Notes under the pieces: generated by a model
Told to the model about the DNA's origin: nothing
The model's input: the letters and a program-made list of their open reading frames with translations, nothing else
Database searches by the model: none
From: Parasphingopyxis sp.
GTDB taxonomy: Bacteria > Pseudomonadota > Alphaproteobacteria > Sphingomonadales > Sphingomonadaceae
Length of the DNA: 64,000 nt
Direction of reading: 5' to 3'
Assembly (NCBI RefSeq): GCF_028279465.1
Contig: NZ_JANQNS010000014.1
Location: 62,001 to 126,000, forward strand
In this document: piece after piece, positions 1 through 64,000 of the stretch
Position numbering within the stretch: position 1 is the stretch's first letter
Layout: every line of letters starts with the position of its first letter
Program-made: the position numbers and the translations under genes

Positions 1-24
1 GACCATTTATTATAATGTGTTTGG

Positions 25-56
25 GCCGCGTTTAGAAAACGCGGCTTTGTTTTTTG
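25..56 (+). terminator. Rho-independent terminator
   Basis: GCCGCGTTT (25-33) pairs perfectly with AAACGCGGC (37-45) across a 3-base loop and is followed by CTTTGTTTTTT. It would end a plus-strand transcript entering from left of the window. The remaining bases up to the stop codon of the reverse gene at 140 show nothing recognisable. Confidence 0.75.
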
Positions 57-139
57 GCGTGAAGCGTTCCATTGGCGTGACGAGTCGTTGGAATCGTCAT
101 TTATCCTGAGCGCCGAACCGGCTTATTGCTTCCCGTAGG

Positions 140-1066
140 TTACACTAATGATCGGCGTTTCCCGTCGCCCGTAACCCAAATATCTGCCAGCGGCCCATTC
201 GCCTCAAGCTCGGCTGTTGTCGTGTACCAGAACACGCCCTTAGGCGCGTCCGATACGACCCGGTCGCAAACCTCCCGCATTTTTGCGACCCGACCGCCCG
301 CGCCGTTGACCACAAACAGCACCCGGAAATATCTGAAGCCATACAGTTCAGAGTGTAGCTTGCGCTTAAAGGCGTCGGCATAGCAGCGGTGCTTTTGAGC
401 TATAGACGAGGCCAGACGATTAGCCTTGATGAAGTCCTCGCTACTGTTATCCCATTCAAGAAAGCACAGGCTTTGTTGCCGCCGACCGGATACGGTGCGG
501 CCAATAACAAAGGTGTAGTCAGGGTCGGTCGCCCGATCGATCACGCGGCCTTGCTGCTTAACCCTTGTTGGCAACCGATACGGCTTGAGTTCAGCCGGCC
601 AATCGCGCGACGCCAGCAATTCGTCTTGGTGCGTTAGATCGAGTTCGGCGCGCTCACTAATCGCCCGCTCAAAGTGGAGTACCGTATCGACGACGCCGAT
701 CTGGTGCACCAAGCGCTCAGCACTCTTGAGGTTATTAGCGGTGCGCCACCCCTTCCCTTTGGGAAACTCTGCACCGTCATGCTCAGCCAACCACTTCGCC
801 CCGCGCTGACCCAGCGCATGGACGGTATGTCGTTTCTTGGCGTAGCCGAAGGCCGCCCGCTGTATAGCGGGCCGGTCAAGATAGTCGTGTGCCATAAGTT
901 GGCGCAGCCGTTTATTGATCTTGTCACGGCTCTTAGAACCGCACAGCAATTGTGCCTGGTCGGTAGTGATGAAGCGGAAGCGGTGCACGGCTCTGATCCA
1001 GAGTTTATCACGCTCGGTTAGCCGGATGTTACCCGCGACTATCGGCTTTTGCAGTGCCCGGCTCAT
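140..1066 (-). CDS. Replication-relaxation family protein (winged-helix)
   Basis: This 308-residue protein resembles the replication-relaxation family found on plasmids and integrative conjugative elements. The N-terminal third (about residues 17-100) looks like a winged helix: RFRFITTDQAQLL, then a lysine/arginine-rich recognition segment and a basic wing with Y, K and R residues. The middle and C-terminal parts (FIKANRLASSIAQKHRCYAD, then FRVLFVVNG) suggest a small alpha/beta fold. Family members are linked to plasmid copy or replication control; DNA binding is inferred. The ATG overlaps the stop codon of an upstream remnant as ATGA, so it was once the downstream gene of an operon. It is cargo or backbone of cassette 1. 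Confidence 0.7.
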   Translation of the reverse strand: MSRALQKPIVAGNIRLTERDKLWIRAVHRFRFITTDQAQLLCGSKSRDKINKRLRQLMAHDYLDRPAIQRAAFGYAKKRHTVHALGQRGAKWLAEHDGAEFPKGKGWRTANNLKSAERLVHQIGVVDTVLHFERAISERAELDLTHQDELLASRDWPAELKPYRLPTRVKQQGRVIDRATDPDYTFVIGRTVSGRRQQSLCFLEWDNSSEDFIKANRLASSIAQKHRCYADAFKRKLHSELYGFRYFRVLFVVNGAGGRVAKMREVCDRVVSDAPKGVFWYTTTAELEANGPLADIWVTGDGKRRSLV

Positions 1067-1167
1067 GCCATGTCAGCCTCTAGGATATGGCCCAAACCGA
1101 AACAAGACCTCGCCCCTGCGTCCCGCAGAGCGCCGATTAGCTCGCGCCCGTTGGCGAGTGTTTCAGG
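1063..1167 (-). pseudogene. 3' remnant of an upstream operon gene
   Basis: Reading leftward on the minus strand, 34 open codons (ending H-I-L-E-A-D-M-A) follow an in-frame TAA at 1168-1170 and end in a TGA that overlaps the next gene's start as ATGA. No start codon with a ribosome binding site lies in the open stretch. The exact ATGA junction suggests the tail of a gene formerly coupled to the replication-relaxation gene. The DNA upstream (1168-1234) is unrelated-looking and leads into the HEPN-like gene's stop codon, so the 5' part seems deleted. The identity of the lost gene cannot be told. Confidence 0.4.
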
Positions 1168-1234
1168 TTATCTTGATAAAGTTTCGGACTACGGGTCGCT
1201 CTTCAAGACCGACTCTTGATAGAGAAACACAAAC

Positions 1235-2314
1235 CTACAGCTGTTCCACGTTGACGATATCGTCTTCGGTCAGGTGCGGCGTCTCCGTGCGATAGCCCGC
1301 GCGTTGCCGAACATCGCCCAATAGGTCGACGAGCCTCGCTACAGTTTCCCACGCATATTGAAGTGCGTCGATACTTTGGGAGACGATATTCTGATATTCT
1401 CGAATCGCAGCCTTGAACGCCCCAGCGTCGTCATAGTCGATCGACGAATCCAATATTTCCAAGATGCTACCATCATCGCCCAACAACGGATAATGCAGAG
1501 TGGGTATGTCTGGGATGTCACCAATATTTCGTTTCCGAGCTTCACAGAAGTGAAGGGCGTGACCGCGACCCACTGGGGCAACGTGAGTGATATGATTTCG
1601 GAGATCAGTTAGTTGCTTAATCCAGCCGCCATTTTGGCCTTCTGCAACGATTTCCGAAACCAACGGATCTTGGTTGTCGCGATTTCGCTTCAAAAAAGTT
1701 CCAAGCGTTCTAACTTCCTCGACTTCCCCTTGCACATCGCGCCAGACCAACTCAGCAATTAGGTCTCTCAAGGAGGCTGCGTCAGCTGCAAAAGCGTGAA
1801 TCGCAGCATCAATATTCCGAACAAAGCCGTTTTCGAAGAAGGTTCCGTTTGGGTCACCCGCTCCCAAATGCCATGCGCGCAGACACCCATTGTATTCTCC
1901 GCTGAGCTGGAAGATTCTAACTGCCAAAAGATCGACATAGGTCTTCGCTCGAGCCGCACCGTCTGCGATTTCGGGATTGCGGTCTTGAATTGCTGCGTGT
2001 CGCACATCAGCCCAAGCATGTCGTTCCAAGCGCATCGAAAACTGACCGCTCGGCGCGGCACACTGCCAATCCGGTGTATCGAGGCCTTGATAGCTGTGGT
2101 CGTTCACAAATTCGGCGCCGACGGTTTCAAGCTTTAGCGCGCGAAGCGCGGCGTATAGCTTGGCGTAGTTTGGCACAGGAAATTCGCAAAATTTGCAGTC
2201 TCTCCCGGCTTGAACGAAAACTTTGCCCTGCCGGTCATCCACTGCTCGCAGACCTCCCAAGAGGTGAACAATTCTTGGCGGCATTGCTGACTCATCCAAT
2301 TCAGTTAGTGCCAT
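1235..2314 (-). CDS. HEPN-like protein with an Rx4H motif
   Basis: I do not recognise a named family for this 359-residue protein. Residues 239-244 read R-N-H-I-T-H inside a predicted helix (LTDLRNHITHV). This matches the R-N-x3-H (Rx4-6H) active-site motif of HEPN ribonucleases found in toxins and phage-defence proteins, as in ApeA-type proteins. The N-terminal half has a CxxC (residues 40-43) and a mixed alpha/beta look; the rest is mostly helical. It is transcribed away from the PIN-domain gene at 2413, sharing a 98-bp divergent intergenic region. No strong Shine-Dalgarno precedes the ATG. RNase activity is inference from one motif plus context. Confidence 0.5.
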   Translation of the reverse strand: MALTELDESAMPPRIVHLLGGLRAVDDRQGKVFVQAGRDCKFCEFPVPNYAKLYAALRALKLETVGAEFVNDHSYQGLDTPDWQCAAPSGQFSMRLERHAWADVRHAAIQDRNPEIADGAARAKTYVDLLAVRIFQLSGEYNGCLRAWHLGAGDPNGTFFENGFVRNIDAAIHAFAADAASLRDLIAELVWRDVQGEVEEVRTLGTFLKRNRDNQDPLVSEIVAEGQNGGWIKQLTDLRNHITHVAPVGRGHALHFCEARKRNIGDIPDIPTLHYPLLGDDGSILEILDSSIDYDDAGAFKAAIREYQNIVSQSIDALQYAWETVARLVDLLGDVRQRAGYRTETPHLTEDDIVNVEQL

Positions 2315-2412
2315 TTTTGCAGTCTACTCAATGGTTCTGGCAATCGAAGTTTCATATCCTATTTGGTCTGATGACGAGACGGAAGTGAATTGGTCGGAAA
2401 CGGATTGCCAAA

Positions 2413-3936
2413 ATGCCTAGCGAAGAAACAGACCAAACCACGTTGGCTGTCATCGCCGACACCAATCTCTTTTTGGAGTGCCAACCACTGGACGAGTTGC
2501 CGTGGTCAGAGCTTGGCGTTGATCACGTTCGGATTATTGTAACTCGGGCAGCTCAGCGCGAGCTCGACAATCACAAGAAGAACCGAAATGGCCGGACATT
2601 CAAAAAGGCTCTTAAGGCAGTCCAGTTACTTCGAACTCTGGTTACTGACGATGTAGACGAGCTGGTTATTCAAAAAGAAACCCCGCGTGTAACGCTGTCT
2701 CTTGCTCCATTGTTGAAGCCGGTCGGAGAAATCGTAGACAGTCTTGATCTAGCCGTGCCCGACGACGTGATTGTTGGTTGTGTGCCGGCGTATGCGACTC
2801 AGAATCCCACAGAGTCGGTAGTCTTGCTCACACACGACAGTGGCCCAATGGCAACCGCCAAAGCACTGAACATCGAGTACAAAGCCATTCCGGATCATTG
2901 GCTTCTGCCACCGCAAAACGATCCGGTTGCGCGGGAAAACATCCGTCTTCGGGACGAACTGAAGACACTACAACGGCAAGAGCCAGATTTTTCACTCGTG
3001 GCAATCGACAAAAACGGCGAAACTATTGAAGGGCTTGAAGCATCGATTGAAGTCTACGAAGAGCTGAGTGAAACTGAAATCGAAGAGTTGATCGAACGGC
3101 TAAAGACTTTGCATCCGCGAGTCACAGATTACGGTTCGCCAGAAACAACCCCAAAACCTGAACTGCCGGTTTCCTTCGCACCCTTCAGCGTTCTCACATT
3201 TGAGCCGGCTGACCCCAAACAGGTTCGGGATTACAATGATCGGAAGTATCCAGAGTGGATCGATAAGACTCGCATCAGCCTTCGAAGGCTTCATAGTGAG
3301 CTAAATCGTCGCACTGAGCGTCCTGCAATAGGGTTTAAGGCGCAAAATCATGGCATCAGACCAGCAAAAGGTTGTCTGATTCAGTTTGATTTCAATGGTC
3401 CGATATTCGGTTGTCTTCCCAAATCTGAGGGCGATGATACCGACGAAGCAGCATCCGAGAAGCCGCTCAGGCTACCACGGCCCCCGACAGCGCCAAGCGG
3501 TCGCTGGGTATCTCAAGAGCGCGGCGCACGACAGGCGATTGACAACTTGTTGTCAGGGCTGTCGCACCAAGATGTGGCCAGGCAAATTGATCGGGCACTC
3601 TATGCCGACCAAGTCACCGATCATATTGGGCCGCTGCTGCCACACATGCCAAAACCTCATAACCCGGACGGATTTTACTGGAAAGACGTTAAGCCAATTT
3701 CTCCGCAGGACACGGTAGCGCTAACATGCGACAACTGGCGACACGGTATCGATCCTGAGTTCTTCGATTTTGTCCTGTATGCTGATGGTGACGATCCACA
3801 TGCTGAAGGAGCTGTGACCTGCGAAATACATGCAGAGAACGTCTCTTCGCCGGTCAAATTGACTGTTCCAGTAAGTCTGCATTTTGTGACAGTATCGACA
3901 TTCGATAGCGCAATCGAGCTAATTGAGCGCCGGTAG
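2413..3936 (+). CDS. PIN-domain protein, putative ribonuclease
   Basis: The first ~165 of 507 residues form a PIN domain: a beta strand into ADTN (D16, T17, N18), an acidic residue in AAQRELDNHKK (E50), VPDDVIVG (D117/D118) and a final strand LLTHDSG (D142). These are the usual metal-binding acids of PIN nucleases. A short coiled or helical linker follows (ELSETEIEELIERLK, about residues 217-231). The C-terminal ~270 residues are of unknown fold and rich in Pro and Asp, so the protein is far longer than VapC toxins (~130). No VapB-like antitoxin is adjacent. The membrane-protein gene 52 bp downstream probably shares the transcript; the HEPN-like gene is divergent. Confidence 0.7.
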   Translation: MPSEETDQTTLAVIADTNLFLECQPLDELPWSELGVDHVRIIVTRAAQRELDNHKKNRNGRTFKKALKAVQLLRTLVTDDVDELVIQKETPRVTLSLAPLLKPVGEIVDSLDLAVPDDVIVGCVPAYATQNPTESVVLLTHDSGPMATAKALNIEYKAIPDHWLLPPQNDPVARENIRLRDELKTLQRQEPDFSLVAIDKNGETIEGLEASIEVYEELSETEIEELIERLKTLHPRVTDYGSPETTPKPELPVSFAPFSVLTFEPADPKQVRDYNDRKYPEWIDKTRISLRRLHSELNRRTERPAIGFKAQNHGIRPAKGCLIQFDFNGPIFGCLPKSEGDDTDEAASEKPLRLPRPPTAPSGRWVSQERGARQAIDNLLSGLSHQDVARQIDRALYADQVTDHIGPLLPHMPKPHNPDGFYWKDVKPISPQDTVALTCDNWRHGIDPEFFDFVLYADGDDPHAEGAVTCEIHAENVSSPVKLTVPVSLHFVTVSTFDSAIELIERR

Positions 3937-3988
3937 TTAGCCCGCAACAAACCTAGTCACCGTAACGCCTCCCCAGTTTCCGCCAAGA

Positions 3989-4888
3989 TTGACAAAGGGG
4001 ACACAAACTCTGAACTATCACCAAGTGTCACAGTCACGGGATAGTAAACGAGGATCGCGCTGGCTCTCTTTTCTGTTCGGCCTTGGAGCCATCGGAGCGT
4101 TTGGGCTGGCTTGCTACTCAATTGTGCTGGATCGAACAGCGACCGCGGCAGTGGCGGCAGCGTTAAGTCTCGCGTTAATCGTTCTCGAAAAATTGCCGAT
4201 TCTCGAAAGCTTCAAAGCCTTTTCAATGGAAGCGCGCTTCAACCGCCGGATTGAGGAGTTCGATCGGTTGTTTAACGATCTCCAGTTTAGCTTCCGCGCT
4301 TCCGCAAGATTCCAGTTCGCGCATATGGCTTGGATGAACAGGCTTGGCAGTATGAGTTGGGAATCTAAGCGGGACATGATCGCCGATCTTGATGCAGTGC
4401 TCGAACGATTAGAGATCGACGCCGATCAAGCTACGGCATTGAAAGGGCCATTTCTTTCCCTTCTGGCCTTCGACCTCTTCAATGTGTTTGACTCCGTTGT
4501 CGCCTCGAGAATGCGCAAACACCAGGCTCTGGCCAACGAGGCGCTGTCCCAATATCACGCTGGAAAACCAATAGATCCCTCGGACGACGAGTATCAAAGA
4601 CTTCGAGGCGTTGCCCAAAGATACAGATTTCAAAACGTCGAATGGTCTAGCGACCCTTCGAACGACCCTCGCTTGGCCGATATGGCGACACTTACTCGTG
4701 ATCGGCTTCAAGATATGCCGCTGCCGGACGAGGAAAAAGAGAAAATTGAGGCTGTTCGTAGAGAGGTAGTGACACTTGCGAACGATTGTTGGGAACAAGG
4801 GACGATAACACCCGATGCCCAACAATATCTCGACAAATACCGTGGGCAAAAAATGGAGCGAACGACTGAACTTTTCGGCGACGAATAA
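3989..4888 (+). CDS. Two-helix membrane protein, unknown function
   Basis: This 299-residue protein has two close hydrophobic helices near the N terminus (about residues 25-45 and 49-67), then a ~230-residue soluble, mostly helical domain (cytoplasmic by the positive-inside pattern: Lys/Arg-rich before helix 1). The soluble part ends in a charged helix ending L-F-G-D-E. The start is uncertain: TTG at 3989 opens the frame, GTG at 4028 is an alternative, and neither has a good Shine-Dalgarno. It follows the PIN gene by 52 bp in the same direction. The layout resembles membrane partners in defence operons, but no family is recognised. Confidence 0.55.
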   Translation: MTKGTQTLNYHQVSQSRDSKRGSRWLSFLFGLGAIGAFGLACYSIVLDRTATAAVAAALSLALIVLEKLPILESFKAFSMEARFNRRIEEFDRLFNDLQFSFRASARFQFAHMAWMNRLGSMSWESKRDMIADLDAVLERLEIDADQATALKGPFLSLLAFDLFNVFDSVVASRMRKHQALANEALSQYHAGKPIDPSDDEYQRLRGVAQRYRFQNVEWSSDPSNDPRLADMATLTRDRLQDMPLPDEEKEKIEAVRREVVTLANDCWEQGTITPDAQQYLDKYRGQKMERTTELFGDE

Positions 4889-4913
4889 CCAATGGTGGCG
4901 CATCGAAGCCTCC

Positions 4914-5500
4914 CTTTGCCCGGCCGGGCAAAGACCGCCACGATGGCCTGCCATCGTGCACCGCCATAGGCGGTATCTGAACCCCTCACCATGATGAGGG
5001 GTTCGCGCACCGGCGATTAGCCGTGCCGCAAAACTCTCTCCAGAATTGTTGCCTGCCGCTTTGCCCCATGAGCGCTGAGCCGTCAGGCGAAGGAAATCAT
5101 GGCCCGGCAAATCGAGCGAGGCGACCAAACGGCCGCCGCCGGTGCGCCCTGCCCTAGCGCAATTCAGCTACCGTCATGGGGTGACGGAAGAACTGAATAG
5201 GCTAGGCGGACGTTTGGTCGCCTCGCGAGAGGCGGCAACAATTCTGGAAAACCTGTTTGTTTTCCGTAGGAAACCGAACAGGCTGGGGGGCGTTCCTAGG
5301 AACGACCTCTTCAAGACCCCCTACGGTAATAACCGTTGGGCTTCTATGCCGGGTAGTCTTGGACGGGTTGCATATCGTCTTCTGTGGATATTCACCGTCC
5401 AAAAATGACCGTCAACTTGCCCCTTACTTACACACTTTGTTTCACACTGTGTAAGTTGGATGATTTTAATCTCTTTATTTCAGATAGATGGAACAGGCCC
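4914..5500. other. Conserved structured non-coding right end of cassette 1
   Basis: No credible gene lies between 4889 and 5631. The block aligns by eye over its length with 8635-9227. In order it contains hairpins at 4914-4933, 4941-4956, 4961-4973 and around 4981-5001. Next is a long-range stem CCAGAATTGTTGCC (5040-5053) with GGCAACAATTCTGG (5234-5247). Nested inside is GAGGCGACCAAACG (5118-5131) with CGTTTGGTCGCCTC (5211-5224), and inside that a two-part hairpin (5162-5198) with loop TGGGG. GCCTC-GCGA-GAGGC (5220-5233) competes with the second stem. A CCTGTTTG/CGAACAGG hairpin and a GTTCCTAGGAAC palindrome follow. Several stems differ from the second copy yet still pair. Confidence 0.75.
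5426..5456. repeat. Inverted TTACACA repeat near att, possible integrase arm site
   Basis: ACTTACACA (5426-5434) and TGTGTAAGT (5448-5456) are perfect inverted repeats, with a degenerate TTCACAC copy between them. The repeat ends 44 bp before the tRNA-derived repeat, exactly the spacing seen in the second cassette. Tyrosine integrases bind short repeated arm sites beside the core; assigning that role here is inference. Confidence 0.5.
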
Positions 5501-5552
5501 TATCTGACTCTTAATCAGCGGGTCCCAGGTTCGAGCCTTGGTGCGCCCACCA
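5501..5552 (+). repeat. att site: 3' half of tRNA-Lys(CUU), copy 1
   Basis: The 52 bp hold the anticodon arm (CTGA-CTCTTAA-TCAG, anticodon CUU), variable loop, T arm and acceptor 3' strand with CCA. The bases upstream do not form a D arm or 5' acceptor, so it is not a tRNA gene. It differs from copy 2 at three positions. One is C to T in the T stem, giving a G-U pair; the others are in the acceptor strand and at the CCA edge. This is the duplicate expected when an integrase uses a tRNA 3' end as attB. Confidence 0.85.
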
Positions 5553-5631
5553 TTTTTCTTCCATATTTCATATATTTATCAAAATTGAACACACGTAGGA
5601 TAAATTGGACGTCACCGAGCGACGAAATTGA

Positions 5632-6036
5632 CTATCTTCGCACAAACCAGTCCAGAGCGGCGGGATTGACCCAGGTCATGTGTTTAAATTTTTTCTCTGA
5701 GTTTCTCGACACGGAGACTGTCTCGGTCCCGTCCGTGCAAAAGACCGCTCGATTATCAATCAAGAAGTATTTGAATTTTGACTTGTTGTTGCGGTAGTCA
5801 ACCGTGCCATCGTTTGTGACATTGTAGATAGTCAATTTGGTCGCCAGACCAACATGATCACTCTTCTCGTCGATTAATACGCGGTCACCAGTGATTGTTT
5901 GGCGTACGCCGTGAAATAGCCTCACTTTGAGGTCCGCTCCGTTCAACGCGGCGTCCCTCAAGTCGGACAATTCGCCATACGTCGAGTTTCCACTTGCGTC
6001 GTGCGCATAGATTCTTTCCCATGTCATGGCAGCCAT
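5632..6036 (-). CDS. Hypothetical 134-residue protein
   Basis: I do not recognise the family. The N terminus reads WERIYAHDASGN, then a GxLSDLRDAALNGADLKVR segment: a helix followed by a strand ending in a short N-G-A-D-x-K-V motif. The C-terminal half is strand-rich and polar, ending in WVNPAALDWFVRR. There is no signal peptide or membrane segment. It is transcribed toward the att repeat at 5501-5552, alone, and diverges from the metalloprotease pair. An AGAGAG purine run precedes ATG 6036; a second ATG at 6027 is possible. Local base composition is AT-rich, consistent with transfer. Confidence 0.55.
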   Translation of the reverse strand: MAAMTWERIYAHDASGNSTYGELSDLRDAALNGADLKVRLFHGVRQTITGDRVLIDEKSDHVGLATKLTIYNVTNDGTVDYRNNKSKFKYFLIDNRAVFCTDGTETVSVSRNSEKKFKHMTWVNPAALDWFVRR

Positions 6037-6376
6037 CTCTCTTTTTCAGTTATCGTTCGTCTTGAGTCTGCTCCGCCGTCGTCATTTTGGCTACCCCCAT
6101 TTGATCTTGTTCCGCATCTGATCTCATAATCGCGTGCCCTGATTCGCTGCGAAATCTGAGCTAAGTGATTGAGCTCCAATGTCAATCAATCGCTTAGAGA
6201 CTTCTCCCGCCACGGGCAGGACATCGAGACTGTCTGCGCGTGCGGCCAATCCGAATGTCCGCTTTCGGCCATACATCAAAGTCCGCTTTGCGCTCTACCC
6301 AGTCGTTCAATTGCGCTTCCAAGAGGGGATATCAAAGCCCGCTGGCTTATGCAGGATTGCGATCCATTTGCACTGC

Positions 6377-6406
6377 CTTGGCACATTCCGGTTAGATTGT
6401 GCCAAG
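6377..6406. promoter_or_regulatory. Inverted repeat upstream of the metalloprotease pair
   Basis: CTTGGCACA (6377-6385) and TGTGCCAAG (6398-6406) are perfect 9-bp inverted repeats separated by 12 bp, ending 42 bp before the ATG at 6449. The position fits an operator or a leader hairpin for the two-gene unit. In the rest of the 6037-6448 gap I see only a near-repeat of GTCCGCTTT (about 6259 and 6282) and no convincing gene. Confidence 0.45.
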
Positions 6407-6448
6407 AATCTTGCTATTTAGGCAGACATTGATGCTGAGGGATTTGTG

Positions 6449-6847
6449 ATGGAAGACAATTCATATGCGCTAATCGTCGAAGGTCTGGATAGGATTGACG
6501 CTCTCGAACTGGTTGAGGGCCTGGGCGAGGATCACTTCGCGGCCGAAACGCTGGGTGACGATGATCAGCGGCTAGGCGAACCTGGGACGATTGCTATCAT
6601 CGCCGCGATTGGCACCGTCGCGATGCCGCCGTTATTGGTCTGGCTGGCTAGACGCAAGAAGTGGTTCCGCTCCTCCGACGTCCAAGAAGTGACGCTGCCC
6701 GACGGAACTACATTTAGGCGGGTGGTCAAGATCTCGGTCGGCGCGGCCAAGCCGCCGAGCGCAGCCGAACTCAACGAACTCGCCGGTATGACCGGGACCT
6801 CCGCGTCGGATCTGGCTAAACTGCTGGCGCCAGCTGAGGACCAGTGA
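6449..6847 (+). CDS. Single-helix membrane protein, EACC1-like (tentative)
   Basis: This 132-residue protein has an acidic N-terminal domain (~residues 1-45) and a hydrophobic helix GTIAIIAAIGTVAMPPLLVW (about 48-67) followed by LARRKK. A small strand-rich segment then has the turn L-P-D-G-T. A helical tail ends it (AAELNELAGMTG). The order (small domain, helix, WL-basic stop, PDG hairpin) resembles effector-associated constant components of conflict systems, but that is a topology match only. ATG 6449 is chosen over GTG 6446 because GAGG at 6437-6440 is 8 bp upstream. Its stop overlaps the next start as GTGA, so the two are translationally coupled. Confidence 0.6.
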   Translation: MEDNSYALIVEGLDRIDALELVEGLGEDHFAAETLGDDDQRLGEPGTIAIIAAIGTVAMPPLLVWLARRKKWFRSSDVQEVTLPDGTTFRRVVKISVGAAKPPSAAELNELAGMTGTSASDLAKLLAPAEDQ

Positions 6848-8556
6848 CCCGCGCGAGCATTGATCCGCTCGCAAACCTCATTCGGCCGCGGCGGCTCGAC
6901 TTGCGGCACAACATCAGGGGTTTCATCGTTGGACCCTGGCCACAGGAGCACGCGCAGAGCTTCCTCCACGAGCTCACGCACCATTGGTGTTTCCATTCGC
7001 CGCTCGGCACCGTTCTGTCGCTCATCCGCGGCGAAGCGCTCGCGCATGTCTTCCATGACGAAGAAGGTCCGATCGACGACGCGGAGGCGTCCGAACTCTT
7101 CTTCGGCCTGGCAACCGTGGATTCGATCCTGCGCTTTCTGCGTCCCCTGTCAGAGGGCCTCGCGCTCTTCGCAGAATATGACATGAACCCTGGCGCTTCG
7201 CGCATCGCCACGACACCGATGACATGGGCGAGCCTGATGTTCGCGCCGGATCAGACCATGTTCAACATCAATGATCCCGCTGACGCAAAGGTACTGGCCG
7301 AGCGACTGGTCAACATGCGGCTCGCACGGACATCGCTTCGGCGAAAAATGGGTTTTCTGTCGCGCTCGTTCACGCCGCTCGATGATACATATTATGAAGG
7401 TTATCTGGTCGTCAAACGCATCTATTTCGACCTCCTGGCTCAGTGTGACCTGTTGGACGACACCGACCTCTTCCTAGGTTACCTCAGAGCTTACTTGTTC
7501 GAGGACCCCGGCCTCATCGCGATCCTCACGTCACAAGAGCCGCTAAACAAACTTCTGCTTCAGCTTTTGCTGCGATTTCGCCAACGGCTCGAAGTTTTGC
7601 GCAACGACGATTTCTCGGCCGATATCGCTGCGTTCAACAATGGGTGCGATAAGCCGCCTGGCTTTCGGCACGATTTCGCCATTCCCGGGATCAGGGCAAC
7701 GCAGACCGACATCGACAGCGCGCGTGCCGGACTTGCGCGCATGTTGACGCGACTCCACGACGACTCGAACTTGTCCGCGTCCCGCCGACAGTTTCTCGAT
7801 CTACGGCGCGGTTGGCTCGCGCGGCGTTCTATTGCAACGGTCCTATCAGAACCGGTGCTCGTCAAAATCGGCCCTAGCAGCGTGACGGTCTGGCCTGACC
7901 CACACGACGAAGAGCATTTTCTTGCTGTGATAGGCACGAACATCGACCATGGCCTGCCACAGTCGCCGGACCTCCACCCTGGCTGGTATTCGCTAGTTCT
8001 GCTCCCGCATGTGCCTACGATCGCTACGGTCGTCGGCGTTGGTAATACGGTGGTTGCGATAAGGTGGCGTTCAGAAGGGGAAGAGCCGGAACCGGGCTTA
8101 ACTCGCTGGCTATGCGATCCGATCAACACGGCACCTTATATCGAGCGTGAGGCTGAGGGCATCGGCAACTATCTGCGCGATTATTTTGAGAATGCGCCGC
8201 CATCGGCGCGCGAGGTTCTGGAGCGCTTCCATACCGCGGTCGATGCCGAATGGGGGGACCAGTGCCGCGCATTCCTACGTCGCTGGTCGCATCCTGCAAG
8301 CGACGCCGCTGCCGACGCACTTTTGCAGCCCGATCGCCTACGCGGCCTCTATCGGCGCGATGGACAGCTGTTCGAAACGGCGATTGCGCTCAGCATGTTG
8401 CGCAGGATGAATGTCGTCCTGCCATCGAATCAGGCAGTCTTAGCCCAGGAGGGTTGGGATGTCGGCATGGCGCTAATCCGCGCGATGGAGATATTTGAAG
8501 AGACCGGCCTGATGCTGCTACATAACGACGACGGTGTGCTCGAATGGGCTGTCTGA
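6844..8556 (+). CDS. HExxH zinc metalloprotease, putative conflict effector
   Basis: The 570-residue protein carries H-E-L-T-H (residues 42-46), the zinc-binding and catalytic motif of zincin metallopeptidases. About 60 residues on, EGLALFAE (104-111) supplies a glutamate suited to be the third ligand, as in gluzincins. There is no signal peptide or membrane helix, so it is probably cytosolic. The C-terminal ~400 residues have no recognised domain. It starts at GTG 6844 within the stop codon of the membrane-protein gene (GTGA). Pairing with a membrane protein, in a mobile cassette with no other function, suggests a membrane-triggered protease used in defence or competition. Protease motif strong; role inferred. 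Confidence 0.65.
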   Translation: MTRASIDPLANLIRPRRLDLRHNIRGFIVGPWPQEHAQSFLHELTHHWCFHSPLGTVLSLIRGEALAHVFHDEEGPIDDAEASELFFGLATVDSILRFLRPLSEGLALFAEYDMNPGASRIATTPMTWASLMFAPDQTMFNINDPADAKVLAERLVNMRLARTSLRRKMGFLSRSFTPLDDTYYEGYLVVKRIYFDLLAQCDLLDDTDLFLGYLRAYLFEDPGLIAILTSQEPLNKLLLQLLLRFRQRLEVLRNDDFSADIAAFNNGCDKPPGFRHDFAIPGIRATQTDIDSARAGLARMLTRLHDDSNLSASRRQFLDLRRGWLARRSIATVLSEPVLVKIGPSSVTVWPDPHDEEHFLAVIGTNIDHGLPQSPDLHPGWYSLVLLPHVPTIATVVGVGNTVVAIRWRSEGEEPEPGLTRWLCDPINTAPYIEREAEGIGNYLRDYFENAPPSAREVLERFHTAVDAEWGDQCRAFLRRWSHPASDAAADALLQPDRLRGLYRRDGQLFETAIALSMLRRMNVVLPSNQAVLAQEGWDVGMALIRAMEIFEETGLMLLHNDDGVLEWAV

Positions 8557-8634
8557 TACTTCACTGTTCTTTTCCGAAAGCCGTCCATCCGAAGTCGGCC
8601 AGTATCGGACATCGCGACGAACCGACAAATTCGG

Positions 8635-9227
8635 CCTTTGCCTTTGCGCAAAGTCCATCACGATGGCTTGCCATCGTGCGCCGCCTCCGGCGGGATCTGA
8701 ATCCCTCACCTTGAGTGAGGGGTTCGCGCACCGGCGATTAGCCAAGCGCAAAATACCGAAATTGTTGCCCGCCGCTTTGTCCCAGAGGAGCGGAGCCGTC
8801 AGGCGAACGGTCATATGGAAGACAAATCGAGTGAGGCGACCAAACGGCTTTCGCCGGTGCACCGCCGGTAAAGGCGTAATTCGATACCATAGTCATGGGG
8901 TGACTATGGTATCGAATAGGAGAAAGACGTTTGGTCGCCTCGCGAGAGGCGGCAACAATTTCGGGAAACCTGTTTGTTTTCTGTAGGAAAGCGAACAGGC
9001 TGGGGGTCGTTCTTAGGAACGACCCCTTAACGACCCCCTACGACCTCTCGCAGGGTCGGTTGTGGTCTGGCGACATTTGGACTCACAATAGAGTCAGCCC
9101 ACCGCATATCGAGCGCTATTTCCGGTCAGATTGAGCCAGAAATCGAGTCGAAACTTACACACTTTTTTACACACTGTGTAAGTCGGTTGTTTTTAATCAA
9201 GTCATTTCAAAAAGATATAGAAGGCGC
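8635..9227. other. Conserved structured non-coding right end of cassette 2
   Basis: This is the second copy of the block at 4914-5500; no gene lies in 8557-9349. The long-range stem is CCGAAATTGTTGCC (8756-8769) with GGCAACAATTTCGG (8951-8964), differing from copy 1 by two compensated base pairs. The next stem is GAGGCGACCAAACG (8833-8846) with CGTTTGGTCGCCTC (8928-8941). The inner hairpin is a perfect 17-bp stem (8879-8895 with 8901-8917) whose sequence is largely unlike copy 1 but whose TGGGG loop and closing TCA/TGA are identical. A hairpin around 9003-9026 (GGGGTCGTTC/GAACGACCCC) could also terminate transcription. Confidence 0.75.
9153..9183. repeat. Inverted TTACACA repeat near att, copy 2
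   Basis: ACTTACACA (9153-9161) and TGTGTAAGT (9175-9183) are perfect inverted repeats, with another TTACACAC between them in direct orientation. The repeat lies 44 bp before the tRNA-derived repeat, the same spacing as at 5426-5456. A set of three short repeats in this position fits integrase arm binding, by inference. Confidence 0.5.
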
Positions 9228-9279
9228 TATCTGACTCTTAATCAGCGGGTCCCAGGTTCGAGCCCTGGTGCGTCCACCA
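9228..9279 (+). repeat. att site: 3' half of tRNA-Lys(CUU), copy 2 (island/chromosome junction)
   Basis: The anticodon arm, T arm (perfect CCAGG/CCTGG stem) and CCA are present but the 5' half of the tRNA is missing. This copy marks the right boundary of the island: ordinary chromosomal genes begin 71 bp later. Confidence 0.85.
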
Positions 9280-9349
9280 CTCCCCTCTCCGCAGCTCCGG
9301 CATAGCACGCGATATTGTGCCACCGGCGAGCAGCGCATAAAAAGCGCGG

Positions 9350-9772
9350 ATGTTCGCCCAGATTGCCATCGGTTCGATCCTGATAACTTTGACTATTCTT
9401 GTCACCGCCGGGTTTATCGGCGTCGCGATTGCGGCCGGGCACCGCATTGGCGATCGATTGCTGAAAGGCCACCGGATGCTGCGGCTCGTCGCCTTTATTA
9501 CCGCAATGACGTTGTGGATGGTCGCGGCGCTGAGCATCGCCGTCTGGCTGTGGGCGGTTGCTTTCATGCTTATCGGCGTGTTCAAAACACCCGAGGGCGC
9601 GCTCTATTTCTCGGCCGTATCCTTCACGACGCTCGGCTTCGGAGATGTATTGCTGGATAAACCGTGGCGCCTTCTATCCGGTTTCATCGCGGCCAACGGG
9701 CTGATCCTGTTCAGCCTTATCACCGCCTTCCTGATCGAGGCCGTCCGCCGCGTCCATCAGGCGCCGGAATAG
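9350..9772 (+). CDS. Small potassium-channel-type membrane protein
   Basis: This 140-residue inner-membrane protein has about three hydrophobic helices (residues 4-28, 46-76 and 108-130). A pore-loop signature TTLGFGD (93-99) sits between the last two, and GFGD is a known variant of the K+ selectivity filter. There is no RCK/TrkA-N domain, so gating would differ from the larger channel at 19460. It is the first chromosomal gene after the island. The start is ATG 9350; a Shine-Dalgarno is weak. Confidence 0.75.
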   Translation: MFAQIAIGSILITLTILVTAGFIGVAIAAGHRIGDRLLKGHRMLRLVAFITAMTLWMVAALSIAVWLWAVAFMLIGVFKTPEGALYFSAVSFTTLGFGDVLLDKPWRLLSGFIAANGLILFSLITAFLIEAVRRVHQAPE

Positions 9773-9782
9773 GGGGCGCAGC

Positions 9783-10373
9783 CTAGCTTCGCGCGGGTCG
9801 CAGCATCGGTGTAACGACGGGCGATGTTCCGCGCTGTATCTCGCCCATCACCGCGAAACCGTGGCGCTCGTAAAGCGAAATATTGCGCGGATTGGACGAT
9901 TCCAGATAGGCGGGCAGCCCATCCTCATCGACGCGGCGCAGCGCATGTTTCATTAGCATGCCACCGAGCCCGCGCCCCAACCATGCAGGGTCAGCCGCAA
10001 TCAACGGTAGATACCAGCACGGTTCGTCATGCGGGTGATACGCCTCCATCTCCTCGAACACCGCAACAACCTCGTCGAGCATGTCGGGCGCTATATTCTC
10101 GCCCATCAACTGTTCCATCCGCTCATCGTCGGGACTTTCTCCAGGCGGCAACCACAAGGCAACCGCATTGCCCTCGTCCGCTACATAGGCAGATCCCGCC
10201 GCGATCGCACCGCCGCCGAAAGCATCGATGATTTCCGGAAAAACGCGCAAATAAGACACCGCATCGGGCAACATCCAGCGCACAAGTGGATCGTTGGCGA
10301 AACCGAGTGTCATAGTGTCAATTGCCCGTGTGCGATCATCGTCTCCCGCGACGCGAATCTCTGGCATTGTCAC
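9783..10373 (-). CDS. GNAT family N-acetyltransferase
   Basis: The 196-residue protein has a GNAT fold: ending strand WYLPLIAADPAW, then the acetyl-CoA binding loop L-G-R-G-L-G-G (R/QxxGxG/A) leading into a helix. The C terminus has the usual YLESSNPRNISLYERHGF segment, which places an Asn and a Tyr near the active site. It transfers an acetyl group from acetyl-CoA to an unknown amine. It faces the channel gene tail to tail and may share a transcript with the TauE gene upstream of it. Confidence 0.8.
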   Translation of the reverse strand: MTMPEIRVAGDDDRTRAIDTMTLGFANDPLVRWMLPDAVSYLRVFPEIIDAFGGGAIAAGSAYVADEGNAVALWLPPGESPDDERMEQLMGENIAPDMLDEVVAVFEEMEAYHPHDEPCWYLPLIAADPAWLGRGLGGMLMKHALRRVDEDGLPAYLESSNPRNISLYERHGFAVMGEIQRGTSPVVTPMLRPARS

Positions 10374-10397
10374 TGCATTATCCCCCTTGCGACGGCT

Positions 10398-11168
10398 TCA
10401 GCTTATGAGGCCATACCAGCGCCACAACAAGCGCGCGGCCACATAGAGAATCAGCACCGCCGTAAGCCGCTTGACCAACAATGGCGGGATTCGCGTGCTG
10501 CCGAGCCGCGAACCGATCTGACCGCCGATCAGCACAGCGGGAAAGAGCAGCCAATAGTCGTTCAGCAAATCGGTTGCGCTAGCGATTCCATATTCGGCTT
10601 CCAGCTTGGTCAATTGCCCGGCAAGGCCCGCTACCGAATTGACAAGAATGAAGATGCTCGCGGTCCCCGCGATCTCGCGCGGCCCGCCCCAACGCAGGAG
10701 ATAGAGCAACGGCGCCAGGAATATCCCGCCGCCTATCCCGACGATGCCGGACAGAAAGCCGATGCCGCCGCCCGCCGCATAGCTGACCGGTCTTGCGACA
10801 TGTCGTTGTTCTGCGTTTTCCGTCTGCTTGGTATCGCGCAGCAGTTGCGCGCCCGCGAGCAATAGCGACCCGCCGAGCAGACCGACGAACAGCGTTTCGG
10901 ATACGGGTAGCCGTCCGCCAAGCCATGCCGCCGGAACCGACAGGACCATCCAGGGCAGCATCCGGGAGAAGCGCACGTGCCCGGCTCGCCAAAAGCGCCA
11001 GCTTCCACCTGCCACCACGATAATGTTGCAGATCAGCGCGATCGCCGGGAGTATCCGGTAATCAGTACCGTCGAGCACGAGCAACGCATTATAGGTCGAG
11101 CCGCCCCCAAACCCGACCGAAGCGTAGAGCAAAGCGGTCAGTGCGAAGAGGGCAGCGAGCTGCGGCAT
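10398..11168 (-). CDS. Sulfite exporter TauE/SafE family permease
   Basis: The 256-residue protein has about eight hydrophobic helices in two repeats, each with the family's Gly-rich stretches (YASVGFGGGSTYNALLVL near the N terminus; GGGIGFLSGIVGIGGGIFL in the middle). Family members move sulfite, sulfonates or other small organic anions across the inner membrane. The true substrate cannot be told. It lies 24 bp upstream of the GNAT gene in the same direction, so co-transcription is likely. Confidence 0.85.
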   Translation of the reverse strand: MPQLAALFALTALLYASVGFGGGSTYNALLVLDGTDYRILPAIALICNIIVVAGGSWRFWRAGHVRFSRMLPWMVLSVPAAWLGGRLPVSETLFVGLLGGSLLLAGAQLLRDTKQTENAEQRHVARPVSYAAGGGIGFLSGIVGIGGGIFLAPLLYLLRWGGPREIAGTASIFILVNSVAGLAGQLTKLEAEYGIASATDLLNDYWLLFPAVLIGGQIGSRLGSTRIPPLLVKRLTAVLILYVAARLLWRWYGLIS

Positions 11169-11270
11169 CGCAATGGCCTAGCCGCTTTGCCGCGGATGGC
11201 AAAAGCGCAAATCGCGGCCCTGTCCCAAATATCGGGTGGACAGCAAAATCCGTTTCGCTAGGAAACCGAA

Positions 11271-12242
11271 ATGACTTTGCCCAGCCCGCTTTTCGATACG
11301 CTGCGCCTGCCGCTGGTCGGCGCGCCTCTTTTCATCATTTCGGGTCCGGAACTCGTGATCGCGCAATGCAAGGCCGGGATTGTCGGCTCTTTCCCGGCGC
11401 TGAATGCCCGGCCACAGACGATGCTCGACGAGTGGCTGCACCAGATCACCGAGGAGCTGGCCGCGCACAATCGCGACAATCCCGAGCGCCCGGCCGCGCC
11501 CTTCGCGGTCAATCAGATCGTGCACAGATCGAACAACCGCCTCGAAGACGATCTGGCGACCTGCGAAAAGTGGCAGGTGCCGATCACGATCACGTCGCTG
11601 GGCGCGAGGGTCGAGCTCAACGATGCTGTCCATAATTGGGGCGGAATCACGCTGCACGATATCATCAACGACCGCTTCGCGCGCAAAGCCGTCGAAAAAG
11701 GCGCGGACGGGATCATCGCGGTGGCGGCGGGCGCAGGTGGCCATGCCGGCACGATCTCGCCCTTCGCGCTGGTGACGGAAATCCGCGAATGGTTCGACGG
11801 TCCGCTGTTGCTTTCGGGATCGATGGCCACGGGCGGGGCCATTCTCGGTGCGCAGGCGATGGGTGCCGACCTCGCTTATATCGGTTCGGCCTTCATCGCG
11901 ACCGAGGAAGCCAATGCGGTGGACGGTTACAAACAGGGCGTCGTCGAAGGCCGCGCCGCCGACATCGTCTATTCAGACCTCTTTACGGGGGTGAAAGGCA
12001 ATTATCTGCGCCAGTCGATCGAAAATGCTGGTCTCGATCCCGACAATCTGCCCGACGGCGATATTTCGACCATGAATTTCGGTTCTGGCGGAAACCAGGA
12101 GAAAAAGGCCTGGAAAGATATCTGGGGTGCGGGCCAAGGCGTCGGCGCGGTCGAAAAGGTGGAGAGTATCGCCGATCGCGTGGACCGGCTTGAAGCTGAG
12201 TATCGGGCGGCAAAGGAGAGCCTGCTCGACCGGCTTTACTGA
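11271..12242 (+). CDS. Nitronate monooxygenase family flavoprotein
   Basis: This 323-residue TIM-barrel flavoenzyme oxidises alkyl nitronates using FMN and O2. Visible family features are the N-terminal LPLVGAPLFIISGPELV, the GADGIIAVAAGAGGHAG segment near residue 155 (FMN phosphate and catalytic His region), and GGAILGAQAMGADLAYIGSAF in the C-terminal third. Length is typical. The start is ATG 11271. The TGA stop (12240-12242) is directly followed by a palindromic repeat element that probably acts as its terminator. Confidence 0.85.
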   Translation: MTLPSPLFDTLRLPLVGAPLFIISGPELVIAQCKAGIVGSFPALNARPQTMLDEWLHQITEELAAHNRDNPERPAAPFAVNQIVHRSNNRLEDDLATCEKWQVPITITSLGARVELNDAVHNWGGITLHDIINDRFARKAVEKGADGIIAVAAGAGGHAGTISPFALVTEIREWFDGPLLLSGSMATGGAILGAQAMGADLAYIGSAFIATEEANAVDGYKQGVVEGRAADIVYSDLFTGVKGNYLRQSIENAGLDPDNLPDGDISTMNFGSGGNQEKKAWKDIWGAGQGVGAVEKVESIADRVDRLEAEYRAAKESLLDRLY

Positions 12243-12381
12243 TTTGTCAGACCTTCGCTTTGCTCAGGCGCGGCACCGGCCCGCACCCCCCTCCCGGCCT
12301 CCCACAGGGTAAACTTATTGGGAAGCCGGGAGGGGGGTGCGGGCCGGTGCCGCGATTTTTCCGCTAAGGAAAAATTCTGAC
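12243..12381. repeat. Palindromic MITE-like repeat, copy 1
   Basis: The ends are TTTGTCAGA (12243-12251) and TTCTGAC (12375-12381), short terminal inverted repeats. Inside, a perfect ~29-bp stem (12270-12299 with 12324-12353) is built of GC runs. A related copy lies at 54616-54753 with the same ends and loop core but a different, still paired, stem. It starts immediately after a TGA stop codon in both places. It may work as a bidirectional terminator. Confidence 0.75.
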
Positions 12382-12383
12382 GA

Positions 12384-12851
12384 TCAAAAAGCGCGCTCCA
12401 GCCGCCCGATCAGGCTGCGGGCGGGGCTGGGCTGCGGAGCTTCCGACGGATTGAGAAGATCCTGCTCCAATCGGCTGACGCGCTTGTAGAGTTCCTCGCT
12501 CGCCGCGATCAATTTCTGCGCGCCTTCGGGGAGTTGATCGACGACCGTGCGGTCACTCTTCCCGGTCAGCCCGAGACGGCGATCCGGATGGCGAGCCGCA
12601 TCTGCCGTAATCTCACCCTTCGCCTCGCCGCGCCAAGTCAACAGCCAGGCGATGACGTGCATCATCCGCGTGGTGACCTTGAGCGATTCGACCGCATAAC
12701 CCACGCGCACGGACGGCGGCAGTTTGTCCCGCGCCTCGACGCCATGATCTTCGAAATAAGCGCGCGCCTCGTCCGCCAGCACCATCGCTTCGACATAGAG
12801 CGAATCCACCAGCTTTCGAGCAAGCCCAGCTTGCGCAACAATTGTCGACAT
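12384..12851 (-). CDS. DUF1465 family protein (RcdA-like)
   Basis: The 155-residue, mostly helical protein belongs to the DUF1465 family of alphaproteobacteria. To my knowledge this family includes Caulobacter RcdA, an adaptor that helps ClpXP degrade the cell-cycle regulator CtrA. Hallmarks are the N-terminal AGLARKLVDSLYVEAMVLADEARAYF helix and the WLLTWRGEAKGEI helix end. I start at ATG 12851, preceded by AGAGGGA, and not further upstream, because the extra residues are not family-like and would overlap the hsp20 promoter. The Ser/Pro-rich tail is variable. Confidence 0.8.
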   Translation of the reverse strand: MSTIVAQAGLARKLVDSLYVEAMVLADEARAYFEDHGVEARDKLPPSVRVGYAVESLKVTTRMMHVIAWLLTWRGEAKGEITADAARHPDRRLGLTGKSDRTVVDQLPEGAQKLIAASEELYKRVSRLEQDLLNPSEAPQPSPARSLIGRLERAF

Positions 12852-12961
12852 AATTTCCCTCTGCCGCCCCCTTGGCACAGGCCCGTCCCGACGCAAAGTC
12901 CAAACAAGGTGAGCGTTGCTGGTTAACCGCCAATGTCCCGTTACGGGGCGGCGTTCGACCT

Positions 12962-12990
12962 CTTGAAATGCGGCGCTGAAATCCCATCTC
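12962..12990 (+). promoter_or_regulatory. Sigma32 (RpoH) heat-shock promoter of hsp20
   Basis: CTTGAAA (12962-12968), a 14-bp spacer and CCCATCTC (12983-12990) match the RpoH consensus CTTGAAA-N13-15-CCCATnT almost perfectly. It would start transcription near 12997, leaving a ~100-nt leader before the hsp20 ATG at 13098. It lies within the upstream region of the divergent DUF1465 gene. Confidence 0.8.
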
Positions 12991-13033
12991 ATTGCTGTCG
13001 ATGCCGTCGCCGATTTCGGGACAGCTTAAGACA

Positions 13034-13091
13034 GGCCGCGCGGACGATCCGCGGGCCCACAACACTCTTAAATCGCTTACTGAAAGGATTT
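13034..13091 (+). promoter_or_regulatory. ROSE-like RNA thermometer in the hsp20 leader
   Basis: The last leader hairpin pairs AAATCGCTT (13070-13078) with the region around AGGATTT (13085-13091). UCGCU (13073-13077) faces the Shine-Dalgarno AGGA (13085-13088) with one bulged G, the defining UYGCU/AGGA arrangement of ROSE elements. A GC hairpin (GGCCGCGCGGA / TCCGCGGGCC, 13034-13057) lies just upstream. ROSE elements block translation of small heat-shock genes until heat melts the weak stem. The structure was read by eye and not folded computationally. Confidence 0.65.
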
Positions 13092-13097
13092 TTGACC

Positions 13098-13574
13098 ATG
13101 CGTACTATTGATTTTACCCCCCTCCTCCGCTCTTCGGTCGGATTCGAGAATCTGAACCGGCTTATGGATGCTGCGACCCGCGGCGAAGGCAATGCCTATC
13201 CGCCTTACAATATCGAGAAGCTCGGCGATGACGCCTACCGCATTTCGATGGCGGTTGCTGGCTTTGCCGAAGACGAGCTCGACGTGACGGTGCATGAAAA
13301 TGTGCTGATCATCAGCGGCCGTGTCGCCGAGCGCGAAGAGGAAGAGACCCGCGAATTCCTGCATCGTGGCATCGGCACGCGCGCATTCGAACGCCGCTTC
13401 GAGCTGGCCGACACCATCAAGGTGACGGGTGCGAACTACGCGAACGGCCTGCTCAACATCGAGCTGGCGCGCGAAATTCCCGAAGAGAAGAAGCCGCGCA
13501 AGATTGCAATCGGTGGCGACAATGCCCCGAAGACTATCGATGCGCACAACGATGAGGATCGCGCTGCCGCCTAA
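13098..13574 (+). CDS. Small heat-shock protein, Hsp20 family (IbpA type)
   Basis: This 158-residue ATP-independent holdase binds unfolding proteins in the cytosol. The alpha-crystallin domain spans about residues 35-130: YNIEKLGDDAYRISMAVAGF opens it, the VLIISGRV strand follows, and the A-x-x-x-G-L-L motif (A-N-Y-A-N-G-L-L) comes near its end. The tail has the weak I-x-I anchor (IAIGG). It starts at ATG 13098 behind GAAAGGA. Control looks two-layered: a sigma32 promoter and a ROSE-like thermometer hiding its Shine-Dalgarno. Confidence 0.92.
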   Translation: MRTIDFTPLLRSSVGFENLNRLMDAATRGEGNAYPPYNIEKLGDDAYRISMAVAGFAEDELDVTVHENVLIISGRVAEREEEETREFLHRGIGTRAFERRFELADTIKVTGANYANGLLNIELAREIPEEKKPRKIAIGGDNAPKTIDAHNDEDRAAA

Positions 13575-13596
13575 GCGGCCTTAAGGTCCGAATATG

Positions 13597-13634
13597 GGGT
13601 CGGTCCGGATCGCCGGGCCGGCCCTTTTGCTTTT
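13597..13634 (+). terminator. Terminator of hsp20
   Basis: GGGTCGGTCCGG (13597-13608) pairs with CCGGGCCGGCCC (13613-13624) using two G-U pairs, with loop ATCG, followed by TTTTGCTTTT. Confidence 0.8.
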
Positions 13635-13647
13635 CAAAAACTCGCGT

Positions 13648-13863
13648 TCAGGCGATGATGTCCGGCAGCAACCGGTCCTCGATCCCGGCGATCTCGTCCT
13701 TCAGGCGTAGTTTACGTTTTTTCAGACGGGCAAGCTGCAGCTGGTCCTTGGCCGGCGCTTCGAGCAGGGCTTCGATCGCACCGTCAAGATCGCGATGCTC
13801 GGACTTGAGCGCCGCCAGCTTCACTCTCAATATCGCCTCTTCCATGACAATATCCGATGTCAT
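13648..13863 (-). CDS. YdcH (DUF465) family protein
   Basis: This 71-residue, all-helical protein is of the YdcH/DUF465 family. The first helix has EHRDLDGAIEALLE, followed by a loop, then LQLARLKKRKLRLKDEIAGIE, the typical L-K-K-x-K-L-x-L-K-D-E-I signature. The function of the family is unknown; it is thought to form helical hairpins like SlyX. I start at ATG 13863. It is divergent from a second YdcH gene at 13971, a common arrangement in alphaproteobacteria. Confidence 0.85.
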   Translation of the reverse strand: MTSDIVMEEAILRVKLAALKSEHRDLDGAIEALLEAPAKDQLQLARLKKRKLRLKDEIAGIEDRLLPDIIA

Positions 13864-13970
13864 CAACGCCTTACGGTTGCAAGGCCACGATCCGCCGCGC
13901 TTGGCGATTTTGGGGGCAGACAAGACCCATCGAAATAGGTAGCTTGTTTCTCCAAATTGAGGAGAGAGTG

Positions 13971-14126
13971 ATGGATAATGCTCGTGAGTCCGCCCTTGAA
14001 GCCAAGCATGCCGGCCTGGATGCAAAGATAGCAGCGGAAATGCAGCGCCCCTCACCCGACCAGATCAAGATCGCCGAACTCAAAAAACAGAAACTGAAGA
14101 TCAAGGAGCGGCTGGTCACGCACTAG
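13971..14126 (+). CDS. Short YdcH (DUF465) family protein
   Basis: This 51-residue helical hairpin has KHAGLDAKIAAE and then IKIAELKKQKLKIKERL, the same signature as its divergent neighbour at 13648-13863 but without the N-terminal extension. GAGAGAG directly precedes ATG 13971. Function unknown. Confidence 0.85.
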   Translation: MDNARESALEAKHAGLDAKIAAEMQRPSPDQIKIAELKKQKLKIKERLVTH

Positions 14127-14147
14127 CGCGCCGAAACAGCTTGGCGA

Positions 14148-14630
14148 TTATTCGTCGCGGGTGATCCGCTCATTGCGCTCGTGGCGCTCTTGCGCCTCGA
14201 TCGTCATGGTTGCAATCGGCCGGGCATCCAATCGGGCAAGCGAAATCGGCTCCCCGGTCACGATGCAATAGCCGAATTCCCCTTCATCGAGGCGACGCAG
14301 CGCCGCGTCGATCTTGGCGACAAGCTTCCGTTGGCGGTCCCGGCGGCGCAGTTCGATGGACCAATCCGTCTCGCTTGATGCACGGTCCGTGGCATCCGGT
14401 TCGCGGATCGGCCCCTCGCGCAGCTGTTCGCGCGTCCCGTCGACATCGCGCAATATGCTCGCCTTCCAGTCGAGAAGCTTTTCGCGGAAATAGACCTGAT
14501 GCGCGTCTCCCATGAACGGCGCATCGTGATCGAGTTCGAGGGCGGTGCCAGATGGCGCGCCTTCGCCGGCTTCGTCGGCAACACCCTCTCCGGTATCGCG
14601 CTTTTCGGATGATCGCGCGGCTGTTGCCAT
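14148..14630 (-). CDS. dksA: DksA/TraR family RNA polymerase-binding regulator
   Basis: This 160-residue protein inserts a coiled coil into the secondary channel of RNA polymerase and, with ppGpp, retunes promoters. The coiled coil spans the middle (FREKLLDWKASILRDVDGTR, then SIELRRRDRQRKLVAKIDAALRRL). The zinc-finger region reads GYCIVTGEPISLARLDARP and ends in EAQERHE. Only one of the four zinc cysteines of E. coli DksA remains, as is usual in alphaproteobacteria. I start at ATG 14630 behind a GGGGGAA box. The first 40 residues are a low-complexity lead. Confidence 0.88.
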   Translation of the reverse strand: MATAARSSEKRDTGEGVADEAGEGAPSGTALELDHDAPFMGDAHQVYFREKLLDWKASILRDVDGTREQLREGPIREPDATDRASSETDWSIELRRRDRQRKLVAKIDAALRRLDEGEFGYCIVTGEPISLARLDARPIATMTIEAQERHERNERITRDE

Positions 14631-14904
14631 ATGACGTTCCCCCACCACTAGACCGAACTCAGATATTGCGGCGCGAAAACGCTGACGAATCAATGGGTGA
14701 TCCGGCGCACTGCCATCGCGCGGGCCTATACTCACAGGCCGCAGCGCACACAAGCGCGATTCGGCGGGAATCGTACTGGATCGTCATCCGCGATACAGAC
14801 GGCGCGCAGCCGATGGAGGCGATCCAACAGCGTGCGGCGGTCAAAACTGTCCCTCAATGGGTCATTAACCGCGAATGTTCGGAATGGGACAGCGCAAATC
14901 CCTG

Positions 14905-14929
14905 ATTAACCATCGTAAACATGGTTAAC
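14905..14929. promoter_or_regulatory. TTAACCAT inverted repeat, possible CtrA-type site
   Basis: TTAACCAT (14906-14913) and ATGGTTAA (14921-14928) form an inverted repeat 110 bp before the Ser-rich protein gene. TTAACCAT is the half-site of the CtrA consensus, but the spacing is not the canonical TTAA-N7-TTAA. A CCGGTG/CACCGG hairpin follows at about 14962-14978. The rest of the 14631-15038 gap shows no gene. Confidence 0.3.
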
Positions 14930-15038
14930 GATATTGCGATTAATCTTTCGTTGATGCCTTGTGCCGGTGTTGAGCACCGGAATTTGACCGCGAAACGGCG
15001 TCGATCCGATGTTCTGAACAACAGGAAAGAGAAAGCCA

Positions 15039-16181
15039 ATGTCTGTCAGAATGGCTCTAGCAAAGTTATCGGCCTGCGCATGCGGAGGGGCTATCGTCGG
15101 CGGCGGGGCGGTGCATGTCGCCGAAGCGCCCGCAGGCGGTCCGGCTGAAATCCGCACCGAACAGCCGCGCATGGCGGCGCGCAGCATTGGCAACCGCCCG
15201 CGCGTGCATCGCAAGGCGCGCCAGGTGCGCACGATCACGCGGACGACGACATGCGCGCCGGCGCCCACGGTCGTCAGCGTAACGAACCAGGTCGCAGCTC
15301 CTGCTCCAGCGGTGTTTGATATTCCGCCGCCCGCGCCGATCATCAACGAGATTCCGGCTTTTGGGGGCGGCGGTGATGTCGGCCTGATCGGCGGCGGTGG
15401 CTTCATCGGCGGAGGCGGCTTTGTCGGCGGCGGTTTCTTCGGCGGCGGCGGTTCGTCCGGCGGCGGCGGGTTCTTCGTTCGCGAAGGCGATATCGTTATC
15501 AAGAATGATAATAGCGGCTCCACCTCAACGGGTGGCAGCTCAACCTCGACCGGCGGCAGTTCCACATCGACTGGCGGTAGTTCGACCTCCACCGGCGGGA
15601 TCAGCTCGACCACGTCGACCGGCGGGATCAGCAGCACGTCGACCTCTTCGACAGGGGGTTCGTCGAGTTCGTCCAGCTCGAGTTCTTCGAGCAGCTCTTC
15701 CAGTTCGTCCAGCTCGAGCTCAAGCTCGTCGGGCGGCGGATCGAATGGCAGCACCGGCTCGACCGGCGGCCATCCGGGCAGCACCGGCAGCACGGGCGGT
15801 GGCTCCACAGGATCGAGTGGCTCTTCCGGTTCGAGCGGTTCGTCTGGTTCCAGCGGGTCTTCGGGGTCGTCTGGTTCAAGCAGCTCCAGCAGTTCCTCAT
15901 CGTCGAGCAGCAGCTCTTCAAGTTCGGGCGGTTCGTCTTCGTCCACATCTTCGGGTGCGACGGGCGGCTCCAGCAGCTTCGGTAGCAGCGGCTCGTCAAG
16001 CAGCAGCTCTTCTTCGAGTTCCAGCTCGTCCAGCAGCTCCTCCTCGTCTTCGAGCGGAGGCAGCAGTTCGACAGGCGGCACCGAAGTGCCCGCTCCGCCG
16101 ATGCTCCTGCTCTTTGGCGGCGGCGTGGCAGCACTCGTTGCCCGCAGGCGTTGGAAGAAAAAGAAAGACGCTGCGGCTTAG
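15039..16181 (+). CDS. Ser/Gly-rich repetitive surface protein with PEP-CTERM-like tail
   Basis: The 380 residues begin with a signal-like segment. A basic region ([19 protein letters not shown]) and a Gly-rich run of GGGGF repeats (~110-145) follow. Then come tandem S-T-S-T-G-G repeats, long poly-Ser tracts and G-S-S/S-G-S repeats (~155-350). The tail is V-P-A-P-P, a hydrophobic helix and RRRWKKKK. That tail is a PEP-CTERM-like sorting signal (VPxP variant), cut and transferred to the envelope by an exosortase; no exosortase is in the window. Ser tracts mix TCG, AGC, TCC and TCT codons, which limits slippage. The role is probably as a glycosylated surface or matrix protein (inference). Confidence 0.7.
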
Positions 16182-16201
16182 CAGTACCGTCTGACAGACG
16201 G

Positions 16202-16242
16202 GAAGCGGCGCGATCCAGCCCCTTGGATCGCGCCGCTTCTGT
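16202..16242 (+). terminator. Terminator of the Ser-rich protein gene
   Basis: GAAGCGGCGCGATCCA (16202-16217) pairs perfectly with TGGATCGCGCCGCTTC (16224-16239), followed by TGTTTGT. The T tract is weak but the 16-bp stem is very strong. Confidence 0.75.
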
Positions 16243-16285
16243 TTGTGGGTTGCGCCAAAAGACTGTGCCAGCCATAGCGCCGGTC

Positions 16286-17569
16286 ATGCATGACCTGAAA
16301 CAGATACGCGAAAATCCGGACGCGTTCGACGCCGCTATGGCGAAACGCGGCGGTGCACCGGTCGCGGCGGAAATCCTCGCGCTTGACGAACAGAATCGTG
16401 CTCTGCTGACCGAGGTACAAACTGCACAGGCGTGCCGTAACGAAGCGTCCAAGGCCATCGGTCAGGCCAAAGCGCAGGGCGACGAGGAGCAGGCGCAGGC
16501 GCTGATGACCGAAGTCGGCGAACTCAAGACCAAGCTGCCTGAACTCGAGGACCGCCAAAAGGCGCTCGCCGCCGAGATCGAAGCACACCTGTCCGGCCTG
16601 CCCAACCTTCCGGCCGACGATGTGCCGATGGGCGAGGACGAGGACGACAATGTCGAACTGAAGCGCGTTGGCGATCCGCCGTCCTTCGATTTCGAGATCA
16701 AGGATCATGCCGATCTCGGCCCGCCGCTCGGTCTCGACTTCGAAACCGGCGCGAAGATTTCCGGCGCGCGGTTTACGCTGGTGCGCGGGCCGATCGCGAA
16801 ACTGCACCGCGCGCTCGGCCAGTTCGGGCTCGATATCCTGACGCGCGAGCATGGCTATGAAGAGGTCTTCCCGCCGATGCTCGTGAATGACGAGACGATG
16901 TATGGCGCGGACAAGCTGCCGAAATTCGCGGACGATCTTTTCCGTACGACCGACGATCGCTGGCTGATACCGACCGCCGAGGTCAGCCTCGCCAATATCG
17001 TGCGCGGCGATATCGTGGCCGAAGCCGAACTGCCGATGCGCTTTGTTGCATTGACCTCCTGCTTCCGCTCCGAAGCCGGGGCGGCAGGCAAGGATACGCG
17101 CGGCTATATTCGCCAGCATCAGTTCGAAAAGGTCGAGATGGTCTCGATCACGACGCCCGAGGAATCCGAAGCCGAACATGCGCGCATGACCGACTGTGCC
17201 GAAGACGTTCTGACCCGGCTCGAGCTGCCGTTCCGGCGGATGAATCTCTCGACCGGCGATCTCGGTTTCGGCGCGGCACGGACCTACGATATCGAAGTCT
17301 GGCTGCCCGGACAGGATACCTATCGCGAGATTTCGAGCTGTTCGACCTGCCGGGATTTTCAGGCGCGCCGGATGAATGCGCGTTACCGGCCCGATGGTGA
17401 GACCAAGGGCACGCGCTTCGTCCATACGCTGAACGGTTCCGGACTCGTCGTCGGGCGGACTCTGGTCGCCATTCTCGAAAATTATCAGCAGGCTAACGGG
17501 TCTGTCATCGTTCCGGACGCATTACGCCCCTATATGAACGGCATGGACAGGTTGGAGGCGGCAGGTTGA
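16286..17569 (+). CDS. serS: Seryl-tRNA synthetase
   Basis: The 427-residue class II synthetase charges tRNA-Ser in the cytosol. An N-terminal coiled-coil arm (about residues 30-100, Glu/Lys/Ala-rich) grips the tRNA long variable arm. Motif 2 is [20 protein letters not shown] and motif 3 is [16 protein letters not shown] with its catalytic Arg. The start ATG 16286 gives the conserved [14 protein letters not shown]. Its TGA overlaps the surE start as TGATG. Confidence 0.97.
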
Positions 17570-18333
17570 TGCGTATTCTGTTGACCAATGACGATGGCAT
17601 CAATGCCCCGGGGTTCGCGGTGCTCGAAGCGATCGCCGTGACGCTGAGCGACGATATCTGGGTGGTAGCCCCGGCCGAAGAACAATCGGGCGCCGGCCAT
17701 TCGCTAACCCTCACAGCGCCATTGCGCCTGCGCGAACATAATGACCGCCGCTTTTCGGTCACCGGCACGCCGACCGATGCCGTCATGCTCGGCATCAATC
17801 GCGTGATGAAGGACAATCCGCCCGATCTGCTGCTCTCCGGCGTCAATCGCGGCGCCAATCTCGCTGAGGACGTCACCTATTCGGGCACGGTGTCCGCCGC
17901 GATGGAAGGTGCGCTGGCCGGCGTCCCCTCGATCGCGCTAAGCCAGACTTACGGCCCGGACGCCAAAGGCGACGATGTCCCTTTCGCTGCCGCGCGCGAA
18001 TGGGGCGGTAAAGTGCTGGAAAAGCTGCTCGCCTACGATTTTCCAGCGCGTACGCTCATCAACATCAACTTCCCGGCCCGTCCGCCCGATCAGGTAAAGG
18101 GCATCCGCACCGTCAGCCAGGGTATGCGCGATTATGGCCGGCTGCAGATTATCGAGAATAGGGACCCACGCGGCTATCCCTATTACTGGTTTGGCCTCGG
18201 CCCGATGGTCGGCACGCCTGAACATTTGACCGATCTGGAAGCCATCGAAGACGGCTATATCGCCGTCTCGCCGCTCCATCTCGATATGACCCATCATGAA
18301 TCACTGAAGGCCCTGAGTGCCATTTTCGACTAG
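17569..18333 (+). CDS. surE: 5'/3'-nucleotidase SurE
   Basis: This 254-residue metal-dependent phosphatase removes phosphate from nucleoside monophosphates. The N-terminal RILLTNDDGINAPG carries the two metal-binding Asp residues. SVTGTPTDAV and LLSGVNRGANL are the other active-site segments. It starts at ATG 17569 within the serS stop (TGATG), so it is coupled to serS. The serS-surE-LysM/M23 order is a common alphaproteobacterial arrangement. Confidence 0.96.
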   Translation: MRILLTNDDGINAPGFAVLEAIAVTLSDDIWVVAPAEEQSGAGHSLTLTAPLRLREHNDRRFSVTGTPTDAVMLGINRVMKDNPPDLLLSGVNRGANLAEDVTYSGTVSAAMEGALAGVPSIALSQTYGPDAKGDDVPFAAAREWGGKVLEKLLAYDFPARTLININFPARPPDQVKGIRTVSQGMRDYGRLQIIENRDPRGYPYYWFGLGPMVGTPEHLTDLEAIEDGYIAVSPLHLDMTHHESLKALSAIFD

Positions 18334-18410
18334 TTTCGCGGGCAAAAGTTGTTCCATCCTGATGGCTCTTGAACGCTGGAAAGCCGCGAATTTCGTGGTA
18401 AGAGCGCTGC

Positions 18411-19460
18411 ATGCGCGCGCAACGCCCATGGATGCAGCCGCCCGTCTTGGCGTTCACCATTCCGGCACTCATGCTTAGCGCCTGTATTCCCGCTCCGTCC
18501 GGTCCGCGCAGTACGCCGCAACCGCCTGTCGCGCGCCCTACTCCCCCGCCAACCGATCTGACACCATGGGAGCGCCAGACGGTCGCTGCCAACGCGGTTG
18601 AGATCGATGCCACTGTCTACACCGTCCGATCAGGCGACACGCTGAGCGCTATCGCGCGGCGAACCGGCGCCAGCGTGGATGCTATTGCCAATGCCAATGC
18701 GATCGACCCGCCCTATCTCATTCGCCCAGGGCAGCGGCTCGAAATCCCGGCGGGCCGTTATCATGAAGTGCAGCGCGGCGAGACCGGCATCGGGATCGCG
18801 CGCACCTATGGCGTCGACTGGTCGGACGTGGCCACGCTGAACAGACTCGAGGAACCGTTTATCTTGCGCGCCGGGCAACGCATCTTGCTGCCGGGAACCG
18901 TCGCTGTTTCAGAGATGACTCTGCAGCAGCGCGCGGCCGCTTTCGACATCGATATCGACGATATCGTAACCGGTGGCGAACCGGCGCTGGCCGAAAACGA
19001 AGCCCCGACGCCGCCTACCCGGACCGCCGAGCGCGTATTGCCCGCCGATGCCGCTGTGCGATCACCAGCCAATTTCACCGGGCGTTTCGGATGGCCGCTG
19101 ACAGGCCGCATCCTCGCACCGTTCGGACAGGGCGGTGAAGGCCAGGTCAATAACGGCATCGATATCGCGGCGGAGCGCGGAACACCGGTCCTCGCAGCCG
19201 CAGACGGCGTGGTGCTCTATGCCGGGAACGAAATCCAGGTCCATGGCGGGCTCGTCCTGCTCAATCATGGCGATGGCTGGATCACGGCCTATGCCAATAT
19301 GGACGATCTGCAGGTCGCGCGCGGCCAGCGCGTCGAGCGCGGCCAGATGATCGCGCGGGCCAGCGACACCGGTCAGGTCGCGCAACCGCAACTCCATTTC
19401 GAAATCCGCCGTAATCGGCAACCGGTCGATCCGGCCCAACATTTGCCGGATCTGAGCTGA
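18411..19460 (+). CDS. LysM/M23 lipoprotein, NlpD/EnvC-like
   Basis: The 349-residue envelope protein begins with a lipoprotein signal ending L-S-A-C and a Pro-rich linker. Two LysM domains follow (YTVRSGDTLSAIARRTG at ~66; YHEVQRGETGIGIARTYG at ~115), then an M23 (LytM) domain at ~220-345. The LytM domain lacks the first zinc ligand (N-N-G-I-D where active enzymes have HxxxD) and ends LHFEIRR, not HxH. It is therefore probably catalytically dead, like NlpD and EnvC, which activate amidases at division. Position downstream of surE fits NlpD. The next gene overlaps as TGATG. Confidence 0.88.
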   Translation: MRAQRPWMQPPVLAFTIPALMLSACIPAPSGPRSTPQPPVARPTPPPTDLTPWERQTVAANAVEIDATVYTVRSGDTLSAIARRTGASVDAIANANAIDPPYLIRPGQRLEIPAGRYHEVQRGETGIGIARTYGVDWSDVATLNRLEEPFILRAGQRILLPGTVAVSEMTLQQRAAAFDIDIDDIVTGGEPALAENEAPTPPTRTAERVLPADAAVRSPANFTGRFGWPLTGRILAPFGQGGEGQVNNGIDIAAERGTPVLAAADGVVLYAGNEIQVHGGLVLLNHGDGWITAYANMDDLQVARGQRVERGQMIARASDTGQVAQPQLHFEIRRNRQPVDPAQHLPDLS

Positions 19461-20500
19461 TGGCCCGTCTTCCCCAGGCCCCGTCAGACCGCACGGGCGA
19501 GTTGCGGCGCAAGACTGGTCTGTCGCGCTGGGGCTCGCTCTGGCTTCGGGTGAGCGCAGTCGTCGGACTGATCGGTATTGCGGTGGCCGTACACTGGTTC
19601 GACCGCGAAGGACTCGTAGATTCGGTGGACGGCCATGTCAGCTTCAGCGACGTCGTCTATTTCACGATGATCAGTATCACGACGACGGGCTATGGCGATA
19701 TTACGCCTGTGACCGATCGCGCACGCATGTTCGATGCACTGATCGTCACGCCGCTCCGGATTTTCGTGATCCTGATATTTGTCGGCACGGCCTATGATTT
19801 CGTGCTGAAGAGAACTTGGGAAAGGTGGCGCATGAGCATCATCCAGAAAAACCTTCACAACCATATCGTCGTCGCCGGTTTCGGGATCAGCGGATCGGAA
19901 GCCGTGGACGAACTGCTCGAGCGCGGCATCGACCCGTCCGAGATCGTCGTCATCGATCAGGATCATGGCCGGCTTGAAGCAGCCGAAAAGCGGGGCTGCA
20001 ACGTTATGGAGGGCGATGCGTCGCGCGATAAGACCCTGAATCAGGTGCGCGTGTCCCGTGCGCGCTCCATGATCGTCTCAGCCGGGCGTGATGACACGTC
20101 GATCCTCGTCGTCCTGACGGCGCGGGCGCTGGCGCCGAAGCTCGCAATCAGCGTCCTCGTACGTGCATCGGACAACGAACAGCTGGCCCGTCAGGCTGGC
20201 GCCAGCAACGTGATCAACCCGGTCAGCTTCGCCGGACTGCTGCTTGCGGGCTCCTGCCACGGGCCGCATATTTCCGACTATATGGCCGATCTCGCCTCCG
20301 CGACAGGCCGTGTTGCCCTTAGAGAGCGTATGGCGACGCATATGGAGGAAGGCCTGCCCTTGGGCGCAATTCAGACCGGCCTCGGCGTCCGCATCTACCG
20401 CAACGGCAAGCCTTATGGCTTCTGGGAAGAAGAGGCCAAGCAAATCCTCGAAGGCGACCTCATCGTCGAGATTGTCGGCAAGCCCGACGACGAGGAATAG
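19460..20500 (+). CDS. Potassium channel with TrkA-N (RCK) domain
   Basis: The 346-residue protein has one clear N-terminal helix (~30-48), a pore loop with TTTGYGD (the exact K+ selectivity filter) and a second helix (~92-112). A Rossmann RCK domain follows with HIVVAGFGISGSEAVDEL and the acidic strand end VIDQD. A C-terminal TrkA-C-like segment ends in EGDLIVEIVG. It forms a tetrameric ligand-gated K+ channel in the inner membrane. It overlaps the preceding gene by one base (TGATG), so is coupled to it. Confidence 0.92.
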   Translation: MARLPQAPSDRTGELRRKTGLSRWGSLWLRVSAVVGLIGIAVAVHWFDREGLVDSVDGHVSFSDVVYFTMISITTTGYGDITPVTDRARMFDALIVTPLRIFVILIFVGTAYDFVLKRTWERWRMSIIQKNLHNHIVVAGFGISGSEAVDELLERGIDPSEIVVIDQDHGRLEAAEKRGCNVMEGDASRDKTLNQVRVSRARSMIVSAGRDDTSILVVLTARALAPKLAISVLVRASDNEQLARQAGASNVINPVSFAGLLLAGSCHGPHISDYMADLASATGRVALRERMATHMEEGLPLGAIQTGLGVRIYRNGKPYGFWEEEAKQILEGDLIVEIVGKPDDEE

Positions 20501-20506
20501 ATCGCC

Positions 20507-20911
20507 CTACAAAAGCGCGTGGACGAGCCCCATCGCCGCGTAGAATAGCAGCCAATAGGTCGCATCGATCAGGAACAGCGTCCGGCTTTTCTGCGAAAAC
20601 AGATAGTTTGTCCCGATCGCGGGCACGATGAAGCCCGCAGCCACGCCGACCGCGATCAGCAGCGCCGTGCTCAGTCCCGCATCGGGAAAATAGGTGAGCA
20701 AATGCGCAAGCGTCGTCGACGCGACGAGGCTCAACACGAAAGTCGTGCCGTAGATCAGCCCCATATTGCCGGACTGCACATCCTCTTCGGTCAGGCCAAC
20801 CGCGCCCATCCACTTCTTGCCCATAACCGGACCATACCAGATGCCGCCGACCACAAAGCCCGCGGCAGCAGCCGCGATGATCGCCAGCCAGTTGTCAGCA
20901 TAGAATTCCAT
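20507..20911 (-). CDS. DUF1761 family membrane protein
   Basis: The 134-residue protein has four hydrophobic helices. The first holds the family's GGIWYGPVMGKKWM segment, a Gly/Trp/Tyr motif followed by Lys-Lys-Trp-Met. Function unknown. It sits tail to tail with the K+ channel gene, stop codons 6 bp apart. Confidence 0.85.
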   Translation of the reverse strand: MEFYADNWLAIIAAAAAGFVVGGIWYGPVMGKKWMGAVGLTEEDVQSGNMGLIYGTTFVLSLVASTTLAHLLTYFPDAGLSTALLIAVGVAAGFIVPAIGTNYLFSQKSRTLFLIDATYWLLFYAAMGLVHALL

Positions 20912-20947
20912 GACACATCCCCCCTTTTCTGCGCGACACGCCTTACA

Positions 20948-21445
20948 CTACCAGACCAGCGTGATCGACTGCCCTGTCGACAGATTGCGCCAGTCATCGG
21001 CGAATGTCCGCAGCCGCAAAAATAGCGCAAGAATCGCGTCGCTGGAAAGATCGGGCATCGGCACGTGCGAAGACTCGCAGGCTGCTCGGTAAGTATCTAG
21101 AAACGCGTCAAAATCCAGCTCATCGGCCCATAAAGCGGCTTCGAAACACTCGACCAGCCGTTCCGCCTGGAGCAGCTGCACGATATCCGCGTCCGGCGTG
21201 ACCGCGCGTTTCGCGCTGGCATGGCCGGCCTGTTTCGCCATCTCCTGGATCGAATCCGGATCGCGGCCCGCCGCTACCGAACCCCAAAATCCGGCATCGA
21301 AACCAAGCGCTTTCTCAGCGAAGAAATGCACCGCATCATGCGGGATATGGCCCTTCTTCGGGAAGGTCAGCCGCGCCTCGGAACCGTCATCGCGCGTGAC
21401 GGTCAGCCAGTCTCGATCTGTCCCCTTGGCTATGACGATATCCAT
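20948..21445 (-). CDS. Conserved hypothetical protein, 165 residues
   Basis: I see no named domain. The N terminus forms strands (MDIVIAKG, WLTVTRDDGSEARLTFPKKG), then HIPHDAVHFFAEKALGF, which looks like a conserved core helix with His residues. The C-terminal half is helical and acidic. There is no signal or membrane segment. It is divergent from rimO, 40 bp apart, and may share a transcript with the DUF1761 gene downstream (36-bp gap). Confidence 0.65.
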   Translation of the reverse strand: MDIVIAKGTDRDWLTVTRDDGSEARLTFPKKGHIPHDAVHFFAEKALGFDAGFWGSVAAGRDPDSIQEMAKQAGHASAKRAVTPDADIVQLLQAERLVECFEAALWADELDFDAFLDTYRAACESSHVPMPDLSSDAILALFLRLRTFADDWRNLSTGQSITLVW

Positions 21446-21485
21446 GCAACCCTCCTCGGGCGCGCGCTAACCGAGGACAATGGAG

Positions 21486-22862
21486 ATGACAATCTCCGCC
21501 ACAATCCCTATGTCGCGGCGCACCATGGCAACGCGTCTCCCCTCCCCGCCCAAGGTCGGCATGGTCTCGCTCGGCTGTCCCAAGGCCCTGGTGGACAGCG
21601 AACGCATCCTGACCAAGCTGCGCTCGGACGGCTATGGCTTGTCGCCCGATTATGACGATGCCGATGTCGTGCTCGTCAACACCTGCGGATTCCTCGACAG
21701 CGCCAAGGAGGAAAGCCTCGAGGCGATCGGCGAAGCCATCGCCGAAAATGGTCGGGTGATCGTCACCGGATGCATGGGCAAGGAAGCAGATATCATCCGC
21801 GAACGTTTCCCAAGCGTGCTCGCCATATCGGGACCGCAGCAATATGAGGAAGTCGTCGGCGCGGTGCATGAAGCCGCGCCCATGCCACCCTCGCCCTATA
21901 TCGACCTCGTGCCCGAGACCGGACTCAAGCTCACACCGCGCCACTATAGCTATGTGAAGATATCGGAGGGCTGCAACCATCGCTGCGCCTTCTGCATCAT
22001 CCCCTCGATCCGCGGCGATCTGATTAGCCGGCGACCCGATGCGATCCTGCGCGAAGCGGAGAAACTGGTCGCGGCCGGCACGAAGGAATTGCTGATCATC
22101 AGCCAGGACACATCGGCCTATGGCGTCGATATCCGCAAGGAAGAGCGCGAGTGGAAAGGCCGCACCGTCCAGCCGCATATGACGGATCTGGCGCGCGAGC
22201 TGGGCCAGTTCGGTGCCTGGGTGCGGCTCCATTACGTCTACCCCTATCCGCATGTGGATCAGGTCATCCCGCTCATGGCAGACGGGCTCATCACGCCTTA
22301 CCTCGACATCCCGTTCCAGCATGCGAGCCCGCGCATCCTGAAAGCGATGCGTCGCCCGGCCAATGAAGCGAAAGTGCTCGAGCGCATCGCCGCCTGGCGC
22401 GAAATCTGCCCGGACATCACGATCCGCTCGACCTTCATCACCGGTTTTCCCGGTGAAACCGAAGAGGATTTCCAATATCTGCTCGACTGGCTCGAGGAAG
22501 CACAGCTCGACCGCGTCGGCGCATTCCGCTTCGAGCCGGTAGAAGGCGCGCGTGCGAACGCGCTGCCCGACCCGGTGCCCGAAGAGCTTAAGGAAGAGCG
22601 CTACAAGCGGCTGATGGACAAATGCGCGGCGATTTCGGCCGCCAAGCTGCAGGCAAAGATCGGGACGACGCAAAAGGTCATTATCGACCTTGTGGACGAA
22701 GATGGCGGCGCTACCGGCCGCTCACAGGCAGATGCACCGGAAATTGATGGCGAAGTGCATCTGCGTGACACGCAGGGCCTCGCGCCGGGCGATATCGTAT
22801 CCGTTGAGATCGAAGACGCCGATGCACACGACCTGTTCGGTGTGGTCAGCGGCTCGGCCTAG
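21486..22862 (+). CDS. rimO: Ribosomal protein S12 methylthiotransferase RimO
   Basis: The ~458-residue radical-SAM enzyme adds a methylthio group to an Asp of ribosomal protein S12. The N-terminal UPF0004 domain has its three cluster cysteines in VSLGCPK, VNTCGF and TGCMG. The radical-SAM motif C-x3-C-x2-C is in [12 protein letters not shown]-terminal TRAM domain follows (~395 on). I start at ATG 21486 because GAGGA is 8 bp upstream; ATG 21480 is too close to that box. Its end overlaps the facing gene by 4 bp. Confidence 0.93.
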
Positions 22863-23443
22863 CTGATCCCGGCACGTTCCTGGCTTTTGCGCCGCGAACG
22901 CCGCACCAGCCAGATGATCAGCACCACGATCCCGACAAAAAACACGAGCGCGATAATCCCCGCCCACATAAAGACACTACCCACCGTCTCCATGACTTCG
23001 AGATCGGCGGGCGGCTCGCTGGAACCGTCCACGCTCCATGAAACGATCACTGGATCGCCGCCTTCCTGAAGCGTCGAAAAACGCGTGGTCGTCCAGTGCT
23101 GATCGTCGGTCGTGACGAGGGTGAAATCCTTTTCCGTGCGCGCGCCCTCGCCCAGCCCATCGCTATTCATGCTGTAGGCGATAATCCGGGTTTCTACGTC
23201 ACCACGGGGGAACAGATCGGCTGCCTGGTCGAACTGCCCGGCGCTATTCCGCCATACTTCGGGATCGACCATCGGCTCGATATCGGCACTGTTGCCAGTC
23301 CGGATATTGTCCACAAACTCCTGCGCCATCGCCCGATCCTCTTCCGAGGTCATCGTCTCGATCATATTGTCCATCGAGCAGGCGGTGAGCGCGCCAAGCG
23401 CGAGCAACGCCATCAGATACCGGATTATCGAAAGCCCCATCAT
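22859..23443 (-). CDS. Lipoprotein with C-terminal membrane helix, unknown function
   Basis: The 194-residue protein has a lipoprotein signal ([11 protein letters not shown], Cys ~22). A ~115-residue domain follows, opening with an acidic helix ([17 protein letters not shown]) and containing [22 protein letters not shown]-terminal helix (~158-182) is followed by RRSRRKSQ. Two anchors put the domain in the periplasm. The family is not recognised. Confidence 0.65.
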
Positions 23444-23504
23444 TCCTCCCCCTACCCGTCGCCGGCCTTGGCCTTTGTCATCACTTCTGGCTAAGGCTCG
23501 GATT

Positions 23505-24899
23505 ATGACCGATTATGACACCATGCTCCAGCCCGACAAGGGCCAAACCGCCCATACGCTTCATCCCGTCAGCACGGACAGTTTCGACGACTGGCTCAAA
23601 GACCTGCCGGATCGCGAACGTCAGTCGGTAAAGGCACAGGGGTTTTCCGGCAAAGAGGGCGAAATCGCGATCGTCGCCGGCGAAGATGCGGACAGCTGGT
23701 CTGTCGCGGTCGGCGTAGTCAATCCCGACAAACTCACGAGTTGGTGCCTCGCCAAGGCCGCCGAAGCGTTGCCGACATCGGAATACCGTCTGGCGGATGG
23801 CAATCGCGGCCAGGCCGCGTTCGGCTGGCTATGCGCGCAATATCGTTTCGACCGGTACAAAAAAGAACCGAATGGCGATGGCCCCAAAGTCCTGCTGACC
23901 GACAAGCCGGGCGCGATCGAGGAGATGATCGCACTGGCCGAAGCGACTGACATGGTGCGGACACTGGTCAACGTCCCGGCGGGCGATATGGGCCCCGCCG
24001 AACTGCAGCAGGCTGCCGAAGAGCTTGCGACGCGCCATGGCGCCGAGGTTTCGATCACGCACGGCACGGAGCTCGTAGAGGGCTATCCGATGGTCGAGGC
24101 CGTGGGCCGGGCGGCGACGACCGATCGCGCGCCGCGCCTGATCGAGCTGGAATGGGGCGAAGCGGATCATCCGCGTATCGCCATCGTCGGCAAGGGCGTG
24201 TGCTTCGATTCCGGAGGGCTCGACATCAAAAGCGCCACCGGCATGCGCTGGATGAAGAAGGATATGGGCGGCGCGGCGCACGCGCTGGCGCTCGCGGGGC
24301 TCGTCATGAGCCAAAAGCTGCCGGTGCGGCTCCATCTGCTGGTCCCGGCCGTCGAAAACGCGATTGCCGGCAATGCCTTTCGCCCCGGCGATATTCTCGC
24401 CAGCCGCAAGGGTTTGAGCGTTGAAATCGGCAACACGGACGCCGAAGGCCGGTTGATCCTTGGCGATGCTCTATGGCGGGCATGCGAAGACGATCCCGAG
24501 TTGATCGTCGATTTCGCCACGCTCACCGGCGCGGCGCGGGTCGCACTCGGGCCCGATCTCCCCGCCCTCTTCACCGATGACGAAGACCTTGCTGATGAGA
24601 TTGCCGAGGCTGGCCTTGCGATCGACGATCCGGTCTGGCGGCTCCCGCTTTGGGACGGGTATGACGAATGGATGAAATCGCCGGTGGCCGATCTCAGCAA
24701 TACGTCGTCAGTCCCCATGGCCGGCGCAACCACGGCGGCGCTGTTCCTGCGCAATTTCGTGAACAAGGATATCGCCTGGACGCATCTCGACACCTTTGCC
24801 TGGCGCAACCAGCCCAAACCGGGCCGGCCGAAGGGCGGGGAAGCGCTGGGTTTACGGGCGCATTGGGAAATGTTGAAAAATCGCTATTCCGCTTCCTGA
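23505..24899 (+). CDS. Leucyl aminopeptidase family protein (M17)
   Basis: The 464-residue di-zinc exopeptidase removes N-terminal residues from peptides. Metal and catalytic elements are visible: IVGKGVCFDSGGLDIK (Lys and Asp ligands), KDMGGAAHALALA, and NTDAEGRLILGDAL, the family signature with Asp, Glu and the catalytic Arg. The ~150-residue N-terminal domain is divergent from E. coli PepA, as in PepB-like members. I start at ATG 23505; the frame is open further upstream but overlaps the divergent lipoprotein gene. Confidence 0.92.
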   Translation: MTDYDTMLQPDKGQTAHTLHPVSTDSFDDWLKDLPDRERQSVKAQGFSGKEGEIAIVAGEDADSWSVAVGVVNPDKLTSWCLAKAAEALPTSEYRLADGNRGQAAFGWLCAQYRFDRYKKEPNGDGPKVLLTDKPGAIEEMIALAEATDMVRTLVNVPAGDMGPAELQQAAEELATRHGAEVSITHGTELVEGYPMVEAVGRAATTDRAPRLIELEWGEADHPRIAIVGKGVCFDSGGLDIKSATGMRWMKKDMGGAAHALALAGLVMSQKLPVRLHLLVPAVENAIAGNAFRPGDILASRKGLSVEIGNTDAEGRLILGDALWRACEDDPELIVDFATLTGAARVALGPDLPALFTDDEDLADEIAEAGLAIDDPVWRLPLWDGYDEWMKSPVADLSNTSSVPMAGATTAALFLRNFVNKDIAWTHLDTFAWRNQPKPGRPKGGEALGLRAHWEMLKNRYSAS

Positions 24900-25031
24900 A
24901 TATCGTTACCATCTCCACAAGCTGATGATTCTGGATACAAATCTTCAGAATCTTGAAACCAAGCGCGCGCGGCATGCGTTGGCTTGTTGAGGATTGGGCT
25001 GAAGCCAGCCCGATAGCTAGGGAGTTTTGGG

Positions 25032-25403
25032 ATGCCGAGCGACGCGCTTGGAGACTGGATGAACGCACTCATCGGATATGTGCAATCCGGCGAGCCCGAT
25101 CTCAGCAACCGCCAGATGGCGCTGCTCCTGCTGATCTACGCCTCACCGGGCCCGCATACAGTGCGCGGACTGGCCGAAAAACTCCAGGTTTCCAAGCCGG
25201 TTGTTACACGTGCCTTGAATACTCTCTCCGCACTCGGCTATCTGCGGCGCGAACGCGATGAAAGCGATCGCCGCAACATCTTCATCGCGCAAACATCTAG
25301 TGGGGCGCGTTTTCTTGAACGGTTTGAAAAACTCATCGGCCAAAAGCGGCCATCCCAATTCGACGGCCGAAGTCCCGACATCCAAAGGACCCATACGGGC
25401 TAG
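25032..25403 (+). CDS. MarR-type winged-helix regulator
   Basis: The 123-residue protein has the winged helix at about 35-95: MALLLLIYASPGPHTVRGLAEKL, recognition helix SKPVVTRALNTLSALGYL and the wing RRERDESDRRNIFI. The conserved D-x-R-D/R in the wing is MarR-like. The C-terminal dimerisation helix is short. Its TAG is one base from the likely GTG start of the NlpC/P60 gene, so the two are probably co-transcribed. Confidence 0.85.
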   Translation: MPSDALGDWMNALIGYVQSGEPDLSNRQMALLLLIYASPGPHTVRGLAEKLQVSKPVVTRALNTLSALGYLRRERDESDRRNIFIAQTSSGARFLERFEKLIGQKRPSQFDGRSPDIQRTHTG

Positions 25404-25404
25404 C

Positions 25405-26244
25405 GTGCAGCTGGGCGAGACCGCGGACGGTCTCGATCCGCGCATCCACGCATTCCGGCACGAAATCGCCGATATTGCGCTCGCCGACAAAATCGCCCTC
25501 CCCCATTATGTCGAACCCGTTATGCGGACGATCGGGAGTGTGATCGCGGACCTGCGCGCCGAGCCGTCCGACGATTCCGAACTCGGATCACAGCTACTCT
25601 ACGGCGAGGGCTTCGCTCTGCTCGACTTCGAGGATGGCTGGGCCTGGGGCTATGGGCTTCATGATCATTTCGTCGGCTTTGTTCGCCAGGAGACGCTCGC
25701 GCCGCACGCAACCGCCACGCATATCGTTTCCACGCCGAAAACAGCTTTGGTCAATGGTTCGGATTCGGCCGCACTCTACCTGGGCAGCCGGATCATCGGA
25801 GAACCGGACGGCGATCATTTGATGACCGAGCGCGGACAGGTCCCGATTAGCGATGTCAGCGCAATTGACCACATCGCCGAGGATCCAGTGGCCGTCGCCG
25901 AGCTATTCATCGGCGCTCCCTATCTGCTTGGCGGGCGCAGCATAGATGGCATGGACTGTTCCGGTCTCGTCCAGCTGGCTTTCGCTCTTGGCGGCCACGC
26001 ATTTCAGCGGGATTCCGACCTGCAGCGCGCCACTGCTGGCATCGAACTCGATGCCGATACAGCGTTGCAGCGCGGCGATCTTATCTTCTTCCCCGAGCAT
26101 GTCGGCGTCATGACTAACGCGGAGACGCTGCTTCATGCCAGCGGCCATCGCGGCGCGGTCTGCACCGAAGCGTTGGCCGATGTCGCCGCGCGGATATCGG
26201 AAGAGCATGACACGCCTATTCTCGCCCGTCGCCGGCCAAGCTGA
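25405..26244 (+). CDS. NlpC/P60 cell-wall peptidase
   Basis: The ~279-residue protein has an N-terminal SH3-like region (GSQLLYGEGFALLDFEDGWAWG) and a C-terminal NlpC/P60 domain. The catalytic Cys is in GMDCSGLVQLAF, the His in FFPEHVGVM, and a third polar residue follows in LLHASGHRG. It cleaves peptide stems of peptidoglycan, presumably D-Glu/diaminopimelate bonds. There is no signal peptide, as in many alphaproteobacterial members. GTG 25405 is chosen, right after the marR stop, because upstream codons overlap marR. Its TGA overlaps the argC start (TGATG). Confidence 0.85.
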   Translation: MQLGETADGLDPRIHAFRHEIADIALADKIALPHYVEPVMRTIGSVIADLRAEPSDDSELGSQLLYGEGFALLDFEDGWAWGYGLHDHFVGFVRQETLAPHATATHIVSTPKTALVNGSDSAALYLGSRIIGEPDGDHLMTERGQVPISDVSAIDHIAEDPVAVAELFIGAPYLLGGRSIDGMDCSGLVQLAFALGGHAFQRDSDLQRATAGIELDADTALQRGDLIFFPEHVGVMTNAETLLHASGHRGAVCTEALADVAARISEEHDTPILARRRPS

Positions 26245-27185
26245 TGGTGCTTTCGGTGTTCATCGATGGCGGCCATGGCACGACTGGCCTCGAAATCCGC
26301 GAACGGCTGTCGGGCCGTTCCGAGATAAGCCTGATCACGCTTGATGATGCCAGCCGGAAGGATGATGACGCGCGCACAGAAGCGCTGCGCAGTGCGGACA
26401 TTGCTATCCTGTGTCTCCCCGATGCGGCGGCGCGTGAGGCCGTGGCGATGGCTGGCGACAGCGACACCCGCTTGATCGACGCATCGACCGCGCATCGGGT
26501 GTCGCCCGACTGGGCATATGGTTTTCCCGAATGGGAACCCGGACACCGCGCCACGATTGCCGCGAGCCGCCATGCCGCCAATCCGGGCTGCTACGCCCAG
26601 ACATTCGTGGCGCTCGTCCATCCACTGATTGCGTCGTCCATTCTGCCCGGTGACGCCAAGCTGACCGTCAATGCTACTTCAGGCTATTCGGGCGGTGGCC
26701 GGGCGATGATCGAAGAGTTTGAACAGGCCGAAGCGCCCACCGCGTTCCGCAACTATGCGCTGGCGCTGGCGCACAAGCATTTGCCGGAGATGCAGGAGCA
26801 TAGCGGCCTTGCAAGCCGCCCGCTCTTTTCGCCATCGGTGGCTAATGTCTATCGGGGAATGCTCGTCGAAATCCCACTGCATATCAGCCAGTTACGCGAA
26901 AATACGACTGTCGAAGAAGTGCGTTCCGTCCTCCGGGAGCACTATGCCGACTGCGCGCTCATTACCGTGCACAACGTAGCAGACATGGCAGCGCTCGAAA
27001 CGCTGACCATCGAACGCTGCGCCGATACCGACCGGATGGAGATTTTCGTTTTCGCGAGCCCCGATGGTGAACACATCCGGCTCTGTGCGACACTCGACAA
27101 TCTCGGAAAAGGCGCGGCAGGTTCTGCCGTTCAGAATCTCAATCTGATGGCGGGGTTCAACGAATATGAAGGCCTGAAATTCTAG
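26244..27185 (+). CDS. argC: N-acetyl-gamma-glutamyl-phosphate reductase
   Basis: The 313-residue NADPH-dependent enzyme makes N-acetylglutamate semialdehyde in arginine synthesis. VFIDGGHGTTGLEIRERL is the nucleotide-binding loop, ANPGCYAQT holds the catalytic Cys, and NATSGYSGGGR follows. The length and these motifs fit the short type 2 ArgC. The start overlaps the upstream stop as TGATG, an unexpected link between a wall peptidase and arginine synthesis. Confidence 0.93.
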   Translation: MVLSVFIDGGHGTTGLEIRERLSGRSEISLITLDDASRKDDDARTEALRSADIAILCLPDAAAREAVAMAGDSDTRLIDASTAHRVSPDWAYGFPEWEPGHRATIAASRHAANPGCYAQTFVALVHPLIASSILPGDAKLTVNATSGYSGGGRAMIEEFEQAEAPTAFRNYALALAHKHLPEMQEHSGLASRPLFSPSVANVYRGMLVEIPLHISQLRENTTVEEVRSVLREHYADCALITVHNVADMAALETLTIERCADTDRMEIFVFASPDGEHIRLCATLDNLGKGAAGSAVQNLNLMAGFNEYEGLKF

Positions 27186-27259
27186 CCCGGACTTATCCAC
27201 ACTTTGTTAACAATCGATGTGAAATAGAGTATGTGAGTCGCTGAATAGGCGGGGTCGCA

Positions 27260-27700
27260 GTGAACAAGGTCTTGGCGAGGAAGCCGCCCGGTTCTTTCTG
27301 GGCGATATCCATTCTTTTACTGATCTGGAACGGCATGGGCGTGTTCGCCTATTTGGCGCAAGCCACCGCCGATAGCGATCAACTCGCCCAAAATTATCCG
27401 CCCGAAGAAATCGCTATCATCGCGTCCATGCCCGGATGGGTAACAGGCGCTTTCGCGATCGCGGTATTCGCCGGCCTCTCCGGCGTGATCGCCCTCCTCG
27501 CGAAGAAAAGCTGGGCGCGCCTGATGTTCGGAATCTCGCTGATCGCCGTTTTAGCCCAGCATTTCTGGACATTCTTTCTCAGCGGATTGCTCGATATCGT
27601 TGGCCTCGACCGGGCGATCATGCCGATCATCGTCGTGCTGATTTGTATCTTCCAGATCTGGTACGCCAATCAGAGCACGAAGCGCGGCTGGCTGCGCTAA
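27260..27700 (+). CDS. Four-helix membrane protein, unknown function
   Basis: The 146-residue protein has four hydrophobic helices (~13-33, 58-78, 85-107, 115-133). A sequence common to a small proteobacterial family opens it: FWAISILLLIWNGMGVFAYLAQ. No catalytic motif is visible. It starts at GTG 27260 behind GGGG at 27250-27253. Its end overlaps mltG by 4 bp tail to tail. Confidence 0.7.
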   Translation: MNKVLARKPPGSFWAISILLLIWNGMGVFAYLAQATADSDQLAQNYPPEEIAIIASMPGWVTGAFAIAVFAGLSGVIALLAKKSWARLMFGISLIAVLAQHFWTFFLSGLLDIVGLDRAIMPIIVVLICIFQIWYANQSTKRGWLR

Positions 27701-28668
27701 TCCATTTCGCCGCGCTGACGGCGCAGATCGTACCAGCGCTCCACATTTTCCCGATGCTCGGCATAGGTTTCGGCGAACGCATGCCCGCCCGTCCCGTCGG
27801 CCACGAAGAATAGCGCTTCGGTTTCCGCCGGGTTCAGTACCGCCTCGATTGCGTCCCGTCCGACATTGGCGATCGGCCCGCGTGGCAAACCCGCCATTGC
27901 GTAAGTGTTGTAATCGTTGCGATCGTTGATCTCTGAGCGCCGAATGCGGCGACCGAGCGCCCTGCCCCGCGTGATCGGATAGATGATCGTCGGGTCGGCC
28001 TGGAGCCGCATCCCGATCCGTAACCGGTTGGAATAAACACCGGCGATCAAAGGGCGCTCGGACGGTTCGGCCGTTTCCTTTTCGACGATGGAAGCGAGAA
28101 TAATCGCCTCCTCGGGCGTTGAAACAGCCGTGTCTGAACTCCTCGCTGCCCATAGCGCCGATAGCTCTTCGTCTAGTGCCAGCTGCATTCGGGCCAGGAC
28201 GTCAGCGCGGCTCTCGCCACGCTCATACGCATAGCTGTCCGCCAGCACCGAGCCTTCTTCCGGAACCGGTATCTCGCCAGTCAGCAACTCCGTCGCCATC
28301 AGCCGCTCATGCACCAGCACGGCCGGCATACCTTCCGGGATCGTCACGAAACGCTGAACTGCGGGCTCTTCCTGCAGGATACGTAAGGCCTCTGACTGGC
28401 TGACCTCAGCCGGCATCTCATATTCCCCGGCCCGGATCGGCGCATCGCTGCCCAGGATACGAGCAAAGAAGAGGAACCGGCTTTGCGAGCGGATCACGCC
28501 CTGATCTTCGAGCATCCCGGCCGCATCGGTGAGCGTCGCGCCGTCCGGAATGCTGACAGCGACGGGCTCCTCGAGCGGGCCGGCGCCACCCCAATCGCGC
28601 AGCGCGGCGACCAGCCCGATTGCCAGCAGGATCGCGACAATCAGACCCAGACAACCGAGCTTACGCAT
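27697..28668 (-). CDS. mltG: Endolytic transglycosylase MltG
   Basis: The 323-residue, single-pass inner-membrane enzyme cuts nascent glycan strands and sets their length. It has an N-terminal helix (~5-25) and a LysM-like subdomain. The YceG catalytic domain has IILASIVEKET (catalytic Glu), VYSNRLRIGMRLQADPTIIY and the C-terminal FFVADGTGGHAFAETYAEH. It lies 26 bp downstream of fabF, the usual fabF-mltG order. Confidence 0.95.
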   Translation of the reverse strand: MRKLGCLGLIVAILLAIGLVAALRDWGGAGPLEEPVAVSIPDGATLTDAAGMLEDQGVIRSQSRFLFFARILGSDAPIRAGEYEMPAEVSQSEALRILQEEPAVQRFVTIPEGMPAVLVHERLMATELLTGEIPVPEEGSVLADSYAYERGESRADVLARMQLALDEELSALWAARSSDTAVSTPEEAIILASIVEKETAEPSERPLIAGVYSNRLRIGMRLQADPTIIYPITRGRALGRRIRRSEINDRNDYNTYAMAGLPRGPIANVGRDAIEAVLNPAETEALFFVADGTGGHAFAETYAEHRENVERWYDLRRQRGEMD

Positions 28669-28694
28669 GGCCTTCTTCCTTTGAAACCTGGACC

Positions 28695-29951
28695 CTAGAC
28701 TGCCTGCATCACGAGGCTGGCGTTGGTGCCGCCAAAGCCGAAACTGTTATTGAGCACCGCCTTAACCTCGCGTTGCCTGGCTTCATGCGGGACAAGGTCC
28801 ATGCCTTCTGTGCCGTCTTCCGGATTATCGAGATTGAGCGTCGGTGGAACGACCTGGTCGCGCAATGCAAGAATGCAGAAGATGGATTCCACCGCACCAG
28901 CCCCACCCAGCAGATGGCCGATCGCCGATTTGGTCGAACTCATCGACAGGGAGTTGGCCGCATCGCCGAACAAGCGTTTGACGGCGTCCAACTCGATCAG
29001 ATCGGCCATCGTCGACGTGCCATGGGCGTTGATATAATCGATATCACCGAGGCTGAGACCTGATTTGGCGACCGCCATCTCCATCGAGCGATAGGCGCCG
29101 ACGCCGTCCGGATGCGGCGCGGTGACGTGGTAGGCATCGCCGGAGAGACCATAGCCGGTCACTTCGGCATAGATGGTCGCACCACGCGCCTTCGCCCGCT
29201 CATATTCCTCAAGCACAACGACACCCGCGCCCTCGCCCATCACGAAGCCGCTGCGATCCTTGTCGTAGGGACGGCTCGCCTTTTCCGGTTCGTCGTTGCG
29301 ATTGGTGCAGAGCGCTTTGGCCTGCGCGAAGCCCGCTATGCCGATCGGGCAGACCGCGCCTTCCGCGCCGCCCGCCAGCATGACGTCCGCATCGTCCAGC
29401 GCGATCATCCGCGCCGCATCGCCGATCGAATGCGCGCCGGTCGAACAGGCGGTGACGACCGCGTGGTTGGGGCCCATCAGGCCATATTTGATGCTGACTT
29501 GGCCCGAGATCAGGTTGATCAGGCGGCCATGCACGAAGTGCGGGCTGACCCGCCCCGGTCCGCGCCGGTCGAGCACCAGCGATTCGCTCTCGATCCCCGG
29601 AAGGCCACCGATACCAGAACCGATCGAACAACCCGCGCGCAGCTTCTCTTCGTCGCTCATATCGGTAAGGCCGGCATCTTCCAGCGCCTGTCCAGCCGCA
29701 TCGATGCCGTAAACAATGAACGGATCAACCTGCCGCTGCACCTTGTGATCGACCCGCAGCGCTGGATCGAAGCCATATTCATGATCCGGCGACTTCACTT
29801 CGCACGCGATCGTGCATTTCTGGTCCGAGGTATCGAATCGTTCGATCTGGCCCGCGCCCGATTTGGATGCGAGCAGGTTCTTCCAACTGGTATCCACATC
29901 GCCGCCCAACGGCGTTACGAGTCCCAGTCCGGTGACAACTACGCGGCGCAT
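28695..29951 (-). CDS. fabF: 3-oxoacyl-ACP synthase II
   Basis: The 418-residue condensing enzyme elongates acyl-ACP with malonyl-ACP. The catalytic Cys is in VTACSTGAHSIGDA, the two His in NAHGTSTM and SAIGHLLGGAGAVE, and the C terminus has FGFGGTNASLV. Length is typical. It belongs to the reverse-strand fatty-acid block, after acpP. Confidence 0.97.
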   Translation of the reverse strand: MRRVVVTGLGLVTPLGGDVDTSWKNLLASKSGAGQIERFDTSDQKCTIACEVKSPDHEYGFDPALRVDHKVQRQVDPFIVYGIDAAGQALEDAGLTDMSDEEKLRAGCSIGSGIGGLPGIESESLVLDRRGPGRVSPHFVHGRLINLISGQVSIKYGLMGPNHAVVTACSTGAHSIGDAARMIALDDADVMLAGGAEGAVCPIGIAGFAQAKALCTNRNDEPEKASRPYDKDRSGFVMGEGAGVVVLEEYERAKARGATIYAEVTGYGLSGDAYHVTAPHPDGVGAYRSMEMAVAKSGLSLGDIDYINAHGTSTMADLIELDAVKRLFGDAANSLSMSSTKSAIGHLLGGAGAVESIFCILALRDQVVPPTLNLDNPEDGTEGMDLVPHEARQREVKAVLNNSFGFGGTNASLVMQAV

Positions 29952-29989
29952 GTAACAGCTCCCTAACTTGCGGCCCGATTATACGTCAA

Positions 29990-30023
29990 AACGGCCCCCC
30001 GGGTTTCGAACCGGGGAGCCGTT
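29990..30023 (-). terminator. Hairpin between acpP and fabF
   Basis: AACGGC/GCCGTT encloses CCCCGG/CCGGGG. On the minus strand the stem is followed by TTTTGACG, a weak T tract, so acpP transcripts may end partly here. This would let acpP be made in excess over fabF. Confidence 0.55.
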
Positions 30024-30075
30024 CCAATCCTTTTTGGCTCGGCCGACCGGCCGGGCTCCCGTATCGCGAACGCGA

Positions 30076-30312
30076 TCAGGCGGTTTGCTTGTCGATATAG
30101 GAGATCGCGTCCTTGACGGTCGTGATATCCTCGGCAGCATCGTCGGGGATTTCGACGCCGAATTCCTCTTCGAAGGCCATAACCAGCTCGACGATATCGA
30201 GGCTGTCCGCGCCCAGATCGTCGATAAAGGCCGCATCTTCGGTGACCTTGTCGGCTTCTACGCCCAGATGCTCGGTGACGATCTTTTTCACCCGATCGGC
30301 AGTATCGCTCAT
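30076..30312 (-). CDS. acpP: Acyl carrier protein
   Basis: The 78-residue acidic four-helix carrier takes 4'-phosphopantetheine on Ser37 in [10 protein letters not shown] and holds growing acyl chains. The start ATG 30312 gives the family N terminus [12 protein letters not shown], behind an AAGGA box. It sits in the fatty-acid block upstream of fabF. Confidence 0.97.
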
Positions 30313-30477
30313 GGAATATCCTTTACTTTTATGATTCCCGGTTTTCCTAAAGGGCAGCGCTTTCTGGCGCAAGCCCGTTCATCTTGAGGCAAGCTGTAAC
30401 ATCGGAACTCCGGCGCCATTGCGCAAGAGCCACGAAATCCGGTCCGCCCATGGCTCGTCAAATTTCCGGACCTGCGC

Positions 30478-31017
30478 CTAGCTTTCCGCGAATTGCAGTG
30501 CCGCTACCTCGGTCATGGCCCGAAACATCATGAACTGGCCGATCGTCTCGTAGAATGGCTCCGGATCGGGATGCCCGCTAACTGCTTCTTCTATAAGCGG
30601 AAGATGTCGGTTCACCATCGCGTCGATCGCAGCGTCGGACATATCCCTCGAACGGATGGCAGCGAAAAATTCGGCATCGTTCAGCACCGCTTGTTCGATT
30701 TGCGACATATCGATATCGTTCGCCGCCAATATCCGTTCGGTTCCTGTCTGGCCGACCACGCTTAGCGTAAACATCGTTACCAACTCGCCTTGTTCGACCG
30801 ACCAGCCATGGCGGGCGGCACAGTCCCCATAGGCGCGGGAAAGCGGTTCGGCGCGCGGATCGTCACGATCGCCCTGTTCGACGACATAATCGACAAGGCC
30901 GGCGACCTCGATATCGGTCATGCCTTCCAGCGGGCAATTGATGGTTGCAAGGTCGGCGGCCCGTAGTGGTGCCGAAGCCATGAGCAGCGTCGCTGCGATG
31001 ACAAGTAGATGTTTCAT
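30478..31017 (-). CDS. Secreted hypothetical protein inside the fab block
   Basis: The 179-residue protein has a clear signal peptide (MKHLLVIAATLLMASAPLRA, cleavage after ALA-type APLRA). The mature all-helical domain carries two Cys, one in INCPLEG and one in YGDCAARHG, possibly a disulphide. No family is recognised. It starts 2 bp after the fabG stop, so it is certainly in the fabD-fabG transcript, yet lies between fabG and acpP, which are usually adjacent. Confidence 0.7.
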   Translation of the reverse strand: MKHLLVIAATLLMASAPLRAADLATINCPLEGMTDIEVAGLVDYVVEQGDRDDPRAEPLSRAYGDCAARHGWSVEQGELVTMFTLSVVGQTGTERILAANDIDMSQIEQAVLNDAEFFAAIRSRDMSDAAIDAMVNRHLPLIEEAVSGHPDPEPFYETIGQFMMFRAMTEVAALQFAES

Positions 31018-31019
31018 GG

Positions 31020-31757
31020 TCACAGCATCGCCATTCCGCCGTTCACATGCAAGGTTTCGCCGGTGATATAGGCAGCTTCGTCCGATGCGAGGTAGACCAC
31101 GGCCGCGGCGATATCGTCGCCCTCTCCCAGCTTTCCAGCTGGAATCCGCGTCATCAGCGCGTCTTTCTGCGCCTCGGGCAGCTCGTCCGTCATGGCCGAG
31201 CGGATGAAGCCCGGCGCAACGCAGTTGACCGTGATTCCGCGGCTGGCGACTTCCTGCGCCAGGGCTTTTGACATGCCTACCAGCCCCGCTTTCGACGCCG
31301 CATAATTGGCCTGGCCCGGATTGCCGGTGGCACCGACCACTGACGTAATCGATATGATCCGCCCGCCCTTGGCCCGCATCATCGGCCGCAGCGACGCGCG
31401 CGCCAGCCGGAAAGCGGCTTCGAGGTTCACGCGGATCACCTGATCCCATTCCTCGTCCTTCATGCGCATCGCGAGATTGTCCCGTGTCACCCCGGCGTTG
31501 TTGACGAGGATATCGAGTTGCCCCAGCGCCTCGACCGCGGACGGGATCAGCGCATCGACGGCTTCCGCGTCGGACAGATTGCACGGCAGAATGACGGTTT
31601 CGCCCTGGATTTCACCGGCAACGGCCTTGAGCGCGTCTTCCCGGGTGCCGGACAACGCAACCTTGGCCCCCTGGGCCGCCAGCCCTTTCGCTATCGCGGA
31701 TCCGATACCGCCCGAAGCGCCGGTCACCAGCGCGGTTTTGCCTGAAAGATCGAACAT
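31020..31757 (-). CDS. fabG: 3-oxoacyl-ACP reductase
   Basis: The 245-residue NADPH-dependent short-chain dehydrogenase makes 3-hydroxyacyl-ACP. It has TGASGGIGSAIA (NADP loop), the NNAG motif, a catalytic Ser in ISITSVVG, the Y-x3-K in NYAASKAG and the C-terminal GGMAML. It follows fabD by 9 bp. Confidence 0.97.
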   Translation of the reverse strand: MFDLSGKTALVTGASGGIGSAIAKGLAAQGAKVALSGTREDALKAVAGEIQGETVILPCNLSDAEAVDALIPSAVEALGQLDILVNNAGVTRDNLAMRMKDEEWDQVIRVNLEAAFRLARASLRPMMRAKGGRIISITSVVGATGNPGQANYAASKAGLVGMSKALAQEVASRGITVNCVAPGFIRSAMTDELPEAQKDALMTRIPAGKLGEGDDIAAAVVYLASDEAAYITGETLHVNGGMAML

Positions 31758-31766
31758 GGTTGCTCC

Positions 31767-32702
31767 CTACAAGTCTTTCGCCAATGCCTCGATATCGTCC
31801 ATCGAAACGACGCTCTTCTGATCTGCCTGAGGCGCGATACGCTTGACCATCGGCGCGACAACCTTGCCGCCAAATTCGATGAATTCGCTCACGCCCTCGT
31901 CCGCCATCGCCGCGATACTCTCGCGCCAGCGGACCATCGCGGTCACCTGCTCCACGAGCAGCCCACGGATCGCCTCATGTTCGCCAACCGCCGTCGCCGT
32001 CACATTGGCATAGAGCATCGCAGACAATGGATGGATTTCGACGTTGCTCAGCGCTTCCTCCATTGCATCGGCCGCCGGCTTCATGAGCGGGCAGTGGAAC
32101 GGCGCGGATACGGCCAGCGGCATGGCGCGGCGCGCGCCCTTCTCCTTGCCCAGTTCGCACGCCCGGTCGACCGCCGCCGCATGGCCCGAAATCACGATCT
32201 GACCCGGCGCATTGTCGTTTGCGATCACACAAACCTCGCCCTGGGCAGCCTCTTCGACGATTTCGGACGCTGGATCGAAATCGAGGCCCAGAAACACGGC
32301 CATTGTCCCCTCGCCCACCGGCACCGCCGCCTGCATCGCCTGTCCGCGCCGTTTCAGCAACCGCGCCGTGGTCGCCAGATCGAAACCGCCGGCCGCGCAC
32401 AGCGCCGTATATTCGCCGAGGCTGTGCCCCGCCACAAAATCGGCCTTATCGGCCAGCGTTACGCCGCCCTCTTTTTCGAGCACGCGCAGCGTGGCAATGG
32501 CGTTTGCCATGATAGCAGGCTGCGCGTTTTCGGTGAGCGTCAGTTCGTCTTCGGGCCCCTCACGCATCAGCCGCGAAAGACTCTGTTCGAGTGCCTCGTC
32601 GACCTCTTCGAAAGTTTCGCGCGCGACAGGGCTCGCTTCGGCGAGCGCCGCGCCCATGCCGACCGCCTGACTGCCCTGTCCCGGAAAGATGAATGCCCGC
32701 AT
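31767..32702 (-). CDS. fabD: Malonyl-CoA:ACP acyltransferase
   Basis: The 311-residue enzyme moves malonyl groups from CoA to ACP. GQGSQ lies near the N terminus, the nucleophile Ser in GHSLGEYTA, an Arg 25 residues later, and the His in SAPFHCPLM. I start at ATG 32702, giving MRAFIFPGQGSQ. It is the first gene of the reverse fatty-acid block. Confidence 0.97.
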   Translation of the reverse strand: MRAFIFPGQGSQAVGMGAALAEASPVARETFEEVDEALEQSLSRLMREGPEDELTLTENAQPAIMANAIATLRVLEKEGGVTLADKADFVAGHSLGEYTALCAAGGFDLATTARLLKRRGQAMQAAVPVGEGTMAVFLGLDFDPASEIVEEAAQGEVCVIANDNAPGQIVISGHAAAVDRACELGKEKGARRAMPLAVSAPFHCPLMKPAADAMEEALSNVEIHPLSAMLYANVTATAVGEHEAIRGLLVEQVTAMVRWRESIAAMADEGVSEFIEFGGKVVAPMVKRIAPQADQKSVVSMDDIEALAKDL

Positions 32703-32794
32703 GTCCGACCCCTGTTGTTGCGGTTTCCGACTAGGCAGCGCGGCATCGCGATGCAAGCGTTGAAGGGTGCTACGCTTGCCGCTAGCGTCAACTT

Positions 32795-34195
32795 ATGTCC
32801 GACACCGATTTCCAGCCCGAGCTCGCCGCCTTTTGCCTGCGCGTGCTTGGCGAGGATGGGGAAATAGCGGGACTGCGGAGGCTGACCGGCGGCGCCAATA
32901 TGGAAAGCTGGGGCTTCAATTATGGCGCGCACGCACTGGTCCTGCGGCGCGCGCCAGGTAGCGGCGAGCGCAGCGAGGAGCTGGCGCGGATATCGATGGA
33001 AAGCGAGGCGCGGCTGATCGCGCTGGCGTGCGAGCACGACATCACGGCCCCGCCGATGCTCGGCATTCTCGAACCCGATGATGGGCTCGGTCAAGGCTAT
33101 CTGATGCAGCGGATCGGGGGTGAAACGCTGCCCCACAAGATTTTGGGCAATCCCGATTTCGCCGACGCGGAAACGGCGCTGACCGGCCAGTGCGCGCGCG
33201 AGCTCGCCAAAATCCATGCGATTCCGCTGGACACGCTACCTGACGACATACCGCGCGAAGATGCGGCTACTCTGCTCGACGGGCTCGGCCAGCGATACCG
33301 CGAATCCGGTGCGAAGATCCCGCTGTTCGACTACACGCTGCGCTGGCTTGCTGATCATCTACCCGAACCCGCGGAGCCGCGCCTGCTGCACGGCGATTTC
33401 CGCATGGGCAATCTGATGATCGACAGCCAAGGTATCGCCGCCATTCTCGACTGGGAGCTCGTCCATATCGGCGATCCGGCGCAGGATCTTGCCTATATCT
33501 GCACGCCAAGCTGGCGTTTCATCCGGCACGACCGGCCGGTCGGCGGATTCGGCGATATCGACGCGTTTCTCGATGCCTATGCCGAGGCCAGCGGCGCAGC
33601 GGTCGATCACCCGCGGTTCGATTTCTGGCTCATCTATTCGACGCTGTGGTGGGGCGTCTGCTGCCTCGGCATGACGCAAATCTGGCGCTCGGGCGCCGAC
33701 CGGACACTCGAGCGTATCGTGATCGGGCGCCGGGTCAGCGAAGTCGAAGTCGATTTGCTACTGCTCTTCGATCCGTTACTGGGCGACAGCGCGGCGCGGC
33801 GCATCGACTGGCACGCACCGGATCGGCCGAAACATGACGGCGAAACGCATGCCGGCGAATTGCTCGAAGCGCTGATCGGCTGGGACAGCGAGGACGTTAT
33901 TCCCGATGCCAAGGGCCGTGACCTCTTCCAGGCCCGCGTGGCGAAAAACGCAATGGGCATGCTGCAGCGGGAGGCTGAGCTCGACCCGATCTTCGCGGAC
34001 CGCCAAGCCGCTCGGCTCGATGCGCTCGGGCTTTCGGACGACGAACTGCGCGGCGGACTCGCGGACGGCAGCCTCTCCCTCGTAGACCCCGCCTTGCTCG
34101 ATCATCTGCGCCTGACCGCGCTCGAACGCCTGTCGATCGACCAGCCCAAATATCCTGGCCTTGCTGCCGCCCTCGAAAAATGGAGCCGCTCATGA
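32795..34195 (+). CDS. APH-like phosphotransferase fused to DUF6285-like domain
   Basis: The 466-residue protein has an N-terminal aminoglycoside-phosphotransferase-like kinase domain (~1-330): LTGGANMESWGF, the catalytic HGDFRMGNLM loop and AILDWELVHIGDPAQDLAY for metal. A C-terminal domain (~345-465) with HAGELLEALIGW and GRDLFQARVAKNAMGMLQRE resembles DUF6285. Its stop overlaps the acyl-CoA dehydrogenase start (ATGA). In ACAD10/11 these two activities are fused and act on 4-hydroxyacyl-CoA: the kinase phosphorylates the 4-hydroxyl and the dehydrogenase removes it. Not an antibiotic-resistance gene. Confidence 0.8.
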   Translation: MSDTDFQPELAAFCLRVLGEDGEIAGLRRLTGGANMESWGFNYGAHALVLRRAPGSGERSEELARISMESEARLIALACEHDITAPPMLGILEPDDGLGQGYLMQRIGGETLPHKILGNPDFADAETALTGQCARELAKIHAIPLDTLPDDIPREDAATLLDGLGQRYRESGAKIPLFDYTLRWLADHLPEPAEPRLLHGDFRMGNLMIDSQGIAAILDWELVHIGDPAQDLAYICTPSWRFIRHDRPVGGFGDIDAFLDAYAEASGAAVDHPRFDFWLIYSTLWWGVCCLGMTQIWRSGADRTLERIVIGRRVSEVEVDLLLLFDPLLGDSAARRIDWHAPDRPKHDGETHAGELLEALIGWDSEDVIPDAKGRDLFQARVAKNAMGMLQREAELDPIFADRQAARLDALGLSDDELRGGLADGSLSLVDPALLDHLRLTALERLSIDQPKYPGLAAALEKWSRS

Positions 34196-35454
34196 GTTTC
34201 GAAATCCCGCAGGACATCGAGGACTATCTCGCCGAACTGGATGCGTTCATCGAGGCCGAGATCAAGCCGCTCGAGCAGCAAGACGACAATATCCGCTTTT
34301 TCGACCATCGCCGCGAACATGCGCGCACCGATTGGGAGAATGACGGCCTGCCGAACGAAGAGTGGGAGGGGCTCCTGCGCGAAATGCGCCGCCGCGCGGA
34401 CGCCGCCGGGCATTTTCGTTTTGCGCTGCCGAAGGAATTTGGCGGCAAGGACGGCTCCAACCTCGCCATGGCGCGCATCCGCGAGCATCTCGCCGCGAAG
34501 GGGCTCGGTCTCCACAACGATTTGCAGAATGAAAGCTCGATCGTCGGCAATCTCGTCCAGCCGCTGATGGTCCGCGATTTCGGTACGGAGGAGCAGCGGC
34601 GCGATTTCATCCCGGCCATGCTCGAAGGCAAGATGATCTGGACGTTCGGGCTGACGGAAGAAGATCACGGGTCGGATGCGACCTGGATGGATACCCGGGC
34701 CGTCAAAGAGACGCGCGACGGCAAGCCGGGCTGGCTGATTAACGGTAATAAGATGTGGACCACGGGCAGCCATATCGCGACGCATTGCATGTGCTTCGCG
34801 CGCCATGCGGGTGAGGATGGCGATGCGCGCGGGATTGGCTGTTTCCTCGTCCCCTATGATGCGGAAGGCGTCGAAATCGGCGAATATCTGTGGACCTTCA
34901 ACATGCCGACCGATCATCCGAAGGTGAAGTTCACCGATGTCTGGATCCCGGAAGGCGCGGTGCTCGGCGATCCCGATCTTGGCCTCGCCTGCGCCCAGCA
35001 TTTCGTGCACGAAAACCGGATCCGGCAGGCCGCCAGCTCGCTGGGCGCGGCGCAATATTGCATCGACGAGGCGGTCCAATATGCACGCGAACGCAAGCCC
35101 TTCGGCAAACCACTATCCGCAAACCAGGCGATCCAGTTCCCGCTCGTCGAACTCCACACCGAGGCCGCTATGCTGCGTCAGCTGATCTACAGCGTCGCGG
35201 CAGCAATGGACACGATGCCCAAGCCGGAAGTCGCCAAGCGGCTCTCCGACAAGGTCAGCATGTGCAATTATCGCGCGAACCGGCTGGTCTGCGACGCCGC
35301 GGACCGGGCCATGCAGGTCCATGGCGGCATCGGTTATTCGCGTCACAAGCCGTTCGAACATATCTACCGCCACCACCGCCGCTACCGGATCACCGAGGGT
35401 GCGGAGGAAATCCAGATGCGCAAGATCGGCGGGCATCTGTTTGGCTATATCTAG
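34192..35454 (+). CDS. Acyl-CoA dehydrogenase, ACAD10/11-like
   Basis: The 420-residue FAD enzyme has GLTEEDHGSDATWM (FAD/substrate loop), WLINGNKMWTTGS, the arginine-bearing ENRIRQAASSLGAAQY and MQVHGGIGYSRHKPFEHIYR. RITEGAEEIQMRKI carries the Glu at the catalytic-base position. It starts inside the stop of the phosphotransferase (ATGA), indicating tight coupling. Its likely job, by analogy with ACAD11 and bacterial Lva pathways, is processing of 4-phosphoacyl-CoA (inference). Confidence 0.88.
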   Translation: MSFEIPQDIEDYLAELDAFIEAEIKPLEQQDDNIRFFDHRREHARTDWENDGLPNEEWEGLLREMRRRADAAGHFRFALPKEFGGKDGSNLAMARIREHLAAKGLGLHNDLQNESSIVGNLVQPLMVRDFGTEEQRRDFIPAMLEGKMIWTFGLTEEDHGSDATWMDTRAVKETRDGKPGWLINGNKMWTTGSHIATHCMCFARHAGEDGDARGIGCFLVPYDAEGVEIGEYLWTFNMPTDHPKVKFTDVWIPEGAVLGDPDLGLACAQHFVHENRIRQAASSLGAAQYCIDEAVQYARERKPFGKPLSANQAIQFPLVELHTEAAMLRQLIYSVAAAMDTMPKPEVAKRLSDKVSMCNYRANRLVCDAADRAMQVHGGIGYSRHKPFEHIYRHHRRYRITEGAEEIQMRKIGGHLFGYI

Positions 35455-35520
35455 GCGTTGCACTTCAGTCTGGGCCGGTACGCCGAACGATTGACTGCTG
35501 CGGGCGTGAGGAGAACGATC

Positions 35521-36363
35521 ATGACGTTAATCAGCGATTTTATCGCCGGTAGGTCCCCGCCCGAGCTCTACGAAACCTATCTCGCGCCGGGCCTGTTCTC
35601 GCCTTTTGCCGATGATCTGTTGGCTAGACTGCCGCCCTCAGGGACATGCCTCGATATCGCGTGCGGTACAGGGGTAATATCGCGGAAGCTTGCACGAAAT
35701 GGTGCGGTGAAACGCATATCCGCCATCGACATCGCGGAACCGATGATCGCGCACGCGACAGCGCTGGCCGCGAACGAAGACCTAGCTGATCGAATCGAAT
35801 ATTCTGTCGCCAGCGCCCTGGATTTGCCCTTCGCCAAAGATGAATTCGAAACCGCCTATTGCCAGCAAGGCGTCCAGTTCTTCCCCGATCGATTGCAGGC
35901 GCTGCGCGAAGCGCGCCGCGTGCTGAAACCGGGCGGTCGTTTCGCAGCGGCAGTCTGGACCGCCGCTTCGGATGGCAACCCGGTTTTCGGAACATTCGAA
36001 GAGGCTCTGGCCCGCCGGTTCGGGGAAGATCTTGTTCCGCTCGGGCCGTTCGCATTCGGGGACAAGGACGCGTTGCAGTCCCTCTTCGAGGAATCCGGCT
36101 TCACCCTGCAATCGCTCGAGCGGCGCGAGGCCAATGCCAGGCTCCCGGACATCCGATCCTTCATCCTTTTCGACCTGATCTTCATCGGAAGACCCGGCGC
36201 TGACGGTGCGCTTCAGCCGATCGTTGCGCCTGACGATCCCGCAGCTGACGAACCCATTCGGGAGATGATCGCGGAGATGGAAGAAGCGCTGAGCGACTAC
36301 GTCCAGGACGACAACTCGCTGCTGGCGCCGATGACGACACATATCGCGATTGCAAAAGCCTGA
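35521..36363 (+). CDS. SAM-dependent class I methyltransferase
   Basis: The 280-residue protein has a Rossmann methyltransferase core: CLDIACGTGVISRKLA (motif I), ISAIDIAEPMIAHA (acidic end of beta 2), SALDLPFAKDEFE and REARRVLKPGGRFAAAVW. The pattern is UbiE/methyltransferase-11-like. The substrate is unknown. The start ATG 35521 follows GGAG; it is 66 bp after the dehydrogenase and may be co-transcribed. Confidence 0.85.
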   Translation: MTLISDFIAGRSPPELYETYLAPGLFSPFADDLLARLPPSGTCLDIACGTGVISRKLARNGAVKRISAIDIAEPMIAHATALAANEDLADRIEYSVASALDLPFAKDEFETAYCQQGVQFFPDRLQALREARRVLKPGGRFAAAVWTAASDGNPVFGTFEEALARRFGEDLVPLGPFAFGDKDALQSLFEESGFTLQSLERREANARLPDIRSFILFDLIFIGRPGADGALQPIVAPDDPAADEPIREMIAEMEEALSDYVQDDNSLLAPMTTHIAIAKA

Positions 36364-36379
36364 TACCAAGTACTGAACA

Positions 36380-36403
36380 CTCCTGACACCAGGCTGTCAG
36401 GAG
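36380..36403. promoter_or_regulatory. Operator-like palindrome before the VOC/WYL pair
   Basis: CTCCTGACA (36380-36388) and TGTCAGGAG (36395-36403) are perfect 9-bp inverted repeats with a 6-bp spacer, 46 bp before the VOC gene. The next gene but one encodes a WYL regulator, so this is a natural autoregulatory operator. Without a T tract it is a poor terminator. Confidence 0.5.
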
Positions 36404-36449
36404 GGGTGTGGCAATAAAGGCGTGGTCCCATAGCAAAAGGAACACGCAG

Positions 36450-36821
36450 ATGACCCAAGCCTCCAACCGTCTCGTCTGGACGGAAATCCCCGTCACCGAT
36501 CTGGATCGCGCCATGGCATTCTATGAGAAAGTTCTCGGCGAACCGCTAAAGCGCGACGATACCGGCCCCAATCCCATGGCGATGCTGCCCTATTCCGGTG
36601 AACTCGGCGCGGCCTCCGGCCATCTCTATCCCGGCAAGCCTGCCCCGAAGGGCGAAGGCACGACAGTCCATCTGGCCGTGCCGTTCGAACTGGACGATGC
36701 CATGGCGCGGATCGGCGAGGCCGGTGGCGAAATCGTGTCGGATGTTATCACGATTCCCGCAGGGTCGTTCTTCTATGCCATCGATACCGAAGGCAATTCG
36801 CTCGGCATCTTCAAGATCTGA
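36450..36821 (+). CDS. VOC (glyoxalase/bleomycin-resistance fold) protein
   Basis: The 123-residue, single-module VOC protein has WTEIPVTDLDRAMAFYEKVLG at the N terminus, a middle SGHLYPGK loop, the second beta-alpha-beta half LAVPFELDDAMARIGEAGG and the terminal FYAIDTEGNSLGIF with a Glu-type metal position. The substrate is unknown. The start ATG 36450 is preceded by a purine-rich stretch. The WYL regulator follows by 16 bp. Confidence 0.85.
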   Translation: MTQASNRLVWTEIPVTDLDRAMAFYEKVLGEPLKRDDTGPNPMAMLPYSGELGAASGHLYPGKPAPKGEGTTVHLAVPFELDDAMARIGEAGGEIVSDVITIPAGSFFYAIDTEGNSLGIFKI

Positions 36822-36837
36822 CGTTACCATCCTACCC

Positions 36838-37533
36838 ATGCGACGCGCCGACCGCCTGTTTCAGATCGTGCAATATCTGCGCGGTGGTCGGCTCGTCACC
36901 GCCGCGATGCTTGCCGAACGGCTCGAAGTGTCCGAGCGCACCATCTATCGCGATATCGCCGATCTCCAGTCGACCGGCGTCCCGATCGATGGCGAAGCCG
37001 GCGTCGGCTATGTCATGCGGAGCGGTTTCGATCTCCCACCCCTGATGTTCACCCATGACGAAATTGTCGCGCTCGTCGCCGGCGCGCGCGTCGTGCGCTC
37101 CTGGGGCGGTATCGCGATGGCGCGCGCTGCGGAGGAAGCGCTCGTGAAGATAGAGGCGATTCTCCCCGAAGCGGAACGCGACCGTGTGGCGAATGCCAAG
37201 ATATTCGCGCCCTATATGGGAATCAGCAACGCCGTGCGCGCCTTGATCGACCGTTGCGAGGCGGCGGTGGAGGCACGGAAGGTGTTGACCTTCGACTATC
37301 GCGACGAAGGCGGAGCGGCGACCAGCCGCGACATCCAGCCGCTTGGCCTCTGGTTCTGGGGCAAGGTCTGGACCGTGATGGCCTGGTGCGAGTTACGGGA
37401 GGATTTCCGCATGTTCCGGCTCGACCGGATGGCGAACGTCCGGGCCGCCGGTCGCACTTATCGCCCCTCACCTGAACGCTCACTCGCAGAGTGTCTGCGC
37501 CAGATCGAAGCGAAATATGGGCCGCAGCGCTGA
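36838..37533 (+). CDS. WYL-domain transcriptional regulator (YafY type)
   Basis: The 231-residue protein has an N-terminal HTH (RRADRLFQIVQYL, then LAERLEVSERTIYRDIADL) and a C-terminal WYL domain (LTFDYRDEGG, then the WFWGKVWTVMAWC strand pair and FRMFRLDRM). WYL domains sense ligands or nucleic acid. It is 16 bp behind the VOC gene, and the palindrome at 36380-36403 is its probable operator. Confidence 0.88.
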   Translation: MRRADRLFQIVQYLRGGRLVTAAMLAERLEVSERTIYRDIADLQSTGVPIDGEAGVGYVMRSGFDLPPLMFTHDEIVALVAGARVVRSWGGIAMARAAEEALVKIEAILPEAERDRVANAKIFAPYMGISNAVRALIDRCEAAVEARKVLTFDYRDEGGAATSRDIQPLGLWFWGKVWTVMAWCELREDFRMFRLDRMANVRAAGRTYRPSPERSLAECLRQIEAKYGPQR

Positions 37534-37592
37534 TCAGCGAGCGTCGGTTCCCATCAGTCGTATCGGATGCAGGCTTCCGCTAAACATAGGCA

Positions 37593-38606
37593 ATGAACGA
37601 TTCACCGGCATCGGCAACGCTTCGACAGTCCACAGAACCACGCCGTATCTTCATGCTCGGCGCAACCGGGACCATCGGGCGCGCCACAGTCCGCAAGCTC
37701 CTGGAACGTGGCCACCATGTTACCTGTTTCGCGCGGACGCGCGGCGCGGACGCGGCCAATCTCTCCATCCCCGACGAAGCGGAGTTGCGATTCGGCGATG
37801 TTACCGATCCCCAATCCATTGCGCGGGACGGCTTTCGCGGCGAACGGTTCGATGTGTTGCTGTCCTGCATGGCGTCACGCACGGGCGTGCCGGACGACGC
37901 CTGGGCGATCGATCATGCTGCACATCTCAAAGCGCTGGCCGCAGCCAAAAATGCTGGCGTTTCGCATATGATCTTGCTGTCGGCGATTTGCGTGCAGAAA
38001 CCGTTGCTCGCCTTTCAGCATGCCAAGCTTGCCTTCGAACAAGCGCTGATCGAGTCCGGCCTTACCTATTCCATCGTCCGTCCGACGGCGTTTTTCAAAT
38101 CATTGTCGGGGCAAGTGGAGCGCGTGAGGGCCGGAAAACCGTACCTGCTATTTGGCGATGGCGAACTGACCGCCTGCAAGCCGATCAGCGATGGCGATCT
38201 CGCGGCCTATCTCGCCGACTGTATCGATGATCCCGCTAAGCATAACCGCATATTGCCGATCGGCGGGCCGAGCGCCGCGATTACCCCAAGACAACAGGGC
38301 GAACATCTCTTCGCCTTGCTCGGGCAGGAACCGCACTTCCGGCATGTGCCGGTACGGATGCTCGATGCCATTGCGGGAACGCTGGGCTTTGTCGGCAAGA
38401 TCGTGCCCGCAGCCGCGCGCAAGGCCGAACTTGCCCGCATAGGCCACTATTACGCGACAGAATCGATGCTTGTGCTGAACACGGATACCGGCCGCTACGA
38501 CGCCGACGCTACACCCTCCACCGGCACCGAAACACTGTTCGACTATTATACAAAGCTGGTCGCTGGCGAGGTTTCGGCCGAGCGCGGCGACCATGCGGTT
38601 TTCTGA
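37593..38606 (+). CDS. bciA: Divinyl chlorophyllide a 8-vinyl-reductase (BciA) homologue
   Basis: The 337-residue NAD(P)-binding protein has a Rossmann loop IFMLGATGTIGRATVRKL, then VRPTAFFKSLSGQVERV and a C terminus ELARIGHYYATESML...RGDHAVF, all characteristic of BciA/DVR. The enzyme reduces the C8 vinyl group with NADPH in (bacterio)chlorophyll synthesis. No other pigment gene is in the window, so either a photosynthesis cluster lies elsewhere or this is a leftover. A non-photosynthetic use cannot be excluded. Confidence 0.82.
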   Translation: MNDSPASATLRQSTEPRRIFMLGATGTIGRATVRKLLERGHHVTCFARTRGADAANLSIPDEAELRFGDVTDPQSIARDGFRGERFDVLLSCMASRTGVPDDAWAIDHAAHLKALAAAKNAGVSHMILLSAICVQKPLLAFQHAKLAFEQALIESGLTYSIVRPTAFFKSLSGQVERVRAGKPYLLFGDGELTACKPISDGDLAAYLADCIDDPAKHNRILPIGGPSAAITPRQQGEHLFALLGQEPHFRHVPVRMLDAIAGTLGFVGKIVPAAARKAELARIGHYYATESMLVLNTDTGRYDADATPSTGTETLFDYYTKLVAGEVSAERGDHAVF

Positions 38607-40097
38607 TTAGCTGCCCGGCGAGTCTATCGTCGCAAGATACTCCGCGCGATCAGGCATGGCCGCGATCGTCTGCGTAAAACGATCGGTCATTTGTTTCAGG
38701 GCGGGCGCGATGCGGCGCATATCCATGGCATCGACCTGAGAATCGTAGCGGCACGGAACGACACCGAAGCCGATCATCAGATCGATCCAGGTCTGGCGAT
38801 CGAACTGTTCGCTATCGAAAGTCACGAAGCGGCCGCGGCTGCGAAACTGTTCGAGCCGGATTGCGAGACTCTGGGGTAAGCTCGCACCCCGAACGCTGGC
38901 CCATGGCATTTCGTCCCGCGCATTGAGGAGGAACGGGATGGCCAAAAAGTCCCGCAACTGTCGCGCGACATTGAGCTGTTTGGCGTTGAATTCCGCCGCT
39001 TCGACGGTCATCCGCCCGACAGCAGGCAGATGGCGGACCAGCAGCAGGGCCTGTTCATGCAACAGCCGCATATCAGGCGAAAGATAGGGACCGAAGCGAG
39101 CCGACGCCGGACCGAGCCTGACAAGATTGCCGGTCCATGGCGTACGGGCGAAATGGGCGGAAAAAGGCACGGAATCGTTGTCCGAACCAACACGGGTGCG
39201 CGCATGGTCTTCCACCATGTCGCGCGCCGAAAACAGCAATTCGGAGAAGTGGCGACCGCGTACCGGCGTTTCGACCAATAGCCCGCCGGCAATCGCACGC
39301 GCACTCGCATGGCCGCCATCTTCGCGCGCGCTGCGGCTTCCGGAAATATATAGATCGAATGCCAGAATATCGGCAAGCGATTGTCGGCCCGGATCGAGAC
39401 TGACCGGCGCAAGCTCTGACAGGCACCCGGAAACATCGACAAAGAGATTCGCATCGATCTGCCGACCATCCGTCAGCGTCACGCTATCAATCCTGCTGCG
39501 GTCGGAATCGAGGCTGACACTCGCAACGGTGCCGCGATCGATCGTTGCGGCGGAGTCGGTAAATCTCTCGCGCAGCATCGCGCCATAAGCGGCGCTTTCG
39601 AACTGGACGGTCGGCCCGAGCATCGCGAGAGGCGATTGCGGATCGCCTGCCGCTTCGGAAAACTTGCAGGCCGCGGCTGCGCGCGCGGCAAAACGGAACG
39701 GTTGGAGCAGGTAGTCGAGCCGTTCGGGCTCCTCATACATAGAGGCGGCGCGCAGCATAACATGGTGAAGCGCCACTCCGTTGATCGCGGGCAACGTACC
39801 CGAAGGCGCGGAAAAGAAGTGGCTGCCATCGCCCCGCCAATCGTGAAGATCCACGCCCAGGCCGAAAACGCCGTTACAATGTTCGGCAAGGTCGTGCGCG
39901 GTGACATCAATCGCATCGTGCAAAGGGCTTTCCCAAGGCAGCGTCAGCGCAACCGGCTCAGCCGGATCGCCATCGTCCTCGATCACGGCGAGGCGCATGC
40001 CTTCGGGCAGGTTCTTCGCGAGCAACGTCGCGGCGGGCCAGAGACAATGGTTGTGGCCGAAGATCGCGATGCGCGAAACCGGTGTCGTGTCCGCCAT
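38607..40097 (-). CDS. Divergent tryptophan-halogenase-like protein
   Basis: The 496-residue protein aligns with the flavin-dependent tryptophan halogenase family but is degenerate. The FAD loop reads IFGHNHCLWPAA and not GxGxxG, and the WxWxIP halogenase motif is not visible. Family traces remain: VDVSGCLSELA, LPAVGRMTVEAAEFNAKQ, RQLRDFLAIPFLLNARDEMPW and DLMIGFGVVP. It is translated right after the full-length halogenase (TGATG overlap). It may act as a partner subunit; halogenation by itself seems unlikely. Confidence 0.7.
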   Translation of the reverse strand: MADTTPVSRIAIFGHNHCLWPAATLLAKNLPEGMRLAVIEDDGDPAEPVALTLPWESPLHDAIDVTAHDLAEHCNGVFGLGVDLHDWRGDGSHFFSAPSGTLPAINGVALHHVMLRAASMYEEPERLDYLLQPFRFAARAAAACKFSEAAGDPQSPLAMLGPTVQFESAAYGAMLRERFTDSAATIDRGTVASVSLDSDRSRIDSVTLTDGRQIDANLFVDVSGCLSELAPVSLDPGRQSLADILAFDLYISGSRSAREDGGHASARAIAGGLLVETPVRGRHFSELLFSARDMVEDHARTRVGSDNDSVPFSAHFARTPWTGNLVRLGPASARFGPYLSPDMRLLHEQALLLVRHLPAVGRMTVEAAEFNAKQLNVARQLRDFLAIPFLLNARDEMPWASVRGASLPQSLAIRLEQFRSRGRFVTFDSEQFDRQTWIDLMIGFGVVPCRYDSQVDAMDMRRIAPALKQMTDRFTQTIAAMPDRAEYLATIDSPGS

Positions 40098-41644
40098 CAG
40101 CTGCCGCCTGTTTGTGCGCCGCCATATGCGGCACCATAGCTTGCGATGAAATCCAGATGGCCGGTCGTCCGGTCGACATGCGCGGCAATATCCGCCTCGA
40201 TGCGGCCAAGCGCCGCAGCGCGCGCGCCATCATCCAGCCGCTCGACACGCGGATCGCAGTGTTCAGGAATGATATTCTGCCCGATAAACACAGACAGCCA
40301 GCTCGGCGGCTGAAACAGGCCGCTTTCATATTCGGGCACGATCCCGCGCAGGCGGAAGGCCTCGATCTTGTGCGCAAGACTGTCGGGCCATTCCATCTCG
40401 CGCATATCCTGCCACAGCGGCGTATCGCGCTCTGTGGCGACATAATGCAGCATCAGGAAATCCCGGATACGCGTAAACTCCAGGTCCATCAGCCGGTTAT
40501 ACTCGTCCGCATCGCTGGCCGCGCAATCGCGTTGCGGCCAGAGTTCGAGCAAATTTGTGATGCCGCTTTGGATCAGATCGATGCTCGTTGATTCCAACGG
40601 CTCGAGAAATCCGCCGGAGAGGCCGATTGCAATGCAGTTCCGATTCCACAGCTTCCGCCGTTTACCCGTTTTGAAGAAAAGCTGTTTGGGATCGGCAAGC
40701 GGCTCGCCTTCCAGATTCGTCATCAGCTGATCGACCGCGTCCTGGTCGCTGATGTACCGATCGCAATAGACATGGCCGTTACCCACGCGGTGCTGGAGCG
40801 GAATGCGCCACTGCCAGCCACCGCTGCGCGCCGTTGCACGCGTATACGGGCCGACAGCATCTTCAGTTGTACAGGGAACGGCATAGGCGCGATTGCAGGG
40901 GAGATAGGCGCTCCAGTCTTTGTAACCGGTTTCCAGCTCCTGCTCGATCAGCAGGCCGCGAAATCCCGAACAGTCGATGAAAAGATCGCCGGCTATCTCC
41001 GCGTCGGATTCAAGCGTGACAGTCTCGATAAAGCCGCTCTCGCCGTTCGATTGGACGCTGACGACCTTCCCTTCCACGCGCTCGGCGCCGCGTTTCTGCG
41101 CATAGTCGGCCAGAAAGGCGCCATAGAGGCTCGCATCGAACTGGAAAGCATAAGAGAAAGCCGAAAGCGGAGACACCGGATCGTCCTCCGGCAGCGCGAA
41201 CCGATCGTTCCAGGCCGCCACGATCGGGTAGCAATATCGCCCGAAAGCCGCAGCATCTCCCGCCTTGTGCTGCTTTACCCAATAATGGTGAAAATCCGCT
41301 GGGCCGATACGCTCGCCATGCGCGCCGAACGGATGAATGTAACGGTCGCCCGGACTGCCCCAGTCGCGAAACTCGATACCCAGCTTTATCGTTGCGGCAG
41401 TCCGACGCATCATCTCGGCCTCGTCGATGCCGAGTGCGCTGTTGAAATAGCGCATTTGCGGCAAGGTCGCCTCGCCAACACCGACGGTCCCGATTTCAGC
41501 CGACTCTACCAGCGTGATCGTCACGCCTGTCGGGCCGAGCCGATGCGCGAGCGCCGCCGCGGTCATCCAGCCCGCCGTGCCGCCGCCGATAATCACTACA
41601 CGGCGCACCATCCGATCGTTCGCGCTATCCAACGCAACTCTCAT
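40097..41644 (-). CDS. Flavin-dependent tryptophan halogenase family protein
   Basis: The ~515-residue protein has the FAD loop VIIGGGTAGWMTAAAL, GVGEATLPQMRYF and the catalytic-lysine segment AATIKLGIEF. The diagnostic WQWRIP motif and SGGFLEPLESTSID with the catalytic Glu are also present, so the active site looks intact. Such enzymes chlorinate or brominate aromatic substrates using FADH2, O2 and halide; members in these bacteria have unknown substrates. ATG 41644 is chosen; TTG 41650 and ATG 41611 are alternatives. No flavin reductase is adjacent. Confidence 0.87.
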   Translation of the reverse strand: MRVALDSANDRMVRRVVIIGGGTAGWMTAAALAHRLGPTGVTITLVESAEIGTVGVGEATLPQMRYFNSALGIDEAEMMRRTAATIKLGIEFRDWGSPGDRYIHPFGAHGERIGPADFHHYWVKQHKAGDAAAFGRYCYPIVAAWNDRFALPEDDPVSPLSAFSYAFQFDASLYGAFLADYAQKRGAERVEGKVVSVQSNGESGFIETVTLESDAEIAGDLFIDCSGFRGLLIEQELETGYKDWSAYLPCNRAYAVPCTTEDAVGPYTRATARSGGWQWRIPLQHRVGNGHVYCDRYISDQDAVDQLMTNLEGEPLADPKQLFFKTGKRRKLWNRNCIAIGLSGGFLEPLESTSIDLIQSGITNLLELWPQRDCAASDADEYNRLMDLEFTRIRDFLMLHYVATERDTPLWQDMREMEWPDSLAHKIEAFRLRGIVPEYESGLFQPPSWLSVFIGQNIIPEHCDPRVERLDDGARAAALGRIEADIAAHVDRTTGHLDFIASYGAAYGGAQTGGS

Positions 41645-41822
41645 GGGCAAAACACAACCGGATACGGGAGCGATGCAGCGTGAAAGACAATTTCTGATGC
41701 ATGAACGCCGGAAAGCTAGTCGCTAATATGGCAAGAGCACAATCCCATTTCCCTCTGGCCGTAACCTTTTGCTAGTGCAGACCGAAGCTCGGCCATCACA
41801 TCTCTCCAGCAGGGGCAATTTC

Positions 41823-42476
41823 ATGGACTCAACAACTCGTCGCGCCGCCACCTTCGTTGCGGTCGCCCTCATCCTCAGTGTCGTTACGCAAATCATCTAT
41901 ATGCTCGCGCTCGGCGGGCCTTCGGCATCCGATCCCAGCGTGGGCGTCACCAATGCCGATCGCGCGGCCTATTTCACGGATCGCTGGGCCGAAATCGCAA
42001 TGGTCTGGACCATTGAGCTGGCGCTTTTCACTGGCCTCGCCGCCGCCGCGTTCGTCGCCCTTGCGCGGGGTAATACGCTGCCAACCACTTGGGCGGCGCT
42101 CGCGCTGGCAGGCATTTTCAACGTCGTTCAGCTTGGCATTGGACTAACGATGTTCGCGCCCGCCGCGACCGCCGGCGAGGCCCTTTCCCCGCTGCTCACT
42201 ACCGTTCTGGCTGGCGCCTTTTTCTTCTATTTCCTCGCCAAGGTTCTGATCGGGCTAGCGGGAATCGGTTTCGGATTCGCGCTGGTCGCGCAGGGCAACA
42301 CGGCGATAAAGGCGGTCGGGCTGTTGAGCATAGTGGTCGGTCTTGGCGCGGCGGTAATCAATATTCTCGCCATTCCACAGGGCCTGGCGATGGTGTTCAT
42401 GGCCGGCGCAGCCGGCACCGTGGCCGCTGTAACGACGGGCATTGCGATCTGGCTGCACGCACGGGCAAAGGGCTGA
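41823..42476 (+). CDS. Six-helix integral membrane protein
   Basis: The 217-residue protein has about six hydrophobic helices rich in Ala and Gly. The loop after helix 1 (YFTDRWAEIAMVW) is the most polar. There are no metal or catalytic motifs. It starts at ATG 41823 behind AGGGG. Function unknown; it may be DUF4386-like. Confidence 0.6.
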   Translation: MDSTTRRAATFVAVALILSVVTQIIYMLALGGPSASDPSVGVTNADRAAYFTDRWAEIAMVWTIELALFTGLAAAAFVALARGNTLPTTWAALALAGIFNVVQLGIGLTMFAPAATAGEALSPLLTTVLAGAFFFYFLAKVLIGLAGIGFGFALVAQGNTAIKAVGLLSIVVGLGAAVINILAIPQGLAMVFMAGAAGTVAAVTTGIAIWLHARAKG

Positions 42477-42581
42477 GCGTGCCACTGCGTGACTTCCGCT
42501 GAATCTGGATCACCGGCTCGCCTGACGACATAAAGCGCTGTAAAGGGAGCGCGAGACGTTTGGCGAAAGGGAAAAGAATAA

Positions 42582-43802
42582 ATGTCTGCCGGATTTTACG
42601 CGCGGGTCGACGACACGTTGCAGGATATCGCGGATCAAGGGCTGACCAAGCCCGAACGGATATTGGCGTCGCATCAGAGCGCCGAGATTATGGTGCAACA
42701 GGACGGCGAGACCCGTTCCGTCGTCAATTTCTGCGCGAATAATTATCTTGGCCTCGCTGATCATCCCGCGCTGAAGGAGGCTGCCGCGCAGGCGATGGAC
42801 AGCCGCGGTTTCGGCATGGCATCCGTGCGCTTCATTTGCGGGACGCAGGACCTGCACCGCGAACTCGAACAGCGGATCGCCGGCTTTTTCGGCTATGATG
42901 ATGCCGTCACTTTCGCCGCCTGTTTCGACGCCAACGCCGCCGTGTTCGAGCCCCTGCTTGGCCCGGACGACGCGATTATTTCCGACAGCCTCAACCATGC
43001 CTCGATCATCGACGGCGTCCGGCTGTGCAAGGCGGCGCGTTATCGCTTCGCCAATAACGATATGGACGATCTGAAAGCCAAGCTCGATGAAGCCCGGTCG
43101 AACGGCGCGCGCACGATCCTGATCGTTACGGACGGCGTGTTCTCGATGGACGGCACGATCGCGAACCTGCCCGCGATCTGTGATCTCGCCGAGGAGCACG
43201 ACGCGCTGACGATGATCGACGATTGCCATGCGAGCGGCTTTCTCGGGACGAACGGTCGTGGCTCTGCCGAATATCGCGGCGTCGAAGGCCGGATCGATAT
43301 CCTGACGGGCACGCTCGGCAAGGCGCTGGGCGGCGGCATGGGCGGCTTTATCTGCGCGCGGCAGAATGTCATCGACTTGCTCAAGCAGCGTGCGCGGCCC
43401 TATCTTTTCTCCAACGCGATCGCCCCGCCCCTCGTCGCGGCTTCGATCAAGGTGTTCGATCTCGTCGAACAGGGTGACGATCTGCGCGCAAAGCTGATCC
43501 GCAATTCGCAGCACTTCCGGGCCGGCATGGAAGCGGCCGGTTTCACCCTACTGCCCGGTGAGCATCCGATCATCCCGGTCATGCTCGGCGATGCGAAACT
43601 CGCACAGGATATAGCCGCGCGGCTACTCGAAGAAGGCATCTATGTGATCGGCTTTTCCTTCCCCGTCGTGCCCAAGGGCGAGGCGCGCATCCGCACGCAG
43701 ATGTCTGCCGCGCACACGGACGAACAAATCGACCGCGCGATCGCTGCCTTCACCAAGGTGGGCGAGGAACTCGGCCTTGTGCCGGAAGGAGCAGCCGCAT
43801 GA
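42582..43802 (+). CDS. kbl: Glycine C-acetyltransferase (2-amino-3-ketobutyrate CoA ligase)
   Basis: The 406-residue PLP enzyme splits 2-amino-3-oxobutanoate with CoA into glycine and acetyl-CoA. It has [25 protein letters not shown] (PLP Asp and His) and [15 protein letters not shown] with the Schiff-base Lys. Its end overlaps tdh as ATGA. Together they form the threonine-to-glycine route. Confidence 0.96.
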
Positions 43803-44827
43803 AGTCCCTCGTCAAAGCGAAGAACGAGCCGGGCCTTTGGATGGAAGACAGCCCCATGCCGACGGCCGGGCCCAACGACGTTCTGATCCGCGTGAAGAAA
43901 ACCGCGATCTGCGGCACCGACATGCACATTTATAACTGGGACGAATGGGCGCAGCGCACGATCCCCGTTCCGATGATCGTCGGCCATGAGTTTATGGGTG
44001 AGATTGTCGAGATGGGATCGGAGGTGCGCGGCTTCGCCATTGGCGACCGTGTGTCGGCGGAGGGCCATATCACCTGCGGCCATTGCCGGAACTGCCGGGC
44101 CGGCAACCGGCATCTGTGCCGCAACACCGAAGGCATCGGCGTCAACCGGACGGGCGCGTTCGCCGAATATATCTCGGTTCCGGCCTTCAACGCCTACAAG
44201 CTGCCCGACCAAGTGTCCGACGATATCGCCGCACTGTTCGATCCGTACGGCAATGCCGTGCATACGGCGCTGGCGCAGGACATGGTCGGTGAAGATGTGC
44301 TGATCACAGGTGCCGGCCCAATCGGGGCGATGGCGGCTGCGGTTTCGAAGCATGTCGGGGCGCAGAATGTCGTAGTCACCGACGTCAACGACTACCGGCT
44401 CGATCTCGCGAGTACGCTCGGGGCGACGCGGACGGTCAACGTGGCGAACGAAGACCTGCGCAATGTGATGGCCGAGCTAGGCATGACCGAAGGCTTCGAT
44501 GTCGGCCTCGAAATGTCGGGCGCCCCGTCCGGCTTCGAACAGATGCTCGATGTCATGAACCATGGCGGCAGGATCGCGCTGCTCGGCCTGTTGCCCGAAG
44601 GCACGGGCATCAACTGGGATCATGTGATCTTCAAAGGTCTGGAAATCCGCGGCATTTACGGCCGCCGGATGTTCGAAACCTGGTACAAGATGAGCGCGAT
44701 GATCAAGAGCGGTCTCAATATCGATCCGATCATCACGCATCGGATGGGTGCCGACGATTTCCAGACCGGCTTCGAGACGATCAATACGGGCAAGTCCGGC
44801 AAGGTCATTCTGGACTGGGCGGCCTGA
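43799..44827 (+). CDS. tdh: L-threonine 3-dehydrogenase
   Basis: The 342-residue zinc medium-chain dehydrogenase oxidises threonine with NAD+. The catalytic zinc site has [14 protein letters not shown] and GHEFMGE. The structural zinc loop is [15 protein letters not shown]. The Rossmann loop is [13 protein letters not shown]. It starts within the kbl stop (ATGA). Confidence 0.97.
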
Positions 44828-44838
44828 CCCGGCGGCTC

Positions 44839-45987
44839 ATGCAGCTTCGCGATTTCGACAGCGATAGCTTTCTGCGCGATCATTGGCAGAAGGCCCCGGC
44901 GCTGATCCGCAATCCCTGGGCGGCTTGGGAGAATCCACTCGCTCCCGAGGAACTGGCGGGGCTGGCCTGTGAAGAGGAAATCGAATCGCGACTTGTCGTG
45001 CAGACGAACGGTGGTTGGGCGGTCGAGCACAGCCCTCTGCCCGAAACACGGTTCGAGGCATTGGGCGAAAACCCTTGGACCCTGCTTGTCCAGGCCGTCG
45101 ATCATCATATGCCGGCCGTCGCGGCGCTGATCGAACCATTCCGCTTCGTGCCCAATTGGCGGATCGACGATGTGATGGTCAGCTATGCGAGCGACGGCGG
45201 CGGGGTCGGGCCGCATTTCGACCAATATGATGTTTTCCTGGTCCAAGGGCTGGGAAAGCGCCGCTGGCGGATCGGCCAGCGTTGCGACGAGACGACCGCG
45301 CTGCGCCCCCATGATGAGCTCCGCCTGCTCGCCGATTTCGAAGCGACAGACGAATGGGTGCTGGAACCGGGCGATATCCTATACGTGCCGCCCGGCATCG
45401 CGCATGACGGCGTGGCGGTCGGCGACGATTGCATGACCTATTCCGTCGGTTTCCGCGCACCATCCCGCAGCGAGCTGATCGCGCATTGGGTCGATCACCG
45501 GCTTACGGACCTGTCGGACGACGATCGCTATGCCGACCCGGATCTCACCGCTCCGGACAATCCGGGCGAGATTTCCACCGCCGCAATCGACCGGCTTCAC
45601 GCCATGGTCACCGAAACGCTGGCCGACCGCGACGATTTCGCCCGCTGGTTCGGCGAATATAGTTCGGCGCCCAAATATCCGGAAATCGACTGGCGGCCGG
45701 AGGAGCCGATCAATGCCGAGATCGTCCACGCGAGGATAGGCGAAGGCGTGCCGCTACGTCGCAACCCGGCCAGCCGTTTCTCCTTCATCCGGCAAAACGC
45801 AGATACGCTGTTGCTGTTCGTCGATGGCGAATGCTTCACGTGCAGCGGTCAAATCATCGAATTCGCCGCGCGGATTTGCGCAAACGAGACGATGGCGTTG
45901 GAAAACGAGGTCGGCCTGTCGAACGATTTCATCGCGCTCATTGTCGATCTCGTTAACAGTGGGAGCGTTGCTTTCGGCGACGAATAG
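44839..45987 (+). CDS. JmjC-type ribosomal oxygenase (RoxA/YcfD-like)
   Basis: The 382-residue protein is a cupin/JmjC 2-oxoglutarate Fe(II) oxygenase of the group that hydroxylates an Arg of ribosomal protein L16. The iron ligands are visible: HFDQYDVF (HxD) and PPGIAHDGVA (distal His). VSYASDGGGVGPHFDQYD is the family signature. The C-terminal winged-helix-like part (~300-380) matches the family's dimer/WH region. It starts 11 bp after tdh. Confidence 0.85.
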   Translation: MQLRDFDSDSFLRDHWQKAPALIRNPWAAWENPLAPEELAGLACEEEIESRLVVQTNGGWAVEHSPLPETRFEALGENPWTLLVQAVDHHMPAVAALIEPFRFVPNWRIDDVMVSYASDGGGVGPHFDQYDVFLVQGLGKRRWRIGQRCDETTALRPHDELRLLADFEATDEWVLEPGDILYVPPGIAHDGVAVGDDCMTYSVGFRAPSRSELIAHWVDHRLTDLSDDDRYADPDLTAPDNPGEISTAAIDRLHAMVTETLADRDDFARWFGEYSSAPKYPEIDWRPEEPINAEIVHARIGEGVPLRRNPASRFSFIRQNADTLLLFVDGECFTCSGQIIEFAARICANETMALENEVGLSNDFIALIVDLVNSGSVAFGDE

Positions 45988-45993
45988 GACGTG

Positions 45994-47169
45994 TCACAGT
46001 GCCTGCGCGGCCGCCCAGCCGCTGGCCCAGGCCCATTGGAAATTATAGCCGCCGAGCCAGCCGGTGACGTCGACGGCTTCGCCGATCGCATACAGGCCGG
46101 GCGCGCGCTTTGATTCCATCGTTTTCGACGACAGCTCCGCCGTGCTGATCCCGCCGATCGTGACCTCAGCCTTGGCGAAACCTTCCGTGCCGTTCGGGCG
46201 GAAACGCCAGTCGGCCAAACGTGCTTCAGCCGCCGACAGGGCTTTGTCCGGTAGGTTGCCAAGATCGCCGTCCGCGCCCAGCCGCTCCGCCAGCGTCGTC
46301 GCCAGCCGGTCGGGAAGCGCATCGCGCAATAGCGTGCGCACCGTGCCGGACGGATGGTTTCGCTTCGCCTCGGTCAGCCAGCCTTGCTCCTGCTCCGGCA
46401 GGAAATCGATACCGATCTCCTCGCCATGCCGCCAATAAGACGAAATTTGCAGGATCGCCGGGCCGGAAAGCCCGCGATGGGTGAACAGCGCCGCCTCGCG
46501 AAAGGTGGTCTTGCCGCATCGCGCCTCGACATCGGCGGCAACGCCAGAGAGCTCGCGGAACAAGACATCCTCGCCGCCCAGCGTGAGCGGTACGAGCGCA
46601 GGGCGCGGCTCGACGACTTTCAGCCCGAACTGGCGCGCGAGATCATAGGCGAAACCGGTCGCGCCCATTTTCGGGATGGACGGTCCACCCGTAGCAATCA
46701 CCAGCGCAGCCGCTTCCGCCATCCGCCGATCCGCAGTCACCCGGAAGCGGCCATCGGCGCGCACAACATCGGTGATGTCCGCGCCAAGCACCATTTCCAC
46801 CCCGCCCTTCGCGCCCTCGTCGCGCAGCATCGCGACGATCTGCTTCGCCGAGCCATCGCAGAATAGCTGACCTAGCGTCTTTTCGTGCCAGGCGATGCCG
46901 TGGCGTTCGACAAGATCGATGAAATCCTGCGCCGTATACCGGCTAAGCGCGGATTTCGCGAAATGCGGATTGGCCGAGAGATAGCGATCCGGTGCGGTAT
47001 GGATATTCGTGAAATTGCAACGGCCGCCGCCCGATATCAGGATCTTTTTGCCTGGCGCCTCAGCGCGTTCGATCAGCAGCACACGCCGCCCCCGCTGGCC
47101 GGCCAACGCCGCGCAAAACATGCCTGCCGCGCCCGCACCCAGCACGATAACGTCATAGGAATCAGCCAT
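45994..47169 (-). CDS. HI0933/BaiN-like flavoprotein oxidoreductase
   Basis: The 391-residue FAD protein of the YhiN/HI0933 family has [14 protein letters not shown] (FAD loop), [37 protein letters not shown] and the C-terminal [24 protein letters not shown]. The physiological reaction is unknown. Its N-terminal codons overlap the end of the pseudouridine-synthase gene by 8 bp. Confidence 0.88.
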
Positions 47170-47710
47170 CAGCGTCGCGCCATTCGCCGAGCGGGATACC
47201 GTCCACCGTCCACTCGCCGATCCGCCAGCGCACGAGCCGCAGCGTCGGGTAGCCGATCGCCGCCGTCATCCGCCGCACCTGCCGGTTGCGGCCTTCGCGG
47301 ATCGTGAGCCTGAGCCAGCTATCGGGAACGGTCTTGCGCACACGGATCGGCGGATCGCGGGGCCAGAGATCGGGCGCGGCGACACGTTCCACTTCGGCCG
47401 GACGTGTCATGCCGTCCTTCAGCCGGACGCCTTTTCGCAACCGTACAAGGCTCGCTTCGTCCGGTTCGCCCTCGACCTGCGCAAGATAAGTCTTCGCCAT
47501 CTTGTGCTTCGGATCGGCGATCCGGGCCTGCAGCTTTCCGTCGTCGGTCAGCAGCAACAGCCCTTCGCTGTCCCGGTCCAGCCGCCCGGCCGGGTAGACG
47601 CGCGGCACGTCGATATAGTCCGACAGCGTCCGGCGCGCGGTTTGTGTCCCCCGGTCGGTGAACTGGGAGAGCACGCCATAGGGTTTGTTGAACAGGATCA
47701 GCCGCGCCAT
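47162..47710 (-). CDS. Pseudouridine synthase, RluE-like
   Basis: The 182-residue RsuA/RluB/E/F-family enzyme has the catalytic Asp in [26 protein letters not shown], and the C-terminal [21 protein letters not shown]. It has no S4 domain, as in RluE, which acts on 23S rRNA near position 2457; the exact target is inferred. It overlaps the downstream flavoprotein gene. Confidence 0.88.
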
Positions 47711-47749
47711 GGCCGCCCGACCGATTTCAGCGTGCCGTCCGGCTTGGCC

Positions 47750-48592
47750 TCAATAATCGAAACCGGGGTTGGTGCGGTTCAGCTTCCGGATCAGCCCCGG
47801 CCAGATGAGATTGTCGCCGAGTCCTTTGGTGAAGGCCGGCGCTGCCTGCTGGAACACACGATGCGCCATGTCTTCGCTTTCCTCGTGCAGATGCTCCGTC
47901 CCGCCGATCGACTGCGCCAGGATCTGCGTCTTGCAGCTGTTTTCGAGCAGATACATGCGCAGGAACGCGATCGGACAATTCTCGCCGATGGTCAGCGTCC
48001 CATGGTTGCGCAGCATGAGCAGATTCTTCTCGCCGATATCCGCGATCAGCCGCTCGCGTTCGTCGAGATCGAGCGCGATGCCTTCATAATCGTGATAGGC
48101 GAGATCGTCGTAAACCTGCATCGAGAATTGGGTGTAGCGCCGCAGCCCCTCCTTCTGCACCGAGACGGCCACGCCATAGGGCGTATGCACATGGATGACG
48201 CAGCCCGCATCCTCGCGCGCGCTGTGCACGGCGCTGTGGATAGTGAACCCGGCGGCGTTCACGAAATATGGCGTTTCCTCTTTGGGATTGCCGTCCAGGC
48301 CGATCTTCACAAGCGATGAGGCCGTCATTTCGTCGAACATCACGCCATAGGGATTGATCAGGAAGCGCTCTTCGCCATCCTCATCCGGCAGGCGGACGGA
48401 AATGTGCGTGAAGACGAGATCGGTCCAGCCATAGACGGCGCACAGCCGATAGGTGGCCGCCAGATCGCAGCGCAGCTTCCATTCGATATCCGATACCTTG
48501 CCCTCGAGCCGGTCGATCTCGGTCGGATCGGGGATGTTGAAGCCCTGTTCCACTTCCAGAGCCGTTGCCGTTTCCTTCACTGCCGTCGCCAT
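47750..48592 (-). CDS. Class II aldolase/adducin family protein
   Basis: The 280-residue protein has a class II aldolase fold with metal ligands in VIHVHTP (HxH) and a later His in LRNHGTLTIG. FTHISVRLPD and FLINPYGVMFDEM are the phosphate-site loops. Its length (about 60 more than fuculose aldolase) puts it in the adducin-like branch seen widely in proteobacteria, with unknown substrates. I start at ATG 48592. Confidence 0.85.
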   Translation of the reverse strand: MATAVKETATALEVEQGFNIPDPTEIDRLEGKVSDIEWKLRCDLAATYRLCAVYGWTDLVFTHISVRLPDEDGEERFLINPYGVMFDEMTASSLVKIGLDGNPKEETPYFVNAAGFTIHSAVHSAREDAGCVIHVHTPYGVAVSVQKEGLRRYTQFSMQVYDDLAYHDYEGIALDLDERERLIADIGEKNLLMLRNHGTLTIGENCPIAFLRMYLLENSCKTQILAQSIGGTEHLHEESEDMAHRVFQQAAPAFTKGLGDNLIWPGLIRKLNRTNPGFDY

Positions 48593-48762
48593 TGCCAATC
48601 TCCTCACTATTTCGCCCTGTCTTAGCGCCAAATGGGCCCTGCTGTCATCGCCATATTTGGCGAAACTCCGGTCGGCGCGCGCAATTTCATTACCTGCTGG
48701 GTAATTGGTTTTGGCGCAGCGATGTCCGAACTACGCGCAGTGCAGCGGATCGGAGAAGAGGC

Positions 48763-49182
48763 ATGACGCAGGACTTTCACAAATTCTGGCTCAAGGTCAC
48801 GGCCATCGTCGTCGGCTCGTTCGGCCCGGTCTTCTTTCTCGGTACAATGGAAGCGACCTTGGAACCGGCGCGCTGGAGCCTCGACCTGCTGGCCTGGCCA
48901 GTCGACGGTGCGCAAACCTTCGCGTCCGGCGATACGCGCTTTCTCTCGGCGTTGACGGGCGGATTCCTGTTCGGTTGGGGCGTGATGATTTGGTGCCTGT
49001 CGGGCACCGTGTACGACGCCGCACCTGAAGCTGTACGCAAAGTGGTGCTGACAGGCCTGCTCGCCTGGTTCGTCCTCGACAGCGCCGGATCGATAGCATC
49101 CGGCAATGCGATCAACGCATTGTTCAATGTGATTGTGCTGCTGATTGCGGTCGGTCCCTTGTGGCGACCGGCCAAGGCGTGA
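48763..49182 (+). CDS. Four-helix membrane protein, unknown function
   Basis: The 139-residue protein has about four hydrophobic helices (~9-27, 60-80, 92-108, 112-130). LTGGFLFGWGVMIWCL is typical of a small uncharacterised alphaproteobacterial family. The start ATG 48763 is preceded by GGAGAAGAGG. A terminator-like hairpin lies downstream, before rpsF. Confidence 0.65.
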   Translation: MTQDFHKFWLKVTAIVVGSFGPVFFLGTMEATLEPARWSLDLLAWPVDGAQTFASGDTRFLSALTGGFLFGWGVMIWCLSGTVYDAAPEAVRKVVLTGLLAWFVLDSAGSIASGNAINALFNVIVLLIAVGPLWRPAKA

Positions 49183-49224
49183 GGCTTGCCATTGGTGCGC
49201 AAAACCCCTAAATGGCGCGCTTCC

Positions 49225-49259
49225 GGGGTGAGACGCTAAGCGTCTTGCCCCTGATTTTT
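49225..49259 (+). terminator. Terminator-like hairpin in the rpsF leader
   Basis: GGGG (49225-49228) pairs with CCCC (49248-49251) around a perfect AGACGC/GCGTCT stem with loop TAA, followed by TGATTTTT. It ends 66 bp before the rpsF ATG. It either terminates the upstream membrane-protein transcript or attenuates the ribosomal operon. Confidence 0.65.
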
Positions 49260-49325
49260 GAAGAAAGCCGGAGGGGCGTTTGCATGGTGCGGCGTCAGCG
49301 ATCGGCCAGAAAGGTAAAATGAAGC

Positions 49326-49685
49326 ATGGCTCTTTACGAGCATGTCTTCCTCGCGCGTCAGGACCTGGCTCAGGCCCAGGTGGACGGTCTTGCCGAGGAA
49401 GCAACCAAAATCATCGAAGCCAATGACGGCAAGGTCACGCGGACCGAGACCTGGGGTCTCAAGTCCCTCGCCTACCCGATCCAGAAGAATCGCAAGGCGC
49501 ATTATGTGATGCTCCATGTCGATGCTCCGGGCACTGTCGTCGAGGAACTCGAACGCCAGACGCGCATCAACGAAGACGTCATCCGCTATATGACGATCCG
49601 CGTCGACGAGCATGAAGAAGGCCCGTCGATCATGATGCGCAAGAATGAGCGCGATTCGAAGCGGCGCAGCCGCGACGACGACTAG
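49326..49685 (+). CDS. rpsF: Ribosomal protein S6
   Basis: The 119-residue small-subunit protein begins [19 protein letters not shown] and has the core [18 protein letters not shown]. The last ~25 residues are a charged tail ([16 protein letters not shown]). It opens the rpsF-rpsR-rplI operon, 24 bp before rpsR. Confidence 0.97.
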
Positions 49686-49709
49686 ACCGGCGACAAGGAG
49701 ACACAGATC

Positions 49710-49934
49710 ATGGCACGCCCATTTTTCCGCCGCCGCAAGAGCTGCCCCTTTTCGGGCAACGACGCGCCGGTCATCGATTACAAGGACGTCAAGCTGCTGC
49801 AGGGGTTCCTCTCCGAGCGCGGCAAGATCGTCCCGTCCCGCATCACCGCCGTTTCGGCGAAGAAGCAGCGCGAGCTGGCCAAGGCGATCAAACGCGCCCG
49901 GCATATCGGCCTCTTGCCCTACATCGTGAAATAG
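49710..49934 (+). CDS. rpsR: Ribosomal protein S18
   Basis: The 74-residue basic protein binds S6 and 16S rRNA. It has [38 protein letters not shown] and the [18 protein letters not shown] signature. It has a strong AAGGAG upstream. Confidence 0.98.
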
Positions 49935-49944
49935 GAGCGGACAC

Positions 49945-50661
49945 ATGGATATCATTCTGCTCGAACGCGTCGGCAATCTCGGCACCATCGGCGATGTCGT
50001 GACCGTGAAAGACGGTTATGCGCGCAACTTCCTGCTGCCGAACAAGAAGGCCCTGCGCGCCAACAAGGCGAACAAGGAAATCTTCGAAGCCAATCGCGAA
50101 CGCCTCGAAAAAGAGAACGAAGAGCGCCGCGCGGCCGCCGCAACGGAAGGCGAGAAGATCGACGGCATGACGATCGAACTGATCCGTCAGGCCTCGCAGA
50201 CCGGCCAGCTCTATGGCTCGGTTTCGGTACGCGATATCGTCGCCGATCTCGAAGAACGCGGCGAAGCGATCACCAAGAAGCAGGTCATCCTCGAACGGCC
50301 GATCAAGGAGATCGGCATGCACGAGGTGACGATCGTTCTGCACGCCGAGGTCGAAGCGACGATCAAGGTCAATGTGGCCCGCTCGCCCGAAGAGGCAGAG
50401 CGTCAGGCCGAGGGCATCGACGTCATCGCCGAGATGTTCGAGAAGGAACAGGCCGAGATCGCTGCTGCCGAAATCGGTGCGGAAGAAGAAGCCGAAACCG
50501 AAGCGGACGCCGAAGAGGCGGCCGCGGACGCGGCTGACGAAGCCAGCGATGAAGACGCGGAAGCCTCTGACGAGGACGGCGCGGAAACTGACGCGGAAGC
50601 CGAAGCAACGGCCGATGCCGAAGCGGCACCAGAAGGCGAAGAGAGCGAAGACAAGGCGTAA
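49945..50661 (+). CDS. rplI: Ribosomal protein L9 with long acidic C-terminal extension
   Basis: The first ~150 of 238 residues are ordinary L9: MDIILLERVGNLGTIGDVV, the GYARNFLLPNKKALRA signature, a long connecting helix and a C-terminal domain ending near HEVTIVLHAEVEATIKV. A further ~75 residues are almost only Ala, Glu, Asp, Ser and Thr. Such acidic tails on L9 occur in sphingomonads. The tail is probably disordered. The gene ends the operon before a strong terminator. Confidence 0.95.
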   Translation: MDIILLERVGNLGTIGDVVTVKDGYARNFLLPNKKALRANKANKEIFEANRERLEKENEERRAAAATEGEKIDGMTIELIRQASQTGQLYGSVSVRDIVADLEERGEAITKKQVILERPIKEIGMHEVTIVLHAEVEATIKVNVARSPEEAERQAEGIDVIAEMFEKEQAEIAAAEIGAEEEAETEADAEEAAADAADEASDEDAEASDEDGAETDAEAEATADAEAAPEGEESEDKA

Positions 50662-50686
50662 GTCTTCGCGAGACGCGAGTATCGAG

Positions 50687-50738
50687 GCGGGCGCGGCGCA
50701 ATAGTCTTCCGGACTGGCGCCGCGCCCGCTTCTTTTTT
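50687..50738 (+). terminator. Terminator of the rpsF-rpsR-rplI operon
   Basis: GCGGGCGCGGCGC (50687-50699) pairs perfectly with GCGCCGCGCCCGC (50717-50729), followed by TTCTTTTTT. Confidence 0.9.
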
Positions 50739-50753
50739 AGGGGTAGCGGCGTA

Positions 50754-51827
50754 ATGAACGACGGCCCTCCCCTCTCCCCCTTGGCCCAGGCATTCGCACA
50801 GGGTCCCGGCTGGTTTCCGCAACAGATGGATGCCGCCACGGACCGGGTCCTGCTCGTCCGAATGAGCGAAGAGGCGTATCGCACGGCGAGCTTTCTCGAT
50901 CAGCGCATGCTCACCCAGCAAAGCCAGGCCCAATGGGCGAGTTGGAGCGAATTGGGAGCTGCCGATCAGGCGACGCGGCGCGATGCGCACTTCATCTTCC
51001 ATATCGGCCATGTCGGCTCGACGCTGATCGCACGGCTGCTGGGCGAACTGGATGGCGTCTTTGCGCTGCGCGAACCGCAGATCCTGCGCAACTTCGCCGA
51101 TCTCGCAGCGGATTATGGACAGCCGCATGCAGTCTGGTCCCCGGAAGTTTTCGATGCACGCCTTGAAACGGTGATCGGCTGGCTATCCCGCACCTTCGCG
51201 CCGAACGACCGTGCGCAGATCAAGGCCAGCAGTTTCGTCAGCGAGATTGCCGAGCAGTTGATTGGCCCCGATCTCAAGGCGCTGATGCTGCGCGTATCGC
51301 CGCAGCGCTATATCGAAACGATCCTTGCCGGCGATAACTCCCGGCAAGAACTCGCCATGCTCGCCTCGCAGCGATTGCGCAGGTTGCACGTGCGGTTGGG
51401 CAGCGAGAGCTGGCGGCTCTGGGAGCTGCCCGAAGCTACCCGCGCGGCCATGAGCTGGTTGAGCGAGATGATGGCGATGGACGCGGCCGCAACGGCCACG
51501 CCTAATGGTCATATCCATTGGCTCGATTTCGACGACTTTCTCGGAAATCCCGTGGATCGTCTCGCCGAAACGGCCGCGTTCTTCGGCATCGCCGCTGACA
51601 AGCCGACGATAACGTCGCTAACCGGCGGCCCGATCATGACGCAATATTCCAAGGCGCCCGAACATGGCTATAGTCGCGACATGCGGGAATCGCTGCTTGC
51701 CGAGGCGCGCGCGACGCATGCGGACGGCATCGCCGAGGCCTTGACCTGGCTCAATGACGCGGCGGACCGACATCCGCCAATTGCCGCGATGATGGCGCGG
51801 CATGCGAGTCGAGATACGGAGACGTAA
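50754..51827 (+). CDS. Sulfotransferase-like P-loop protein
   Basis: The 357-residue protein has a P-loop HIGHVGSTLIARLL (~82-95), like the 5'-phosphosulfate loop of sulfotransferases. A downstream segment with Arg and Ser (LMLRVSPQRYIETI) could bind the 3'-phosphate of PAPS. HIHWLDFDDFLGNPVDRLAETAAFFGI is the usual sulfotransferase C-terminal helix region. The acceptor is unknown. It lies 2 bp before a PKHD-type hydroxylase gene, so the two act together or in one pathway. Confidence 0.65.
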   Translation: MNDGPPLSPLAQAFAQGPGWFPQQMDAATDRVLLVRMSEEAYRTASFLDQRMLTQQSQAQWASWSELGAADQATRRDAHFIFHIGHVGSTLIARLLGELDGVFALREPQILRNFADLAADYGQPHAVWSPEVFDARLETVIGWLSRTFAPNDRAQIKASSFVSEIAEQLIGPDLKALMLRVSPQRYIETILAGDNSRQELAMLASQRLRRLHVRLGSESWRLWELPEATRAAMSWLSEMMAMDAAATATPNGHIHWLDFDDFLGNPVDRLAETAAFFGIAADKPTITSLTGGPIMTQYSKAPEHGYSRDMRESLLAEARATHADGIAEALTWLNDAADRHPPIAAMMARHASRDTET

Positions 51828-51829
51828 GA

Positions 51830-52492
51830 ATGTTCAAGATGATTTACGGCCTGCTCAACGGGCAGGATATCAAGGAACTGCGCGAGATCATCGAAACCGC
51901 CACCTTTGTCGACGGCAAGATCAGCAATCCGCATTCGCTGGTAAAGAACAATCTGCATCTCAACGACGAGAAGGCCTATGAGCGATCCTCGACCATCATG
52001 TCGAACGCCCTTGTGCGCAACGAGGAGTTCCGCAACTTTGCCTTTCCGCGCAAGATCGCCCCGCCGCTGATCACGCGCTACGAGAAGGGCATGCATTACG
52101 GGCTCCATCCCGACATGGCCTTCATGCAATCGGTCGACGGCCCGGTGCGCTCCGATGTCAGCTGCACCATCTTTCTCGCCGATCCGAGCACCTATGAAGG
52201 CGGCTCGCTGCACGTGAAGCAGGCGGACGGCCATATGCGCTTCAAGGGCGAACTCGGCTCGGCAATCGTCTATCCGTCAACGACCCTGCATGAGGTCGAA
52301 GAGGTGACGAAGGGCGAGCGGATCGTCGGCATCACCTTTATCGAGAGCCAGGTCGCCGATCCGGCCAAGCGCGAAATTCTCCACGAACTCAACGACGTCG
52401 CGGCGCTCGAAGGCGCGAACATGTCCGCCGACAATTTCACGCGTATACAGACGGTTCAGCAAAACCTCTTCCGCCGCTGGGGCGAGTGCTAA
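51830..52492 (+). CDS. PKHD-type Fe(II)/2-oxoglutarate hydroxylase
   Basis: The 220-residue PiuC/YbiX-like dioxygenase has iron ligands HPDMAF (HxD) and a distal His in YPSTTLHEVEEV, followed by GERIVGITF with the Arg that binds 2-oxoglutarate. SCTIFLADPSTYEGGSL is the family core. In other bacteria such genes accompany TonB-dependent siderophore receptors, but none is here. It follows the sulfotransferase-like gene by 2 bp. Confidence 0.88.
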   Translation: MFKMIYGLLNGQDIKELREIIETATFVDGKISNPHSLVKNNLHLNDEKAYERSSTIMSNALVRNEEFRNFAFPRKIAPPLITRYEKGMHYGLHPDMAFMQSVDGPVRSDVSCTIFLADPSTYEGGSLHVKQADGHMRFKGELGSAIVYPSTTLHEVEEVTKGERIVGITFIESQVADPAKREILHELNDVAALEGANMSADNFTRIQTVQQNLFRRWGEC

Positions 52493-52499
52493 GCTCCCT

Positions 52500-53033
52500 T
52501 TAAGCCCCGCAATGCCATTCGGCGCGCATTTCGGTTTCGCCCTCCTGGCCCTCTTCGCGCACTACGACCGTCGCCGGTTTCACATTGACCGTTTCGACCA
52601 TCTCACCGTCGCCCTCTTCCGGCGTCACTTCGATCGCGATCGCGCCAGCGGTGAAGGTGCCGCCATCCCATAGCGTATCGGCCTCGCCGCCGAACTCGAA
52701 ATGGCGCATCGTGCCGTTCGGCAGCGCGATCGCATCGCCTTCGACGGCGACGAGCAGCGCTTTGCCATCCTCGACGACGCTGCAGCCTGCGCCCGGCTCC
52801 AGTTCGGCCTCGATAATGGCGTAGGAGATCGGCGCGAGCACTGGCTCCTGGGGTTCTTCAGGCGGCGCATCGACGGGTGTCAGCAGCGGCTGTTCGTCCT
52901 CGACACCCTCATCCGTCACACCATTGGTCGTGACTTCGGTTTCGCTGAGCTGGCCGTCACCACAGGCCGCCAACGCCAAGGCGCCGGCCATGACGACCCA
53001 GCTCCTGCCGGAGATACGCAACACTCGCCTCAT
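52500..53033 (-). CDS. Lipoprotein, unknown function
   Basis: The 177-residue protein has a signal ending A-L-A-A-C (Cys ~24) and an acidic, Pro-rich linker (~30-65). A strand-rich domain has Cys in GAGCSVVEDGK and a last Cys in EWHCGA, possibly disulphide-linked. No family is recognised. It is 16 bp downstream of folE on the same strand. Confidence 0.65.
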   Translation of the reverse strand: MRRVLRISGRSWVVMAGALALAACGDGQLSETEVTTNGVTDEGVEDEQPLLTPVDAPPEEPQEPVLAPISYAIIEAELEPGAGCSVVEDGKALLVAVEGDAIALPNGTMRHFEFGGEADTLWDGGTFTAGAIAIEVTPEEGDGEMVETVNVKPATVVVREEGQEGETEMRAEWHCGA

Positions 53034-53049
53034 ATGTTCGTTCGCTTCC

Positions 53050-53667
53050 CTAGTAGCCCATCAATGAGAGGACTTCCTTACGGCTTCTGTCGTCGTCAAG
53101 AAAGCATCCGAGCAACCGACTTGTGGTCATTCCAACGCCTGGCGTGCGCACGCCCCGCGCCGTCATGCAGCTATGGCTGGCCTCGATGACAACAGCGACG
53201 CCATGCGGCTCGAGATTATCCCAGATGCACTTGGCAACCTCTGCGGTCAGCCGTTCCTGCACCTGCAGCCGCCGTGCGAAGCCGTTCAACACCCGCGCCA
53301 GCTTCGAAATCCCGACGACGCGGTTCGTTGGCATATAGGCAATCGACGCCTTGCCGATGATCGGCGCCATATGATGTTCGCAATGCGATTGAAACGGAAT
53401 GTCTTTCAACAGCACAAGCTCGTCATAGCCGCCCACTTCCTCGAAGGTGCGCGCGAGATGCGTGGCCGGATCTTCCTCATAACCCTGGCAATATTCGCGC
53501 CAGGCCCGCGCCACGCGCTTGGGCGTATCGATCAGCCCCTCGCGCTCCGGATCGTCGCCGGCCCAGCGAATCAATGTGCGGATCGCGTCCTGCACATCGT
53601 CCGGCACGGGAATCTTGCCCGGCGCCTCGACGATATCGCCGTCCACCAATGGATCATAATCGCTCAT
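53050..53667 (-). CDS. folE: GTP cyclohydrolase I
   Basis: The 205-residue zinc enzyme makes dihydroneopterin triphosphate from GTP, the first step to folate. DIPFQSHCEHHMAPIIGKASIAY has the zinc Cys and His, SKLARVLNGFARRLQVQERL is the family signature, and the second zinc Cys is in SHSCMTARG. Length is typical. Confidence 0.97.
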   Translation of the reverse strand: MSDYDPLVDGDIVEAPGKIPVPDDVQDAIRTLIRWAGDDPEREGLIDTPKRVARAWREYCQGYEEDPATHLARTFEEVGGYDELVLLKDIPFQSHCEHHMAPIIGKASIAYMPTNRVVGISKLARVLNGFARRLQVQERLTAEVAKCIWDNLEPHGVAVVIEASHSCMTARGVRTPGVGMTTSRLLGCFLDDDRSRKEVLSLMGY

Positions 53668-53766
53668 AATGTCTCTTTTCCCAGAAATAGCGCTTTCATA
53701 CCAGAGCTAGGTACTCTTGACGCGAACGTAAAGCTGGCCGAACGTACAGTGGCAAAGGAGGATGCC

Positions 53767-54615
53767 ATGACCGCAATCACCGTCACCCCCTGCACCGGCC
53801 CCGGCGCCGAGATCGGCAATGTCGACCTGTCGCAGCCGCTCAGCGATGAAGATTTCGCCACGATCCGTCAGGCCTTTGCCGATCACGGCCTCATTTTCTT
53901 CCGCGATCAGACGATCACCCCGGAACAGCATATCGCCTTTGCCGAGCGCTGGGGCGATATCAACGTCAACCGCTTCTTCACGCCCGTCGATGGCTATCCT
54001 GAGATCGCGGAGGTCCGCAAAGAGCCCGATCAGAAGACCAATATCGGCGGCGGCTGGCACACCGATCATAGCTATGATCAGGAACCCGCCATGGGCTCCA
54101 TTCTCGTCGCGCGCGAGCTGCCGCCTGCAGGCGGCGACACGATGTTCGCCGATATGGCTGCCGCCTATGACGCTCTGGACGCGGAGACCAAGGCCAAGCT
54201 CGACGGGCTCGAGGCCGTGCATTCGAGCAAGCATATTTTCGGCGGCGAATCGGCCTATAAGGATAGCGGCGATGTCGGCGAGCGGCTGCACAATGCCGAT
54301 GCCGCCGATGCGCTCGACGATGTCGTCCACCCGGTCGTCATCACCCACCCGCTCTCGGGCAAGAAAATACTGTATGTGAACCCGGCCTTCACGCTGCGGA
54401 TCAAGGGCTGGACTCCCGAAGCCAGCCTCGCGCTGCTCGGCCCGCTTTACGGGCATGCGATGCAAGACGAATTCGTCACCCGCTTCGAGTGGAAGCCCGG
54501 TTCGATCGCCTTCTGGGACAATCGGGCGACCTGGCATTATGCGCTCAACGATTATCAGGGCGAACGCCGCCTGATGCATCGGATCACACTCGAAGGCTGC
54601 GCGCTGGCGGCGTGA
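53767..54615 (+). CDS. TauD/TfdA family dioxygenase
   Basis: The 282-residue Fe(II)/2-oxoglutarate enzyme has iron ligands in GGGWHTDHSY (HxD) and a distal His in NRATWHYALNDY, then an Arg in GERRLMHRITLEG for 2-oxoglutarate. IFFRDQTITPEQHIAFAERWG is the typical N-terminal region. The substrate may be taurine-like or other. I start at ATG 53767 behind AAAGGAGG. A palindromic repeat starts right after its TGA. Confidence 0.9.
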   Translation: MTAITVTPCTGPGAEIGNVDLSQPLSDEDFATIRQAFADHGLIFFRDQTITPEQHIAFAERWGDINVNRFFTPVDGYPEIAEVRKEPDQKTNIGGGWHTDHSYDQEPAMGSILVARELPPAGGDTMFADMAAAYDALDAETKAKLDGLEAVHSSKHIFGGESAYKDSGDVGERLHNADAADALDDVVHPVVITHPLSGKKILYVNPAFTLRIKGWTPEASLALLGPLYGHAMQDEFVTRFEWKPGSIAFWDNRATWHYALNDYQGERRLMHRITLEGCALAA

Positions 54616-54753
54616 TTTGTCAGACTCGACCTGTCGGTCGAGCGCCGCACCGGCCCGCTCCCCCTCCCGACCTCCCACAGGGTACACTTAATGGGAGGTC
54701 GGGAGGGGGAGCGGGCCGGTGCCGCGATTTTTCCGCCGAGGAAAAATTCTGAC
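54616..54753. repeat. Palindromic MITE-like repeat, copy 2
   Basis: The ends are TTTGTCAGA (54616-54624) and TTCTGAC (54747-54753), with a GC-rich ~29-bp stem whose two arms are separated by a loop containing CACAGGGTA. Compared with the copy at 12243-12381, the stem has different bases at several positions, changed on both arms. As there, it begins immediately after a TGA stop codon. Confidence 0.75.
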
Positions 54754-54831
54754 AAACAAACGCCCATAACTTCACACCGCTTCACACACCCCATGGCGCA
54801 AATTTCAGCGATACGCGCACCACGCCTCTCC

Positions 54832-55695
54832 TCACCGCCGATCCGCCTCGTCGCGTTCGTCGATAATCTGAAACTGCCTGGAGCGCTCGGCGCGGGCCCA
54901 GTCGAGGTCTGTCCAGCTCTCGCTCTGCTCCGGATCGAGATCGGAAATGTGGATATCGGCCGGGTCGGTGCGTGCGATGCGCAGCAGCTCGCGCGCCTTG
55001 TCGAACTGCGCGATCAAGGCTTTTTCATCGAGCGCCGCAACGAGCTCCCTGTGATCCATGGGTTCGTCGACTATGGCCAGCATCGCCTCTGCATCTTCCG
55101 GCCCCGCGCCCAGCGCATCGGCCAGCGCATCGAAGGCCGAGGCCGCGCGCCGCGCCGGCGCCATGGTCTCCTCGAAACGCGAAAGTTCGCGGTCGAGCCG
55201 CGACAGCGTCCATTGCAGATGGCGATTGTCATGGCGCAGCCGGTGGCCCGTCTCCTCGCCATGATAGACGATCGTTTCGGTCGTGCCGTTCATCGCCCGC
55301 TCCATCGCCTCGTCGGCCAGCCGGTCCCGCGCGATCAGACGCGCCGCATCCCAAAGCCTTGCGAAAAGCCGCCCCTCGGGCTTGCGGCGCAGATGATAGG
55401 CGGATTCGCGCGACAGCCCGACCTCGTCCGCGGCCGCCTTCACCGAACCCGTCGGCGAAAGCATAACGACGAACGCCCGCTGCCGCTCCGGCGTCCACCC
55501 GTCCGTCCGCCACCTGAGCTTCGCCTCATCCTCGGGCGACACCCCGCCGGCCGAGCGGACGCCATGGGTGACGCCATCCCAAAAGGCCTGGGTCTCGGCG
55601 TCGGTCGCGTAATCGGGGGTTGGAAGCTCGGGCGGCGCCGCGGACGCGTTATCGACGGGTTGAAGGGCGGATACGGATTCGGTTTTCTCAGTCAT
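54832..55695 (-). CDS. HTH-containing hypothetical protein of sphingomonad type
   Basis: The 287-residue soluble protein has a probable helix-turn-helix around residues 70-105 (MLSPTGSVKAAADEVGLSRE, then SAYHLRRKPEGRLF), similar to small-terminase or homeodomain-like HTHs. A long helical region follows with HRLRHDNRHLQWTLSRLDREL. The tail is acidic (DLDPEQSESWTDLDW). It may be a DNA-binding protein of phage origin retained in the chromosome; no partner gene is adjacent. Confidence 0.55.
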   Translation of the reverse strand: MTEKTESVSALQPVDNASAAPPELPTPDYATDAETQAFWDGVTHGVRSAGGVSPEDEAKLRWRTDGWTPERQRAFVVMLSPTGSVKAAADEVGLSRESAYHLRRKPEGRLFARLWDAARLIARDRLADEAMERAMNGTTETIVYHGEETGHRLRHDNRHLQWTLSRLDRELSRFEETMAPARRAASAFDALADALGAGPEDAEAMLAIVDEPMDHRELVAALDEKALIAQFDKARELLRIARTDPADIHISDLDPEQSESWTDLDWARAERSRQFQIIDERDEADRR

Positions 55696-55738
55696 GCGAC
55701 CGGAATAACCTATTTGGTTATGTGTAGGACAGTAGCAT

Positions 55739-55777
55739 CGTCATTGCGAGGGCCGCAGGACTGCGGCAATCCAGAGC
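55739..55777. repeat. Half copy of a CGTCATTGCGAG interspersed repeat
   Basis: CGTCATTGCGAG (55739-55750), a short GCCGCAG/CTGCGGC hairpin and CAATCCAGAGCCGCAG match the left half of the palindromic repeat at 59924-60015. The right half is missing. Confidence 0.6.
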
Positions 55778-55798
55778 CGCAGGCGATATCGCGACGCG

Positions 55799-56113
55799 TC
55801 AATCGTTCAAATTCAGCAGGCTACGGGTCCCGGCATCCAGGCCATCGGCCCGGGTGATGCAGACGATCCTGTCGGGAAAATGCTCGACGATCCGGACCTT
55901 CAGATCCTCGAAATGCTCGACAATCTGGACTGCCATATCGGGCGACGAGGAGCATGTGCCGACCACCTGCCAGCGTTCGTCTTCGAAATGATCGACGATC
56001 CTGATCTGGGTATCCGGAAAATGATCGACGATCTCGACCGCAATATCCGCTATCTGCGCATGCGCCGTGCTGGAGATGATGGAAGCAGCCGCCGCCAGAA
56101 CCAGATATTTCAT
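55799..56113 (-). CDS. Small secreted protein with four IV(D/E)HF(P/E)D repeats
   Basis: The 104-residue protein has a signal peptide (~1-19, ending AHA). The mature part has four near-identical units, IVDHFPD (28-34), IVDHFED (39-45), IVEHFED (64-70) and IVEHFPD (75-81). They are arranged as two pairs with 11-residue spacing, and two Cys (54 and 86) may be joined. The alternating Ile/Val and His/Asp pattern suggests a beta structure with a metal-like or acidic face. No family is recognised. It is the only gene between the HTH protein and tRNA-Arg. Confidence 0.65.
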   Translation of the reverse strand: MKYLVLAAAASIISSTAHAQIADIAVEIVDHFPDTQIRIVDHFEDERWQVVGTCSSSPDMAVQIVEHFEDLKVRIVEHFPDRIVCITRADGLDAGTRSLLNLND

Positions 56114-56268
56114 GCCATTTACCCCCCAATAGTCTCTCGCTCCACCGGCCTACACTATCCGCGACCGACAGGACATGAACAGCTTTCCTTGGTAAAACCG
56201 GCATGGCGAGAGAGACCGCTCCGGCCCAAAGTATACCGAGCGCAGCGAGGGACTTTGGGACGAAACTC

Positions 56269-56345
56269 TGGTGCGCCCGACAGGATTCGAACCTGTGGCC
56301 CCCGGATTAGGAATCCGATGCTCTATCCGACTGAGCTACGGGCGC
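56269..56345 (-). tRNA. tRNA-Arg (anticodon CCU)
   Basis: On the minus strand the 77-nt gene starts GCGCCCG, has a D arm (GCTC...GAGC), the anticodon loop TTCCTAA in a TCGGA/TCCGG stem (anticodon CCU), the T arm ACAGG/CCTGT with TTCGAAT, and ends CGGGCGC-A-CCA with an encoded CCA. A CCCAAAGT/ACTTTGGG palindrome lies just downstream (56225-56260). Confidence 0.95.
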
Positions 56346-56380
56346 TTCCGAGGCGCTGTTAGGCCTGCCCCGCCAGCGGG

Positions 56381-56857
56381 TCAATTGTCGCTTTTGGGCG
56401 GCCGGACAGGTAAGGGGAGCGGAGCGACTGGCACGCCGTCTTCGACCAGGGATTTGGCGTCCTCGATCGTCGTCTGGCCGTGGATCGGGCGTTCGTCGAT
56501 TTCGCCATCATGCATGGCGCGCGCCTCGTCCGCGAACTTGTCGCCGACATAATCTGAATTTTCGAGCGCCTTGGCCTGCTCTTTGGCGAGACTTTCCAGC
56601 ACGGCCTTCATCTGCGCCGGGTCGGGGTTCGTGTTAGAGACGGAAACGGCTTTGTCCCCTGCCACGCCGGAACCGTCCTTTTTGCGATTACCCTTCGTGC
56701 CGACCGCCGGGGCCATCAGCGCTTTGGAGATATCGCCCGAACCGCAGATCGGGCAACTGACCAGCCCTTTCTCGCGCTGCTCCTCATAGTCCGCGCTCGA
56801 GCCGAACCAGGCTTCGAAGACATGGTTGTCGCCGCATTGCAGGTCGAACACGATCAT
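56381..56857 (-). CDS. DUF1178 family protein
   Basis: The 158-residue protein has the family N terminus MIVFDLQCGDNHVFEAWFGSSADYEEQ followed by a CPICGS knuckle. With the first Cys this could form a partial zinc ribbon. The middle is a variable Lys/Asp-rich linker and the end a helix-rich region. Function unknown. It overlaps the nitrilase-like gene by 4 bp, as is common in alphaproteobacteria. Confidence 0.88.
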   Translation of the reverse strand: MIVFDLQCGDNHVFEAWFGSSADYEEQREKGLVSCPICGSGDISKALMAPAVGTKGNRKKDGSGVAGDKAVSVSNTNPDPAQMKAVLESLAKEQAKALENSDYVGDKFADEARAMHDGEIDERPIHGQTTIEDAKSLVEDGVPVAPLPLPVRPPKSDN

Positions 56858-57684
56858 ACCGCAGGCTCCGGCACGGCAAAGGCGCGGCGGTGGCGAAGGA
56901 CCGGGATACGCTTGCGAACCTCGTCGAGGAGAGCCAGGTCGATCTCGGCAAAGCCGACGCCCGTCCCCTCGCCCATGTCGAGCACTATCTCGCCCCAGGG
57001 ATCGACGACGAGGCTATGGCCGAACGTATCGCGGCCATCCTCGTGATGCCCATATTGCGCGGCGGCGATCACGAAGCCCGCGGACTCGATGGCGCGGGCG
57101 CGCATCAGCACATGCCAGTGCGCTTTTCCCGTCGGCACGGTGAAGGCGGCGGGGATGGCGAGCATGGTCGCCCCGCCGTCGCTCAGCGCGCGATAGAGAT
57201 CGGCGAAGCGCAGATCGTAACACACCGAGAGGCCGAGTGGCCCGAGCGGCGTATCGGCGATCACGGCCCGTTCGCCCGCATCATAGGTGGAGGATTCGCG
57301 CCAGCTCTCGCCGGTATCGAGATCGACATCGAACAGATGGATCTTGTCATAGCGCGCGCGGATTGCGCCGGTATCGTCGATCACAAAGCCGCGATTGACG
57401 AGGCGGGCCGGGTCGTTATCCGCGCGCAGGGCCAGCGAACCGAGATGCATCCAGATGCCCTGCTCCGCCGCCGCCTCGCGAACGGCCGCGAGCACCATGT
57501 CGTCGCTCTCGGTTGCGAGATGCGCCGCGGCGCGCTTGCGCTTCTGGTCGAGCAGCCCGCTCATTTCGGGCGTGAACAGCATGGCCGCGCCGCCCGCCTT
57601 GGCCTCGGCGATACCGTCCACCAGCGTTGCAGCGTTCGCGTCGGGATCGATCCCGCCATTCATCTGAAGGAGCGCGATACGCAT
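56854..57684 (-). CDS. Carbon-nitrogen hydrolase (nitrilase superfamily, Nit1-like)
   Basis: The 276-residue amidase has the catalytic triad: Glu in MLFTPEMSGLL, Lys in RYDKIHLFDV and Cys in LSVCYDLRFADLY. The sequence resembles deaminated-glutathione amidases (Nit1). I start at ATG 57684. The usual ribosome-binding region upstream is now the end of a 266-bp MITE inserted 3 bp before the start codon, which may change its expression. It is coupled to the DUF1178 gene. Confidence 0.9.
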   Translation of the reverse strand: MRIALLQMNGGIDPDANAATLVDGIAEAKAGGAAMLFTPEMSGLLDQKRKRAAAHLATESDDMVLAAVREAAAEQGIWMHLGSLALRADNDPARLVNRGFVIDDTGAIRARYDKIHLFDVDLDTGESWRESSTYDAGERAVIADTPLGPLGLSVCYDLRFADLYRALSDGGATMLAIPAAFTVPTGKAHWHVLMRARAIESAGFVIAAAQYGHHEDGRDTFGHSLVVDPWGEIVLDMGEGTGVGFAEIDLALLDEVRKRIPVLRHRRAFAVPEPAV

Positions 57685-57687
57685 ATA

Positions 57688-57953
57688 AGGGTCAGAACCT
57701 ATCAATCACACCGGCGTGGCGTCCAAATGGCGAACATATCGGGCCGAAGGACGCGCCGCGAAGGCTTAATGCCTTTGCAAGCGTTCTTCGGTTCGAGATG
57801 AAAGCCATTTGGACGTCCCTACGGGATTTGACCGAAATGGCCCATTGCGGCGTCAAAAAGTCTTGAAATATCGACATATTCCTACGCCTTTCTTCCTTGC
57901 ACTGGGCCATTTCGCCTCAAACCACGCCGGTGTGATTGATAGGTTCTGACCCT
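57688..57953. repeat. 266-bp MITE with 32-bp terminal inverted repeats and TA duplication
   Basis: The ends are perfect 32-bp inverted repeats (57688-57719 and 57922-57953), beginning AGGGTCAGAACC and flanked by TA (57686-57687 and 57954-57955). Two further inverted repeats are nested inside: GCGTCCAAATGGC with GCCATTTGGACG, and CGAAATGGCCCA with TGGGCCATTTCG. There is no transposase. TA target and perfect ends suggest mobilisation by an IS630-type enzyme. Its right end provides part of the grxC stop codon. Confidence 0.85.
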
Positions 57954-58210
57954 TAGCCCGCGAGCAGCGGGTCCAGCTCCCCGGCCGCGTCGAGCGCGGC
58001 GAGATCGTCCGACCCGCCGATATGCCGGTCGTCGATGAAAATCTGTGGCACGGTGCGCGCGCCATTGCTGCGGCCGAGCATCTCGTCGCGCTTGGCCGCG
58101 TTCATGGTGATGTCGGTTTCCTCAAACTCGACGCCTTTCGACGCGAGCAAATTCTTCGCGCGCGCGCAGTAGCCGCAAAGAAATTTCGTATAGATTTCGA
58201 CCTTCGCCAT
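57953..58210 (-). CDS. grxC: Glutaredoxin 3
   Basis: The 85-residue thiol oxidoreductase has the CGYC active site (residues 12-15), the cis-Pro loop RTVPQIFID and the glutathione-binding GGSDDLAALD. It has the usual length. The TAA stop at 57953-57955 is made from the MITE end and the TA duplication, so the original C terminus may have been one or a few residues different. Confidence 0.95.
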   Translation of the reverse strand: MAKVEIYTKFLCGYCARAKNLLASKGVEFEETDITMNAAKRDEMLGRSNGARTVPQIFIDDRHIGGSDDLAALDAAGELDPLLAG

Positions 58211-58241
58211 GTCCGCAATGTGTGGAGTGCGGCGGTACGCG

Positions 58242-58973
58242 TCAATAGTCGGCCTCTTCCGCCGTGCAGACCCGCGCCCAGCAGCGGACGTGCACTTCAG
58301 CCGCGCCCGCCTTTTTCAACGCCTTCGCACAGGCCGATGCGGTCGCCCCGCTCGTATAGACATCGTCGACCAAAACCACGGCTTTGCCGTCCAGCGCGTC
58401 GCGATGCCGGGGATTGACGGCAAAGGCACCGCGCACCGTTTTTGCCCGCTCTTTCGCCCCCATCGCTCGTAAATAGGGCGTCGCGCGTGTCCGCTCCAGC
58501 GCATTGAGATGCAGCCTGCCCCGGTCTTCTCCGGCCAGCGCCCGGGCGATCAGCGCCGACTGGTTGAACCCGCGCCGCCAGAGCCGGCCGCGATGCAGTG
58601 GCACGGGCACGATCGGCGCATGCTCCAACTCGTCCATATGTCGCTGCATCGATCCGGCTATGAGCCTGGCCAGCCCGATCCGCCCGCCATATTTGAGCCG
58701 CAGGGCAATCGTTCGCTCGACATCGCCATAGCGGACCGCTGCCCGCATCGTATCAAAAGGTGGCGGGTCGGCGAGGCACGCGCCGCAGATCACACCATCG
58801 CCGGCCGGCGTCGCCAGCGGAACGCCGCACTGATGGCAGCCCTGGTCCAGATGCTCGAGCTGGCTCCAGCAATCGATACAGAAGCGATCCGCGCCATCGA
58901 CGATCACACCGCAGGACGGGCAACGCGTCGGCAGCGCGAAATCGAGCACGGGTTTGGCAATTCGGGTGACCAT
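58242..58973 (-). CDS. ComF family protein (phosphoribosyltransferase-like)
   Basis: The 243-residue protein has an N-terminal zinc finger with four CxxC-type pairs (CPSCG, CIDC, CHQCG, CGAC). A phosphoribosyltransferase domain follows, with LVDDVYTSGATASACAKAL as the PRPP-binding signature. ComF proteins help single-stranded DNA handling during natural transformation. I start at ATG 58973; ATG 59003 is possible but overlaps the divergent gene. The usual operon continues with grxC. Confidence 0.85.
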   Translation of the reverse strand: MVTRIAKPVLDFALPTRCPSCGVIVDGADRFCIDCWSQLEHLDQGCHQCGVPLATPAGDGVICGACLADPPPFDTMRAAVRYGDVERTIALRLKYGGRIGLARLIAGSMQRHMDELEHAPIVPVPLHRGRLWRRGFNQSALIARALAGEDRGRLHLNALERTRATPYLRAMGAKERAKTVRGAFAVNPRHRDALDGKAVVLVDDVYTSGATASACAKALKKAGAAEVHVRCWARVCTAEEADY

Positions 58974-59001
58974 CTCGGGCAGAAGGTGCGAAGGGGCCGC
59001 C

Positions 59002-59901
59002 ATGACCATCTTGTCCCGCACTGTGCGGCCGGGCACAAGCCCCGCCATGGATTCCGCGCCCGCCGATACGCCCTTCGACCGCGCGCTGCGCCGCGTGCGC
59101 CGGGATCGCGCGGCGGCGCGCTGGGCGGAGCATGCCTTTCTGCAAGCGCACATGGCGGCGGAATTGCTCGAGCGGCTGGCGATGGTCCAGCGGGATTTTT
59201 CGCGTGCGCTGATCCTCGGTTATGCGGGCGAGGAATTGCCCGAAAGACTCTCGGCGATGGGGATCGATACCGTCACCGCCGATCCCGGCTATCGGCTCGC
59301 CCGGGGCGCGGGCGGCGTTCAGTGCGATGAAGACCGCCTGCCCTTCGCCGATGCGAGCTTCGATCTCGTCCTCTCGGCAGGCACGCTCGACACGGTCAAC
59401 GATCTGCCCGGCGCGCTCGCGCTGATTCGGCGATCGTTGAAGCCCGACGGCCTGTTTCTCGGCGCGTTTCTGGGCTCGGGCAGCCTGCCTATGCTGCGCC
59501 GGGCAATGATGGAGGGCGATCTCACTGGCGATATCAGCGCGCCGCGCATCCATCCGCAGATCGATATCCGGGCGGCCGGCGATCTGCTCGGGCGAGCCGG
59601 ATTCGCACTGCAGGTGGCCGATGGCGAGACGCTGACCGTGCGCTATCCGGGATTAATGCGTCTGGTGTCCGATCTACGCGGCTCGGCAAGTTCGAGCCTG
59701 TTACGCGGACCGCCACCCACGCGCATGGCGCTCGCAGCCGCCCATGCCGTTTTCGAAGCACAGCAAAGTGAGGGCAAGACGGCCGAAACCTTCGAAATCG
59801 TCTATCTGACAGGTTGGGCGCCAGCGCCCGATCAACCCAAGCCCGCCGCGCGGGGCAGCGGCACCGCTTCGCTGGCCAATGTCCTTAAAAAGCGCGGCTA
59901 G
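59002..59901 (+). CDS. SAM-dependent methyltransferase, NDUFAF5/BioC-like
   Basis: The 299-residue protein has an N-terminal FDRALRRVRRDRAA segment typical of NDUFAF5-like proteins. A degenerate motif I follows (LILGYAGEELPERL lacks the GxGxG). Then DEDRLPFADASFDLVLSAGTLDTVNDLPGAL and RSLKPDGLFLGAFLGSG. Eukaryotic NDUFAF5 hydroxylates an Arg in complex I; whether this protein methylates or hydroxylates is open. ATG 59002 has AAGGGG upstream; ATG 59047 is an alternative. Confidence 0.8.
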   Translation: MTILSRTVRPGTSPAMDSAPADTPFDRALRRVRRDRAAARWAEHAFLQAHMAAELLERLAMVQRDFSRALILGYAGEELPERLSAMGIDTVTADPGYRLARGAGGVQCDEDRLPFADASFDLVLSAGTLDTVNDLPGALALIRRSLKPDGLFLGAFLGSGSLPMLRRAMMEGDLTGDISAPRIHPQIDIRAAGDLLGRAGFALQVADGETLTVRYPGLMRLVSDLRGSASSSLLRGPPPTRMALAAAHAVFEAQQSEGKTAETFEIVYLTGWAPAPDQPKPAARGSGTASLANVLKKRG

Positions 59902-59923
59902 CGGGTCGGTGATTTGATAGAAT

Positions 59924-60015
59924 CGTCATTGCGAGGAGCAAAGCGACGAAGCAATCCAGAGCCGCAGACGCTGCCGCTAGCTGCTCTGGATTGCTTCGCT
60001 GCGCTCGCAATGACG
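59924..60015. repeat. CGTCATTGCGAG palindromic interspersed repeat
   Basis: CGTCATTGCGAG (59924-59935) and CTCGCAATGACG (60004-60015) are terminal inverted repeats. Inside, GAAGCAATCCAGAGC pairs with GCTCTGGATTGCTTC. A half copy is at 55739. This type of repeat is widespread in alphaproteobacterial genomes. It lies between two convergent genes. Confidence 0.75.
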
Positions 60016-60040
60016 GTTTTCAGCCTGATAGCATCATGCT

Positions 60041-60445
60041 CTAAAGCAGCGCCTCCAGCAGGCCGATCAATGGCTTGTCCGCCGGTGGCATATCGAGCCC
60101 GTGCAGCTCGTGCGGATAGACCCATTTGAGTTCGGGTGCCTCTTTCGGCTGCGGTATCCCGGTCCATTTGCGGCAGACATATATGAGCAATAACAGATGC
60201 TTATCGCCGAGCGGCTCACTCGCAAAACAGGCCGGCGCAAGGCAGGATTGCTCGGTTTCGACGCCGAGCTCCTCCTTCAGTTCGCGGATCAGCGCGGTCT
60301 CTGGTGTTTCGCCGGGTTCGCATTTCCCGCCCGGAAACTCCCACAGCCCGGCCATCGGCCTCCCCTCGGGCCGTTTCTGGACGAGAATGCGGCCATCCCG
60401 ATCGACCAAAGCGGCTGCGGCAACGTTGAGAAAGCTGGGATTCAT
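60041..60445 (-). CDS. mutT: MutT-type Nudix hydrolase (8-oxo-dGTP diphosphatase)
   Basis: The 134-residue enzyme has a complete Nudix box, GGKCEPGETPETALIRELKEELG in outline (GGK, E at +5, REL..EELG). AALVDRDGRILVQKRPEG is the family N terminus. It sanitises oxidised nucleotides. I start at ATG 60445. Confidence 0.9.
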   Translation of the reverse strand: MNPSFLNVAAAALVDRDGRILVQKRPEGRPMAGLWEFPGGKCEPGETPETALIRELKEELGVETEQSCLAPACFASEPLGDKHLLLLIYVCRKWTGIPQPKEAPELKWVYPHELHGLDMPPADKPLIGLLEALL

Positions 60446-60519
60446 GTGAGTTGTTATCACTTTCTTAAACCGGGCATGCGATGCCTCACAGCGGGTATGG
60501 AAAAACGGGGTATGACGCC

Positions 60520-60693
60520 ATGAAAAAATGGCTTGGCAGAATTGTATCTGATGAACGCGGCGCCACCGCGGTTGAGTATGGGCTGATCATATCTTTGGTC
60601 GTGCTCGCGATGCTCGCCGCGCTGACGAATGTCGCCAATTCGACGACCGGCATGTGGAACAATGTGTCGGACAATGTGTCGGAAAGCTCCTGA
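60520..60693 (+). CDS. Flp/Fap type IVb pilin
   Basis: The 57-residue prepilin has a short basic leader (KKWLGRIVSDERG), a cut site G-A-T-A-V-E-Y-G with Glu5 of the mature pilin, and a hydrophobic helix LIISLVVLAMLAAL. Flp pilins form the Tad adhesion pilus. No tad/cpa machinery is in the window. Confidence 0.9.
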   Translation: MKKWLGRIVSDERGATAVEYGLIISLVVLAMLAALTNVANSTTGMWNNVSDNVSESS

Positions 60694-60861
60694 TCCGTCG
60701 AGAAACAGGGTTTTGCGCCGCTCGCAAAGGTTAATTGCACGAAAAGTGCCGACTTTAAGGGTTTCGCAAGACCTGCCGCCTAAAACCCCTTCAGTCGGTT
60801 CGAACAAGTTGGACTGGCGGGGTATTTGGAAACCTGCATTTGGAACCTAAGGAGACCAGAA

Positions 60862-61023
60862 ATGAAAAATTTCCGTAAGATGCTGAAAGACAGCAAGGGC
60901 GCCACGGCTATTGAATATGGCCTGATCGCTGCTCTGATCGCTGTTGCTGCCATCACCGCGATGAGCACGCTGGGTAACACGCTCGGCAATACGTTCAACA
61001 ACGTATCGGATGAAATGGAGTAA
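60862..61023 (+). CDS. Flp/Fap type IVb pilin, second copy
   Basis: The 53-residue prepilin has leader KNFRKMLKDSKG, cut before A-T-A-I-E-Y-G, and helix LIAALIAVAAITAM. It is a paralogue of the pilin at 60520, 168 bp upstream. AAGGAGA precedes ATG 60862. A strong terminator follows. Confidence 0.9.
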   Translation: MKNFRKMLKDSKGATAIEYGLIAALIAVAAITAMSTLGNTLGNTFNNVSDEME

Positions 61024-61047
61024 ACTCCGCTTCATCGTAAAAAGGAG

Positions 61048-61083
61048 ACGGGCGGCGAAGCAATTCGCCGCCCGTTTTCTTTT
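61048..61083 (+). terminator. Terminator of the second flp gene
   Basis: ACGGGCGGCGAA (61048-61059) pairs perfectly with TTCGCCGCCCGT (61064-61075), loop GCAA, then TTTCTTTT. Confidence 0.9.
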
Positions 61084-61100
61084 GTCCGCGTTACATGCGC

Positions 61101-62591
61101 CTAACGGCGGCCGTAGACGACGAGCTTGACCCGCTGCCCGGCGCGCAACGTGTCGCCGGAGCCCAGCGCGTTGAGCACCCGGAACCGTTCTTCCCGATAA
61201 TTGCTATAGGCCATGCGCGAAGCGAGGCCGCTGATCGTATCGCCGCGCTGCACCGTGACGACATCGATCACGCGCGGCCGGATCTCCGCGGCTTCGCTGG
61301 CCGAGAGCCGCGAGACCGATCCCAGCATCGATACGAACGGCCCGATGCCCTGCCCGGCCCGCGTGACCGTGAGGAAATGATATTTGCGGTTGCCGCCGAA
61401 ATCATAGGCGGTGACGGTGACATCGACCTGGTTCGAGCCGCTGTTGACCCGGGCGCTGGCCTGCGCGCTCGGCAAGCCATTGATCGTGCCAGAGCGTATA
61501 TTGCCATAATTGATCCGCTGATTATTGCCGCCGAGCTGACGGAAGACCTGGCCAAGATAGGCTTCCAGGCTGGCCGAAGACTGGCCGCCGCCGAACTGCG
61601 CCTGACCGTTGGGGCCGGTGACGACAACCGCACTCGTGCCGTTCTGCATGGTGTAACCCCGCGGTACGGTGAATTGCAGGCGCAGATCCGGGTGCCGGAA
61701 GGTGTTGCCTTCGATTATGCCCTGCGCCGGATCCTCGCCATAGAGCATGCCGTCGATGGCGTTCAGAAACGTATCGCTGTTGGTGATGCCGGTTCCGGGC
61801 CGTGGAGCATATTGGGCTGCGAGAGTGCGCGCCCGCGAGACGCGTTCGGCGGTATTGGGGTGGGTGCTCGCCCATTCCGGCAGCGCGCGTGCATTGCGCC
61901 CCTGGATCGAGGCCTGGAGATTCGTCTGTGCGGCAAGCGAGGCGAGGATCGACGCGGACGCATAGGGGTCGTAGCCGGCACCGCTCAGATAGCGGACTCC
62001 GACCTGGTCGGCTTCATATTCCTGTTCGCGTGAGTAGCTGAGCGTGTAGAGCTGCGCCGCCTGTCCGGCGAGATTTGTGATCTCACCCGATCCGGTCAGG
62101 ATACCGAGCCCGACGGCGAGAATCTGGCCAATCGTATTGCGCGACTGGCGGGCGGCCGAATGACGCAGGGCAACATGCGCGACTTCGTGCCCCAGCACCG
62201 AGGCCAGTTCGGCCTCGCTGTTCATCAGCCCGACCAGGTTGCGCGTGATATAGATATAGCCGCCGGGCACTGCGAAGGCATTGTGCACGGGGGAATTGAG
62301 GAGCGTCACCGTAAAATCGGTTTGTGCGTTGGAAAGCCCGGACTGTAAGGCGATATTCCGGCCGACCCGCACGACATAGGCCGATTGCGGCCCGGAATAG
62401 GAATCGCCGAACTGCTGGAGCAATTGGGCATGGACTTGCGCGCCCTGCTGGCGTTCGCGCTCGGTAATCGCATCGCCGGGGCCGGGCCCCGAGCCCGGGA
62501 ACGGGAGCCCCGCGCAGCTGCCGGCCAGCGCGGCCGTCGAAATCAGAAATGCCAGTCTGAGCTTCACGATTCGCCTCCACTGCTTGTCCAT
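61101..62591 (-). CDS. M48 family metalloprotease with C-terminal LysM (BepA-like)
   Basis: The 496-residue lipoprotein has a signal ending A-G-S-C. The M48 domain has the zinc motif H-E-V-A-H (GHEVAHVALRH) and third-ligand Glu in EQEYEADQVGVRYL. The C-terminal ~230 residues have a domain with FTVPRGYTMQNG and end in a LysM module (VTVQRGDTISGLASRM). It is probably a periplasmic protease/chaperone of outer-membrane proteins. I start at ATG 62591. Confidence 0.9.
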   Translation of the reverse strand: MDKQWRRIVKLRLAFLISTAALAGSCAGLPFPGSGPGPGDAITERERQQGAQVHAQLLQQFGDSYSGPQSAYVVRVGRNIALQSGLSNAQTDFTVTLLNSPVHNAFAVPGGYIYITRNLVGLMNSEAELASVLGHEVAHVALRHSAARQSRNTIGQILAVGLGILTGSGEITNLAGQAAQLYTLSYSREQEYEADQVGVRYLSGAGYDPYASASILASLAAQTNLQASIQGRNARALPEWASTHPNTAERVSRARTLAAQYAPRPGTGITNSDTFLNAIDGMLYGEDPAQGIIEGNTFRHPDLRLQFTVPRGYTMQNGTSAVVVTGPNGQAQFGGGQSSASLEAYLGQVFRQLGGNNQRINYGNIRSGTINGLPSAQASARVNSGSNQVDVTVTAYDFGGNRKYHFLTVTRAGQGIGPFVSMLGSVSRLSASEAAEIRPRVIDVVTVQRGDTISGLASRMAYSNYREERFRVLNALGSGDTLRAGQRVKLVVYGRR

Positions 62592-62643
62592 GCCGGTATA
62601 ACCGTGTCGCAGGCGATTTCGTTCCGCAACTATCTGCCGCCGC

Positions 62644-63588
62644 TTATTTTCCCATATCGAGGAATTTGGCGCGGCGGGCGAGACGCAATTTTTCAGCCGG
62701 TACACCCGATAATTTCCTCAACTCGTCAGCCAGCGCCTTGCCGAGCGCTTCGATCGCGACCTCCGGCTGGCGATGCGCGCCGCCGACCGGCTCGCCGATC
62801 ACCTTGTCGATCACGCCAAGTTTTTTCAGTTCGCTGGCGCTGATCCGCATCGCTTCGGCGGCATCGGCCGCCTTGTCTGCAGTGCGCCACAGGATTGAGG
62901 CGCAGCCTTCGGGCGAAATCACCGAATAGATGGCGTGTTCGAACATCAGCACCGAGTTTGCGCTGGAGAGCGCGATCGCGCCGCCCGACCCACCTTCGCC
63001 AACGATTGCCGCGATAATGGGAACATTCAATTGCAGACACGCCTGGGTCGAGCGCGCGATCGCTTCGGCCTGAGCACGCTCCTCGGCCTGAATGCCCGGG
63101 AAAGCGCCGGGCGTATCGACCAGGGTGACGACCGGCAGGCCGAACCGGTCGGCGAGTTTCATCAGCCGGATCGCCTTGCGATAGCCCTCGGGCTTGGCCA
63201 TCCCGAAATTGTGCCGCAGCCGGCTCTCGGTATCGTCACCCTTTTCATGACCCATGACGAGCACGCGATGGCCGTGGATGCGGCCGAAACCGCCCATGAT
63301 CGCCAGATCGTCCGAAAAGGCGCGGTCGCCGGCGAGCGGCATGAAATCCTCCACGAAACCAGCGACATAATCTTTGAAATGCGGCCGGTCCGGATGGCGG
63401 GCGACCTGCGTCTTCTGCCAGGGCGTCAAACGCTCATAGGTCTCGCGCAGCATCTTTTCCGACTTTTTCTCGAGCCGCTTGATCTCCGTATCGATATTGA
63501 GATCGCCGGAATTCGCCATGTCGCGCAACTCGGCGAGCTGGGCCTGCAGATCGGCGATAGGTTTTTCGAAGTCGAGAAAATGCTGCAT
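62644..63588 (-). CDS. accA: Acetyl-CoA carboxylase carboxyltransferase subunit alpha
   Basis: The 314-residue subunit joins AccD to move carboxyl from biotin to acetyl-CoA, the first step of fatty-acid synthesis. It opens MQHFLDFEKPIADLQAQL, with a coiled region and VARHPDRPHFKDYVAGFV. The oxyanion-type loops are VVTLVDTPGAFPGIQAEERAQ in outline and GEGGSGGAIAL. It follows xerD by 10 bp on the same strand. Confidence 0.96.
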   Translation of the reverse strand: MQHFLDFEKPIADLQAQLAELRDMANSGDLNIDTEIKRLEKKSEKMLRETYERLTPWQKTQVARHPDRPHFKDYVAGFVEDFMPLAGDRAFSDDLAIMGGFGRIHGHRVLVMGHEKGDDTESRLRHNFGMAKPEGYRKAIRLMKLADRFGLPVVTLVDTPGAFPGIQAEERAQAEAIARSTQACLQLNVPIIAAIVGEGGSGGAIALSSANSVLMFEHAIYSVISPEGCASILWRTADKAADAAEAMRISASELKKLGVIDKVIGEPVGGAHRQPEVAIEALGKALADELRKLSGVPAEKLRLARRAKFLDMGK

Positions 63589-63598
63589 AGCCGCGCGG

Positions 63599-64000
63599 TT
63601 AAGCCTCCCGAGAGGGCGCGTCAACGAGAGGATGGCGCGCATTGACGAGCGCGACGAGCCGCGCGCTCTCGACATGGGTATAAATCTGCGTCGTCGCGAT
63701 ATCGGCATGGCCGAGCAAGGTCTGCAGTGTCCGCAAGTCCGCGCCCCCTTCGAGCAGATGCGTGGCAAAGGCATGGCGCAGCACATGGGGGCTCACGCGA
63801 TCAGGTGGGACGCCGGCCTTGGCGGCAAGTTCCTTGACGAGCTGATAGAGGCGAATGCGGCTCAGATGGCTGGTGCGCGAGGGGAAGAGCCAGCGGCTGT
63901 CGGACGGCACATGCTCGCGCCAGCGCGCAACGGCCGCCTGCGCCCGGTCCGAAATCGGCACAAGCCGCTCGCGTCCGCCCTTCCCGCGCAGTATCAGAAA
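63599..64000 (-). CDS. xerD: Tyrosine recombinase XerD (partial, continues past window)
   Basis: The visible ~133 C-terminal residues hold the catalytic domain: RGKGGRERLVPISD, then HVLRHAFATHLLEGGADLRTLQTLLGH with the H-x2-R and H/W residues and TTQIYTHVESARLV with the nucleophile Tyr. It resolves chromosome dimers at dif. The gene order xerD-accA is normal for these bacteria, so this is the housekeeping Xer and not an island integrase. Confidence 0.9.
   Translation of the reverse strand, partial: FLILRGKGGRERLVPISDRAQAAVARWREHVPSDSRWLFPSRTSHLSRIRLYQLVKELAAKAGVPPDRVSPHVLRHAFATHLLEGGADLRTLQTLLGHADIATTQIYTHVESARLVALVNARHPLVDAPSREA

Follow-up and report, generated by a model that had tools for sequence, protein, structure and literature searches.

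INTRODUCTION

A MOBC relaxase encoded together with its own VirD4 protein is known in IMEs and plasmids (PMC5704250, in the part available), and the family PF13814 is of the MobC type (PMC5357655, likewise in part). A precedent comes from the accessible part of PMC4595007, which treats the ICEBs1 hairpin sso and plasmid-encoded primases that recognise the origin of the same plasmid. IME transfer origins and ICE second-strand origins are poorly mapped. The same portion of PMC5704250 gives oriT and nic as identified for only some canonical IMEs, and in 2015, according to that of PMC4595007, virtually nothing was known of the conversion of ICE ssDNA to the double-stranded form.

We describe a locus in a window of 64,000 nt from Parasphingopyxis sp. 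(contig NZ_JANQNS010000014.1, positions 62,001 to 126,000), where a 21-kb island and a 3.7-kb cassette each end in a structured non-coding block. The 21-kb island resembles the IMEs that have a MOBC relaxase and their own VirD4 (putative Streptococcus IMEs, and the CloDF13-like plasmids) in its PF13814 relaxase, VirD4-like ATPase, integrase and defined gene target. It differs in having two VirD4-like ATPases, a DnaG-like primase (in its relatives), a covarying hairpin region of ~430 nt and alphaproteobacterial hosts. With ICEBs1 sso1 and the primase-recognised origin of RSF1010/R1162 the block shares several predicted ssDNA hairpins and the theme of a plasmid primase recognising its own origin, but it is longer, has a multi-branched core and finds no blastn match in plasmid or phage collections. 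The sgm-sRNA beside oriT in SGI1 likewise belongs to the mobilization region of an IME and is structured and non-coding; SGI1, however, uses MpsA/MpsB where the window island uses a PF13814 relaxase. Like a CIME, the cassette has an att site on either side, adjoins an island in tandem and shows no recognisable integrase or transfer genes. CIMEs are defined by retained att sites in the source text available, whereas the cassette also keeps the structured site.

RESULTS

Two islands at a tRNA-Lys gene

The blocks lie at 4914-5500 (copy 1) and 8635-9227 (copy 2), are homologous and non-coding, and form direct repeats that align in register at a spacing of 3715-3727. Within a few bases after each block comes a 49-bp copy of the 3′ end of tRNA-Lys(CTT), at about 5504..5552 (attachment site 1) and about 9231..9279 (attachment site 2), both on the + strand. 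The intact tRNA-Lys gene is 15.6 kb left of the window start, with the integrase gene adjoining. Because the attachment site follows directly on each block, we read each block as the right-hand end of its own element, the two elements being in tandem. Two neighbouring genomic islands are thus inserted at a single tRNA-Lys gene, each with a structured block at its end. The preliminary description had called this a duplicated element; the copies are indeed homologous, but they are the same end region of two tandemly integrated elements, with no duplication as such.

The 21-kb island has a defined target gene with att sites and encodes an integrase, a PF13814 relaxase, VirD4-like ATPases and Shedu; no T4SS pore genes were found among the 16 island proteins scanned with Pfam. 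The relaxase (143..1066, − strand) matches PF13814 Replic_Relax at E 3e-13, a score above the curated cut-off, and is 71% identical to the relaxase of the related island in genome G209; it has no NCBIfam match and none in the plasmid collection. Its structure model is poor (pLDDT 60), and a Foldseek search with it had no hit at E 0.001; what was listed is a mixture that includes winged-helix regulators and a handful of restriction enzymes, all at weak E, and no solved structural relative was found. Residues D183, E204, D206 and K225 are invariant in four sequences, which bears on a PD-(D/E)XK fold. Two island proteins match TrwB_AAD_bind (1.7e-8 and 2.2e-6), both above the curated cut-off. The window integrase stays under the Pfam cut-offs, and its relative in genome G160 passes the cut-off for PF00589. 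The 21-kb island also has two further structured spots, at L005:9401-9600 (z -7.1) and 16401-16600 (z -5.7). Longer folds there reach z -3.6 and -4.65 and look by eye like separate simple hairpins, and we rejected the spots as more copies of the element.

The 3.7-kb cassette (5553..9279, +) has att copies at both ends (5508-5552 and 9235-9279). It is without recognisable integrase, relaxase or primase: tblastn with the island integrase, relaxase, ATPases and primase gave no match. Its three main ORFs, of 134 aa (5632..6036, −), 133 aa (6446..6847, +) and 570 aa (6844..8556, +, with the HExxH-like motif HELTHH), match no family in Pfam, PADLOC or NCBIfam. The right end is homologous to that of the island; the left 45 bp agree with the island in 31/50 columns and with G160 in 26/51, as low as unrelated pairs. 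From its sequence the cassette is best explained as a CIME-like satellite that would have kept only the ends and the structured site. Since that site is retained, mobilization of the cassette might occur in trans too.

Fold and covariation of the blocks

Both blocks have the same layout on the + strand. In copy 1 a 5′ hairpin series (4914..5030) is made of CTTTGCCC/GGGCAAAG, CACGATGG/CCATCGTG, ACCGCC/GGCGGT and ACCCCTCA/TGAGGGGT. The covarying core (5039..5249, covariance model R1 match G000:C20:67039-67249) comprises an outer stem, a side hairpin, the long inner stem GAGGCGACCAAACG/CGTTTGGTCGCCTC and a variable inner hairpin. Downstream hairpins (5250..5345) and the arm-type repeats TTACACA-N5-TTTCACA (5428..5446), likely integrase arm sites, complete the block. 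The corresponding parts of copy 2 are the 5′ hairpin series at 8635..8748, the core at 8755..8966 (model R1 match G000:C20:70755-70966), the downstream hairpins at 8967..9060 and the repeats TTACACA-N5-TTACACA at 9155..9173.

Folded as DNA, the copy 1 region 4914-5340 reaches -141.4 kcal/mol against a shuffle mean of -78.6 (z -13.9), and the copy 2 region 8640-9045 reaches -131.7 against -67.2 (z -14.7); 0/100 shuffles were as good in either case. The block is also very stable when folded as RNA. In four of five sequences the + strand fold is the more stable one, by 5 to 15 kcal/mol, and in L151 the − strand fold is, by 0.8. Exceptions on the + strand favour G-T over A-C by 13:5, an excess that is suggestive only as a pointer to the strand.

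The stems named in the preliminary description were recovered. The outer stem is exact in copy 1 (5039-5053/5234-5248) and in copy 2 (8756-8769/8951-8964), and is compensated between them by an A-U to G-C and a G-C to A-U change. The inner hairpin is a perfect 17 bp in copy 2 (8879-8895/8901-8917) and a two-part stem in copy 1, under the common top TCA-TGGGG-TGA. All five aligned sequences have the alternative hairpin on which the putative switch would depend, GCCTC/GAGGC across a GCGA loop; the loop reads GTGA in L152, and the closing pair is G-T in G209. In L152 the inner hairpin is weak (z -1.0) and no 5′ hairpins were seen.

Selection on structure, also claimed there, is supported, and compensatory changes exceed both controls. 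Among the five distinct sequences available for alignment, which include other genomes, 21/73 core pairs show two-sided changes that keep pairing, against 7.3 in shuffles (0/500 shuffles); between the two window copies, 10/11 doubly changed pairs still pair. No Rfam family fits the blocks at the gathering threshold, the single Rfam hit in the window being a tRNA at 56272-56345.

Related islands

Four related islands (G209, G160, L151 and L152) have the block directly behind a gene for a CHC2/Toprim DnaG-like primase, called by Pfam in G209 and G160 and by alignment in L151 and L152 (74% and 43% identical to the G209 primase). Genes for a coupling-type ATPase and a related relaxase lie upstream of the block in all four; the coupling-type label is given for 23-27% identity to the window VirD4-like proteins and for annotated plasmid matches of the L152 ATPase; the ATPases of G209 and G160 (411/442 aa) match no Pfam family. 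The link to mobile cassettes in the preliminary description therefore holds, with the block at the right end of tRNA-gene islands and the relaxase/coupling ATPase/primase module adjacent in relatives. The co-occurrence of relaxase and block is not independent, because 4/5 relaxase places were found via the block itself.

Two complete islands were traced. That of G160 (~25 kb, at tRNA-Lys(TTT)) also has ParAB, and its integrase, VirD4-like ATPase and relaxase are 78%, 68% and 72% identical to those of the window island. That of G951, the genome of L152, is ~19 kb, lies at tRNA-Phe(GAA) and has an integrase of the same type as the window island. There the arm repeats and a 48-nt copy of the tRNA 3′ end stand about 1.8 kb to the right of the block, separated from it by a 390-aa ORF; the block is close to arm repeats and att in G209, G160, L151 and the two window copies. 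In the tandem tRNA-Lys islands of genomes G005 and G009, tblastn at E 1e-6 found no counterpart of the relaxase, the integrase or the primase, and z stayed at -5 or above in every 200-nt window.

The preliminary description had named a protein gene remnant as the finding that would count against it. This applies at the margin only: over their first ~60 nt the blocks match the 3′ end of the primase coding sequence in G209, G160 and L151, frame-shifted in the window with the hairpins retained. Its interpretation as a whole is partly supported.

Rarity

The element is rare in the samples searched. Model R1, which found three of three known carriers, matched 1/385 genomes of the class sample (the window's own), 2/32 of the genus of G209 (both already known) and 1/297 of the order sample of G951 (already known); weak relatives can escape it in the large samples, since few first-look candidates were scored per genome. 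A sequence pattern gave five loci in the genome collection, of which L148 and L150 are contigs of G209 and G160; L149 (Chloroflexota) was set aside, after reading, as a chance match. Sequence search of 397 genomes matched seven, four of these by 28-36 nt only, and a genus search matched 9/10 genomes, in the tRNA part only outside the own genome. The relaxase, searched in 174 genomes of the family, matched only in its own genome and G160. The primase profile found 0/296 in the order at E 1e-50, which is weakly informative.

With the tRNA part in the query, plasmid BLASTN gave 23 records, and all 20 of these that were listed match in that part; without it there was no match in plasmid (three queries) or phage (one query) collections. 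Two longer sequence patterns found nothing in viral contigs, where the primase profile found 18 distant relatives.

DISCUSSION

A fold that is kept while its letters change suggests a start site for copying or transfer as ssDNA. With a probability of roughly one half, the block serves MOBC-type integrative mobilizable islands as a cis-acting single-strand origin region (oriT, second-strand start or both), situated between the attP end and the position of the primase. The integrase would excise the island from the tRNA gene and the PF13814 (MOBC-type) relaxase would start single-strand processing at the block. The exposed + strand could then fold into a chain of hairpins, to be recognised by relaxase and coupling ATPases (as oriT) and/or by the primase (as second-strand start, sso/ssi), while the arm repeats beside att would serve the integrase. 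The 3.7-kb cassette would be a non-autonomous relative, with attachment ends and block only, moved by its partner's enzymes. At E 1e-20 no element-type primase was found in the window genome, where a site for a primase alone would accordingly be orphaned. We infer that the block acts as ssDNA rather than RNA, that it works as an origin, and that mobilization takes place in trans or in cis.

A covarying fold that is very stable as RNA too, with G-U-type exceptions on the + strand, could instead belong to an island gene for a non-coding RNA, for example one with a role in mobilization or control, and the sRNA beside oriT in SGI1 is a precedent (PMC9299015, in the part available). We consider this rather unlikely. 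A simple scan of 4600-9600, a weak test, found no sigma-70-like promoter in the blocks and one at 6101-6130; a terminator-like hairpin with a T run, read by eye, closes the primase gene just before the core in relatives; the 5′ hairpins fall inside the coding end in three relatives; and ~430 nt of back-to-back hairpins resembles a single-strand origin region more. The kept fold points to a single-stranded state, and this also weakens the idea of a double-strand or theta-type replication origin of the excised circle, bound by ParB- or Rep-like proteins, rather than a transfer origin. ParA and ParB on the G160 island and the primase adjoining the block in relatives would suit such an origin, but ParA/ParB are absent among the 16 Pfam-scanned window island proteins and no iteron array appears among the 20 repeat families listed of 23; it seems improbable to us.

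If the block were an accessory to attP, assisting the integrase as a spacer structure or as an enhancer of recombination, this would fit its nearness to arm repeats and att in G209, G160, L151 and the two window copies. This reading we give little credence, as in G951/L152 the 390-aa ORF and about 1.8 kb separate the block from the arm repeats and att, and the G005 and G009 islands at the same tRNA-Lys have no such fold, though nothing there matches this integrase either. A chance fold, or a functionless gene or IS remnant, can draw on the ~60 nt common to the primase 3′ end of relatives, but is very hard to reconcile with 10/11 double changes between copies that keep pairing and 21 such pairs against 7.3 in shuffles.

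For the single-strand origin, a bolder form can be put forward tentatively: a new class of large multi-branched ssDNA origin of MOBC-type islands, which may combine relaxase start and primase-dependent second-strand start in one covarying structure, and may be the sole mobilization signal of cargo satellites riding on a parent island. Through its measurable covariation the site offers a structural signature by which islands and satellites that lack recognisable transfer genes can be found, and in the 3.7-kb cassette nature provides a compact construct with which the cis requirements of such a satellite can be tested.

Island, cassette and attachment sites

Directly after each of the two folded non-coding blocks, copy 1 (4914-5500) and copy 2 (8635-9227), come 49 bp that repeat the 3′ end of tRNA-Lys(CTT). 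The window spans bases 62001-126000 of contig C20, and L005 is the locus that includes DNA left of it. An intact copy of the tRNA gene occupies L005:820-895, which places it ~21 kb to the left of the first of these att sites and ~25 kb from the second. From the tRNA gene to att 1 runs a 21.2-kb island in the order tyrosine integrase (L005:1011-2144, adjoining the tRNA gene and below Pfam cut-offs), VirD4-like ATPases, serine recombinase, Shedu-type protein, PF13814 relaxase (window 143-1066), cargo, block 1 and att 1. There follows a 3727-bp cassette (5553..9279), made up of three main ORFs, which matched no known family in Pfam, PADLOC or NCBIfam, and of block 2 and att 2. PF13814 appears as MobC in PMC5357655; MOBC relaxases are akin to PD-(D/E)XK nucleases, and pAD1 TraX binds ~70-120 bp from nic (PMC12857230). 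MobC relaxases occur in IMEs and plasmids that have a VirD4 of their own (PMC5704250, PMC7563491). CIMEs are defined by their retained att sites (PMC5704250, PMC7563491).

Arm-like repeats, TTACACA-N5-TTACACA, stand ~55-80 bp before att in copy 1 (second unit TTTCACA), in copy 2 and in three relatives (G209, G160 and L151). A similar pair lies beside the integrase gene at the left end of the island (L005:960), and likewise in G160; none is evident at the left end of the cassette. Over the first 45 bp after att, cassette and island agree in 31/50 columns and island and G160 in 32/47, cassette and G160 in only 26/51, and pairs with host flank in 23 to 26 of 50.

The cassette cargo includes a 570-aa protein (window 6844-8556) with a HELTHH (HExxH-like) motif, 3′ of a 133-aa ORF; neither has a family in Pfam, PADLOC or NCBIfam, and the two may form a defence pair. 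In the island, the Shedu-type protein (SduA_C; L005:12794-14020, left of the window) is beside a protein of 422 aa whose ZorA-like match is weak, and the large serine recombinase (L005:11041-12783), in an island that already has a tyrosine integrase, is possibly a nested element. A 507-aa PIN_4-domain cargo protein (window 2413-3936), flanked by 359-aa and 299-aa proteins, sits between relaxase and block, the place of a coupling-type ATPase and primase in relatives. Elsewhere, the ORF at window 15039-16181 (380 aa) has serine/glycine repeats and, toward its C terminus, a hydrophobic stretch and a basic end; it may be PEP-CTERM-like.

Relatives

When 397 genomes of the family were searched at the DNA level, the core, the multi-branched central part of the block, turned up in G160 and G209 besides its own genome. 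One pattern scan of a species-genome collection added L151, whose core is identical to that of G160 (833/843 columns from block to att), and L152, in a Tepidamorphaceae MAG (G951). In all four relatives a primase gene of 352-354 aa either ends right before the block or overlaps it with its 3′ end; upstream are a coupling-type ATPase and a relaxase, between which L152 has two more ORFs. The L152 relaxase shares 32% identity with that of the window. The window island retains relaxase, integrase and the other VirD4-like ATPase; neither the primase nor the 442-aa ATPase was detected in it, and a genome-wide search (3.3 Mb) for the primase at E 1e-20 was also negative.

The same tRNA 3′-end string terminates G209, G160 and L151, and in G160 is part of tRNA-Lys(TTT). 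The L152 island is at tRNA-Phe(GAA), adjoined by a same-type integrase. The tRNA end recurs 19 kb from the intact gene as a 48-nt stretch with 98% identity, preceded at ~60-90 bp by arm repeats; the block-to-att distance in this island is ~1.8 kb, with a 390-aa ORF in between. Integrases of one type are found at tRNA-Phe(GAA) in G951, at tRNA-Lys(TTT) in G160 and, in the window genome, at tRNA-Lys(CTT), a change of target within one integrase family (L198:10049-10163, L208:1473-2787). The G160 island also carries a ParA/ParB pair (L199:11255-12849), which suggests a plasmid-like stage.

Two contrast genomes, G005 and G009, have other tandem islands with different cargo (L202, L204) at the same tRNA-Lys. 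These gave no tblastn match (E 1e-6) to the window-type relaxase, integrase or primase, and none of the windows scanned in them fell below z = -5. The fold is therefore not a feature of the integration site in itself. By eye, L202:977-2302 resembles an unrelated integrase. The relaxase was present in 2/174 family genomes (its own and G160), both with the block, a small test, as it was the block that led to the remaining places.

Fold and covariation

The two blocks align in register, and the nested stems of the preliminary description were recovered in both. Folded as DNA they gave z-scores of -13.9 (block 1) and -14.7 (block 2); when window 1-10000 was scanned (200-nt windows, 100-nt steps, 20 shuffles each), four windows fell below -5, all inside the blocks. 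Neither block matched an Rfam family at the gathering threshold. A further strongly folded intergenic spot, with the 13-bp stem CATGACCACGAGG, precedes a 387-aa VirD4-like gene (L005:9401-9600).

Alignment A2 has five rows and 227 columns, G160 being omitted for its identity to L151 in the core, and 95.0% of its cells pair. Two-sided changes affect 21/73 pairs against 7.3 (sd 2.1) in shuffles, which ignore kinship and never reached that number (0/500). The covariation score was 0.288 against 0.145, and further pair types numbered 34 against 28.1 (3/500). Sliding partners by 1-3 columns left 1 to 6 two-sided pairs, a control that favours the structure because the structure was derived from the same sequences. 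Between copies 1 and 2 alone, 11 pairs are altered on both sides, 10 of them still standard; among one-sided changes, two retain and two lose the standard pair.

The inner hairpin differs in its letters between copies, with z of -5.4 in copy 1, -10.6 in copy 2, -7.3 in G209, -4.0 in L151 and only -1.0 in L152. The arms GAGGCGACC/GGTCGCCTC and TTGTTGCC/GGCAACAA are unchanged across all five sequences, a constancy to be expected of arms that are recognised by sequence as well. A GCCTC-GNGA-GAGG mini-hairpin, rival to the long stem, occurs in 5/5. The first hairpins of the block, coding in three relatives, are kept in the window copies despite a broken frame.

Possible function

Fold energies do not decide between RNA and DNA: the + strand folds better as DNA by 5 to 15 kcal/mol in 4/5 sequences, the - strand by 0.8 in L151. 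Non-Watson-Crick exceptions on the + strand were 13 G-T to 5 A-C, the same with pairs predicted on the - strand; the one-sided binomial chance is ~0.05 assuming independent cells, which they are not. An sRNA beside oriT is required by SGI1 (PMC9299015). Indirect evidence favours action as single-stranded DNA, since relaxase, coupling-type ATPase and primase genes accompany the site, its hairpins stand back to back over ~430 nt, and (by eye) the relatives have a terminator-like hairpin and T run ahead of the core.

As single-stranded DNA, the block could serve the relaxase as oriT or start the second strand, and we keep both readings. The window island leans to the former, since it has no primase yet has a relaxase, a VirD4-like ATPase and a well-kept block. 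The position behind the primase gene in 4/4 relatives leans to the latter. A hairpin sso is known from ICEBs1, and the primases of RSF1010/R1162 recognise their own origin (PMC4595007). Among the literature matches listed, no title or abstract opening named the element. Its function is best read as that of a single-strand origin, at about even odds.

The block is real, rare and under selection: a structured cis element located where islands of a MOBC-type family have their transfer/integration end, with a second copy in a CIME-like satellite.
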